Assembly (NCBI GenBank): GCA_902784095.1
Contig: CACZTK010000050.1
Span: 1-35,069 of the forward strand
Direction of reading: 5' to 3'
Source of the DNA: an uncultured Erysipelotrichaceae bacterium
GTDB lineage: Bacteria; Bacillota_I; Bacilli_A; RF39; UBA660
DNA: 35,069 nucleotides
A model generated the notes under the pieces. The model had not been told where the DNA came from and ran no database searches. It saw nothing but the letters and a program-made list of their open reading frames with translations. Below are positions 1 to 35,069 of the stretch, one piece after another. The translations under genes were made by a program, and so were the position numbers. Numbering within the stretch: position 1 is the first letter of the stretch; every line of letters starts with the position of its first letter.

Positions 1-64
1 CCGATACGGTATTGCTACCATTGGATTTTGAGTCCAACGCGTCTACCAATTCCACCACACAGGC
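1..64 (-). tRNA. tRNA-Leu (anticodon CAA), 3' part outside the window
   Basis: Read on the minus strand the gene starts GCCTGTGTGGTGGAATTGG at position 64, the usual start of bacterial tRNA-Leu, with the D-loop GGTAGACGC. The anticodon stem TTGGA/TCCAA encloses the loop CTCAAAA, giving anticodon CAA (reads UUG). A long variable arm (TGGTAGCAATACCGT) follows, as expected of a class II tRNA. The T arm and acceptor 3' strand lie beyond position 1, so the gene is partial here. Confidence 0.93.
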
Positions 65-96
65 ATATATAAATTATATCATAAATTTAAAAAGTA

Positions 97-684
97 TCAA
101 GCCTCACTTGATACTTCTTCTTTATATTTTGAATGATATAAGTCTGTTTCCTCTGTTTTGTCTTCTTGTGTTTCTTCAACAAACTTAGACATATCTGGTA
201 GAGCTTCAATATTTGGAAGACCAAAATAATCTAAAAATTCACTTGTTGTTTCATAAATTATTGGTTTTCCTGGAAGATCACTTCTACCTACTTCTTTTAT
301 AAATCCTTTAGCAACTAATTTTCTAACTAATTGAGCACTTGATACTCCCCTTATTTCATCTACTTTAATTCTTGTTATAGGTTCATTATATGCAATGATT
401 GCCAAAACTTCTAATGCTGCTTGACTAAGGGTATTAGTATTTGGATTTTCTATCAATTTTTGATAATATTCTTTATGTTCAAATTTAGTAGTTAATTTAA
501 ATCTATTACCTAAGAAATCTATTCTTAGTCCTCTATCATCTTCTTCATATCTAGCACGTAAATCCTTTAGTAATTGTTTTGATTCCTCTTCATCTATTTC
601 TAAAACATCCTTTATTTGTTCAAGTGTTAATCCATCTTCTCCTACAACAAATAAAAGACCTTCTAAAATTGCTATATTGTTCAT
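97..684 (-). CDS. scpB: Segregation and condensation protein B
   Basis: ScpB is the winged-helix subunit of the SMC-ScpAB condensin, which organises and segregates the chromosome. The 195-aa product shows the family pattern: an N-terminal MNNIAILEGLLFVVGEDGL, a first winged helix, then LSQAALEVLAIIAYNEPITR and IRGVSSAQLVRKLVAKGFI, and an acidic variable tail. An ATG five codons further upstream is possible, but the RBS GAGGTGAG sits just before the ATG at 684, so that start is chosen. The start overlaps the scpA stop by 4 nt (ATGA), indicating translational coupling. The length is normal for the family and the identification is firm. Confidence 0.96.
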   Translation of the reverse strand: MNNIAILEGLLFVVGEDGLTLEQIKDVLEIDEEESKQLLKDLRARYEEDDRGLRIDFLGNRFKLTTKFEHKEYYQKLIENPNTNTLSQAALEVLAIIAYNEPITRIKVDEIRGVSSAQLVRKLVAKGFIKEVGRSDLPGKPIIYETTSEFLDYFGLPNIEALPDMSKFVEETQEDKTEETDLYHSKYKEEVSSEA

Positions 685-1397
685 TTTCTCACCTCGCATA
701 TTATGTCATCAAATGTTTCATTTTGAGTAATTGTAATTTCTTTGCTTTTAACCATTTCAAGTACTGCTAAAAATGTAGCAACAACATATTCTCTTGAAAA
801 TACTGGAAATAGTTTAAAGAAAGAAATCTTTTTTTCTTTTGTAAGAATTCTTTTAATATCACTTCTTCTAGATGATACAGTTATTTCTTTAGAAGTTACT
901 TTTGTAGCTAATGGTTTTGCTTCTTTTTGTCTTTCTAAAAATTTAGCAAAAGCATCTACTAAATCATCTAATGTTACATCAGAAGTAATAGTTGTTTCTT
1001 CTTCAATATAATTAGATATATCACTAGGAGATTTAGTATATATCTCCATTCTTATTTCTTCTTTTTCTTTTAAAGTTTTTGTTATTTCTTTATATGCATC
1101 ATATTCAAGTAATCTATTTATTAATTCTTCTCTTGGATCTATTTCTTCTTCAGTTTCTTCATTCTTTTCTCTTGGAAGTAATAGTTTAGATTTTATTTCT
1201 ATGAGTTCAGAAGCTAAAACTAAGTATTCACTATCTATTTCTAAATTCATTTTTTCTTGTTGTTTGATATATTCTAAGTATTGTTCAGTTATTTCTTCTA
1301 TTTGAATATCAAATATATCCATTTTATTATTCTTAATCAAATGAAGTAATAAATCAAGTGGACCTTCAAATTCATTGATTCTTAAATCTAGATTCAT
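681..1397 (-). CDS. scpA: Segregation and condensation protein A (kleisin)
   Basis: ScpA is the kleisin that bridges the two SMC heads and binds ScpB. The 238-aa product begins MNLDLRINEFEGPLDLLLHLI, the characteristic kleisin N-terminal motif, followed by MDIFDIQIEEITEQYLEYI and YLVLASELIEIKSKLLLP. The C-terminal winged helix (VATFLAVLEMVKSKEI) contacts the other SMC head. A perfect AGGAGGT lies 6 nt before the ATG at 1397, so the in-frame ATG six codons upstream is rejected. It is first in a two-gene operon with scpB and overlaps it by 4 nt. In Bacillus, scpAB also lies in the chromosome neighbourhood of spoIIA/spoVA, so the context agrees. Confidence 0.96.
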   Translation of the reverse strand: MNLDLRINEFEGPLDLLLHLIKNNKMDIFDIQIEEITEQYLEYIKQQEKMNLEIDSEYLVLASELIEIKSKLLLPREKNEETEEEIDPREELINRLLEYDAYKEITKTLKEKEEIRMEIYTKSPSDISNYIEEETTITSDVTLDDLVDAFAKFLERQKEAKPLATKVTSKEITVSSRRSDIKRILTKEKKISFFKLFPVFSREYVVATFLAVLEMVKSKEITITQNETFDDIICEVRK

Positions 1398-1471
1398 CTT
1401 ATTACCTCCTATCATTTTAAGTATATCATAAAATAAGAAAAAGAAAAAGTTTCAGTATTTTTTTACTTTTA

Positions 1472-1480
1472 TGTTATACT
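1472..1480 (+). promoter_or_regulatory. Extended -10 promoter of the RNHCP gene
   Basis: TGTTATACT is an extended -10 element (TG-n-TATACT). No good -35 is visible. Transcription should begin near 1487, only about 10 nt before the ATG at 1497. Confidence 0.6.
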
Positions 1481-1496
1481 TAAGTTGGTGAATTTT

Positions 1497-1799
1497 ATGA
1501 AAACTTTTAATGAAATTGATGAAAACTTTATATGTGAAAATTGTGGATTCCATGTAGAAAAACTAGGATACTCTTGTCGTGATCATTGTCCTAATTGTTT
1601 ATATTCAAAACATGTTGATATAAATCCAGGGGATAGAGAAAATAAATGCCATGGATTATTAAAACCTATTGGTGTTGAAAAGTTTAAAGATACTTATAAG
1701 ATTATATATGAATGTACAAAATGTAAAAAACAACATAAAAATGTTGTTGCGAAAGACGATAATATTAATGAAATAATAAATTTATCTGTAATAAAATAA
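1497..1799 (+). CDS. RNHCP-domain zinc-binding protein
   Basis: This is a 100-aa protein of the RNHCP family (named for an R-N-H-C-P motif). Visible motifs are ICENCGFHV near residues 12-20, then SCRDHCPNCLYSKHVDINPGDR, then NKCHGLLKPIG, and a C-terminal YECTKCKK. The CxxC pairs and His suggest two zinc-ribbon-like knuckles. The signature reads RDHCP here, with Asp for Asn. The function of the family is not established. A TTG codon four codons upstream is in frame, but GGTG at 1487-1490 is best placed for the ATG at 1497. It is monocistronic, convergent with the spoVA operon, and ends in a shared hairpin. Confidence 0.85.
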   Translation: MKTFNEIDENFICENCGFHVEKLGYSCRDHCPNCLYSKHVDINPGDRENKCHGLLKPIGVEKFKDTYKIIYECTKCKKQHKNVVAKDDNINEIINLSVIK

Positions 1800-1822
1800 A
1801 CTCCTAATTAGGAGTTAATTTT
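1799..1822 (+). terminator. Bidirectional intrinsic terminator, RNHCP gene / spoVA operon
   Basis: AACTCCTAATTAGGAGTT (1799-1816) is a perfect 18-nt palindrome followed by AATTTTTT on the plus strand. In the other direction it is followed by the weaker TATTTTATT. The spoVAE stop codon (1815-1817) and the last base of the RNHCP stop both lie in it. Confidence 0.8.
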
Positions 1823-2165
1823 TTGGTCTAAATATTAGTGCAAAAAAGAAAGAAAATATTATTGCAGATGTAATTCCAGCAGCAGTTAAATCAAACATTC
1901 CACCTATTATTCCCATAATACCCATACTATTTGCTTTAGCAAGTGCTCCGTGTACTAAGGAATGTCCGAAACTTGTAATTGGGACTAATGCCCCTCCTCC
2001 AACTTTAACAATTATTTTATCATATAAACTAAAAGAATCTAAGAATGCTCCTATTACTACTAACATACTAGTAATATGTCCAGGAGTTAATTTTGTATTA
2101 TCTAGAATAATTTGTGATATTAGGCAAATAAAACCACAAAAGATAAAAGAATTAAATAATAACAT
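1815..2165 (-). CDS. spoVAE: Stage V sporulation protein AE (SpoVAEb type)
   Basis: This is a small membrane component of the SpoVA channel, which moves Ca-dipicolinic acid into the forespore and releases it at germination. At 116 aa it matches the short SpoVAEb form. It has about four hydrophobic segments, with the family motif TPGHITSMLVVIGAFLDSF and the loop VGGGALVPITSFGHSLVHGA. SpoVAC carries the related stretch LIPITGFAHSMTSA, showing the two are homologous. The RBS is GGAGGTGG. The start shares one base with the spoVAD stop (TAATG), and it is the last gene of spoVAC-AD-AE. Confidence 0.93.
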   Translation of the reverse strand: MLLFNSFIFCGFICLISQIILDNTKLTPGHITSMLVVIGAFLDSFSLYDKIIVKVGGGALVPITSFGHSLVHGALAKANSMGIMGIIGGMFDLTAAGITSAIIFSFFFALIFRPKN

Positions 2166-3157
2166 TATACCACCTCCAAACTAACTGCATGAGCAATACT
2201 TAAAATATTTTGTCCCTGAAATAATGTAGTTGGTGAATACATAGCACCTGTTGGAATTAATAATACTTTCTTTATTTCTTTTGATTTTAGTTTTTTATAA
2301 ATATAACCATAATTAACTAAAGCACTACATACAGGTCCACTTGCTCCTGCTAAACACTCTTCTTGTTTATCTAAATCATAAAGCATTACTCCACAATCAT
2401 TATAGTTTTTAGAAATATCAATTTTATATTCTTCATTTAAAAATTCTGTTAATATATTTTTTCCATATTTTCCTAAATCTCCAGTTAATATTAGATCATA
2501 ATATTCTGGTTTTCTTTTTAAATCTTTTAAATGTTTAGCAATAGTATAAGCAGCAGCACCACTCATAGCTCCGCCCATATTATTTGGATCTTTTTGATTA
2601 TAATCAATTAGTTTTCCTATTGTTACAGATTCAATTTTTATATCTGTTTTTTTATTTGTTAGTAAGCAAGTTGCAGCACCTGTTGCAGTAAAAGTTGCTA
2701 ACCTAGGTTTTGGTGCTCCATACTCTGTAGGATTTCTAAATTGTTTTTCACTTACCATATTATGAGATGATGTAACACATAAAGCATTAGTAATTTTTTT
2801 ACTATCTATTAAGTTTGCAGCAATAATTAATTCTTCTGCACTTGTTGCACAAGCATCATATACTCCAAAAAATGATTTACCTATATTCTTAGAACCAAAA
2901 GTAGTTGATGTTATTTGATTTGATAAATCTCCAGCTAAAACTAAGTCTATATCCTCATCATTTAATTTTGTCTTATTTAAAATTATATCTATTGCTTCTT
3001 CTACTAGTTTTTGTTCTGCTAATTCCCAAGAGTCAGTACCAAAGTATAAATCTTTATGTTTCTTATCAAAGTATTTTCCTAAAGGTCCATCTTTTTCATA
3101 AGGCCCTACTACAGTTGATGTATCTTCTATATAAACATCCTTACATTTAAATGTCAT
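2165..3157 (-). CDS. spoVAD: Stage V sporulation protein AD (dipicolinate-binding, thiolase fold)
   Basis: SpoVAD is the soluble SpoVA subunit that binds dipicolinic acid on the forespore inner membrane. It has a thiolase/KAS III-like fold. Seen here in 330 aa are the motif FGVYDACATSAEELIIAANL around residues 97-116, where thiolases carry the nucleophilic Cys, a central SSHNMVSEKQFRNPTEYGAP, and a C-terminal IPTGAMYSPTTLFQGQNI. The length is typical. The RBS is AGGAGGAGC. It overlaps the spoVAC stop by 4 nt (ATGA) and touches the spoVAE start, so the three genes are tightly coupled. Confidence 0.96.
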   Translation of the reverse strand: MTFKCKDVYIEDTSTVVGPYEKDGPLGKYFDKKHKDLYFGTDSWELAEQKLVEEAIDIILNKTKLNDEDIDLVLAGDLSNQITSTTFGSKNIGKSFFGVYDACATSAEELIIAANLIDSKKITNALCVTSSHNMVSEKQFRNPTEYGAPKPRLATFTATGAATCLLTNKKTDIKIESVTIGKLIDYNQKDPNNMGGAMSGAAAYTIAKHLKDLKRKPEYYDLILTGDLGKYGKNILTEFLNEEYKIDISKNYNDCGVMLYDLDKQEECLAGASGPVCSALVNYGYIYKKLKSKEIKKVLLIPTGAMYSPTTLFQGQNILSIAHAVSLEVV

Positions 3158-3597
3158 ATTGCTCCTCCTATTAAATATCTAATAAGTCCAAATACCCAAG
3201 CTGATATTACTCCATACAAAATTACAGAACCAGCAAGGCGAAACATATTAGAACCAAATCCACTAATTGGTCCTTCTTTTTTATAATCTAAAATTGCACT
3301 TGTCATTGAATGAGCAAATCCTGTAATAGGTATTAATAAACCACATTTAAATTTAGTAACTAATTTATCAAAGAAACCTAATGCAGTTGAAAGCGATGCT
3401 ACAAAGATTAAAATAACTATCATATAAGTTGAAGCTTCTGTTCTAGATATCTTAAAGTAATAGCATAATCCTTCTATTATGGCTTCTCCTATTAAACCAA
3501 CTAATCCTCCTATCACAAAAGCAATAATAGCATTACTTACTCTTGTTTCTTCTGCTTGATTATTATTAACTATCTTTTCATAAGTATTATTTTTCAT
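3154..3597 (-). CDS. spoVAC: Stage V sporulation protein AC
   Basis: SpoVAC is a membrane subunit of the SpoVA dipicolinate channel and acts as a mechanosensitive channel in B. subtilis. The product has 148 aa and about four hydrophobic helices (AFVIGGLVGLIGEAII, MIVILIFVASLSTALGF), with the SpoVA loop CGLLIPITGFAHSMTSAILDY. GGTGA lies 5 nt before the ATG at 3597; an ATG four codons upstream has no RBS. It is the first gene of a three-gene operon. A sigma-G-type promoter precedes it, and a terminator separates it from the sigma gene, so the operon can be expressed independently in the forespore. SpoVAA and SpoVAB are missing, as in many spore formers outside Bacillus. Confidence 0.94.
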   Translation of the reverse strand: MKNNTYEKIVNNNQAEETRVSNAIIAFVIGGLVGLIGEAIIEGLCYYFKISRTEASTYMIVILIFVASLSTALGFFDKLVTKFKCGLLIPITGFAHSMTSAILDYKKEGPISGFGSNMFRLAGSVILYGVISAWVFGLIRYLIGGAI

Positions 3598-3612
3598 TTT
3601 ATTCACCATTAT

Positions 3613-3641
3613 TAATATGATATTTATATTTTCTTTTATAC
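3613..3641 (-). promoter_or_regulatory. Forespore (sigma-G/F-type) promoter of spoVAC-AD-AE
   Basis: On the minus strand GTATA (3641-3637), a 17-nt spacer and CATATTA (3619-3613) match the sigma-G consensus GHATR-N17/18-CATnnTA. The spoVA operon is a known sigma-G target in B. subtilis, so motif and context agree. The predicted start lies only about 9 nt before the spoVAC ATG. Confidence 0.78.
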
Positions 3642-3655
3642 ATTTTTTATTTCAT

Positions 3656-3683
3656 ATAAAAAACATCTGATGATTCAGATGTT
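3656..3683 (-). terminator. Intrinsic terminator of spoIIAA-sigma operon
   Basis: The arms ACATCTGA/TCAGATGT (3663-3670 and 3675-3682) enclose a 4-nt loop and are followed on the minus strand by six T. The sigma-gene stop codon (3682-3684) lies in the 5' arm. It separates the early sporulation unit from the spoVA unit. Confidence 0.9.
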
Positions 3684-4320
3684 ATAATCTAGTTTTTAAT
3701 CTTTTTAATATCTTTGCTTCTTTTCTTGATACCTGTACTTGGCTTATTCCTAATTCCTTTGATGTTTCAGATTGAGTCATATCATAATAATATCTAGAAT
3801 ATATGATTTTCTTATCTTCTTCATCTAATTTTTCAATTTCATCTTTCAAGTCTAATAAACTTTCTTTCATTCCAGCTTCTTCTACTTGAATAGAATTATA
3901 TAAATTATCTTGGCAATCAATAGTATAATCTAAACTTTTTACGCTTGTAGTTATTCTTTCTATTTCATCTAACTTTTCTTCATCTATTTCTAATACTAAT
4001 GATATTTCTACATTAGTAGGTTCTCTTTGTAATTTTTGTCTTAAATAATCTCTTGTTTTTTCAATATTAGATTTTAATTTAAGAACTTCTCTACCTACTT
4101 TTAAATTTGTATTTTCTCTAATATACTTAGTGACTTCTCCTAAAATATATTTATAAGCATATGTAGAAAATTTAATTCCTAGACTAGGATCAAATCTTTT
4201 AGAAGCATCCAATAATCCAATCATTCCAGCTTGATATAAGTCTTCTCTATCATGAAATGATGAATATTTATTTACAATACTATGTACTAGATTTTCATTT
4301 TCTATTACTAAATCTAATAT
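3682..4320 (-). CDS. sigF: Sporulation sigma factor, SigF/SigG type, with a non-canonical start
   Basis: This is a forespore RNA polymerase sigma factor of about 212 aa. Region 2 includes DREDLYQAGMIGLLDASKRF and FSTYAYKYILGEV. Region 3 follows (VGREVLKLKSNIEK, REPTNVEISLVLEIDEEKL). Region 4 ends in GISQVQVSRKEAKILKRL, a signature of sporulation sigmas (GISQVQVSR). The position after spoIIAA and before spoVA matches sigF. The first ATG in frame (4224) would remove region 2.1 and most of 2.2. Homologous sequence (VIENENLVHSIVNKYSSFHD) continues upstream to a stop at 4335-4333 with no ATG, GTG, TTG or CTG. AAGGA (4334-4330) stands 9 nt before an ATA at 4320, so I place the start there. An ATT start or a sequencing error is also possible. 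The stop lies in the terminator. Confidence 0.82.
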   Translation of the reverse strand: MLDLVIENENLVHSIVNKYSSFHDREDLYQAGMIGLLDASKRFDPSLGIKFSTYAYKYILGEVTKYIRENTNLKVGREVLKLKSNIEKTRDYLRQKLQREPTNVEISLVLEIDEEKLDEIERITTSVKSLDYTIDCQDNLYNSIQVEEAGMKESLLDLKDEIEKLDEEDKKIIYSRYYYDMTQSETSKELGISQVQVSRKEAKILKRLKTRL

Positions 4321-4324
4321 ATTA

Positions 4325-4663
4325 TTACATCCTTAAATACTCAAATGCTTCTTTACCATAATTAACATAGAATAATCGATCCTTAGTATAACCTATTTGT
4401 TTTCTATATAGTTCTTTCATACCACACATCACAACCTTTCCGCAGTTTAGAAATATTTCTACAAGTTTAGTTTGAATTTTTAAAAATATACTTTCATCAG
4501 AAAAATCTACATTAGTAAAATCTATTACAAAATTAGATATTCCCTGCTTATATAAAAGATAATTTATTTCTTCTCCTAAGGCATTAAATGTCTTGGTAGT
4601 TAGTCCTCCTTTTAAATTCATAAATAGAATTCCTCTTTCCACATTTTCATTAATTTCTAACAT
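4325..4663 (-). CDS. spoIIAA: SpoIIAA-like anti-sigma factor antagonist (STAS domain)
   Basis: SpoIIAA binds the anti-sigma kinase SpoIIAB and so frees sigma-F. The 112-aa product has the STAS pattern and length of SpoIIAA. The phosphorylation site region, FMDSSGLG in Bacillus with Ser58 as the target, reads FSDESIFL here. Asp56 and Ser58 align by position, but the following Gly-Leu-Gly is lost and residue 57 is Glu. The RBS GAGGTGAT is strong. Two Spo0A boxes precede the gene. The next gene is the sigma factor itself, four bases away, so spoIIAB is absent from its usual place. Whether a distant SpoIIAB exists cannot be seen. The STAS assignment is firm; the SpoIIAA role rests on context. Confidence 0.83.
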   Translation of the reverse strand: MLEINENVERGILFMNLKGGLTTKTFNALGEEINYLLYKQGISNFVIDFTNVDFSDESIFLKIQTKLVEIFLNCGKVVMCGMKELYRKQIGYTKDRLFYVNYGKEAFEYLRM

Positions 4664-4684
4664 ATTATCACCTCAGTTAAATTA

Positions 4685-4749
4685 ATTATAAACTTTTATT
4701 TTCTTTTATGTTGTAATTCGACAAAACCTTACAAAAATTTCATTCGACA
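4685..4749 (-). promoter_or_regulatory. spoIIA promoter with two Spo0A boxes
   Basis: Two copies of TTTGTCGAAT lie on the minus strand, with cores TGTCGAA at 4749-4743 and 4723-4717. This equals the Spo0A box consensus (TGTCGAA), in the same orientation and with centres 26 bp apart. A -10 TATAAT lies at 4690-4685 with no recognisable -35. That is typical of Spo0A-activated sigma-A promoters, where the activator sits over or next to the -35 region. In B. subtilis the spoIIA operon is itself Spo0A-dependent, though through sigma-H. Confidence 0.82.
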
Positions 4750-4775
4750 AAAAAGAAAGAATTTCTTCTTTCTTT
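4749..4775 (-). terminator. Intrinsic terminator of the lipid kinase / membrane protein operon
   Basis: A 10-bp stem AAAGAAAGAA/TTCTTTCTTT (4752-4761 and 4766-4775) has a 4-nt loop and is followed on the minus strand by TTTTTTG. The T-run merges into the distal Spo0A box of the spoIIA promoter. Confidence 0.82.
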
Positions 4776-4795
4776 AATATTATACGTTTATATAA

Positions 4796-5557
4796 TTAAT
4801 TATCTCTAAGTTTTGGAAAAAATATTTCTAAAAATTTATATCCTTCTCTATTCTTAACATAAAAATATCCTAATGTAGAAAATACTAAAGCACCAATAAA
4901 ATTAACGAATAAATCTTTTATGGTATCGATTAAACCTATATCTAAATATCCATTAATTATAGTAACTTGATTTTTATCACTATATATTTTTATGGTTGTA
5001 ATATTATTTAATCTTTCTTTTTCTCCATTTTTACCTAGTTTTTCAGATATAACATTATAAACTATTCTATCTTTTTGACAATCAGTACCTAAATGCGTAT
5101 CTAAGAAAAATTCACCAAACTCCCATAATACTCCTATTGTCATAGAAAAGCATAGTGCAAATAAAGAAACAAAAAACGGAGATAAATTCATATCAAATAC
5201 TTTTCTTCTATTTAATATATCAATAAGAGAAAAACCTATTGCGCCCATAATAAATCCATTTAAAGTATGTAATATTGTATCCCAATGAGCAAATATTCCA
5301 TAAAAGTTTTGGATTTCACCTAGTATTTCTGCTGCAAATATAAAAAGATAAGTTATTACTTCTAATGTAGATGGAAGTTTTATTTTTAATGCTTTATCTA
5401 AAAATGTTGGAATTGTAAATAATAATAAAGTTATAAAGCATAATAAAACATTATACAAGTTACCTCGTATTATTTGTCCTATCATACATATTATTACTAA
5501 TAATCTTAAAACAAGATAAATAGTAATACGAAATTTTTTCTTACTCTTCTTTTTCAA
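4796..5557 (-). CDS. Integral membrane protein, DUF2238/YjdF-like
   Basis: This 253-aa membrane protein has about six hydrophobic segments (roughly residues 10-30, 35-52, 65-83, 95-113, 125-146 and 213-235). The stretch WDTILHTLNGFIMGAIGFSL and the later VLWEFGEFFLD resemble the DUF2238/YjdF family of uncharacterised membrane proteins. The charged loop between the last two helices (about residues 155-210) is probably outside the membrane. The start is TTG at 5557: AAGGAGAT lies 6 nt before it and it directly follows the stop of the lipid-kinase gene. It forms a two-gene operon with that kinase, which suggests a lipid or envelope role, but that is inference. The family assignment is moderate. 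Confidence 0.6.
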   Translation of the reverse strand: MKKKSKKKFRITIYLVLRLLVIICMIGQIIRGNLYNVLLCFITLLLFTIPTFLDKALKIKLPSTLEVITYLFIFAAEILGEIQNFYGIFAHWDTILHTLNGFIMGAIGFSLIDILNRRKVFDMNLSPFFVSLFALCFSMTIGVLWEFGEFFLDTHLGTDCQKDRIVYNVISEKLGKNGEKERLNNITTIKIYSDKNQVTIINGYLDIGLIDTIKDLFVNFIGALVFSTLGYFYVKNREGYKFLEIFFPKLRDN

Positions 5558-6487
5558 TTACTTATCTCCTTGTTCTTCAAATAATTTAACTACATTTTCT
5601 TTTGGTAATAACATTGTTGTATCTTGACTAACATTAAAAACAAATTTATTTGTTGTAATAGGATATTCTTCTCCATCTACACACCAAGATACTTTTGGTT
5701 TTTTATCAAATTCTATTTCTATATTATTAGTTCTATAATAAGTTATTTCTGGAACATCTTTTGCATCCATATTATTTAAAAGTATAAAGAATTTAATCAT
5801 TTCTGCTTTAGTTTTTACTTTACAAAATGCTACTTCAAACATATTATCATCTAATTTAACATCATAATAAACATCATTTAAACCTGCTACTCGTGAAGTA
5901 TTTGTAATAAAGAAAAATGAATAATTTCCTTCATATGTTACACCATCTATAGTATATTTTATATTATAAGAATGAATCTTATTCTTCAATTGTTTTAATC
6001 CGTATATGATATAGGCAATTTTTCCAAGTCTTTTTTTTAGTTTTCTAGGAGTATTATATGCCATATCTATATAATCGCCTAAACATGCTACATAAACAAA
6101 AGGATTATTATTGATATAACAAACATCAACTTTTTTTTCTACACCCTTAAGAAGTTTTTCTAAGTTCTTTAAAGTATTACCAGTTAATCCATACATAGTT
6201 CCAACATCATTTGTTGTTCCCATTGGAAGATTAGCAATAACTAATTTTTCTTTTCTTTTTAAATTACCTTCAACTACTTCATGTAAAGTACCATCTCCAC
6301 CGGCACTTATTACTAAATCTACTTTTTCTAAGTTTTCCATAATCTTAGAAGCATCATTTTTTTTAGTTGTATATACTATTTCTGTATCATAATCATATTT
6401 TCTTAAAATATCATAAAGTGGTTGCACAGATTTTTTTTGTCTATCCCTACCACTTGCTGGATTATAAATTACAACACACTTTCTCAT
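5558..6487 (-). CDS. Diacylglycerol kinase / YegS-type lipid kinase
   Basis: This 309-aa enzyme of the DAGK catalytic-domain family (DgkB/YegS/BmrU) phosphorylates diacylglycerol or a related lipid with ATP at the cytoplasmic membrane. Visible motifs are the N-terminal VVIYNPASGR, the ATP-binding SAGGDGTLHEVVEG around residues 80-94, MGTTNDVG, and the C-terminal WCVDGEEYP. The length is typical. The RBS is GGGGTGA. An extended -10 (TGATATAAT) at about 6518-6510 lies in the 3' end of the upstream gene region. It is first in an operon with the DUF2238-like membrane protein. The exact lipid substrate cannot be told from sequence. Confidence 0.9.
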   Translation of the reverse strand: MRKCVVIYNPASGRDRQKKSVQPLYDILRKYDYDTEIVYTTKKNDASKIMENLEKVDLVISAGGDGTLHEVVEGNLKRKEKLVIANLPMGTTNDVGTMYGLTGNTLKNLEKLLKGVEKKVDVCYINNNPFVYVACLGDYIDMAYNTPRKLKKRLGKIAYIIYGLKQLKNKIHSYNIKYTIDGVTYEGNYSFFFITNTSRVAGLNDVYYDVKLDDNMFEVAFCKVKTKAEMIKFFILLNNMDAKDVPEITYYRTNNIEIEFDKKPKVSWCVDGEEYPITTNKFVFNVSQDTTMLLPKENVVKLFEEQGDK

Positions 6488-6509
6488 ATTTTCACCCCAA
6501 TATACTTTT

Positions 6510-6518
6510 ATTATATCA
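6510..6518 (-). promoter_or_regulatory. Extended -10 promoter of the lipid-kinase operon
   Basis: TGATATAAT on the minus strand gives TG-n-TATAAT, with the predicted start near 6503, about 16 nt before the ATG at 6487. The -35 (TTAAAA at 6538-6533) is weak and lies inside the end of the preceding flavoprotein gene. Confidence 0.55.
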
Positions 6519-6523
6519 CATTT

Positions 6524-7912
6524 TTAAATATTTTTTAAGATATCTCTAGCTGCTACTAAACCCGTTGCCGCTGCAGTAACAATATTTCCTGCTTTTCCTG
6601 CTCCATCACCAATGAAATAAATATCTTCTTTTTCTAATTTCATATTATTATTAGTTTCTATTTCATTACTAAAGAATTTTATTTCAGGTCCATATAATAG
6701 TGTTTCACCATTATTAACTCCTGGAATTATTTCATCTAATTTTTCTAATCCTTCTAGAATATTTATTATTGTTCTATGTGGCATAACTAAAGCAAGATCT
6801 CCTGCTACACAATCTTTTAAAGTTGGCTCTATAAAACTTTTATTAATTCTTGACCATGTTGAACGTCTTCCTAATCTTAAATCTCTTAAACTCTGAATAA
6901 TTGGTTTACCTCCACCTAGAGTATTAGCAATTCTTGCAATTGATTCTCCATACTCACGAGTATTTGTTACAGGTTCTGTTAGGTTTACTTTTGAAATAAA
7001 TGCAAAATTAGAGTTATTAGATTTAGTGTTTTTTAGGGCATGGCCATTCACACAAATATATCCATAATAGTTTTCTTTAGCAACAAAACCTCCTGGATTA
7101 GTACAAAATGTTCTTACTTCATCATTATATGTATCTGTCTTTATAAATATGGTTGGATCATAAATAATATTAGTAATTGGATCAAGTATTTCTCTTCTTA
7201 CTTCTACTCTAACACCAATTTCAATACTATTAGAAACATATTTTATTTTATATTTATCTGCAAGTTCTTGTACCCACTTAGCACCTGTTCTACCAGGAGC
7301 TACTACTACTTTTTTACAAGTAAAACTTGCTTCTTTTCTACCATTCTTATATATAACTTTGTAATTAGATTTTTCTTTATTAATATCTATAACATCACAT
7401 AATTCAAATAAGTCTACACCATGTTCTTTTAAGTAATTAGAAAAGTCTTCTATATATTTTGGTAACATATCACTACCTAAATGTTTTTGTTTAATTATTA
7501 ATAAACTAGCTCCTGTTTTTGCTATTTTATTAGATATTTCTCTTGCTTCTTCCATGTTAGTTGGATATACCTTTGAATCCATATTAAATTTATTAAATAT
7601 TTCTTCTGTATCATCTATTAGTTGATATGCAGCTGTTTTAGACATATATTTAAATAAATCAGATTTACCAAGTTTAGGTATAAAATTAAGTTTTCCATCA
7701 GAGAATGTTCCTGCTCCTCCATAGCCTGACATAATATTACATGGATTACAATTTAAACATTCTTTTTTTGTTTTACTTAATGGACACATTCTATTACTTG
7801 CAAACATTCCTCTATCAAGTAATGCTATTTTTAAATCTTTATTCTTAGTAATAAGTTCATATGCAGTAAATAATCCTGCTGGTCCTGCTCCTACAATTAC
7901 AACATCATACAT
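6524..7912 (-). CDS. FAD-dependent dehydrogenase, COG2509 family
   Basis: This 462-aa flavoprotein begins with the dinucleotide-binding motif VVIVGAGPAGLFTAYEL (residues 4-20). A cysteine-containing stretch CPLSKTKKECLNCNPCNIMSG follows, then GGAGTFSDGKLNF, a second GR-type motif VVVAPGRTGAKWV, and the C-terminal FAD motif YFIGDGAGKAGNIVTAAATG. This architecture and length match the uncharacterised COG2509 FAD-dependent dehydrogenases common in Firmicutes. The substrate is unknown. The four clustered cysteines near residues 43-57 may hold a metal or Fe-S cluster, which is inference. The start follows GAGGTG, and a -10 TATAAT lies at 7936-7931. Confidence 0.85.
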   Translation of the reverse strand: MYDVVIVGAGPAGLFTAYELITKNKDLKIALLDRGMFASNRMCPLSKTKKECLNCNPCNIMSGYGGAGTFSDGKLNFIPKLGKSDLFKYMSKTAAYQLIDDTEEIFNKFNMDSKVYPTNMEEAREISNKIAKTGASLLIIKQKHLGSDMLPKYIEDFSNYLKEHGVDLFELCDVIDINKEKSNYKVIYKNGRKEASFTCKKVVVAPGRTGAKWVQELADKYKIKYVSNSIEIGVRVEVRREILDPITNIIYDPTIFIKTDTYNDEVRTFCTNPGGFVAKENYYGYICVNGHALKNTKSNNSNFAFISKVNLTEPVTNTREYGESIARIANTLGGGKPIIQSLRDLRLGRRSTWSRINKSFIEPTLKDCVAGDLALVMPHRTIINILEGLEKLDEIIPGVNNGETLLYGPEIKFFSNEIETNNNMKLEKEDIYFIGDGAGKAGNIVTAAATGLVAARDILKNI

Positions 7913-7939
7913 AAAAACACCTCTAAATGTATTATAGTT

Positions 7940-7974
7940 AAAAAAAAGAAGAATTGCAAATTTAGATTCTTCTT
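7940..7974 (-). terminator. Intrinsic terminator of rdgB operon
   Basis: The arms AAGAAGAAT (7946-7954) and ATTCTTCTT (7966-7974) are followed on the minus strand by a T-run (7947-7941). The last rdgB codons form the 5' arm and its stop codon (7962-7964) is in the loop. Confidence 0.85.
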
Positions 7975-8528
7975 GATAATAATTTTTTATTTAGATCAGA
8001 AGCTGCGATACTTCTAGCACTTATTTTATTTTTTTCTTCAGGTGTAAGTTCGGCTAAAGTTTTTCCATTTGGTAGACAGAATATTTCATCAAAACCAAAT
8101 CCATTAGTTCCTCTTCTGGTCTTTGAAATATATCCATCGATTACACCTTCACCAACTATTATGTTTTTGCCATCATAGTAAACTAAAACACATACTACTT
8201 TTGCACTTCTATTTTCATATTCATTAACTTTATTTATTAAATATTCATTTCTTTCTTTATCAGTTACATCACCTAAAAATCTATGAGTATTAACTCCTGG
8301 GAATCCATCTAAACAATTAATACATAATCCAGAATCATCAGCAATTACTTCTTCATTAGTAATATTATATATTTCTTTTGCTTTTTTAGATGCATTACCT
8401 AAAAATGAATCCTGATCTTCTTCTACATCTATATCTATATTCTTTTCTTTTAAAGAATATAATTCATAATTTTTTAATATTTTTTTTAATTCTTCCAATT
8501 TACCTTTATTATTAGTAGCAACTATCAT
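7962..8528 (-). CDS. rdgB: XTP/dITP diphosphatase (RdgB/HAM1)
   Basis: This housecleaning pyrophosphatase hydrolyses dITP, XTP and ITP to monophosphates, keeping deaminated purines out of DNA and RNA. The 188-aa product shows the N-terminal ATNNKGKLEELKKIL, the catalytic ADDSGLCINCLDGFPGVNTHRF, GFGFDEIFCLPNGKTLAELT with K-N-K-I-S-ARSIA, all in the expected order. The length is slightly below the usual 195-200 aa. The start overlaps the preceding gene by 4 nt (ATGA). It sits directly downstream of a phospholipase-C-like gene, with no obvious functional link. Confidence 0.95.
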   Translation of the reverse strand: MIVATNNKGKLEELKKILKNYELYSLKEKNIDIDVEEDQDSFLGNASKKAKEIYNITNEEVIADDSGLCINCLDGFPGVNTHRFLGDVTDKERNEYLINKVNEYENRSAKVVCVLVYYDGKNIIVGEGVIDGYISKTRRGTNGFGFDEIFCLPNGKTLAELTPEEKNKISARSIAASDLNKKLLSRRI

Positions 8529-9076
8529 ATTAAATCTCCTAAATCTTTAATATCATTTACTATTGTATTAGAAATATCTTTTATAAACTCCATAATATCA
8601 GATTTTAAATACTCAGTATTTCCCTTATTCTTACTATGTAAAAACTTAATATTATTTTCTAAAATATTTTTATTAACATCAACATCATAATCACTTAGTA
8701 TTTTAGTTAAATAATCAACATCTAGATTAAATTCATTAACTATTTCATAATTAATCAAATCATATTCTTTATAAATAGTACCATTATTGAAGTTATTAAT
8801 ATCTGTAGTATACTTTGGAAGATATTCTTCTAAAAAATACTTATCTAACAGTAAATGTGTATAATATCCAAGATATAGATTATTTTTTAGATCTAAGTGT
8901 TCTTTAAAATAAGAAATATCTGGTATTAAAAAATATTTTCCATCTATCTTGTGATGAGAGTCATCTAGATTAATAATATCAGGCAATAAATTACCTTTAA
9001 TAAATAATTGATCAGTAATATTTATTTTTTCACCAACTAATTTTGCAACTGCCATATGAACAGCAATACTTGGCAT
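8525..9076 (-). CDS. Zinc-dependent phospholipase C-like hydrolase
   Basis: This 183-aa protein begins MPSIAVHMAVAKLVGEKI, followed by IKGNLLPDIINLDDSHHK and YLGYYTHLLLDKYF. The order of His7, Asp33, His41/His42, His74 and Asp78 resembles the metal-binding residues of the zinc-dependent phospholipase C/S1-P1 nuclease-like fold found in many short Firmicutes hydrolases. There is no signal peptide, so it should be cytoplasmic, unlike secreted phospholipase C. The substrate is unknown. The RBS GGGGTGAT is strong. It is translationally coupled to rdgB (ATGA). Assignment to the superfamily is moderate. Confidence 0.6.
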   Translation of the reverse strand: MPSIAVHMAVAKLVGEKINITDQLFIKGNLLPDIINLDDSHHKIDGKYFLIPDISYFKEHLDLKNNLYLGYYTHLLLDKYFLEEYLPKYTTDINNFNNGTIYKEYDLINYEIVNEFNLDVDYLTKILSDYDVDVNKNILENNIKFLHSKNKGNTEYLKSDIMEFIKDISNTIVNDIKDLGDLI

Positions 9077-9211
9077 ATTATCACCCCTTTATTTATTCTT
9101 TAATATATTTGTAGCTTTTTCTTTTAGTATCATTTCATTTCTTATTTAAAAGGTTCTCATATTCTTTATTAATTGAACTACTAATTATTGATATTCCAAC
9201 GTAATTCACCT
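9077..9211. other. Intergenic gap with no supported gene
   Basis: This stretch lies between purA and the phospholipase-like gene. It holds only tiny reading frames (up to about 24 codons, with AAAGGTGA near 9208 but no good start after it). Nothing here could be supported as a gene, although the gap is larger than most same-strand gaps in the window. Confidence 0.4.
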
Positions 9212-10529
<1,318 letters not shown>

Positions 10530-10531
<2 letters not shown>

Positions 10532-11012
10532 ACATATCTAAAAATGAACTTATATGTGCTGTTGAAAAATTAGTATTTTCCATAATATCATTTAATATTT
10601 CAACAGTATCATCTATCATTATTAAATTTTCATCAGGCAATTCTTTATATTTATCTTTTATTCTTAATAATTCATTAACTTTATCGCTATCATTTTTTAC
10701 ACAATAAACATTTTCTTTTAATATTTTATAATATTTATTAGCATACTCTTTCTTTTGAATTATTTCATTATCTTCATTTATCTTTGTAACAACATATACT
10801 TTATTCATATTTCTAGTACTTAAAAACCTTTGCATTGTTTTTGACACTTTATCTTCCGTATAAGTATTAATATTTTTACTTACCATATCATTCCATTCAT
10901 CGTCATCCATAAAATGATTATGAAAACCAAACTCCATTATTGCCAAAACACCATCTATATCAAATACTAAAACTGAATCATCACTATTTAATAGTTCTTT
11001 TATCTTACTCAT
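10530..11012 (-). CDS. HAD-family hydrolase-like protein
   Basis: This is a 160-aa protein with the HAD motif I, VLVFDIDGVL (Asp18 and Asp20), and a C-terminal LIMIDDTVEILNDI resembling motif IV. The middle, including YVVTKINEDN, replaces the usual motif II. Small HAD proteins of this kind are phosphatases or nucleotidases, but the substrate here is unknown. The RBS is GGAGAG, and the stop of the 49-aa gene is one base before the ATG. It is the last of four coupled genes that begin with another HAD protein. The family assignment is firm and the reaction is not. Confidence 0.72.
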
Positions 11013-11013
11013 A

Positions 11014-11163
11014 TTATCTCTCCATTAAACTCTTAATTAAAACTATTTTCTTATTATCTTTATTTTCTTTTTTATTTGCTCTATAACCATCAAGAGAAGC
11101 TTTCCCATATACTTCAATATCTTCTAAAAAACAATGAAACATTTTTTCACTTTTTTGGTCCAT
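11014..11163 (-). CDS. Small hypothetical protein, 49 aa, in the HAD cluster
   Basis: A 49-codon frame begins ATG GAC CAA AAA and ends in SLMER, reading MDQKSEKMFHCFLEDIEVYG at its start. It is lysine-rich and has no membrane segment. Support comes from a strong RBS (AAAAAGGAG, 9 nt before the ATG, inside the end of the 114-aa gene), a 17-nt overlap with that gene, and a stop directly before the next gene's ATG. That packing is typical of a translated member of a coupled operon. No family is recognised. Confidence 0.62.
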   Translation of the reverse strand: MDQKSEKMFHCFLEDIEVYGKASLDGYRANKKENKDNKKIVLIKSLMER

Positions 11164-11491
11164 TTTTAACTACTCCTTTTTCCTTAAATCCTTCATACAT
11201 TTTTTTAGATGTTTCTTCATCTACACCTAGACTTTCTATTAAGAATTTTAAATCTCCTTCAGATATTTTACCTGTGTCTTCTATATCTTTTCTTATATTA
11301 TAAAATTTTCTATAATCATCTATTCTTTTTTGATCTCTTTCTAGTAGTTCAAAAACATCTGCTTCATTTGGATCATAACCATCCTTAATTTTATTCATAA
11401 TAATAGTAGCATTATCAGAAAAATTTAATCTTTCTTCAGAATAATAATCATATCTTTGTGATGCCTTTCCATCATCTAATTCATCTCTCAT
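11147..11491 (-). CDS. Hypothetical protein, 114 aa, in the HAD cluster
   Basis: This charged soluble 114-aa protein starts MRDELDDGKASQRYDYYSEE. It is mostly predicted helical with no cysteines and no hydrophobic segment. The RBS AGAGGAGAG stands 4-5 nt before the ATG at 11491, inside the end of the upstream HAD gene, which it overlaps by 11 nt. The C-terminal part, with ISEGDLKFLIESLGVDEE, resembles an EF-hand-like or helix-loop-helix spacing, but the calcium ligands are not complete. No known family is recognised. Its place between two HAD genes suggests a partner or regulator, which is inference. Confidence 0.7.
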   Translation of the reverse strand: MRDELDDGKASQRYDYYSEERLNFSDNATIIMNKIKDGYDPNEADVFELLERDQKRIDDYRKFYNIRKDIEDTGKISEGDLKFLIESLGVDEETSKKMYEGFKEKGVVKNGPKK

Positions 11492-12041
11492 ATACTCTCC
11501 TCTTTTGGCACATTTTCTTTACTTTATCCACAGATATTGTGGAAACTCCTATTTTATAATCAGTTTGAACTAATTTTTTTAATTGATTATCATCATAATC
11601 TCTAGTTTCATCATCCAATATAACATAGTTATTGACATTATTTGAAGATATGTAATTTCTAATTCCCATCCCCCTATCATATGTAATAACAGTATAAGAT
11701 TCATATTCTGAAACTATTTTATCATCAATTCTACCAACTATAGGAAGTCCTAATTCTTTTAATCTTTCCTCTATAAAATCATAATATGGACTTTCCCTCC
11801 ATGAAGAAATAATAACTACATCATAATTAATTTCTTTAGAGAGTTCTTTTAACATTTCTAACTTATTAATATCTATATGTAACATTGCATAATCAACTAA
11901 TAAATCAAAATCATCAATGGTACCTATATGCTTATTTTCAAATTTTTCTTCGTTAAACTTCTTAATGATTTTATTTTGTTCTTCATCAAAAAATTCATCA
12001 CTATTTAAAACACCATCAATATCTAAAAAAATTATATTCAT
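11481..12041 (-). CDS. HAD-domain protein resembling the RNA-repair-associated (SAK) HAD group
   Basis: This 186-aa protein has N-terminal motif I, IIFLDIDGVLN (Asp7 and Asp9), then YDVVIISSWRESPYYDF near residues 74-90 (motif II, SSWR), and YVILDDETRDYDD near residues 140-152 (motif IV). The LDIDGVLN...SSWR...LDDE pattern is that of the HAD domain found in Swiss-army-knife RNA repair proteins and small relatives. The likely activity is a phosphatase on a nucleic acid or nucleotide end, from family knowledge only. It is the first gene of a four-gene coupled cluster with its own promoter. Confidence 0.75.
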   Translation of the reverse strand: MNIIFLDIDGVLNSDEFFDEEQNKIIKKFNEEKFENKHIGTIDDFDLLVDYAMLHIDINKLEMLKELSKEINYDVVIISSWRESPYYDFIEERLKELGLPIVGRIDDKIVSEYESYTVITYDRGMGIRNYISSNNVNNYVILDDETRDYDDNQLKKLVQTDYKIGVSTISVDKVKKMCQKRRVYER

Positions 12042-12090
12042 GTTATCACTCCAAGTCTAACAAATAATTACTTCAAAATATATTAGATAT

Positions 12091-12119
12091 AGTATAGCAA
12101 CTAACCTATTATATTTCAA
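12091..12119 (-). promoter_or_regulatory. Promoter of the HAD cluster
   Basis: The minus strand has TTGAAA (12119-12114), a 17-nt spacer and TATACT (12096-12091), with TG one base before the -10. Transcription should begin near 12084, giving a leader of about 43 nt. This is one of the few promoters in the window with both elements. Confidence 0.72.
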
Positions 12120-12133
12120 TTTCTTTAAGAATA

Positions 12134-12781
12134 TTATTTTCCTTTTTCAAATTTTACATACTCAAATCCTAGTTCTTTATAAACTGCGCTTGCTCGCGGA
12201 GTATTAATAGCTCTAGCAATTACTAAATTATAGAATTCATCACATAAACAAATACTACATAAAGTAATACTTACTATTAAGAATGCTTTCTTACTAATTT
12301 TCTTAGATAAATATATTAAAAATGGTAGGATATAATATAATAACCCAAGTCCACCAAAACCAAATATTAACACACTTCTTAGACAAACAAATCCTCCAAT
12401 GTTACCAAAATTAAGTATTTCAACATTATAATCCCATAAACGTAAACCATCACATAATTTATAAATAGCAAGTCCTGAAAAGTATTCAAGTACACCAGTT
12501 GAAATAACTGATATTAAGAATACTTTTAGTGGATTCTTTTTATATTTATATGTACAAAGCAAAATCAATATGGATCCAACTGCATAAATATTTATCCATG
12601 GCAAAAAGTTTCCTCCTTGCATATAGAATTTTTGCATACCTCCATTAAAATAATAAAAAATAAACTCATATATCCATCCTGTGGTACCTGCTACTACAAT
12701 TAATAAACAAATAATACCAATAATTTGATATTTTTCAAACTTTATAGAATTATTTTTATAATCTTTAAAAACTTCTTTCAT
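12134..12781 (-). CDS. Putative ABC transporter permease-type membrane protein (CmpB/DUF1113)
   Basis: This 215-aa protein has about five hydrophobic helices. The family pattern is visible: GTTGWIYEFIFYYF, then GGNFLPWINIYAVGSILILL, and later GVLEYFSGLAIYKL followed by the W-D-Y motif (LRLWDYNV) and GFVCLRSVLIFG. This matches the PF06541 family (putative ABC-transporter permease, CmpB), whose role is not established. No ATPase gene lies next to it, so transport is uncertain. It appears monocistronic, between two hairpins and the HAD-cluster promoter. Confidence 0.75.
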   Translation of the reverse strand: MKEVFKDYKNNSIKFEKYQIIGIICLLIVVAGTTGWIYEFIFYYFNGGMQKFYMQGGNFLPWINIYAVGSILILLCTYKYKKNPLKVFLISVISTGVLEYFSGLAIYKLCDGLRLWDYNVEILNFGNIGGFVCLRSVLIFGFGGLGLLYYILPFLIYLSKKISKKAFLIVSITLCSICLCDEFYNLVIARAINTPRASAVYKELGFEYVKFEKGK

Positions 12782-12830
12782 ATAATCTACCTCTATAATA
12801 ATTTTATCACATATCTATACTAAAAATAAA

Positions 12831-12850
12831 AGGAATAATTTCTTATTCCT
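12831..12850. terminator. Bidirectional hairpin terminator upstream of the CmpB-like gene
   Basis: AGGAATAA/TTATTCCT with loop TTTC. CATTTTTT follows on the plus strand and TTTATTTTT on the minus strand. It lies in the 184-bp gap between dacF and the CmpB-like gene, which otherwise holds only the dacF terminator and AT-rich sequence. Confidence 0.65.
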
Positions 12851-12936
12851 CATTTTTTGTAGATTTTTTTACTTATGGCATTATAAATAAAAAAATCAAA
12901 CACTTTTACCTTTTTCTATAATACTTAAATCCATAT

Positions 12937-12963
12937 AAAAGATTTGATTAAAAAATCAAATCT
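12937..12963 (-). terminator. Intrinsic terminator of dacF
   Basis: AGATTTGATT/AATCAAATCT (12940-12949 and 12954-12963) has a 4-nt loop and is followed on the minus strand by TTTTATAT. It starts 2 nt after the dacF stop. Confidence 0.82.
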
Positions 12964-12965
12964 AT

Positions 12966-14120
12966 TTAGTTTATTTTTCCTAATATTGTATTTTTAATTA
13001 ATTCTAAATAAAGTTCTAAAAAACTTAGTTTTCTTATATTATCTTTTGATACTAAATCAACTGAAATTTTATCTTTACCTTTTTCTTTAACTAATATTTT
13101 ACCTATAATATCACCTTTTTTTATTGGAACATTTATCTTATCAATTTTAATATCATAGTCATATTTATGTTTATTACTATTTTTATTTTCTAATACTCCT
13201 ACATCTGTTTTAGGAGTAAGTCTAATTTTATCTTTATCACCTTTATCAAAGTAAATTTCTTTGATTGTGTCATCTTTTTTCTTTATTATTTCGACTTTTT
13301 TTGTGTTAAAACCATAGTCAAGTAGTGCCATTGTCTCACTATTTCTAATTTTACTGTTTTCTTCTCCTAAAACTATCGCAATTAAACGCATATTATCTTT
13401 TTTAGCAGTAGCTGCTAGACAATATTTGGCAGCATCAGTATGACCTGTTTTTAAACCATCTGCTCCATCATAGAATCTAACTAATTTATTTGTATTAACT
13501 AGCCAAAACTTATTCTCTGTATTTTGTCTTAAATAGTCTTCATAAACTGATGAAAACTTTAATATATCTTCATGATTTAATAAATTTCTAGCAATTATGG
13601 CCATATCGTATGCAGATGATAGATGACCTTCTTCATCTAAACCTGTACTATTTTTAAATACTGTATTTTTAAGACCTAGTTCTTTTACTTTTTTATTCAT
13701 AAGCTTTACAAATTCATTTTCAGAACCAGATATATATTCAGCCATAGCAACAGTAGCATCATTTGCACTAGCCATAGAAATTCCTTTAAACAAGTCTTTT
13801 ACGCTCATTTTTTCACCAGTCGTTAAGTATATTTGGGATCCACCCATACTTGCTGCATTCTTACTAACTGTAACTATATCATCCCATTTTATTTTTCCTT
13901 TTTCAATGTTTTCTAGAATAATAGTTTGTGCTACCATTTTAGTCATTGAAGCAACTGCTACTTGTTTATCTTTTTCTTTTTCAAAAATTATTTTTCCTGT
14001 TGATTGCTCCATTAATAATCCACTAGTTGCATTAGGTATTAATTCTTTAGATTCTAATGCATCAATACTATTTGGTATAAGTATTAATGTTAATATAAAT
14101 AAAATAAATACTTTTTTCAT
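12966..14120 (-). CDS. dacF: D-alanyl-D-alanine carboxypeptidase (DacF/PBP5 type)
   Basis: This enzyme removes the terminal D-Ala of peptidoglycan stem peptides and so sets cross-linking. In spore formers DacF acts on cortex or forespore wall. The 384-aa product has a signal peptide (KKVFILFILTLILIPNSIDA), the active-site Ser58-x-x-Lys61 (ASMTK), SAN at 118-120 and KTG at 224-226, the three penicillin-binding motifs in order. The C-terminal domain (about 260-384) ends in a hydrophobic helix LELYLELIKNTIL likely for membrane association. The RBS is AGGAGGAG. In B. subtilis dacF precedes spoIIA; here it lies about 9 kb away. A GTATA-like -35 and CATAGAA lie upstream, only a partial sigma-F/G match. 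Confidence 0.92.
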   Translation of the reverse strand: MKKVFILFILTLILIPNSIDALESKELIPNATSGLLMEQSTGKIIFEKEKDKQVAVASMTKMVAQTIILENIEKGKIKWDDIVTVSKNAASMGGSQIYLTTGEKMSVKDLFKGISMASANDATVAMAEYISGSENEFVKLMNKKVKELGLKNTVFKNSTGLDEEGHLSSAYDMAIIARNLLNHEDILKFSSVYEDYLRQNTENKFWLVNTNKLVRFYDGADGLKTGHTDAAKYCLAATAKKDNMRLIAIVLGEENSKIRNSETMALLDYGFNTKKVEIIKKKDDTIKEIYFDKGDKDKIRLTPKTDVGVLENKNSNKHKYDYDIKIDKINVPIKKGDIIGKILVKEKGKDKISVDLVSKDNIRKLSFLELYLELIKNTILGKIN

Positions 14121-14181
14121 AACTCCTCCTATTTTTTTCTATGTTAAATTCTAGAAAAATATACATATTTGTAGAAAAAAA

Positions 14182-14190
14182 TGCTATTAT
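14182..14190 (+). promoter_or_regulatory. Extended -10 promoter of vanY
   Basis: TGCTATTAT is a TG-n-TATTAT element with no clear -35. The start should be near 14197, so the leader is about 12 nt and consists of the RBS AGGTGAT. Confidence 0.55.
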
Positions 14191-14208
14191 AGTAGTAGGT
14201 GATTTCTT

Positions 14209-15123
14209 ATGGTAAAAAGAAAAAGAAGAAGATTAAAAAAGAGTGTTAAAAATATTTTTTTGCTTTTAATAGTTGTATTTATTCTAAGTATAGTTTATCT
14301 TTCTACTGATAAAAAAGAGCCAGTTAAAGTAATGAAAACAGAAACACCTAAAGTATTAAAAAAGAAAAAAGAAAAGAAAAATATAGATGAAGATAGTTTT
14401 ATGGTATCTTGTAAAAAACTTAATTATTGTAAAGAAGAATTTGAAGACAGATATAAGAAGTATAAAGAAGAACATAGCAATTTATCTATTGAAGATATAG
14501 TTACTTATGTTAATCTTAATTTAGATTATAGTTTTTATACACATACAGAAAAAACACCAATATTAAATAAAGAAACAATGCTAGTTAATAAATATTTATA
14601 TCTTGATAGTGATTATGTTCCAGATAATTTAGAAGCTATTCAAAGTGAATACTCTAGAAGTGGAATGAAATTAGTTAAAGTTGCGAAAGACAAGTTTGTT
14701 GAAATGAGTAAAGCTGCTAAAAAAGATGGATATAGTGTAATTGCAATGTCTAGTTATAGAAGTTATAAATATCAGGTTAATCTATATAATAGATATGTTA
14801 AAAGTGATGGTGTTAATGGTGCTGATACTTACTCAGCAAGAGCAGGTTTTTCGGAACATCAAACTGGTTTATGTGTAGATGTATATGATGGTAAAATTGA
14901 TTATACAAATTTTGAAAAGAGTAAATCATTTAATTGGATGAATGATAATGCTTATAAATATGGTTTTATTTTAAGATTTCCTAAGGATAAAGAAAATATT
15001 ACAGGATATCAATATGAATCTTGGCATTATAGGTATGTTGGAGAAGAAATTGCTAAGTATATTCATGAAAATAATATTACATTTGAAGAATATTATGTAA
15101 GATTTATTGAGCCTACAATCTAA
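14209..15123 (+). CDS. VanY-type D,D-carboxypeptidase (peptidase M15), membrane anchored
   Basis: This zinc metallopeptidase cleaves D-Ala-D-Ala or related peptidoglycan peptides outside the cell. The 304-aa product starts with a very basic segment (VKRKRRRLKKS) and a single membrane helix at about residues 16-31. A lysine-rich linker follows, and the catalytic domain is at about 150-295. The M15 zinc ligands and base are visible: SEHQTGLCVD (His217, Asp224), Glu270 and His273 in YESWHYR, with SSYRSYKYQ preceding. It diverges from dacF, another D,D-carboxypeptidase with an unrelated fold, and the two may act on the same wall. It overlaps the convergent uvsE end by 11 nt. Confidence 0.92.
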   Translation: MVKRKRRRLKKSVKNIFLLLIVVFILSIVYLSTDKKEPVKVMKTETPKVLKKKKEKKNIDEDSFMVSCKKLNYCKEEFEDRYKKYKEEHSNLSIEDIVTYVNLNLDYSFYTHTEKTPILNKETMLVNKYLYLDSDYVPDNLEAIQSEYSRSGMKLVKVAKDKFVEMSKAAKKDGYSVIAMSSYRSYKYQVNLYNRYVKSDGVNGADTYSARAGFSEHQTGLCVDVYDGKIDYTNFEKSKSFNWMNDNAYKYGFILRFPKDKENITGYQYESWHYRYVGEEIAKYIHENNITFEEYYVRFIEPTI

Positions 15124-16051
15124 AAGATGTTTCATCTATAAATTCATAGTTAGTCTTATATTTAATCATTCTAACTAGATTAAAAAGAGCAACATCTTTT
15201 TTCTTTGCCTCTATCATAATATCTATATCATAGTTATATTTTTTAATTAACTCTATAAAAGAAATGAAATCATCTGAATCAATATAATTATGATGAGACC
15301 TTATTTCTTTTTTTGTATAATTTTTTGGTGATGAAAAATGCATCTTTGGAGTTTTTCCTTTCCATGATAAGAATATTTTTTGAAGATAATTTTCTAAGTT
15401 ATCATCTTCATGGTTACATTTAAAGTGATGATAATCAAGTACTATGGGTATATTAAGTTCTTTATTTATAAAAAGGCAATCTTCTATAGTAAAAACTTTA
15501 TCATCATTTTCTATAACAATTGAATCTTGTAAATACTTTGGTAGTTTTTTAAAATTATTTATAAATCTTTTTAATGATTTTTCTTTTCCAAATACATTGC
15601 TACCTATATGAAGTATTAATACTTTATTTTCTATACCAAGAGCATCTAATATCCTATAGTGATAGTTTAGTATTTCTATTGAGTTTTCTACTGTTTCTTC
15701 ATTAATACTATTTAAAACACAAAATTGATCAGGATGAAAATCAACTCTTATATCATTATCTTTTATTAGTTTTGATATTCTCTTATAGTAATCTTTATAT
15801 TTTTTTATATAATCAAAATCTACTTCTTTTTTTGTAGCAAGTGGAATTAATTTAGAAGATAATCTATAAAAATGAATATTATTTTTAATATTATATTTTA
15901 ATATTTCTTCAAGATTAGACAAATTAGATTTAATTATACTATCTAGTTTATTTAAATCACTATTCTTCAAGTATTCAGTATATGTATAAGTACTAGATGT
16001 AGTAATATTCAAAGTATCAGAAATACACGCATAACCAAGTTTTAATATCAT
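15113..16051 (-). CDS. uvsE: UV damage endonuclease UvsE
   Basis: This TIM-barrel endonuclease nicks DNA 5' to UV photoproducts and starts an excision pathway independent of UvrABC. The 312-aa product has the family start LKLGYACISDTLN, then RLSSKLIPLAT, DIRVDFHPDQFCVLNS (metal-binding His/Asp), LILHIGSNVFGKE, IVIENDDKVFT (metal Glu) and IPIVLDYHHFKCNH, with a C-terminal IMIEAKKKD. UV-resistance enzymes of this kind are common in spore formers. The ATG at 16051 is preceded by AGGTGAT at good spacing, but this RBS lies in the 3' arm of a hairpin with a seven-T run. Confidence 0.93.
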   Translation of the reverse strand: MILKLGYACISDTLNITTSSTYTYTEYLKNSDLNKLDSIIKSNLSNLEEILKYNIKNNIHFYRLSSKLIPLATKKEVDFDYIKKYKDYYKRISKLIKDNDIRVDFHPDQFCVLNSINEETVENSIEILNYHYRILDALGIENKVLILHIGSNVFGKEKSLKRFINNFKKLPKYLQDSIVIENDDKVFTIEDCLFINKELNIPIVLDYHHFKCNHEDDNLENYLQKIFLSWKGKTPKMHFSSPKNYTKKEIRSHHNYIDSDDFISFIELIKKYNYDIDIMIEAKKKDVALFNLVRMIKYKTNYEFIDETSFRL

Positions 16052-16079
16052 AAAAAAATCACCTATTATTAAGATGATT
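16052..16079 (-). terminator. Hairpin with T-run overlapping the uvsE ribosome binding site
   Basis: On the minus strand AATCATC pairs with GGTGATT (one G-U pair, 9-nt loop), followed by seven T that end at the uvsE ATG. It looks like the terminator of the upstream surface-protein operon and also hides the uvsE RBS. Attenuation is possible but is inference. Confidence 0.6.
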
Positions 16080-16124
16080 CTTTTTATTTGTTATATTCAT
16101 TATTTTTATTTAATATTACATCTA

Positions 16125-16703
16125 CTACTTTTTATCTAACTTATACTCTAAAAACTTATAGAAATGATAAAGTATTGTATATTCTACCCAAAAGAAGAAT
16201 ACTAAATCACTAACTTGGATAAATGATAATAATGTTTCATTTTCATATAAGTTTGCTGCGACTGATAAATCTAAATGATTAGTAGCTGCGATTGCTGCTA
16301 CACACATAAATGATAAATACATGATAGATAATACAATAGAATTAATCACTCTATTTGTTCTTATCATTTTCTTAGATAATATTGTTACAACTAAAGCAAT
16401 AGTTACTATTATCATAGTAAAGAAATATGTAACCATTGATGGAAAGTAAATATAACTAAGTAATGATGTTATAAAACTATCTATACAGTAACTAGCATAA
16501 CTATGAAATGATATGATTAATCCTACTAAAAAACATACACATAAAATTATTGATACTATTTTTACTATCTTATTATTCTTATTTATATTTAAGACAGTAA
16601 AAGTAAATAAAAGAAGGCTTAGGATAAATAATTCAATCCCCATAAAAGATGAAAATATATATTTAAATATCATAGATATCTTGTCAAATATAGTCATTTC
16701 CAT
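16125..16703 (-). CDS. Hypothetical membrane protein downstream of the sortase
   Basis: This 192-aa protein has five or six hydrophobic helices (about residues 20-40, 45-65, 75-95, 95-112, 120-142 and 160-180) and no conserved motif that I recognise. The RBS AGGAGGT lies 7 nt before the first ATG at 16703. It starts 17 nt after the sortase stop and probably forms one operon with the sortase and the thioester adhesin. It might help surface-protein export or assembly, but only the position suggests this. Confidence 0.75.
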   Translation of the reverse strand: MEMTIFDKISMIFKYIFSSFMGIELFILSLLLFTFTVLNINKNNKIVKIVSIILCVCFLVGLIISFHSYASYCIDSFITSLLSYIYFPSMVTYFFTMIIVTIALVVTILSKKMIRTNRVINSIVLSIMYLSFMCVAAIAATNHLDLSVAANLYENETLLSFIQVSDLVFFFWVEYTILYHFYKFLEYKLDKK

Positions 16704-16720
16704 ACTTTTTTACCTCCTTT

Positions 16721-17401
16721 TTATACTCTTTCTAAAATATATATAGTCTGTTCATGATCACTATCTTTAGTACATGTTATTAGTGTTAAAGTAGTTCTTT
16801 CTTTATTTCTGTTAATTGTAACAGAACCTGTTTTTTCTACATTATAAATATTTACTATTTGATATTTATATACATTACCTTGATATGTAACATAAGCCAT
16901 ATCACCTATTTCTAGTCTATATAAATATGCAAAATATGATATATATGCATCACCTGAGTGAGCCATTAAAATTAGATTCCCATTTTCTTTATCTGGCATA
17001 GTAGAGCCACCAACTAATGTCACATTATAATTGATATTATTATATTTAGAATCCATTCCATAGAAACCTCTTTTTAAACCTATACGAGGTATTTCTAAAA
17101 CACCTAAATATTTACTGTAATCAATTTTGTAATTAGTTTCCTCTTCTTTTACTTTATTAGAAGTCGGCTCTTGACTATCACTTAATTCTAGGGCATTTGG
17201 AAGTCCATCTATAACTTCTGCAATATTCTTTTCTTTCATAAAAGATAGTTGTGTATCAGAGAATAATTTCATTTTTAATTCTCTAATATGATTATGTGAT
17301 AAAATAAATATTCCTAGAATTATAAGTAAAGAGCCAAATAAACATATATGACTCTTTTTTATTTTATTATTAGATTTCTTGTTCTTTTTTTGGTTTAACA
17401 T
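16721..17401 (-). CDS. Sortase (class B/D-like), probably dedicated to the adjacent adhesin
   Basis: Sortases cleave a C-terminal sorting signal and attach surface proteins to peptidoglycan or each other. The 226-aa product has an N-terminal membrane helix (about 18-35) and the sortase barrel from about residue 98 (YLGVLEIPRIGLK). The catalytic His148 is in LILMAHSGD and Cys210 in LTLITCTKDSD. The usual Arg after the TLxTC motif is not obvious: the sequence continues DHEQTIYILE, with Gln218 near the expected Arg site. The start ATG lies 32 nt inside the adhesin gene, and no strong RBS precedes it, so it is probably translated by coupling. Confident as a sortase; class uncertain. Confidence 0.88.
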   Translation of the reverse strand: MLNQKKNKKSNNKIKKSHICLFGSLLIILGIFILSHNHIRELKMKLFSDTQLSFMKEKNIAEVIDGLPNALELSDSQEPTSNKVKEEETNYKIDYSKYLGVLEIPRIGLKRGFYGMDSKYNNINYNVTLVGGSTMPDKENGNLILMAHSGDAYISYFAYLYRLEIGDMAYVTYQGNVYKYQIVNIYNVEKTGSVTINRNKERTTLTLITCTKDSDHEQTIYILERV

Positions 17402-18536
17402 TAATGTATATCATTCCTACACCAGCAATTAAGATTAGGAATCCTACAAAATAAATTGATCTAGAAATTATACTAGCTGTATCATCAATATGACTACCTT
17501 TGAAATTTAATGCACCTCTAATTGTTTTTTTTGTTTTTTCAACTAAAACTAATGGTTGATAATTTCCTTCAGTAGTAACATATTTATATGCCTTATATGC
17601 TCCTGCTTGATCATATGAAGCTGAAATATCAAAATCAAATGAATAATTATCTACATTCTCTATTGGAAATTCTAGATAGAATGTAGAAACTGTTAATGGC
17701 TTGCTTGTATCAATAGCATTTCCATTTTCATCATATACTTTTGTACCATCTGGAGCTTTTGATAAATCTAGTGTTATTCCTGTATATAATGTATACATCT
17801 TTCCTGTTCTAACTAGTTTTGAATCTTTATTTAGCTCATAACTATTTGCATTATCAACGAAATAGAATTTTAATTCTGCATCATCATCAATTGAATCAAT
17901 ACTTTTAGCAGCTGTTGCTAATTCACTTGCTCTTACCCATAGTTTATCTGGTCTAGTACTATAATAATAGAAATCACTTCCTGTTATTGCTGTTCCATCA
18001 TGAATATTTGCTGCTATTCCTGCAGTTGGAAGAACGAATGTTCCACTAGTATCTAGATATTGCCATAATGCTATTTGAGTCATCCAAGATAATTCCATTT
18101 TCTTTACTACTTCAACTGTAGCATTTGCTGTTGCTGTTGGTTCATCAAGTGTTGTATAGTATTCGTCAGCAGATTCAATTATGTATTTAATACCTGCATC
18201 TTTAATTTCACTATCTTTTTTGTATGTCTTACTTGGTGCATATGCAATTGTTCTATCAATACAGAATGGTTTTAATCCTGTAGTTGTATGATAATCAATC
18301 ACATTATTTCCTGATGCTCCATTTAATGTTGCTATTGTTTGATTTGATAATACTGCATCTTTGTTTTCATCAACTACAAAAGCTCCTGTAGCATCATTAT
18401 TAACTCTTCCAGCATCCCTTGTTGTAAATGTATCTGGTGCGCTATCAACAACATAGCTTTCAGCATTAACGCTTGTAAATACACTAAAAGCTGTTAATGA
18501 TAATAATCCACTTAATAATATTTTTCCCTTTTTCAT
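17370..18536 (-). CDS. Thioester-domain surface adhesin with C-terminal sorting-type signal
   Basis: This is a 388-aa secreted protein. The signal peptide (residues 1-25) has the hydrophobic core ILLSGLLSLTAFSVFTS. It contains the two motifs of the Gram-positive thioester domain: KPFCIDR with Cys92 and MTQIALWQYL with Gln154 and Trp158. In the family, Cys and Gln form an internal thioester that bonds covalently to host amines. A beta-rich region (about 235-335) follows. The C-terminus has IDDTASIIS, a hydrophobic helix and KPKKEQEI, resembling a sortase signal with DDTAS in place of LPxTG. The RBS is GAGGAT. The next gene is a sortase, which supports cell-wall anchoring. Confidence 0.85.
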   Translation of the reverse strand: MKKGKILLSGLLSLTAFSVFTSVNAESYVVDSAPDTFTTRDAGRVNNDATGAFVVDENKDAVLSNQTIATLNGASGNNVIDYHTTTGLKPFCIDRTIAYAPSKTYKKDSEIKDAGIKYIIESADEYYTTLDEPTATANATVEVVKKMELSWMTQIALWQYLDTSGTFVLPTAGIAANIHDGTAITGSDFYYYSTRPDKLWVRASELATAAKSIDSIDDDAELKFYFVDNANSYELNKDSKLVRTGKMYTLYTGITLDLSKAPDGTKVYDENGNAIDTSKPLTVSTFYLEFPIENVDNYSFDFDISASYDQAGAYKAYKYVTTEGNYQPLVLVEKTKKTIRGALNFKGSHIDDTASIISRSIYFVGFLILIAGVGMIYINVKPKKEQEI

Positions 18537-18570
18537 TTTATCCTCTACCTTTCTCTATTTTATTAATTTT

Positions 18571-18579
18571 ATTATAACA
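18571..18579 (-). promoter_or_regulatory. Extended -10 promoter of the adhesin-sortase operon
   Basis: TGTTATAAT on the minus strand is an extended -10; the predicted start near 18564 gives a leader of about 28 nt. No clear -35 is visible, which suggests either reliance on the extended -10 or an activator. Confidence 0.62.
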
Positions 18580-18614
18580 CCTCTTTTTTTTAAAAGAAAA
18601 TGTTTTTTTTATGG

Positions 18615-18634
18615 TTTACATTAATTTACATTAA
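18615..18634. repeat. Two tandem copies of a 10-bp repeat upstream of the adhesin promoter
   Basis: TTTACATTAA occurs twice head to tail (18615-18624 and 18625-18634). The copies are one DNA turn apart, about 50-70 bp upstream of the predicted adhesin transcription start, and they overlap the stop of the nucleoside phosphorylase gene. A regulator site is possible. Confidence 0.5.
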
Positions 18635-19854
18635 CTAATTTTTATAAAACTTTCAATATCTGGTAATTGAATTTCCCTATTGTTATAGATAGTGCAAAGT
18701 TTTTCCCCTATTTCTACTTTGTCACCAACTAATTTGTCGAAAACTATTCCTACACTTGGATCAATAATATCTTCTTTATTTATTCTTCCTGCTCCTAAGG
18801 TAACAGATAGTTTTCCAAATTCTAAAGCATCAATACTTTCAATAACACCTGCTTTAGTAGCATTAATATCATATTTATTTGGTGATAGCTTCATATTGTT
18901 AATTATTCCACCTTGATGTTTTACAAAATCTAAAAACTTTTGATAAGCAAGCCCTGAGTAAATTGAACCTTTAACTCTTTCTTCTGCTTCTTCAATAGAT
19001 ATATTTTTACCCATACTTACCATATTAGAGGCAAGTTCTATACATAAATCTGTTAAACTGTTTTTTTCTTTTCCTGTTAATATATTAATTGCTTCTACTA
19101 CTTCTAAAGTATTTCCTATACTTGTTCCCAACGGATTATCCATATTTGTAATTAGACATCTAACTTCTTTATTATACTCTTTACCAATTTTTTGCATTAA
19201 TTCTGATAGTTTTCTGGCATCTTTCTCATTCTTTAGTAATGCACCTTTTCCTACTTTAATATCTATTAGTATTTTATCTGCTCCACTTGCTATTTTCTTA
19301 CTCATAATACTAGTAGCTATTAATGGAATTGATTCTACTGTTCCTGTTACATCACGTAATGCATAAATTTTTTTGTCCATAGGAGCTAAATTTGCAGTTT
19401 GTCCTGCGACTACCATACCTATTTCTTTTACTTGCTGTTTTATTTCATCTATACTTAGGTCAGTTCTAAATCCTGGAATTGATTCTAATTTATCAATAGT
19501 TCCACCAGTAAAGCCAAGACCTCTACCACTCATCTTAACAACAGGTACTCCTAAACTGGCAACAATTGGTGCAATAATCATTGTTGTTTTATCTCCAACT
19601 CCACCGGTAGAGTGCTTATCCACTTTTATTCCTTCAATATCTGAAAAATCTAATATTTCTCCACTCTTAATAAAAATATCACATAAATCAAATATTTCTC
19701 TTTCTGTCATATTTTTAATACATATAGCCATTAACATTGAAGACATTTGATAATCTGTTACTTTTCCTTCTAAATAACCATTAAAGAAAAACTCTAATTC
19801 TTCTTTTGATAATATTTGTCCTAGTCTTTTCTTATTAATAATATCTACTATCAT
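18631..19854 (-). CDS. pdp: Pyrimidine-nucleoside / thymidine phosphorylase
   Basis: The enzyme splits thymidine, deoxyuridine or uridine with phosphate to the base and (deoxy)ribose-1-phosphate in pyrimidine salvage. The 407-aa product has the alpha domain first, with YQMSSMLMAICIKNMTERE, then the phosphate-binding VDKHSTGGVGDKTTMIIAP near residues 78-96. MSGRGLGFTGGTIDKLESIPG follows, then SIMSKKIASGADKILIDIKVGKGA. It is about 25 residues shorter than B. subtilis Pdp at the C-terminus. Lys and Ser/Thr residues that bind phosphate and the pyrimidine are present. The start overlaps the GNAT gene by 4 nt. The choice between Pdp and DeoA specificity is not certain. Confidence 0.92.
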   Translation of the reverse strand: MIVDIINKKRLGQILSKEELEFFFNGYLEGKVTDYQMSSMLMAICIKNMTEREIFDLCDIFIKSGEILDFSDIEGIKVDKHSTGGVGDKTTMIIAPIVASLGVPVVKMSGRGLGFTGGTIDKLESIPGFRTDLSIDEIKQQVKEIGMVVAGQTANLAPMDKKIYALRDVTGTVESIPLIATSIMSKKIASGADKILIDIKVGKGALLKNEKDARKLSELMQKIGKEYNKEVRCLITNMDNPLGTSIGNTLEVVEAINILTGKEKNSLTDLCIELASNMVSMGKNISIEEAEERVKGSIYSGLAYQKFLDFVKHQGGIINNMKLSPNKYDINATKAGVIESIDALEFGKLSVTLGAGRINKEDIIDPSVGIVFDKLVGDKVEIGEKLCTIYNNREIQLPDIESFIKIS

Positions 19855-20255
19855 AGTATCACCCTTCTATACACATTAGTATCCCTTTTTTCATATCCAT
19901 TCTTTTTATATAATTCTTGAGCAGCAAATCTTTCCTGATTAGATGTTAATTCAATATATGAAATATTTTCTTCTCTACATAGTTCTTCAACTCTTTTTAA
20001 AAGTTCTGTTGCAATATGATATCTTCTATATTTTTCTTTGACACAGACATAGTTTATGTAACAGTATTTAATATTTTTAACACTATCAAATTGTTTATTT
20101 ATAGTTAGGTATCCAACTATTTCATTATTATATACTGCGACTAACTCTGTATTAACATTAGTATTTTGCTTCTTTTTTATACTATATACTTCTTGTAATA
20201 ATTCATTCAATGAATCAAAGTCTGCATCAATATATTCTCTAATTCTAATATCCAT
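19851..20255 (-). CDS. GNAT-family N-acetyltransferase
   Basis: This 134-aa acetyl-CoA-dependent acyltransferase has the GNAT core: YLTINKQF, then IKYCYINYVCVKEKYRRYHIATELL, where the R-R-x-H-I-A stretch replaces the usual Q/RxxGxG/A pyrophosphate loop, followed by ISYIELTSNQERFAAQELYKKNGYEKR. The acceptor substrate is unknown. The RBS AGAGGTGG is good. It is first of a two-gene unit with the nucleoside phosphorylase (ATGA overlap), although no pathway link is evident. Confidence 0.88.
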   Translation of the reverse strand: MDIRIREYIDADFDSLNELLQEVYSIKKKQNTNVNTELVAVYNNEIVGYLTINKQFDSVKNIKYCYINYVCVKEKYRRYHIATELLKRVEELCREENISYIELTSNQERFAAQELYKKNGYEKRDTNVYRRVIL

Positions 20256-20287
20256 AAGCCACCTCTATCTTACTTAGATTATAACAT

Positions 20288-20312
20288 AAAAAAAACTATT
20301 CAAGAATAGTTT
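20288..20312 (-). terminator. Intrinsic terminator of the XRE regulator gene
   Basis: AAACTATT/AATAGTTT with loop CAAG is followed on the minus strand by eight T. The gene's stop codon (20311-20313) is in the 5' arm. Confidence 0.92.
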
Positions 20313-20664
20313 ATCTAATTTTTCTATCTATTAGTTCTACAAATCTCTTTGGATCTTCTATAACTCTATCATATATATTATTATGTTTTCTAATTTCTTT
20401 TATGAATTCTATTTCTTCACGTGAAGCATGTATTCCATATTTAACATCTGAATCTGCTACTAAAAAGGCATCATTACCTAATAAATAATCAATATCTACT
20501 TTAAATACATCTGAAAGTGCTGATAATGTTTCTAATGTTGGAACTCTTGTTTCTTTTTCATAACAACAAATACTTACTTTTGTTACATTAATTAACTTTC
20601 CAAGTTCTTCTTGAGTATAACCATTTTGCTTTCGTAAAGTCTTAATTCTACTTCCTAATAACAT
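20311..20664 (-). CDS. XRE-family HTH transcriptional regulator
   Basis: This 117-aa protein has an N-terminal helix-turn-helix of the Cro/C1 type at about residues 6-60 (RIKTLRKQNGYTQEELGKLI, KVSICCYEKETRVPTLETLS, DVFKVDIDYLLGND). A short C-terminal extension is rich in charged residues and has no known ligand domain. The RBS is AGAGGTGA. The upstream 120 bp contain GGTTAA motifs about 30 bp apart around TATAAT, possible autoregulatory sites. It stands alone between two terminators, so its targets are not evident. Confidence 0.88.
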   Translation of the reverse strand: MLLGSRIKTLRKQNGYTQEELGKLINVTKVSICCYEKETRVPTLETLSALSDVFKVDIDYLLGNDAFLVADSDVKYGIHASREEIEFIKEIRKHNNIYDRVIEDPKRFVELIDRKIR

Positions 20665-20761
20665 TATGCTTCACCTCTATCTCCACTAATAGTATTGATA
20701 AGGTTAATTATAATTATTAGTAATTATTTTTTGGTTAAAGTTAACTAATAATAAACTTTAT

Positions 20762-20800
20762 AAAAAAAGAATATGTATACTAATATCTTCTACATATTCT
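20762..20800 (-). terminator. Intrinsic terminator of the DUF3592-like gene
   Basis: AGAATATGTA/TACATATTCT (20791-20800 and 20769-20778) is followed on the minus strand by seven T. The gene's last codons and TAG stop (20790-20792) form the 5' arm. Confidence 0.85.
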
Positions 20801-21647
20801 GATTAGAATTATTTCCATATAAATTATTTAATTCATTATCTTGATTTTCCGATTGAACTGCTTCTTGTGAAATACTGTCAGTCTGTACTTGTTCATTATT
20901 ATAATTATTTTGTACTTGTTTATTATAATCAGTTGGTAAGTTTCCACCTATCCTATTTATTTCAAAGTCTATATAATAATTTGAAGGATTATTCTCATCT
21001 ATTACTAAATCTACTAATCCATCACTATCTGCTAGTTTATAATCATTTCTTGGGTCTCCATATAAAGTTATATCCGTTCCTGATGATAATGTATATTCTA
21101 CTACAGGTCTTTGAATTGGAACTCCATTTATTACAGTACCTGTATTTTCCAAGTGATATGGCAATCCTTTAATTAGTTTTCCTTTTTTATTTAATTCTTT
21201 AATTACTCTTAATCTATTTTTAATTTTAATAAAACCAAAAACTGATGCTCCTATAAGAATGATTGGAATAAATAAAAATATAAAAGCAAAACGATTGTTT
21301 GAAACTGAGTATTCATTCATGCATCTCGCTGGATTTTTAGAATCATAATAAACTACACTATTTTTTGTATCAGGAAAATTACTTGATGATGTTGATGAAG
21401 GACAACTATAATTATTTCCATTGACTCTATAATAATATGTAGGACTATACATTGTATCTCCATCACTATCTTCATATTTATTGATTTCTACTCTATAAGA
21501 TCTTGTTTGTGAATCTAAACTATTTTTCTTAAGAACACTTGAAATATATATACCTCCAAAAATAATTAAAAATAATATTCCTACTGCAAGTGTTATAAAA
21601 TACATATTTCTTCCTTTTCTTACATTCTTGGTATCTATATCATACAT
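20790..21647 (-). CDS. DUF3592-like two-helix membrane protein
   Basis: This 285-aa protein starts at the ATG at 21647 (MYDIDTKNVRKGRN), preceded by AGGAGTGAT. A longer in-frame version begins at an upstream ATG but has no RBS. It has membrane helices at about 14-36 and 120-142. The outer loop between them carries YYYRVNGNNYSCPS and VVYYDSKNPARC with two cysteines, as in DUF3592 proteins (x-Y-x-V-x-G-x-x-Y and YDPKNP). The C-terminal cytoplasmic part repeats a similar beta motif and ends in an Asn/Gln-rich tail. The function of this family is unknown. It is monocistronic with its own terminator. Confidence 0.65.
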   Translation of the reverse strand: MYDIDTKNVRKGRNMYFITLAVGILFLIIFGGIYISSVLKKNSLDSQTRSYRVEINKYEDSDGDTMYSPTYYYRVNGNNYSCPSSTSSSNFPDTKNSVVYYDSKNPARCMNEYSVSNNRFAFIFLFIPIILIGASVFGFIKIKNRLRVIKELNKKGKLIKGLPYHLENTGTVINGVPIQRPVVEYTLSSGTDITLYGDPRNDYKLADSDGLVDLVIDENNPSNYYIDFEINRIGGNLPTDYNKQVQNNYNNEQVQTDSISQEAVQSENQDNELNNLYGNNSNQNM

Positions 21648-21731
21648 AATATCACTCCTATTATAAATATAACATATAATTGCAAAAAAAATTATGTGCA
21701 TTTTTTCATTTGAATAATATTTATACTTTAT

Positions 21732-22625
21732 TTACGTTTTTAAAACATAAGTGGTCTCAAATATTCTTTCATCCGAACAATATTCCATAACGTATTTATT
21801 CTCTTTTCTTACTATTATTATACCTATTGTTGTATTCTCATCGATAGTTTTTACTTCTTTATCTATATAATTCATGTATTTTTGAATTTGACCTATATAT
21901 TCTGACTTTAATTCAGTTACTTTCAACTCTATAACAACATAACATTTATACTTAATATTGTATAAAAGCAAATCAATATAGTTAAATCTATCTCCTATTT
22001 TAATTTTATATTCATTTCTAATATAGCAAAAGCCTTCCCCTAGTTCTCTTAAAAAAATATCCATATCTTCTAATATTAATTGTTTCAATATTCTTTCAGA
22101 TACATATTCATAATTATAACTATTGTTGATTATTATCGGTTTTTTTATAAAATCAGATACTCTTGTTTCTTCTTTCTTAGCCAGTCTTTCTCTAGTTTTT
22201 ATATCTAATCGTTCATATTCCCTATTCTTGATTTTTTCTTCTAATTCTCTTGTACTTAAATTTAATTTGATACATTGATTTATATAATACTGTATTTCAT
22301 TAACATCCTTCATAGATAATAATTGTCTATAATGACTCCATGTCAATTGTGTCCCCAATGGGGACACTTTTTCATTACTAAACATTCGATAAAACTGTCT
22401 CATTCTAAATAACGTTCTGCGATTATATTTTTTACCAACTTCTAAAACAAGTTTTTTCGAATACTTTTCTATTATAGATTCTCCATATTTACTTCCAGCT
22501 TCGTGCAGTAATCTGCCTATTTCATAATATGTTATTACTGTATTTCTTTCTTTTAAATAATCTTTAACTTTGATATATATTTCATTATCAATTAGTTTTT
22601 GTTTTATTTCACTATAATAATTCAT
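21732..22625 (-). CDS. DUF1016 (YhcG-type) PDDEXK nuclease-domain protein
   Basis: This 297-aa protein has the N-terminal DUF1016 helical region (ITYYEIGRLLHEAGSKYGES, RMRQFYRMF, LTWSHYRQLLSM) and a C-terminal PDDEXK-like nuclease fold. The motif elements are visible as FNYIDLLLYNIKYKCYVVIELKV: an Asp and then Glu-x-Lys. The family is often found with restriction or mobile-element genes, and some members have been linked to defence, but no partner of that kind is here. The start ATG directly follows the stop of a 37-aa gene, downstream of ssb. A GC-rich hairpin lies inside the gene at 22349-22367. The fold assignment is good; the role is unknown. Confidence 0.85.
   Translation of the reverse strand: MNYYSEIKQKLIDNEIYIKVKDYLKERNTVITYYEIGRLLHEAGSKYGESIIEKYSKKLVLEVGKKYNRRTLFRMRQFYRMFSNEKVSPLGTQLTWSHYRQLLSMKDVNEIQYYINQCIKLNLSTRELEEKIKNREYERLDIKTRERLAKKEETRVSDFIKKPIIINNSYNYEYVSERILKQLILEDMDIFLRELGEGFCYIRNEYKIKIGDRFNYIDLLLYNIKYKCYVVIELKVTELKSEYIGQIQKYMNYIDKEVKTIDENTTIGIIIVRKENKYVMEYCSDERIFETTYVLKT
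22349..22372 (+). terminator. GC-rich hairpin with T-run, antisense inside the DUF1016 gene
   Basis: GTGTCCCC/GGGGACAC with loop AAT is followed on the plus strand by TTTTT. It has the form of an intrinsic terminator pointing against the gene, in coding DNA that is otherwise very AT-rich. It encodes VSPLG on the gene strand. Confidence 0.5.
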
Positions 22626-22739
22626 CTATTCTTCCATAAACACTACTAATTTTATTTTATTATCATCAATTGTGTATATATAATCCAAGTGTAAAGTATT
22701 TAAAAGTCTATTTAAATCAATAAGTATTTTATTATTCAT
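22626..22739 (-). CDS. Small hypothetical protein, 37 aa, between ssb and the DUF1016 gene
   Basis: A 37-codon frame starts MNNKILIDLNRLLNTLHLDY and ends in VVFMEE. It is preceded by a strong RBS (AAAGGAG, 4-5 nt before the ATG), and its TAG is followed directly by the ATG of the DUF1016 gene. The position and RBS support translation. No family is recognised; it could serve mainly to couple the two neighbours. Confidence 0.55.
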   Translation of the reverse strand: MNNKILIDLNRLLNTLHLDYIYTIDDNKIKLVVFMEE

Positions 22740-22771
22740 AATTCTCCTTTCTTTATAAGTAAGAAGCAGAA

Positions 22772-23125
22772 TTATTCTTCTGCTTCTTGTTCTTCTTTTA
22801 ATTCTTTAGGTTTACTTGTTAGAAATGTTACTTTTTCTGCAACTACTTCCATAATATTTTTCTTGGTATCATTTTCTTCTACTTGTCTTGATTGAACTCG
22901 ACCCTTTATACCTACAATATCACCTTTATGGCAATATTCAGAAGTATTGGTAGCTGTACTATCCCATAGGATACAATCAATGAAATCAGTATCATATATA
23001 CCATCCATATTTTTAAAGCTTCTAGGTATAGCAAGTGATAGAGTTGCTATTTTTTTACCATTATCTGTTTTATTTATTTTAATATCTCTAGTAAGCCTAC
23101 CTACTAATACTATTTGATTCAGCAT
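22772..23125 (-). CDS. ssb: Single-stranded DNA-binding protein
   Basis: SSB coats single-stranded DNA during replication, repair and recombination. The 117-aa protein has the OB-fold pattern: MLNQIVLVGRLTRDIKINKT, ATLSLAIPRSF, DFIDCILWDSTATNTSEYCHKGDIVGIKGRVQSRQ. The length is short. The C-terminus ends KEEQEAEE and lacks the DDDLPF-like tip that recruits partner proteins in most SSBs, as well as the Gly/Gln-rich linker. It may be a secondary SSB. The RBS AAAGGAGG is perfect. The last codons form part of a hairpin. It lies upstream of a 37-aa gene and a DUF1016 gene. Confidence 0.9.
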   Translation of the reverse strand: MLNQIVLVGRLTRDIKINKTDNGKKIATLSLAIPRSFKNMDGIYDTDFIDCILWDSTATNTSEYCHKGDIVGIKGRVQSRQVEENDTKKNIMEVVAEKVTFLTSKPKELKEEQEAEE

Positions 23126-23215
23126 ATCTTCCCTCCTTTCAGAAAGTGTATAATATATACTTTTAACTATCTTTGCAAATGACCATTTTTTTTATTTATA
23201 ACTGAAAAAAATATC

Positions 23216-23244
23216 AAAAAAAAGAATTCACTTAGTGAATTTCT
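23216..23244 (-). terminator. Intrinsic terminator of the suf operon
   Basis: On the minus strand AGAAATTCAC TAA GTGAATTCT folds into a stem of about 8 bp followed by eight T (23223-23216). It lies 37 nt after the sufB stop. Confidence 0.87.
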
Positions 23245-23280
23245 AATTTTCTATATAATATTAATTATCAAAAATTAAGT

Positions 23281-24594
23281 TTACAAGTTTCTTTTAATTA
23301 ACTGATTTAATTCTACTGCATATTCCATTGGAAGTTCTTCTCTAAATCTATCTAAGAATCCTAATACTATCAATTCAGTAGCTCTTTCTTCAGATATTCC
23401 CCTACTCATTAAATAGAACAATGTTTCATCACTTATTTTTGATACTGTTGCTTCATGTTCAATATTACTAGAAACATTACTACAAGTATTAACAGGTATT
23501 GTATCGCTTTTTGAATCTTTATCTAAGATTAAAGTATCACATTTTATCATTGCTTCTGAATTAGTTGCAGAGTTTTTAATATCTACTTTACCTCTATATG
23601 TTGCATTTCCTCCGTTACTTGCGATACTCTTTGAAATTATATTACTCTTAGTATTCTTTCCTATATGAATCATTCTTGCTCCTGTATCTTGAATTTGGTT
23701 CTTTTTAGCAACACCTATTGTAATACAAGTACCAGTTGAATTATCTCCCTTTAGAATACATGATGGATATTTCATAGTAATTTTAGATCCTATATTTCCA
23801 TCAATCCATTCCATTGTACCATTTGTATCTACTAGAGCTCTTTTGGTTACTAGGTTATAAACATTAGTAGCCCAATTTTGAATTGTTGAATATCTACATT
23901 TACTATTTTTACCTACATATATTTCAACTACTGCTGCATGAAGTGATGATTCACTGTATGTTGGAGCAGTACAGCCTTCTACATAATGAAGTGATGAATT
24001 ATCATCTACTATTATCAAAGTTCTTTCAAATTGTCCCATATTCTTAGAATTAATTCTAAAATAACTTTGTAAAGGTCTATCTAAAGTTGTATTGGGTGGA
24101 ACATATATAAAACTACCTCCACTAAAAACTGCAGAATTTAAAGCAGCAAATTTATTCTCATGCATACTTACTATTTTTCCAAAATACTTTTTGACAAGAT
24201 CAGGATAATTCTTTATAGCTTGTTCAATAGATGTAAATATTACTTTTTTCTTTTCAAGTTCTTCTAACATGTTATGATAGATTACTTCACTTTCATATTG
24301 AACACCCATACCACCAAGATGTTGTTCACTTTCTAAAACACCTAATGCATCAAGTTCATCTACTACTGGTTTTAAAACATTATTCCAATCACTTTCTATT
24401 TTTTTATCTGCATCATTACTTTTGTAATAAATAATACTTTTAAAATCAAGTTCTATTTCAGGACCAAACTTAGGCATAGTTTGTTTTTTAAATGAAGAGT
24501 AGGCATCTAATCTAAAATCTTTTACCCAAGAATCTTCATTTTTAATTTTAGAAATTTTTTCTATATTTGATTTATTTAAACCAATAAGTTCCAT
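23281..24594 (-). CDS. sufB: Fe-S cluster scaffold protein SufB
   Basis: SufB is the scaffold of the SufBC(2)D complex on which Fe-S clusters are built. The product has about 437 aa from the ATG at 24594, preceded by GGTGAAGAG; an ATG four codons earlier has no RBS. The signature regions are HENKFAALNSAVFSGGSFIY, VDDNSSLHYVEGCTAPTYS, GSKITMKYPSCILKGDN and the C-terminal HEATVSKISDETLFYLMSRG followed by ERATELIVLGFLDRF. The length is slightly short for the family (about 465) but the conserved core is complete. It is last of sufCDSUB and ends before a strong terminator. Confidence 0.96.
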   Translation of the reverse strand: MELIGLNKSNIEKISKIKNEDSWVKDFRLDAYSSFKKQTMPKFGPEIELDFKSIIYYKSNDADKKIESDWNNVLKPVVDELDALGVLESEQHLGGMGVQYESEVIYHNMLEELEKKKVIFTSIEQAIKNYPDLVKKYFGKIVSMHENKFAALNSAVFSGGSFIYVPPNTTLDRPLQSYFRINSKNMGQFERTLIIVDDNSSLHYVEGCTAPTYSESSLHAAVVEIYVGKNSKCRYSTIQNWATNVYNLVTKRALVDTNGTMEWIDGNIGSKITMKYPSCILKGDNSTGTCITIGVAKKNQIQDTGARMIHIGKNTKSNIISKSIASNGGNATYRGKVDIKNSATNSEAMIKCDTLILDKDSKSDTIPVNTCSNVSSNIEHEATVSKISDETLFYLMSRGISEERATELIVLGFLDRFREELPMEYAVELNQLIKRNL

Positions 24595-24609
24595 ACTCTT
24601 CACCATTTT

Positions 24610-25038
24610 CTATTTATTTTCGTATTCTTTTATTATATTTATTACTGCTCTACTAGGAAGAAGCGCACATGTTTTACGATTTGGTTGCATGTATATCTCA
24701 TCATATACATTTAGTTCTCCAAGGATATCTTTATCATATTCTTCTTCATTAATCATATTTTGATAATTCTTAATAATTTCTTCCACTTCAGAAACACTTT
24801 TACCAATTAATGTTTTAATTATAATACTAGTAGCTGATGTACATATAGCACATGCTTCTCCATCAAAGACAATATCAACTACTTTATCATCTTCTATTTT
24901 CATCATCATATCTATATTATCAATACATGAATCATTATTAGTATTTTTTAAGATATATGACTTATCATCAACTAAGCCTTTATTAATAGGATTTTGATAA
25001 TTGTCTAATATTATTTCTCTTTTAATATCTTTATCCAT
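24610..25038 (-). CDS. sufU: SufU-type sulfur transfer protein
   Basis: SufU accepts sulfur from SufS at a zinc site and hands it to the SufBCD scaffold. The 142-aa product starts DKDIKREIILDNYQNPINKG. Zinc ligands of the SufU type are present: Cys in NDSCIDNI with an Asp two residues after, Cys in GEACAICTSA, and Cys in NRKTCALLPSRA. The first motif reads CID where most members have CGD. The start directly follows the sufS stop and has the RBS GTGGTGAT. Confidence 0.94.
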   Translation of the reverse strand: MDKDIKREIILDNYQNPINKGLVDDKSYILKNTNNDSCIDNIDMMMKIEDDKVVDIVFDGEACAICTSATSIIIKTLIGKSVSEVEEIIKNYQNMINEEEYDKDILGELNVYDEIYMQPNRKTCALLPSRAVINIIKEYENK

Positions 25039-26235
25039 TTAAATCACCACTTTAAATATATTTTCACTTTGTTTTAAAGCATCTATTAATACATCTAATT
25101 CTTCTTTTGTATTATATAAATGAAGACTTACTCTACAAGTATTCTTGATATTTAATTCTTCTTTTAATTCTTTAGCACAGTGATTACCTGCACGTATCGC
25201 AATATTATAGTTATTTAAATATATTGATGTATCTTGTGGAAAAACTCCATCTATATTAAATGCAAGTATACCACTTTTACTATTTTTATTATATAGAATA
25301 ATATTAGGTATTTTTTCAAGTTCTGATACTAAATATTTTTTTAAATTATATTCATGTTCATGTATTTTATCTATTCCAATATTTTCAATGTATTTAATTG
25401 CTTCTCCTAATCCTATTACTTCTGCGATAGGAGGTGTTCCTGCTTCAAACTTAATAGGTATTTCTTTTAAAATATAGGTTCCATCTGTTTCAAAACTTTG
25501 ATTCATTCCTCCCCCATATTTTAATGGTTCCATTTCTTCTAATAATTCTTCTTTACCATATAGAATTCCTACTCCAGTTGGTGCTAACATCTTATGTCCT
25601 GAAAATGCTAGAAATGAAACATCTGATTTATCTACATTAACATTAATATGTCCAACACTCTGTGATGCATCTACTACAAAATATATATTATTTTCTTTAC
25701 AATATTTACCTATTTCTTCTATATCTCTAATATCTCCTATAACATTAGAAATATGAGCAATAGAAATTACTCTAGTCTTTTCAGTAACAGCCTTCTTTAT
25801 ATTATCAAGAGTAAGTTCATGATTATCATCTAAATCAATATATTTTACTTTACCAATACCTTTATTTTCTAATACTTGCCAAGGTAATATATTAGAAGCA
25901 TGTTCTGCAACATCAAGTAAAATTTCATCATCACTAGAAAGCTTATTTTGAAAAAATCCAAATACAATCATATTAAGAGATTCTGTTGCTCCACTTGTAT
26001 AAACAATTTCTCTTTCACTTTTAGCATGAATAAAATCTTTAACTAAAGTACGAACACTATCATACTCTTTATTTGTCTTAATAGCGTTATTATAATCACC
26101 ACGATGAATATTAGATGTATATTTAGTATAATAATCAACCATCTTTTGAACAACACAATTAGGCTTAAGAGTTGTAGCACCATTATCAAAATAAATTAAA
26201 TCATTATTTAAACATTCAAAATCATCGCGATTCAT
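25039..26235 (-). CDS. sufS: Cysteine desulfurase SufS
   Basis: This PLP enzyme converts cysteine to alanine and passes sulfur to SufU. The product has 398 aa from the ATG at 26235, preceded by GAGGTGA; an upstream GTG in frame overlaps this RBS and is less likely. PLP-fold motifs seen are YFDNGATTLKPNCVVQKM, TSGATESLNMIVFGF, the Schiff-base Lys in SFLAFSGHKMLAPTGVGILYG (FSGHK), and the catalytic Cys in IRAGNHCAKEL. CRVSLHLYNTKEELD closes the C-terminus. Third gene of sufCDSUB. Confidence 0.96.
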   Translation of the reverse strand: MNRDDFECLNNDLIYFDNGATTLKPNCVVQKMVDYYTKYTSNIHRGDYNNAIKTNKEYDSVRTLVKDFIHAKSEREIVYTSGATESLNMIVFGFFQNKLSSDDEILLDVAEHASNILPWQVLENKGIGKVKYIDLDDNHELTLDNIKKAVTEKTRVISIAHISNVIGDIRDIEEIGKYCKENNIYFVVDASQSVGHINVNVDKSDVSFLAFSGHKMLAPTGVGILYGKEELLEEMEPLKYGGGMNQSFETDGTYILKEIPIKFEAGTPPIAEVIGLGEAIKYIENIGIDKIHEHEYNLKKYLVSELEKIPNIILYNKNSKSGILAFNIDGVFPQDTSIYLNNYNIAIRAGNHCAKELKEELNIKNTCRVSLHLYNTKEELDVLIDALKQSENIFKVVI

Positions 26236-26246
26236 AGTATTCACCT

Positions 26247-26873
26247 CTATATCTTTTTAATTTCTTCTTCTAATTTAGAAATATCTTCATTACTAGTTAA
26301 ACCATTTATTAAGAAACTTCTAATTAATAAGTCATAACTAGCTTTCTTAGATATTCCCCTACTCATTAAATAAAATAATAATTCATCTTTAAACTTACCA
26401 ATATAAGCAGAATGATTAGAAATAACATCATAATTATCAATTAATAGATTAGGTAGAATAGTACTATCTCCATCTTCTAAATTAATAATTTGATTTTCTT
26501 GATTACAAATAGATTTATTTGCTTTTTTTATAACTTTACCAGTAATATTAAAATCAAGTTTTTTACTATATACGTTAAGTCCATGATTATATATATTACT
26601 AGTTGTATTTTCTTCATTATGAACTACTAAAATATTATACTTATGATCATTATAATTAATAGTACTATAATGATATTCTACTTCTGAGTTTTTTCCATTT
26701 AAATTAATTGTTATATCATTATCTATATCAATACCATATTGATATATTACTAGTTTTGAATTAGCTTCTAAGTTATAAGTTATTTTTTTATTTTGATAAT
26801 CAAATATATGTAATTCTACTTTTTCATTTTTTGGAATAGTAACTACATTATTATCTATATCTAATTTATTCAT
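26247..26873 (-). CDS. sufD: SufD, short form
   Basis: SufD pairs with SufB in the SufBC2D scaffold complex. The product has only 208 aa, about half the usual length (around 430). It keeps a beta-rich central part and the C-terminal signature NHSAYIGKFKDELLFYLMSR, including the His that is conserved in SufD (SNHSAYIG). The N-terminal domain typical of SufD is missing, with no sign of a frameshift or of an upstream fragment. It lies in the right place between sufC and sufS. The RBS (AGAAAAAGAAT) is weak. The identification rests on position plus the C-terminal motif. Confidence 0.88.
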   Translation of the reverse strand: MNKLDIDNNVVTIPKNEKVELHIFDYQNKKITYNLEANSKLVIYQYGIDIDNDITINLNGKNSEVEYHYSTINYNDHKYNILVVHNEENTTSNIYNHGLNVYSKKLDFNITGKVIKKANKSICNQENQIINLEDGDSTILPNLLIDNYDVISNHSAYIGKFKDELLFYLMSRGISKKASYDLLIRSFLINGLTSNEDISKLEEEIKKI

Positions 26874-26874
26874 A

Positions 26875-27630
26875 TTATTCTTTTTCTCTCATTTCATTTA
26901 TACTATTATATCCATTTTTTTCTACTTCTAAAGCTAATTTAAAATCACCTGTTTTTACTATATGTCCATTATTCATGATATGAACATAATTAGGTTTTAT
27001 ATATTCAAGTATTCTTGGATAATGAGTAATAATTAATAATGATACATCTTTATTTTCTTCTAAATATGAATTTATATTTTCACATACTATTTTTAAACTA
27101 TCTACATCTAAACCAGAATCTATTTCATCTAAAATAATAAATTTAGGTTTTAGTGTTTTTATTTGTAATACCTCATTCTTTTTCTTTTCTCCTCCTGAAA
27201 AACCTTTATTAATATGACGATGAATCATATTACCATCAAATTCTAAATCTTCAAGAGCTTTATCAATTCCTTTTATAAAACTAAAATAATCTATGTTTTC
27301 ACCAGTTAATTCCTTTTTTGCAGTCTTTAAGAATTCACTATTAGATACCCCTTCTATAACTGTAGGATCTTGCATTGCTAGAAAGATTCCTAATTTTGCT
27401 CTTTCATTTACTTCTAAATCATTTAGTTTTATTCCATTAAAAAGGATATCACCAGAAATAAGTTTATATTTATAGTGTCCCATAATGAGTTTTGATAAAG
27501 TTGATTTTCCAGTACCATTTGGTCCCATAACTGCATGGATTTCTCCTTCACCTATATTTAAAGATAATCCATCAATAATGACCTTATCCTCATCTTTTAG
27601 ACCTACTTTTATATTCTTTATTTCTAACAT
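26875..27630 (-). CDS. sufC: Fe-S assembly ATPase SufC
   Basis: SufC is the soluble ABC ATPase of the SufBC2D complex. The 251-aa length is typical. It has the Walker A GPNGTGKST near residues 36-44, a Q-loop AMQDPTVIEGVSNSEFL, the SufC-type ABC signature FSGGEKKKNEVLQ, Walker B KFIILDEIDSGLDVD and the H-loop LLIITHYPRIL. The RBS GTGGTGAT is just downstream of TATAAT at 27651-27646, which serves as the promoter of sufCDSUB. A weak -35 could also allow read-through from the upstream csoR operon. Confidence 0.97.
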   Translation of the reverse strand: MLEIKNIKVGLKDEDKVIIDGLSLNIGEGEIHAVMGPNGTGKSTLSKLIMGHYKYKLISGDILFNGIKLNDLEVNERAKLGIFLAMQDPTVIEGVSNSEFLKTAKKELTGENIDYFSFIKGIDKALEDLEFDGNMIHRHINKGFSGGEKKKNEVLQIKTLKPKFIILDEIDSGLDVDSLKIVCENINSYLEENKDVSLLIITHYPRILEYIKPNYVHIMNNGHIVKTGDFKLALEVEKNGYNSINEMREKE

Positions 27631-27645
27631 GATATCACCACTTTC

Positions 27646-27651
27646 ATTATA
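27646..27651 (-). promoter_or_regulatory. -10 element of the sufCDSUB operon
   Basis: TATAAT on the minus strand with a weak -35 (TAATTT, 17 nt upstream). The predicted start near 27639 gives a leader of about 9 nt that is essentially the RBS. No IscR- or Fur-like box is evident. Confidence 0.5.
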
Positions 27652-27679
27652 TTAAGTTTATTAACTAAAAATTATACTT

Positions 27680-28549
27680 TTAGTTTTTTCTAGTTTTTTG
27701 AAATACGCTGTATAAAGATTCTTCTCTTTGTACATATTTATGTATTGGAAAACTATTGCTTAAACAATATGACTGTTCTGGATAACTAGACATTAATACA
27801 TTATCTGTAATGCTATCTAATACGAATATAGTTTCATCTAAATCTATATTTGAATCACTTAACAATAAGTTTTTAAATGCTTTTAATTTATTTATTTGAT
27901 TTTGATAGAAGAATGGTCTACCATCTACGATACATCCTGTAATATTATCACTTACTTTTTGTATTTCATCTATAGTTAAACCATCCATAAAAGATATTCT
28001 ACTATCACAAACAACTGCATAAACTTGATCATTTTTGGCTTTTTCTATACGTGTTGGAGTAAGAAACTTATATTTATCTACTATTTTTCTTTGTTGAAAT
28101 TCATCATGTTCTTCTGATTCTACATCCATATTTTCTAAAAGACTTGTATAACCTAATTCATGAAACATGTATTCAATATCAGATAATACCTTTTTATCTA
28201 TAAAACTATCTTCATAAATAACTTTATCTTCTTTATTAAGAATACTAATACCATTACCTATAATTGTATAATTAGGTTCTATTACTACATCATCTCTATA
28301 TTGTCCATTATCATTTAAGATAATATCAATACCAGCAGAGTTTCTTGTAATATTTGCAAACTCTTGGAATGATTCACGATATAGCTTATTTTTACCTCCA
28401 ACTTGACAAATAGAATAATCTGGATTATTAGATAATACAATTACATTATTACCCTGTTCTTGAAACTCTATTAAACTATTTAGTCCTCTTACTGTATCAT
28501 TATATGATACCCCTGCAAGCGCTGTATCACTGACTACAAGTGTCTTCAT
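27680..28549 (-). CDS. Degenerate HAD-superfamily protein
   Basis: This 289-aa protein starts at the ATG at 28549 (MKTLVVSDTALAGVS), with GGGGGT 6 nt before it; earlier in-frame ATGs lack RBS spacing. The layout resembles Cof-type HAD phosphatases: an N-terminal LVVSDTALAG instead of D-x-D-G-T, then VIVLSNNPDYS, and a C-terminal FVLDSITDNVLMSSYPEQSY resembling the D-x-x-x-D motif IV. The second Asp of motif I is gone, so catalysis may be lost. It lies between ttcA and sufC and may belong to the csoR-ttcA operon. Function unknown. Confidence 0.6.
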   Translation of the reverse strand: MKTLVVSDTALAGVSYNDTVRGLNSLIEFQEQGNNVIVLSNNPDYSICQVGGKNKLYRESFQEFANITRNSAGIDIILNDNGQYRDDVVIEPNYTIIGNGISILNKEDKVIYEDSFIDKKVLSDIEYMFHELGYTSLLENMDVESEEHDEFQQRKIVDKYKFLTPTRIEKAKNDQVYAVVCDSRISFMDGLTIDEIQKVSDNITGCIVDGRPFFYQNQINKLKAFKNLLLSDSNIDLDETIFVLDSITDNVLMSSYPEQSYCLSNSFPIHKYVQREESLYSVFQKTRKN

Positions 28550-28602
28550 ATACATACCCCCTAAACAACATGCATAATTATACCACAAAATGACCAAAAT
28601 GT

Positions 28603-29433
28603 CTAGTTTTTATTGTCATAATCATCTAAGAATGAGTGTTTTTCCTTACTCTTTTTATACCCTAAAATACACTCTAAATTGATATTATCGACGCTTTTAA
28701 ATATATTATAGTCAATTCTATCATTATTTTTTCTTAAATTTTTAATTAAATCTTTTATTTCTTGTCTTTTGCTTGAATTATCATCTTCCTTACTATTTTT
28801 TTCAGTAAATCTACAAGCACAGTTAAGGAAAGTCAAATCATTATACTTTGCCCAAGAAATAATATCTTCTTCTTTTACAAAATATAGTGGTCTTATTAGT
28901 TCTAATCCTTCAAAATTATCACTATGAAGTTTTGGCATCATTGTTTTAAGTTCTGCTCCATAAAACATTGAAAGAAGTGTTGTTTCAATCACATCATCAA
29001 AATGATGTCCTAAAACTATCTTATTACAACCAAGTTCTTGCGCTCTTTTATAAAGACAGCCTCTACGCATTCTAGCACATAAGTAACATGGACTTCTATC
29101 AACAGTATCAACTATCTCAAAAATATCTGAAGTAAACATTTCAATTGGAACATTTAATGTTTTTGCGTTTTCAAGAATAAGTTTTTTATTAGCTTCACTA
29201 TATCCAGGATCCATAACAGCAAAATAAACCTCAAAATCAAATTTACCATGACGTTTTAATTCCTGCATACACTTTGCGAGTAAGAATGAATCTTTTCCTC
29301 CACTTATACAAACCATGATTTTATCATTTTCTTTGATAAGCTCATATTCTTGAACTGCTTTAACAAATTTTGCCCAGATATCTTTTCGATATTTTTTAAT
29401 GATACTACGCTCTATCTCTTGATATCTTTCCAT
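28603..29433 (-). CDS. ttcA: TtcA-family tRNA thiolation / PP-loop ATPase
   Basis: This 276-aa PP-loop ATPase has SGGKDSFLLAK near residues 44-54 and the TtcA-type cysteines CYLCARMRRG (about residue 115) and a later FLNCACRF. It also has GHHFDDVIETTLLSMFYGAELKTMMPKL, characteristic of the TtcA branch, in which two CxxC-type cysteines hold a 4Fe-4S cluster used to thiolate C32 of some tRNAs. Firmicutes members of this branch are often of unconfirmed substrate. The start shares a base with the csoR stop (TAATG). It is in an operon with csoR, upstream of the Fe-S assembly genes. Confidence 0.82.
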   Translation of the reverse strand: MERYQEIERSIIKKYRKDIWAKFVKAVQEYELIKENDKIMVCISGGKDSFLLAKCMQELKRHGKFDFEVYFAVMDPGYSEANKKLILENAKTLNVPIEMFTSDIFEIVDTVDRSPCYLCARMRRGCLYKRAQELGCNKIVLGHHFDDVIETTLLSMFYGAELKTMMPKLHSDNFEGLELIRPLYFVKEEDIISWAKYNDLTFLNCACRFTEKNSKEDDNSSKRQEIKDLIKNLRKNNDRIDYNIFKSVDNINLECILGYKKSKEKHSFLDDYDNKN

Positions 29434-29732
29434 TAGTTAATCCTTCCTAATAACTCAATAACATCATCGATAGAATCAAATTCTTTGTTTTTTAAATCCT
29501 CAGCAAGACATAATTCAAGATGTGACTTTAACATTGAATTACCAAGACTTTTTAAAGATTTAGAAACTGCTGAAATTTGAATTAAAACATCATCACAACA
29601 TCTATCATCATCTATCATTTGTTTTATACCTTTAATCTGTCCTTCAATGATATTAAGCCTTTTGACTATTTTTGCCTTTTCTTCTTCACTACGATGTTTT
29701 GAAAGAGTACAACCTTTACATTTTTTCATCAT
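29433..29732 (-). CDS. csoR: CsoR-family copper-sensing repressor
   Basis: CsoR is an all-helical Cu(I)-responsive repressor of the CsoR/RcnR/FrmR family. The 99-aa product has Cys46-x24-His71-x3-Cys75, which is the exact Cu(I) ligand spacing of CsoR (C-H-C), within RCCDDVLIQISAVSKSL and LKSHLELCLAEDL. The N-terminus also carries CKGC and His13. The RBS is GGTGG, and the ATG at 29732 (or the next one) is used. An ATG at 29759 lies in the promoter and is rejected. The upstream promoter contains a matching palindromic operator, so it is probably autoregulated. The operon continues with ttcA. No copper ATPase or chaperone gene follows. Confidence 0.9.
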   Translation of the reverse strand: MMKKCKGCTLSKHRSEEEKAKIVKRLNIIEGQIKGIKQMIDDDRCCDDVLIQISAVSKSLKSLGNSMLKSHLELCLAEDLKNKEFDSIDDVIELLGRIN

Positions 29733-29750
29733 AATACCACCACGCCAAAT

Positions 29751-29779
29751 ATTATACACCCTCCTAGGGTATATGTAAA
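29751..29779 (-). promoter_or_regulatory. csoR promoter with CsoR-type operator in the spacer
   Basis: The minus strand has TTTACA (29779-29774), a 17-nt spacer and TATAAT (29756-29751). The spacer carries TATACCCTAGGAGGGTGTA (29773-29755), an imperfect 8+3+8 palindrome with one mismatch, matching known CsoR operators of the form TACCC(N)GGGTA. Binding here would block RNA polymerase. Confidence 0.82.
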
Positions 29780-29783
29780 GTAT

Positions 29784-29807
29784 AAAAAAAAGGTCTTACG
29801 ACCTTTT
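29784..29807 (-). terminator. Intrinsic terminator of the 663-aa gene
   Basis: AAAAGGTC/GACCTTTT with loop GTAA on the minus strand is followed by a run of seven to eight T (29791-29784). The stop codon of the 663-aa gene overlaps its first bases. Confidence 0.92.
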
Positions 29808-31797
29808 ATGCTGCAGTTTTTGTATACTGATAAGATTCATCTCCACCTAAGTAACTATACTCTGCTGCTGTATCACTACCAAATAATGAATCAGCTTCTG
29901 CAACAGCACTACTTAATGCTGATATTCCAGCAACTTGTTCCTTAAGGGCTGTATTTTGCTCTTTATAATGTTCATTTATTTCTTCTAATCTTGAAATTGT
30001 AGATTTCAATTGATTATTTTCTCTTAATAAATCTGTATTATCTCTACGAGCTTTACCTAAACTATTTCTAAGTGAAATAATTTCTTTAGTCTTAGCTGCA
30101 TTATCTTGTTCTAATAATTCATAATTAGATTTTAATGTATATAGTTCACTTTCTTGATTATCTATTTGTTGTCTTTGATTAGTGTTTTCTTCTAATAATT
30201 TTTTGATGGTACTAGTAGCATTAGCAATAATTGGATTATCTAAGTTTTCTTCATAGAATACTTCATCATCACTCTTATTATCTTCTTCTTCAGTTTCTTC
30301 TACTTCTTCTTTTTCTTCTCCACCATCTGAACTAGAATCACTATTTTCTTCTTCCATTTCTTCTTCAGTTTCTTCAGAATCGTCATCATCGTCGGTGTCA
30401 CTTGAATCTTCTTCATCAGAGTCATCGCTATCATCTGAATTATCTTCATCTGTGTCAACACTATCGTCAGAATCACTTTCATCTGAATCATTGTTATCTA
30501 CTTCATCTTCTGAATCAGTATCTTCTTCAGTATTATTTTCCTCTGAATCAGATGTACTATCATCACCAGCAATTTGTGAAATATCATCATCCATTGCTAT
30601 ATTTAGGCCTACTACACCATTTTCTTCAGTTGATGTAGTATCAGTAGTTTCAGTTTCTTGTGGTGTTTTTGAAGTATTTCCTTCTACCTGTGGAATCATT
30701 CCTTCAGTACTAGGAATACTATCAGTTGGAATAGTTGACTGTTCTGTTCCAACCTCAGTAGCTGGTGTTTCTTCCATAGTTTGTGGTAAATCAGTAGTTA
30801 ATCCTCCTTCTCCAAATAATGGAATATCAATACCAGGATTTATATCATTTGTTTGATTTTCCACTGTTTCGTTCTCTTGTGTTGGAACTTCTGTTGATGG
30901 TATAGCAGTATCTCCTTCAACCTGTGGAACATCGATTGCAGGAAGTGCTTGTTCTGTTGTTTCAGTAGCTGGTGCTTCTTCAGAATTAGCAACTTCTTGA
31001 GTATCTGCTTCCACTTGTGGAATTTCAGGTGTTTCTCCACCAACTTGTGGAATATTTATTTCTGGCATACTTTGTACTTGATTAGCATCAGTAGTTGGAA
31101 CCTCTTCTGCACTAGCAACAAGTTCTTGTTCTACACTTTCTTCTTGTGGTACTTCAGTATTTGTAGTTTCTTCGTTTTCAGTTTGTGCTACATTATCAGC
31201 AGGAGTTTGTTCTTGATTTTCACTTTCCATTGCAAAAGCATATGGATCATATTTAGAAATTTGACTTCCTACAACATTAGCACTCATGAAGTATGCTCCA
31301 TCTTTAGATCCAATAAAACTAAAATAGTTATTTCCTAAATTAGCTCCATCTGTTGTATATAGTGCTGCTTCTGAAAACTGATTATCAAATATAAAACTTC
31401 CATTTGAACCCATAACACTTATTATTTGTTGTTTAATTGTATTGGCATTTTGAGCAAGTTCATTAGCTGCTAAAGAATCACTTTGTTTATTTAAAGCATC
31501 AACAACAGATTCTGTTACTGGCTTATTTCTTTCTACTAGTAATAAATCATTTGATAAAACCTGAATATTTTTATTTTCAAATGGTATTAATACATTTCCA
31601 TCTTTTGATACAAGTCCTAAAGACGTATAAGGAGCATGTCCAATTCCCTCTTTTAAGATTGGTGTTGCAATATAATTACCATTTTTTAATGTTCCATTCT
31701 CAACAAAAAAATACGTTTTACCGTCATCCGTTTTTAAATATGTAATTTCTGTATCAGGAAATCCTGGATCCTGAACTTTACCTTTTAGTATTTCCAT
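29806..31797 (-). CDS. Large acidic, low-complexity protein with C-terminal coiled coil
   Basis: This 663-aa protein has no signal peptide or membrane helix. Residues 1-190 look globular (MEILKGKVQDPGFPDTEITY). About 190-400 is Pro/Glu/Thr/Gln-rich and repeats a short motif I-(D/N)-(I/V)-P-Q-V-x-G-x-T (INIPQVGGET, PEIPQVEADT, IDVPQVEGDT, MIPQVEGNT). About 400-525 is an extreme Asp/Ser/Glu tract. About 530-635 is a heptad-like coiled coil (LLEENTNQRQQIDNQESELY). No family is recognised. The RBS AAGGTGGTG is strong. It lies 58 nt downstream of the YukD-like gene, probably in one operon, so it may belong to a type VII-like secretion locus; that is inference. Confidence 0.85.
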   Translation of the reverse strand: MEILKGKVQDPGFPDTEITYLKTDDGKTYFFVENGTLKNGNYIATPILKEGIGHAPYTSLGLVSKDGNVLIPFENKNIQVLSNDLLLVERNKPVTESVVDALNKQSDSLAANELAQNANTIKQQIISVMGSNGSFIFDNQFSEAALYTTDGANLGNNYFSFIGSKDGAYFMSANVVGSQISKYDPYAFAMESENQEQTPADNVAQTENEETTNTEVPQEESVEQELVASAEEVPTTDANQVQSMPEINIPQVGGETPEIPQVEADTQEVANSEEAPATETTEQALPAIDVPQVEGDTAIPSTEVPTQENETVENQTNDINPGIDIPLFGEGGLTTDLPQTMEETPATEVGTEQSTIPTDSIPSTEGMIPQVEGNTSKTPQETETTDTTSTEENGVVGLNIAMDDDISQIAGDDSTSDSEENNTEEDTDSEDEVDNNDSDESDSDDSVDTDEDNSDDSDDSDEEDSSDTDDDDDSEETEEEMEEENSDSSSDGGEEKEEVEETEEEDNKSDDEVFYEENLDNPIIANATSTIKKLLEENTNQRQQIDNQESELYTLKSNYELLEQDNAAKTKEIISLRNSLGKARRDNTDLLRENNQLKSTISRLEEINEHYKEQNTALKEQVAGISALSSAVAEADSLFGSDTAAEYSYLGGDESYQYTKTAA

Positions 31798-31855
31798 CTA
31801 AAACACCACCTTATTATCTAATAGTATCATAACACAATTTTAATATTTTAACAAT

Positions 31856-32107
31856 CTAAATAAGTAATAATCTTGCTCCATTTGTCAACCCAGAAAACTT
31901 AACAATATTATTAGCATTAACCATATTACCATCAATACCATTATAAAGAATTGCTTTATTATTAATTTGATAATATCCTCCAGATAAATCTTTTACAGTA
32001 TTTTGTACAATTTCTATTACATTAGATACTTTTTCATTTATAGGAATATACATGTCATATTCTTCATCTATTGCTAAAACATAAATACTAACTAATATCT
32101 TATCCAT
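31856..32107 (-). CDS. YukD/EsaB-like ubiquitin-fold protein
   Basis: This 83-aa protein begins MDKILVSIYVLAIDEEYDMY and ends FSGLTNGARLLLI. The alternation of an initial beta hairpin, a helix (VSNVIEIVQNTVKDL), and a final strand ending in a G-x-x-L-L-L-type tail matches the ubiquitin-like YukD/EsaB proteins of Firmicutes type VII secretion, which are also about 80 aa. AGGAG precedes the ATG at 32107; a TTG three codons upstream lies within the RBS region and is rejected. The downstream gene is the 663-aa acidic protein. A WXG-like gene lies 2.4 kb upstream on the same strand, which supports this assignment. Confidence 0.65.
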   Translation of the reverse strand: MDKILVSIYVLAIDEEYDMYIPINEKVSNVIEIVQNTVKDLSGGYYQINNKAILYNGIDGNMVNANNIVKFSGLTNGARLLLI

Positions 32108-32197
32108 ACTAATCAACTCCTATTATATATAAGTATACTACAAATTATTAAAAAGTACATCTAAAATGTCCATAATTACGTAAAATGAAAGACTTTT

Positions 32198-32215
32198 ATA
32201 TAAAAATTTGCTACA
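32198..32215 (+). promoter_or_regulatory. Extended -10 region of the 408-aa gene
   Basis: TGCTACAAT (TG-n-TACAAT) lies just after an AT-rich run on the plus strand, about 20 nt before the RBS AAAGGTGAT and the ATG at 32236. Coordinates are approximate. The gene diverges from the YukD-like gene across a gap of about 130 bp. Confidence 0.5.
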
Positions 32216-32235
32216 ATTATATAAAGGTGATAGCT

Positions 32236-33462
32236 ATGAAATATAAGAATAGTGATTTGTATAATTATATTTTAAAAGTTGATAGTGAAAGTGATTTGTT
32301 ACATGAAGTATATCAAAAGACGTTGAGCATTTTAAATACTGAAGGATTAGAAAAAGATTTATCTTATGATATGAAGCAAATATTTATAGGTACATTTAAA
32401 ACAAGTCATGATGATACTAGAAGCAATACTATATATGAGTTAGATAGAGTTTTAGAAACTTATATAAACCTTTTTAGGGTAGAAAAAAATGAAGATAATA
32501 GTTATGTTGTTTATCCTAAATTAAAAGAAACTCCTACTAAAGATGATCTATTAATGTTTTATTGTTTAAAAAAGAATATGAATACTCAAGAAATCATAGA
32601 TTATTTAAAACCAAAAAATAAAGCTTTTAAAGAAGAATTAAAGCAAGGAAAAATAGAACCATATTATGGAAATTCAAGATATTTAATACTACATACAAAA
32701 GCTATATATGATGCAATAGAACTATTAAGTAAAAGAAATGATATAGAAAATAAAGGACTTGTTTTAAAGACACAAAAATCTGTTGAAGAGTTATTATTAA
32801 ATATGACTAAAACAGCCAATTTAGAGTATACTGATGATACTTTTAGACAAATGAAATATTCTACCAAGGATGTCCTATTAGAAAAAGAACAATATGATAC
32901 ACTTAGAAATTTATATACTAAAGTTTTAGAAAAGGAAGATAATTTAATTGATATTTCATCTAAAATATGGAAAGATTATGAAACTTATGAAGGAGGTCTT
33001 TTAATTCATCAATTAACAGGAGCAATGGTTGAATCCTATAAAATGAATAAAATATGCACAAGTTTTTATTCAGAACAAGCCAAAGTATTAATAAACTATC
33101 ATAATACAAATACTGGTTATGCTTATCCAATGGACATCAATCACATATTTACAATTTGTGAAGAAGATGTCGGTAGTTGGACTATTACTAAAGAAGATTT
33201 TATTGATAGAGACCTTCCTTCTTCTTGGCAATTGGATGGTAAAGGTATTCGCTATGAATACCCTTATAATACTAGATTATTCCCACCAGAGTATATTGAA
33301 AACAAAGTTAAGAATAATGATAGTTTTGCAGAAATAATTATAGATAATAAAAATGATAAAGTTAAACCATCATTTTGTTTTTATACAGAAAATGCTTCCT
33401 TAGATCAAAAAGAAAGAATAACAGATTTAGCAAAAAAACAAAATTTAAATAAATTATTATAA
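32236..33462 (+). CDS. Orphan hypothetical protein, 408 aa
   Basis: This soluble 408-aa protein starts MKYKNSDLYNYILKV. An upstream in-frame ATG at 32185 is rejected because AAAGGTGAT precedes the ATG at 32236. The N-terminal 270 residues look mostly helical. The C-terminal part has a Trp/Tyr/Pro-rich segment (CEEDVGSWTITKEDFIDRD, SSWQLDGKGIRYEYPYN) and ends KPSFCFYTENASLDQKERIT. No signal peptide, membrane helix or motif of a known enzyme is recognised. It is transcribed alone, divergent from the YukD-like gene, and ends in a strong terminator. The link to the neighbouring acidic and WXG-type genes is unknown. Confidence 0.8.
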   Translation: MKYKNSDLYNYILKVDSESDLLHEVYQKTLSILNTEGLEKDLSYDMKQIFIGTFKTSHDDTRSNTIYELDRVLETYINLFRVEKNEDNSYVVYPKLKETPTKDDLLMFYCLKKNMNTQEIIDYLKPKNKAFKEELKQGKIEPYYGNSRYLILHTKAIYDAIELLSKRNDIENKGLVLKTQKSVEELLLNMTKTANLEYTDDTFRQMKYSTKDVLLEKEQYDTLRNLYTKVLEKEDNLIDISSKIWKDYETYEGGLLIHQLTGAMVESYKMNKICTSFYSEQAKVLINYHNTNTGYAYPMDINHIFTICEEDVGSWTITKEDFIDRDLPSSWQLDGKGIRYEYPYNTRLFPPEYIENKVKNNDSFAEIIIDNKNDKVKPSFCFYTENASLDQKERITDLAKKQNLNKLL

Positions 33463-33488
33463 ATAATATCAAACGATATTATTTTTTT
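33462..33488 (+). terminator. Intrinsic terminator of the 408-aa gene
   Basis: AATAATATC/GATATTATT with loop AAAC is followed by five more T on the plus strand. The stop's last base begins the stem. Confidence 0.88.
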
Positions 33489-33492
33489 AGAC

Positions 33493-33524
33493 AAAAAAAG
33501 AGAAAAGTTAATCACTCTTTTCTC
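33493..33524 (-). terminator. Intrinsic terminator of the candidate ncRNA
   Basis: On the minus strand GAGAAAAG pairs with CTTTTCTC across a 9-nt loop and is followed by seven T (33499-33493). No minus-strand protein gene ends here, and the previous gene already has its own terminator at 34131-34156. The hairpin therefore points to a separate transcript. Confidence 0.82.
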
Positions 33525-33917
33525 AAAAACTTATATTTTTTTATTATGTTGGATATAATAACCAACCATTCATCACTGAATACGTTATTATAAAAATAAT
33601 AAAATTGTTTTCTCAAAGTATTTACAGTTAGCTACACATGTAAATCTTTCGCGTTTTATTTTTTTGAACAGTGAGTCCATCTCTCACATAATACTCTTGG
33701 ATTTAGTCTCTTGTAATAATTAAAAACTATTACAGCAAATGCATTTGACTAGATTTAGATTAATCACAAAATTTAACAACTTATATCTGTTTTAGAATGT
33801 GTTAAAGCGAAACACCAAAAGCATATACAATTTACTCTTCAATCTTTAATAATTCATCCGTAAAAATGGATTATTAAACAAATAGGAGTATTAAGTGAAA
33901 TGATTATAAAAGCGAAT

Positions 33918-33992
33918 ATGCAAATTATTAACGTATATATAACTCAATCCATATAAATGCAAATTGTTATATAGCCAACTCAATCCATATTC
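33918..33992. repeat. Two imperfect tandem copies of a 36-39-bp repeat in the ncRNA 5' domain
   Basis: Both copies (33918-33956 and 33957-33992) begin ATGCAAATT and end AACTCAATCCATAT on the plus strand, with a diverged centre. There is no spacer between them, so this is not a CRISPR array. They form part of the predicted 5' stem domain. Confidence 0.6.
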
Positions 33993-34009
33993 ATATCATT
34001 TCTATATAC

Positions 34010-34075
34010 ACTATACCATACCCATAGATTAGTGTCAATACTATTTTTATTTTTTTTATTTTTTTTATTTTTATT
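34010..34075 (-). promoter_or_regulatory. Strong promoter of the candidate ncRNA with UP-like A-tracts
   Basis: The minus strand has TTGACA (34038-34033), a 17-nt spacer and TATAGT (34015-34010), with TG one base before the -10. Upstream, A-tracts repeat about every 9-10 bp (AAATAAAAATAAAAAAAAT), the look of an UP element. It has the best consensus match in the window. The transcription start should be near 34003. Confidence 0.82.
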
Positions 34076-34130
34076 TACACTTTACTTGTCAGTATTGTAA
34101 AAATCAGTGCATATACAATTTTAATATAAC

Positions 34131-34156
34131 AAAAAAGAGTGAATTTTATCACTCTT
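34131..34156 (-). terminator. Intrinsic terminator after the Ser-Asp-rich acidic gene
   Basis: AAGAGTGA/TCACTCTT (34149-34156 and 34135-34142) has a 6-nt loop and is followed on the minus strand by six T. It ends the transcript from the WXG-like and acidic genes before the ncRNA promoter. Confidence 0.88.
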
Positions 34157-34176
34157 AAATATACAATGATTTATTT

Positions 34177-34506
34177 TTAAAAGAAATCCTCTAAATCATC
34201 AACTGATTCATCATTTTCTTCTATTCCTGTACTAGATTCTTCATCTAATGATTCGATATCACTATCATCATCACTATCAAAATCTGAATCTGAATCGGAA
34301 TCGGAATCAGAATCACTTTCAGCCTCTTCGTCTCCATAGTCAACATATTGAGTATTTCTGGTTAATACATCCATTAAATCAATATCCAAACTATTTATGA
34401 ATTCGAATCTTTCTCTTTCTTTATCACTCAAAGTAGAATCTATGATTAATTTACCATCAGATCCAAGATGCTTCTTGATGCTTTCTAATTCTTCTTCTCT
34501 TATCAT
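34177..34506 (-). CDS. Small acidic protein with Ser-Asp repeats
   Basis: This 109-aa protein has an N-terminal charged helical part (MIREEELESIKKHLGSDGKL) and an Asp/Ser tract at about residues 62-85 (EAESDSDSDSDSDSDFDSDD), then an acidic tail ending LEDFF. The tract comes from a hexanucleotide repeat in the DNA. There is no signal peptide, so it is unlike the wall-anchored Sdr proteins and should be cytoplasmic unless exported another way. The RBS AGGTGAT is good, and it starts 13 nt after the WXG-like gene stop. The larger acidic protein about 2.4 kb away shares the Asp/Ser-rich character. Function unknown. Confidence 0.72.
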   Translation of the reverse strand: MIREEELESIKKHLGSDGKLIIDSTLSDKERERFEFINSLDIDLMDVLTRNTQYVDYGDEEAESDSDSDSDSDSDFDSDDDSDIESLDEESSTGIEENDESVDDLEDFF

Positions 34507-34519
34507 TAAAAATCACCTA

Positions 34520-35069
34520 TTACTTGAATAATACGTCACCGATAAATTCTTCTTCTAATTTATTAGCAACATTTTTGATTTCTTTTTCTCTCTTATCTAA
34601 TGCTGTGATACGTCCACCAGATTTTTTATGTAAATCACCTTTAGTATAACTCTTAATACTTTCCCATGTCTTATTCATGTTATTAGTATAATTAGCTAAC
34701 TCCATTAAAGATTGTTTTAAGTTAATGTAACATTTATAAGCTGTTTTTGTGTTACAATCTGATGATGAATCATCATGAACTGTAGCAGGTACTCCACTAA
34801 GCTTTAATGAATTAAGATCTTTATTCTTAACTGTTTTAGTATAGATAGTTCCGTCAAATCTTGCTAAGAAAGCTTTCTTTTTAGAAATTTTCTTACCATC
34901 AGCCTTATCTACTTCCTTTGCTAATTCTACATAAATCTTATAACTATTTTCATAGTTACCACACATTTTGCTTAGATATAACATACAATTGTCATACCAT
35001 TCATGTGCAGCTTTACCATCCCAATAAGCATTTTGGCTATCACCATTCATCATCTGCTTTAAATAATTA
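34520..35069 (-). CDS. WXG100/LXG-like protein, N-terminus outside the window
   Basis: The frame is open to the right edge, with codons N-Y-L-K-Q before the Met-Met at 35053 and no RBS there, so the true start lies beyond the window. At least 182 aa are visible. The stretch AYWDGKAAHEWYDNCMLYLS contains a W-x-G turn followed by a long helix, as in the second half of WXG100 proteins. About 100 further residues follow, containing SLKLSGVPATVHDDSSSDC and a helical C-terminal part. WXG100 proteins are substrates or partners of type VII secretion. A YukD-like gene nearby supports this. The assignment rests on a short motif and is moderate. Confidence 0.58.
   Translation of the reverse strand, partial: NYLKQMMNGDSQNAYWDGKAAHEWYDNCMLYLSKMCGNYENSYKIYVELAKEVDKADGKKISKKKAFLARFDGTIYTKTVKNKDLNSLKLSGVPATVHDDSSSDCNTKTAYKCYINLKQSLMELANYTNNMNKTWESIKSYTKGDLHKKSGGRITALDKREKEIKNVANKLEEEFIGDVLFK

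Follow-up and report, generated by a model that had tools for sequence, protein, structure and literature searches.

The switch formed by SpoIIAA, SpoIIAB, SpoIIE and sigma-F is a textbook case of bacterial cell-fate choice. In the stretch of DNA analysed here (the window, 35,069 nucleotides from an uncultured bacterium of the order RF39), the gene of a SpoIIAA-like STAS protein runs directly into a sigma factor gene, and the anti-sigma kinase gene normally lying between the two is missing. How, then, is sigma-F controlled in these bacteria? SpoIIAA, SpoIIAB, SigF and SpoIIE are recorded in all spore-forming bacilli and clostridia by Galperin et al. (2012, PMC3533761). The bare absence in RF39 is already in print, as one sentence resting on gene-orthologue counts (Field, Bowerman and Hugenholtz 2024, PMC10868615); nothing on operon, phosphosite, selection, promoters or mechanism was seen in that article. 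The operon anatomy, the selection evidence and the split sigF genes described below appear to be new, as no earlier report of them, or of the altered SpoIIAA, was found in the literature.

The STAS-sigma operon of the window

The first gene of the operon (4325..4663, minus strand) encodes a STAS protein of 112 aa which matches PF01740 (E 9.6e-6) and scores 28.5 bits against the SpoIIAA model TIGR02886, under its curated cut-off of 114.75. The best solved-structure relative of this STAS family is SpoIIAA (1auz, E 4.7e-19). The predicted fold of the window protein (mean pLDDT 91.1) best matches SpoIIAA as well (1til/1th8 chain B, TM about 0.8). By these models, the protein is predicted to keep the SpoIIAA fold, with SpoIIAA as its closest relative. 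The original prediction named a degraded D-S-S-G motif and a serine, Ser58, in FSDESI. Both are borne out by alignment, in which Ser58 falls on the SpoIIAA phosphoserine and DESI stands at positions 56-59 instead of DSSG, but the serine should not be counted as evidence. Position 58 is S, N, K or T across nine genomes of the genus, and the nearest congeners (loci L022 and L023) have Asn, unlike the Ser of the window; since the site varies even within the genus, Ser58 carries little weight. The RF39 STAS family as a whole does not have a phosphorylatable serine in a conserved D-S-S-G.

The sigma factor frame (3682..4332, minus strand, open from 4332 and likely with a non-ATG start) matches TIGR02980 at E 1.2e-50, below the curated cut-off, and the SigF model TIGR02885 at E 1.2e-46 (159.4 bits, below the cut-off of 321.45). 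Among solved sigma factors, SigF is the closest to the sigma family of the window (1l0o, E 1.1e-58), and a distinct SigG, over the NF006071 cut-off, is found elsewhere in the same genome. Judged on these comparisons, the gene belongs to the SigF/SigG family and represents SigF rather than the SigG of that genome. The doubt whether the STAS-sigma pair is related to sigF at all is met by the class-relative gene order, the solved-structure relatives and the separate SigG.

Because the sigma frame opens inside the final codons of the STAS gene (overlap 4325-4332), no gene fits between the two, and the expected break in the spoIIAA-spoIIAB-sigF order is confirmed. On the minus strand, STAS and the overlapping sigF are followed by spoVAC (3154..3609; TIGR02838, E 4.4e-43), spoVAD (2165..3157; NF006160 over cut-off, E 1.1e-124) and spoVAE (1815..2165; TIGR02839 over cut-off, E 1.6e-39), all on the same strand. 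The locus has the spoVA neighbours of a sigF gene, but no spoIIAB between spoIIAA and sigF. The canonical spoIIAA-spoIIAB-sigF-spoVAC order occurs in five class relatives, each with DSSG in its SpoIIAA. Given the relatedness to SigF and SpoIIAA, the separate SigG and this canonical order in class relatives, the operon is read from its sequence as a spoIIA operon without spoIIAB. The arrangement is shared by sister genomes, as STAS lies directly upstream of sigF in 20 of the 24 inspected loci of close relatives, with spoIIAB absent. An upstream STAS is likewise present in locus L180 of Candidatus Faecimonas, a relative assigned to RF39 (PMC8035907); the use of RF39 as the name of the order searched is based on this one locus and that paper.

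The beginning of the sigma-F protein deserves attention. In the window, no ATG, GTG or TTG start lies ahead of the conserved core of the sigma frame; a candidate is an ATA at 4318-4320 behind an AAGGA at 4330-4334. The same lack of an ATG, GTG or TTG before the core was observed in five of 131 distinct sigF loci (the window, L022, L023, L131 and L185), and an AAGGA precedes ATA, ATT or ATC in the window and in the two relatives closest to it. It is possible that a rare start codon limits sigma-F synthesis. A fusion of STAS and SigF by frameshift at the overlap was rejected, because L021 and L023 have a relative frame unlike that of L022.

The search for SpoIIAB and SpoIIE

The original prediction left two options, namely that spoIIAB had moved elsewhere or that sigma-F is controlled differently. 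The SpoIIAB model at E<=1e-12 found no match in any of the 288 genomes of the RF39 order, 245 of which are at least 90% complete; B. subtilis, the positive control of this search, was detected. None of the 25 genomes of the window's family has SpoIIAB over the cut-off, while among 15 class relatives at a greater distance 5 do. The first option falls with these counts and the second stands. It could be argued that spoIIAB and spoIIE are present and were missed through incomplete metagenome assemblies, the window's genome being 82% complete and in 102 contigs. This is scarcely credible against so uniform an absence among largely complete genomes, and the gap at the locus is closed in the cases inspected.

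The broader HATPase_c_2 model (PF13581) matched in 9 of the 288 genomes. Three of these matches are long frames that also carry a PP2C domain and five lie in frames of 346-622 aa; the remaining one (genome G261) is a separate HATPase protein of 144 aa adjoining a PP2C protein. Being long or PP2C-linked, they include no short HATPase protein fit to replace SpoIIAB. Three further frames were rejected as SpoIIAB. The short frame of G021 is of histidine-kinase type by Pfam (HisKA and HATPase_c), as is that of G022, by HATPase_c alone; in G024 the frame is truncated where the contig begins, and its rejection is based on the frame itself and the adjoining genes alone.

SpoIIE gave a similar picture. 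A SpoIIE-type PP2C is present in all five SpoIIAB-bearing control genomes and in none of the 25 close relatives. Across the order, PP2C matches occur in 5 of 288 genomes, and none was SpoIIE-like where checked. Four of them are proteins of 540-630 aa, of which two score 36.6 and 35.3 bits against a SpoIIE cut-off of 490.8, and the other two were rejected on reading as frames only. The fifth (L102) looks, from its sequence, like a separate Ser/Thr phosphatase. The four form RsbU/RsbW-like modules or fusions (L098-L101 and L143-L146, in G312, G201, G137 and G261), fused in three of the four genomes; in L098 and L099 the module has an adjacent, canonical STAS partner that keeps an SSAG motif. The domain kinds of the RsbU-RsbV-RsbW modules are found in these four of 288 RF39 genomes, sporadically and unlinked to sigF within the stretches inspected.

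Variation and loss of the STAS partner

STAS profile matches were obtained in 223 of the 288 order genomes; the underlying table names every matching genome, while 45 genomes without a match do not figure in it. By hand reading of the tables, one of the 12 genomes without SigF has STAS. Among 108 distinct STAS sequences, the phosphosite is Ser or Thr in 15 (Ser in 12, including the window, and Thr in 3), the remainder being Lys (35), Asn (18), Tyr (11), Glu (8), Asp (6), Ala (5), Gly (4) and others. Conversely, the canonical SpoIIAA of the five control genomes has Ser at this site in every case. A different kinase and phosphatase might still phosphorylate STAS, at this site or at other residues, and the 15 sequences with Ser or Thr would fit such a scheme. 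It is nevertheless very unlikely, with mostly Lys or Asn at the site and with 283 of 288 genomes lacking any SpoIIE-type PP2C match.

In the ten closest pairs the dN/dS of STAS is 0.03-0.17; some pairs farther apart have higher values, reaching 0.6 in a pair that involves the incomplete locus L129. Both STAS and SigF evolve under purifying selection. Low dN/dS together with a variable phosphosite indicates that STAS is functional, but not via a conserved phosphoserine. In one genome (G285:C1:27105-27443) the STAS gene was observed to contain a single in-frame TAA.

Some lineages do without the protein beside sigF. Among 129 distinct sigF loci with sufficient upstream sequence, STAS is not adjacent in 21, including that of G009, one of the 24 inspected loci of close relatives, where metK sits between STAS and sigF. 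When STAS presence is placed on the sigma-F tree, 13 changes are needed and at least 6 are forced by well-supported branches. On this tree STAS has been lost repeatedly beside a retained sigF. From the 21 loci and the 13 changes it follows that STAS is not essential everywhere.

These losses bear on what might have taken the place of SpoIIAB. An anti-sigma factor from another locus, either non-homologous or changed beyond recognition, could have replaced it, with STAS serving that protein or another role. Harm is to be expected from sigma-F that escapes control, as established in B. subtilis, and the genomes that lost STAS and retained sigF imply some other control. Yet no further gene is common to the operon or its flanks in 80 named loci (the best 80 of 558 confirmed stretches, not a random sample), and every HATPase match could be assigned to a histidine kinase, a GyrB-type protein or a PP2C-linked one (by frame length where unscored). 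A replacement of this kind is possible, with the odds somewhat against it.

The retained cascade and the control of sigma-F

The remainder of the early cascade is largely in place. A SigF-profile match at E<=1e-30 was found in 276 of the 288 order genomes. Since SigG reaches only about 1e-50 on that profile (168-176 bits in five proteins), E<=1e-55 was taken to mark a clear SigF, which by a hand count from the table applies to 247 genomes; 29 are uncertain and 12 have no match. Among the 25 close relatives, with gene kinds read by hand for the SigE type, Spo0A is over the cut-off in 22 (partial in G006, below in G013, none in G022), a SigE-type match is present in 24 (in pieces in G006), SpoIIGA in 24 and SpoIIR in 23 (missing in G007 and G013). 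A second match to the SigE model in these relatives is putatively SigK. SigG, too, is retained among the nearest relatives. Two local peculiarities were observed, a tandem pair of Spo0A genes (G009:C31:5717-7348) and a SigE-type gene with one in-frame TAA (G019:C83:18002-18676).

Upstream of the window STAS lie two perfect copies, 26 bp apart, of TTTGTCGAA, which we take to be the Spo0A box consensus (distal 4743..4751 and proximal 4717..4725, both on the minus strand). In the whole window 0.34 exact boxes are expected by chance, and the one other exact copy, at 18733, is within a coding region. An exact box occurs within 250 bp upstream in 53 of 63 distinct operons, against 1.0% in shuffles, and when a single mismatch is allowed the count rises to 62 of 63, against 22.8%. 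In the STAS-less loci L030, L034, L036, L084, L091 and L096, the boxes are found ahead of sigF itself. As the boxes are kept even where STAS is lost, direct control of sigma-F synthesis by Spo0A looks conserved.

The targets of sigma-F also appear to retain their promoters. The usual B. subtilis sigma-F promoter pattern was found upstream of spoIIR in 1 of 20 cases, where about 2 are expected. The pattern G(A/T)ATA-N17/18-CANTAT, a promoter of forespore type, occurs upstream of spoIIR in 16 of 20 (0.04 expected), a count to be read with the derivation of the pattern from this same spoIIR set. For that reason the promoter was tested on sigG, where 5 of 20 upstream regions have the strict form (0.16 expected). 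In this independent test G(A/T)ATA-N17/18-CAN(T/A)A, a looser form, is present in 16 of 20 (1.3 expected). With such a promoter at both spoIIR and sigG, the specificity of sigma-F and sigma-G seems to be kept.

The retained genes also bear on whether the operon is merely a relic, decaying in an order that no longer sporulates. The genomes are small, and loss does happen, as shown by the 12 genomes without SigF and by G013, which lacks SigF, SigE, SpoIIGA and SpoIIR. No demonstration of an RF39 spore was found in the sources consulted, and SpoMAG, a classifier whose predicted spore-formers all have spoIIAB, assigns 0% sporulation to RF39 MAGs (PMC12536801). Tools that use spoIIAB as a marker may call RF39 bacteria non-sporulating. 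Spore formation in RF39 is predicted by Field et al. (2024, PMC10868615); moreover, purifying selection acts on STAS and SigF, and different genera retain the cascade and checkpoint genes together with the 0A boxes and the forespore promoters. Decay is therefore an improbable explanation.

The reading preferred here, with a probability of roughly 0.55, is that the RF39 ancestor gave up partner switching and that sigma-F came under Spo0A-driven synthesis together with a phosphorylation-independent role of STAS. The ancestor would have lost the SpoIIAB kinase and the SpoIIE phosphatase and kept the sigma-F, sigma-E, sigma-G cascade; with both lost, sigma-F must be controlled in another way. Spo0A may turn the operon on through the two 0A boxes and so set the amount of sigma-F. 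STAS probably acts on sigma-F, since both come from the same message, and it could modulate the factor without phosphorylation by direct action, by placement or through its synthesis rate. In turn, sigma-F would drive spoIIR and sigG from the forespore-type promoter seen there. Contact of STAS with sigma-F would be the simplest mode, as the named loci have no other gene in common within the operon, and to our knowledge no direct STAS-sigma contact has been described. A narrower version is offered only tentatively, in which forespore-specific expression proceeds order-wide with no anti-sigma kinase or phosphatase, the SpoIIAA descendant, its phosphoserine replaced, often by Lys, came to regulate sigma-F directly and as a single protein, and several lineages went on to drop STAS or to split sigma-F.

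Compared with the switch of Bacillus and Clostridia, RF39 shares the spoIIAA-sigF-spoVA neighbourhood, the SpoIIAA fold, the SigF sequence, the Spo0A boxes and the downstream SpoIIR, SpoIIGA, SigE and SigG. It differs in having neither SpoIIAB nor SpoIIE, in its unconserved phosphosite and in the occasional loss of STAS. A widespread gut order with the rest of the cascade and without SpoIIAB and SpoIIE suggests that the switch is replaceable, and RF39 can be regarded as a natural experiment on the minimum needed for a sigma-F switch. A SpoIIAB-contact residue on sigma-F (an idea drawn from PMC3174212) was rejected as an indicator, because, by eye, canonical class relatives seemingly lack the residue too.

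In 3 of the 80 named loci, sigF occupies two reading frames (L190, 303-980; L193, 3995-4676; L222, 3995-4679). In L193 and L222 the pieces overlap by a few bases and have their own start, whereas in L190 three in-frame stop codons part them. We take the break point to lie between regions 2.2 and 2.3. A comparison of L193 with L222 gives a dN/dS of 0.10 in the first piece and of 0.13 in the second. Both halves therefore seem to be in use, and a two-part sigma-F in these three loci is possible. The nearest two-part case known to us is SigO-RsoA of B. subtilis.

Two other features of the window were observed outside the operon. At 16721-18536 a sortase lies beside a protein of 388 aa that has no Pfam match; the start of this protein resembles a signal sequence, and a membrane segment lies at its C-terminus. 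The proteins at 29806-31797 and 34177-34506 contain long low-complexity stretches rich in Asp, Ser and Glu.

Follow-up and report, generated by a model that had tools for sequence, protein, structure and literature searches.

The window analyzed here is the entire contig C50 (35,069 nucleotides) of the 102-contig, 1.2-Mb genome of an uncultured Erysipelotrichaceae bacterium. Its minus strand carries, at positions 33493 to 34003, a gene of about 511 nt for a noncoding RNA, recognized by its promoter and terminator anatomy, by nine homologous copies, and by covariation. The promoter, TTGACA-N17-TATAGT with an extended −10 element (TGG), lies at 34010 to 34038 on the same strand, and the gene closes with a hairpin and U-run (GAGAAAAG-AGUGAUUAA-CUUUUCUC-U7) at 33493 to 33524 on that strand; the 5′ end is inferred from the −10 box and the 3′ end is the T-run. 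Looser promoter-like sites occur at chance level (29 in a 3-kb region, with 26 ± 5.5 expected), but this promoter ranks first among the 29 (11/12 plus TG) and is the sole instance of TTGACA-N16-18-TATnnT on either strand of the 35-kb window. The terminator scanner overlooked the 33524-33493 hairpin and T7 because the loop is 9 nt and the limit was 8. On the 5′ side, a separate terminator (34130 to 34156, minus strand) closes the upstream gene; on the 3′ side, a convergent gene (32185 to 33462, plus strand) ends at a terminator-like hairpin with a T-run (33462 to 33490, plus strand). The sequence-only reading had proposed both minus-strand borders and a separate terminator for the upstream mRNA, and all of these are present, the last at 34156-34130. 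Since the block has a promoter and a terminator to itself and each neighboring gene stops at a terminator-like site of its own, it is predicted to be an independent transcription unit, as that reading had held. The convergent gene encodes a 425-aa protein with no match in Pfam, PHROG, NCBIfam, or PADLOC and only two distant relatives among 145 family genomes, one of them within a 2032-aa open frame.

The claim that the block is free of genes also stood up. Its longest sense open reading frame has 34 codons, and no good Shine-Dalgarno sequence precedes any frame. A 30-codon frame that opens with ATG (about 33680-33588) could be taken as a sign of a short mRNA or of decayed coding DNA, but no conserved reading frame was seen in the homologs and the stems covary, which in practice refutes that idea. 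The GC content of the RNA is 0.25, that of the window 0.26. Its folding energy is unremarkable when taken alone (z = −2.1); in seven of the eight homologs, z is −4 to −6.

A blastn search of 386 genomes of the family returned one real homolog, in G316 (E value, 2e-12); this RNA has a TTGACA-N17-TATTAT promoter, is about 454 nt long, and ends in a terminator whose loop is that of the window RNA. The short blastn matches in other relatives were mostly AT-rich chance matches, and a weak match at G003:C24 (E value, 0.09) was rejected as coding DNA. The G316 RNA precedes rsmC, and inspection of the same place in the window's genus gave the copies in G001, G003, and G006; covariance models then added those in G125 and G478 and two in tandem in G537. 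Beyond the window copy, the family thus yielded eight more (314 to 491 nt) from seven genomes, for a total of nine RNAs of 314 to 511 nt in eight genomes. The same kind of promoter precedes all nine, and all nine end in a terminator with the loop GUGAUU(A/G). The tandem duplication in G537 (L113 9990-10930) has a promoter and a terminator for each copy. Within the window's genus, the RNA occurs in four of nine genomes; in the wider family, it looks rare in large scans whose strict filters lost known members. A pattern scan of genome contigs recovered G316 alone, and the matches in pattern scans of viral contigs proved to be chance matches when checked by covariance model. In comparisons with phage and plasmid DNA, the window RNA was unmatched and the G316 copy gave short, weak matches only.

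The conserved core consists of the long-range helix P4, which encloses P5, P6, and an optional P7, followed by P8, the strand AAACGCG, P11, UUGAGAAAAC, a variable part, and the terminator; all positions that follow are on the minus strand. The arms of P4 lie at 33815 to 33825 (5′) and, as placed by the covariation analysis, at 33690 to 33700 (3′), and two-sided changes were found at 12 of its 12 pairs. P5 (33772 to 33806) has such changes at six of seven pairs, and P11 (33615 to 33649), which bears the nine-nucleotide loop NNUAGCUAA, at 11 of 13. Between P5 and P11 lie a joining strand (GAUUAAUCUA..CUAGU; 33748 to 33765) conserved in the alignment of copies, P6 (CAAA-UGCA-UUUG; 33736 to 33747), P7 (33710 to 33735), which is missing in G001 and G006, P8 (GUGAG-AGAUGGA-CUCAC; 33671 to 33687), which is helix 5 of the covariation analysis, and the conserved single strand AAACGCG (33650 to 33656), which reads AAACUCG in some copies. 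The conserved UUGAGAAAAC (33607 to 33616) is found 3′ of P11. The 5′ domain is variable: its two direct repeats of ATATGGATTGAGTT (33939 to 33990) were not seen in relatives, and a hairpin stands at the place of P1 (33845 to 33878) also in G316, G001, G003, and G006. The hairpin with a GNRA-type loop picked out in the sequence-only reading does exist, but it belongs to a nonconserved domain. Across the RNA, loops and joining strands are conserved more than stems. The terminator loop is kept while its stem varies, which is unusual for a mere terminator. UAAUC in the joining strand is complementary to GAUUA of this loop; we do not claim the corresponding pseudoknot, as the G537 copies vary there without clear compensation.

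A full-length MAFFT alignment of five copies misaligned the hairpins, and a model-based alignment was used instead. Model R1, built from the window RNA and G316, detects G003 at 7e-9, G001 at 6e-7, and G006 at 2e-5; model R2, built from the last three, detects G316 at 6e-14, the window RNA at 3e-6, and G125 at 5e-18. Models from disjoint sets thus detect each other's members, a result that owes nothing to an alignment made with the answer in mind. In the nine-sequence alignment, which was fitted to the structure so that pairing counts are favored, 96.4% of cells pair. Two-sided changes occur at 39 of 53 base pairs, compared with 20.8 ± 2.5 in shuffled alignments (none of 500 reached 39) and 4 to 14 when the structure was slid along the alignment. 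Counted by cells, the figures are 94 for the real structure, 32.0 ± 4.2 for the shuffles, and at most 22 for the slid controls. The proposal of a structured noncoding RNA, for which covarying base pairs in homologs were the suggested check, is borne out by these values. Comparative analysis thus establishes the locus as a stand-alone gene for a structured noncoding RNA, with a predicted core fold of the covarying helices P4, P5, P6, P8, and P11.

Rfam gave no match at threshold in the window, and permissive Rfam scans of the window copy and its relatives gave chance matches only, so that the Infernal check against Rfam yielded no credible family. In agreement with the absence of tmRNA, RNase P, SRP, and 6S landmarks noted earlier, neither covariance models nor ARAGORN matched any of these RNAs. 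The manA-II motif (RF04315), a Leptotrichia leader (PMC11109978), was rejected: it scored 27.8 of 100 bits in G125 alone, with two helices broken, and did not appear in other copies. Rfam is blank, models from separate subsets cross-detect, base pairs covary, and pairing holds in 96% of cells. As judged from sequence, the class is therefore real and, within the tools applied, new. The plausibility of a new class, raised in the sequence-only reading, is thereby supported by Rfam-negative, covarying homologs, and we rate the RNA as a new class within the large structured noncoding RNAs.

That reading had also entertained membership in the OLE, GOLLD, or ROOL types. A diverged member of one of these families would account for the size, the complexity, and a palindromic loop like L9.3 of OLE, and OLE variants are known in RF39 organisms (PMC11332333). 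However, the RNA class has no covariance-model match to OLE (RF01071) or to ROOL or GOLLD, there was no Rfam match up to an E value of 10 for the window, G316, G125, and G537 copies, and the window holds no tRNA. A setting like that of ROOL or GOLLD was likewise lacking in the window: there is no real phage match, and the neighbors are secretion and ribosomal genes. No CNNM/OapA-like match was found among the window proteins scanned. Membership in any of these families is thus very improbable.

The loop of P6 is self-complementary in all nine copies, strictly so in eight and with G-U pairs in one. GUAC occurs in four copies, UGCA in two, and ACGU, GCGC, and GCGU (the word with G-U pairs) in one each. 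Four of the five distinct words are thus strict palindromes, for which the chance expectation is about 7e-5 to 3e-4; only 19 of 272 hairpins of the window with 4-bp stems and 4-nt loops have such loops. P6 remains self-complementary while all four letters change, as loop-to-loop pairing between two copies of the RNA would require; nothing in a hairpin loop by itself would call for this. The hairpin may therefore form a symmetric kissing loop. The same argument from palindrome switching has been made for L9.3 of OLE and L21a of GOLLD, whose structures are solved (PMC12286853). From these loop sequences, the RNA probably homodimerizes through P6; we treat dimerization as likely rather than as proven because the palindrome was spotted after the fact and in related sequences. 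The GCGU and GCGC words of the two G537 copies are also able to pair with one another.

At seven of the eight RNA loci, the neighbors are genes of a reduced type VII secretion locus, which encodes EssC, a YukD-like protein, WXG-like proteins, and a small acidic protein; several different gene orders and positions occur. EssC was identified by the equivalog TIGR03928, above its cutoff, in G001, G003, G125, G478, and contig C97 of the window's own genome, whereas the names YukD, WXG, and acidic rest on size, position, and motif because Pfam gave no significant match. In G001 and G003, the order is rplL, essC, the yukD-like gene, WXG-like genes, the acidic gene, the RNA, and rsmC, and the tail end of this order is visible in G006. 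In G125, WXG-like genes are followed by the acidic gene, essC, the yukD-like gene, and the RNA. In G478, the RNA gene is flanked by essC and the acidic gene, both on the other strand, close to yebC, and the two G537 copies lie between a WXG-like gene and rsmC. In the window, the RNA is 3′ of a WXG-like gene (34520 to 35053, minus strand) and the acidic gene (34177 to 34506, minus strand), homologs of which adjoin the RNA in G001, G003, G006, and G478. The window itself is linked to EssC only through a paralog of the WXG-like gene, 88% identical, directly before essC on contig C97. Both contigs end 16 bases before the start of this gene (window 35053-35069; C97 1-17), which suggests that the assembly split at a repeat and that the genome's secretion locus is fragmented. 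The acidic family (window, G001, G003, G006, G125, and G478) has no significant match in Pfam or NCBIfam, accompanies WXG-like genes, and shares a tail such as DLDSLNNLF, DDLEDFF, or SDLNDIF. PADLOC gave no match among eight nearby proteins, and a defense-system reading was rejected on that ground.

It is possible, although unlikely, that a real noncoding RNA acting alone and the secretion genes merely occupy one insertion hot spot and that the linkage has no functional meaning. The G316 RNA has no secretion genes within the 9 kb around it and adjoins an insertion sequence (UPF0236 family), and the rplL-rsmC gap also houses an insertion sequence and other promoter- and terminator-bounded blocks. 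The linkage counts are not independent, since several of the rplL-rsmC loci may represent one ancestral arrangement and the gap may be a hot spot, and G004 and G021 have secretion genes without the RNA. However, RNA and secretion genes also occur together outside this gap, in the window, in G478 (near yebC), and in G125 (after the yukD-like gene). Among the other blocks, RNA-B (AAGAGAAAGAAAACUCUU) and RNA-C (AAGAAGGAAAACUUU) are gene-free, promoter- and terminator-bounded stretches before rsmC in G000 and G002 (L067, on own contig C10, 1-640; L065 in G002). Rfam gave no match in L065 or L067, and motifs like theirs are seen again in G004 in the stretch from rplL to essC (L097 5278-6142); they are probably more noncoding RNA classes at the same hot spot. 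The rplL-rsmC gap of G099 (L059 2060-2640) has a gene-free block of roughly 400 nt with a promoter and a terminator, unrecognized by the three covariance models of the RNA class.

Since rsmC lies downstream on the same strand in G001, G003, G006, G316, and G537, the RNA could be read as a cis-acting leader, a riboswitch or attenuator, of the following gene. This is largely refuted: a terminator of its own closes each copy, a separate leader hairpin precedes rsmC 3′ of the RNA, the next gene in the window is convergent, and both G478 neighbors are on the other strand, so that cis control is not possible in the window and G478, where no same-strand neighbor gene follows. The leader hairpin, of the type GAAAGGAGACAAC...GUUGUCUCUUUCUUUUU, is conserved before rsmC in close relatives (L063-L071).

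We favor, at a probability of about 0.55, a stand-alone RNA, probably a homodimer, that accompanies the type VII secretion module and probably serves it. Two copies would join through the P6 loop, and the dimer would work in trans for the module, as a scaffold or a regulator made of RNA or of RNA and protein, in a manner like that of OLE rather than a riboswitch. Action in trans is suggested by the lack of a same-strand gene after the RNA in the window and G478, and a role for the module by the RNA's accompanying it through different gene orders and places; a scaffold or regulatory ribonucleoprotein is our best guess for that role. A more specific version, doubtful at present, would make the RNA a dimeric component dedicated to a minimal type VII secretion system, such as a scaffold, substrate, or gate; it would then count as the first structural RNA in a secretion machine of this kind. 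Alternatively, the exposed loops AGAUGGA, UAGCUAA, and GUGAUUA might bind mRNAs of the secretion locus in the way of a trans base-pairing small RNA or sponge, with P6 a plain hairpin. Loops and joining strands conserved beyond the stems would suit such a role, but the RNA is far larger and more folded than ordinary small RNAs and the self-complementary P6 loop would be left without a reason, and we consider this improbable.

Among known systems, a large, structured, single-gene RNA of Bacillota-type bacteria including RF39 recalls OLE, a dimer in which a loop tetranucleotide switches between palindromes (PMC12286853) and which is tied to a secretion phenotype (PMC11332333). OLE is closest in manner, being large, encoded by a single gene, and dimeric, as our RNA probably is, but none of the tests run made it a member. 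The RNA class is shorter (314 to 511 nt), has no Rfam match and other helices, and neighbors a secretion locus rather than the OapA gene. ROOL and GOLLD are large and ornate, form symmetric kissing loops, and have no known function (PMC12286853); they occur in phages and prophages near tRNA islands, whereas the present class, also without an Rfam match to them, lies elsewhere. The smtA motif ("Soda Lake RNA"; PMC11109978) is also large and restricted to one lineage, and in some cases it precedes a SAM methyltransferase gene, but it is confined to Thioalkalivibrio, and the link of our RNA to rsmC is positional and missing in the window. An EssC/TsxC ATPase, a ubiquitin-like protein, and WXG100-type proteins are shared with T7SSb-T7SSj, for which the available parts of the description (PMC11217815) mention no RNA; the RNA loci show few other known components, plus the small acidic protein. 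Within the open literature, no structured RNA linked to type VII secretion was found, which is weak evidence.

Two observations go beyond the sequence-only reading, namely the linkage to type VII secretion and the palindromic P6 loop. Bacteria have few large structured RNAs, most of them without an assigned role. The present class offers two testable handles: the accompanying secretion module and a P6 self-pairing that mutations could abolish and then reinstate. Should the link prove true, a large RNA would be tied to a protein secretion machine in uncultured bacteria with reduced genomes.
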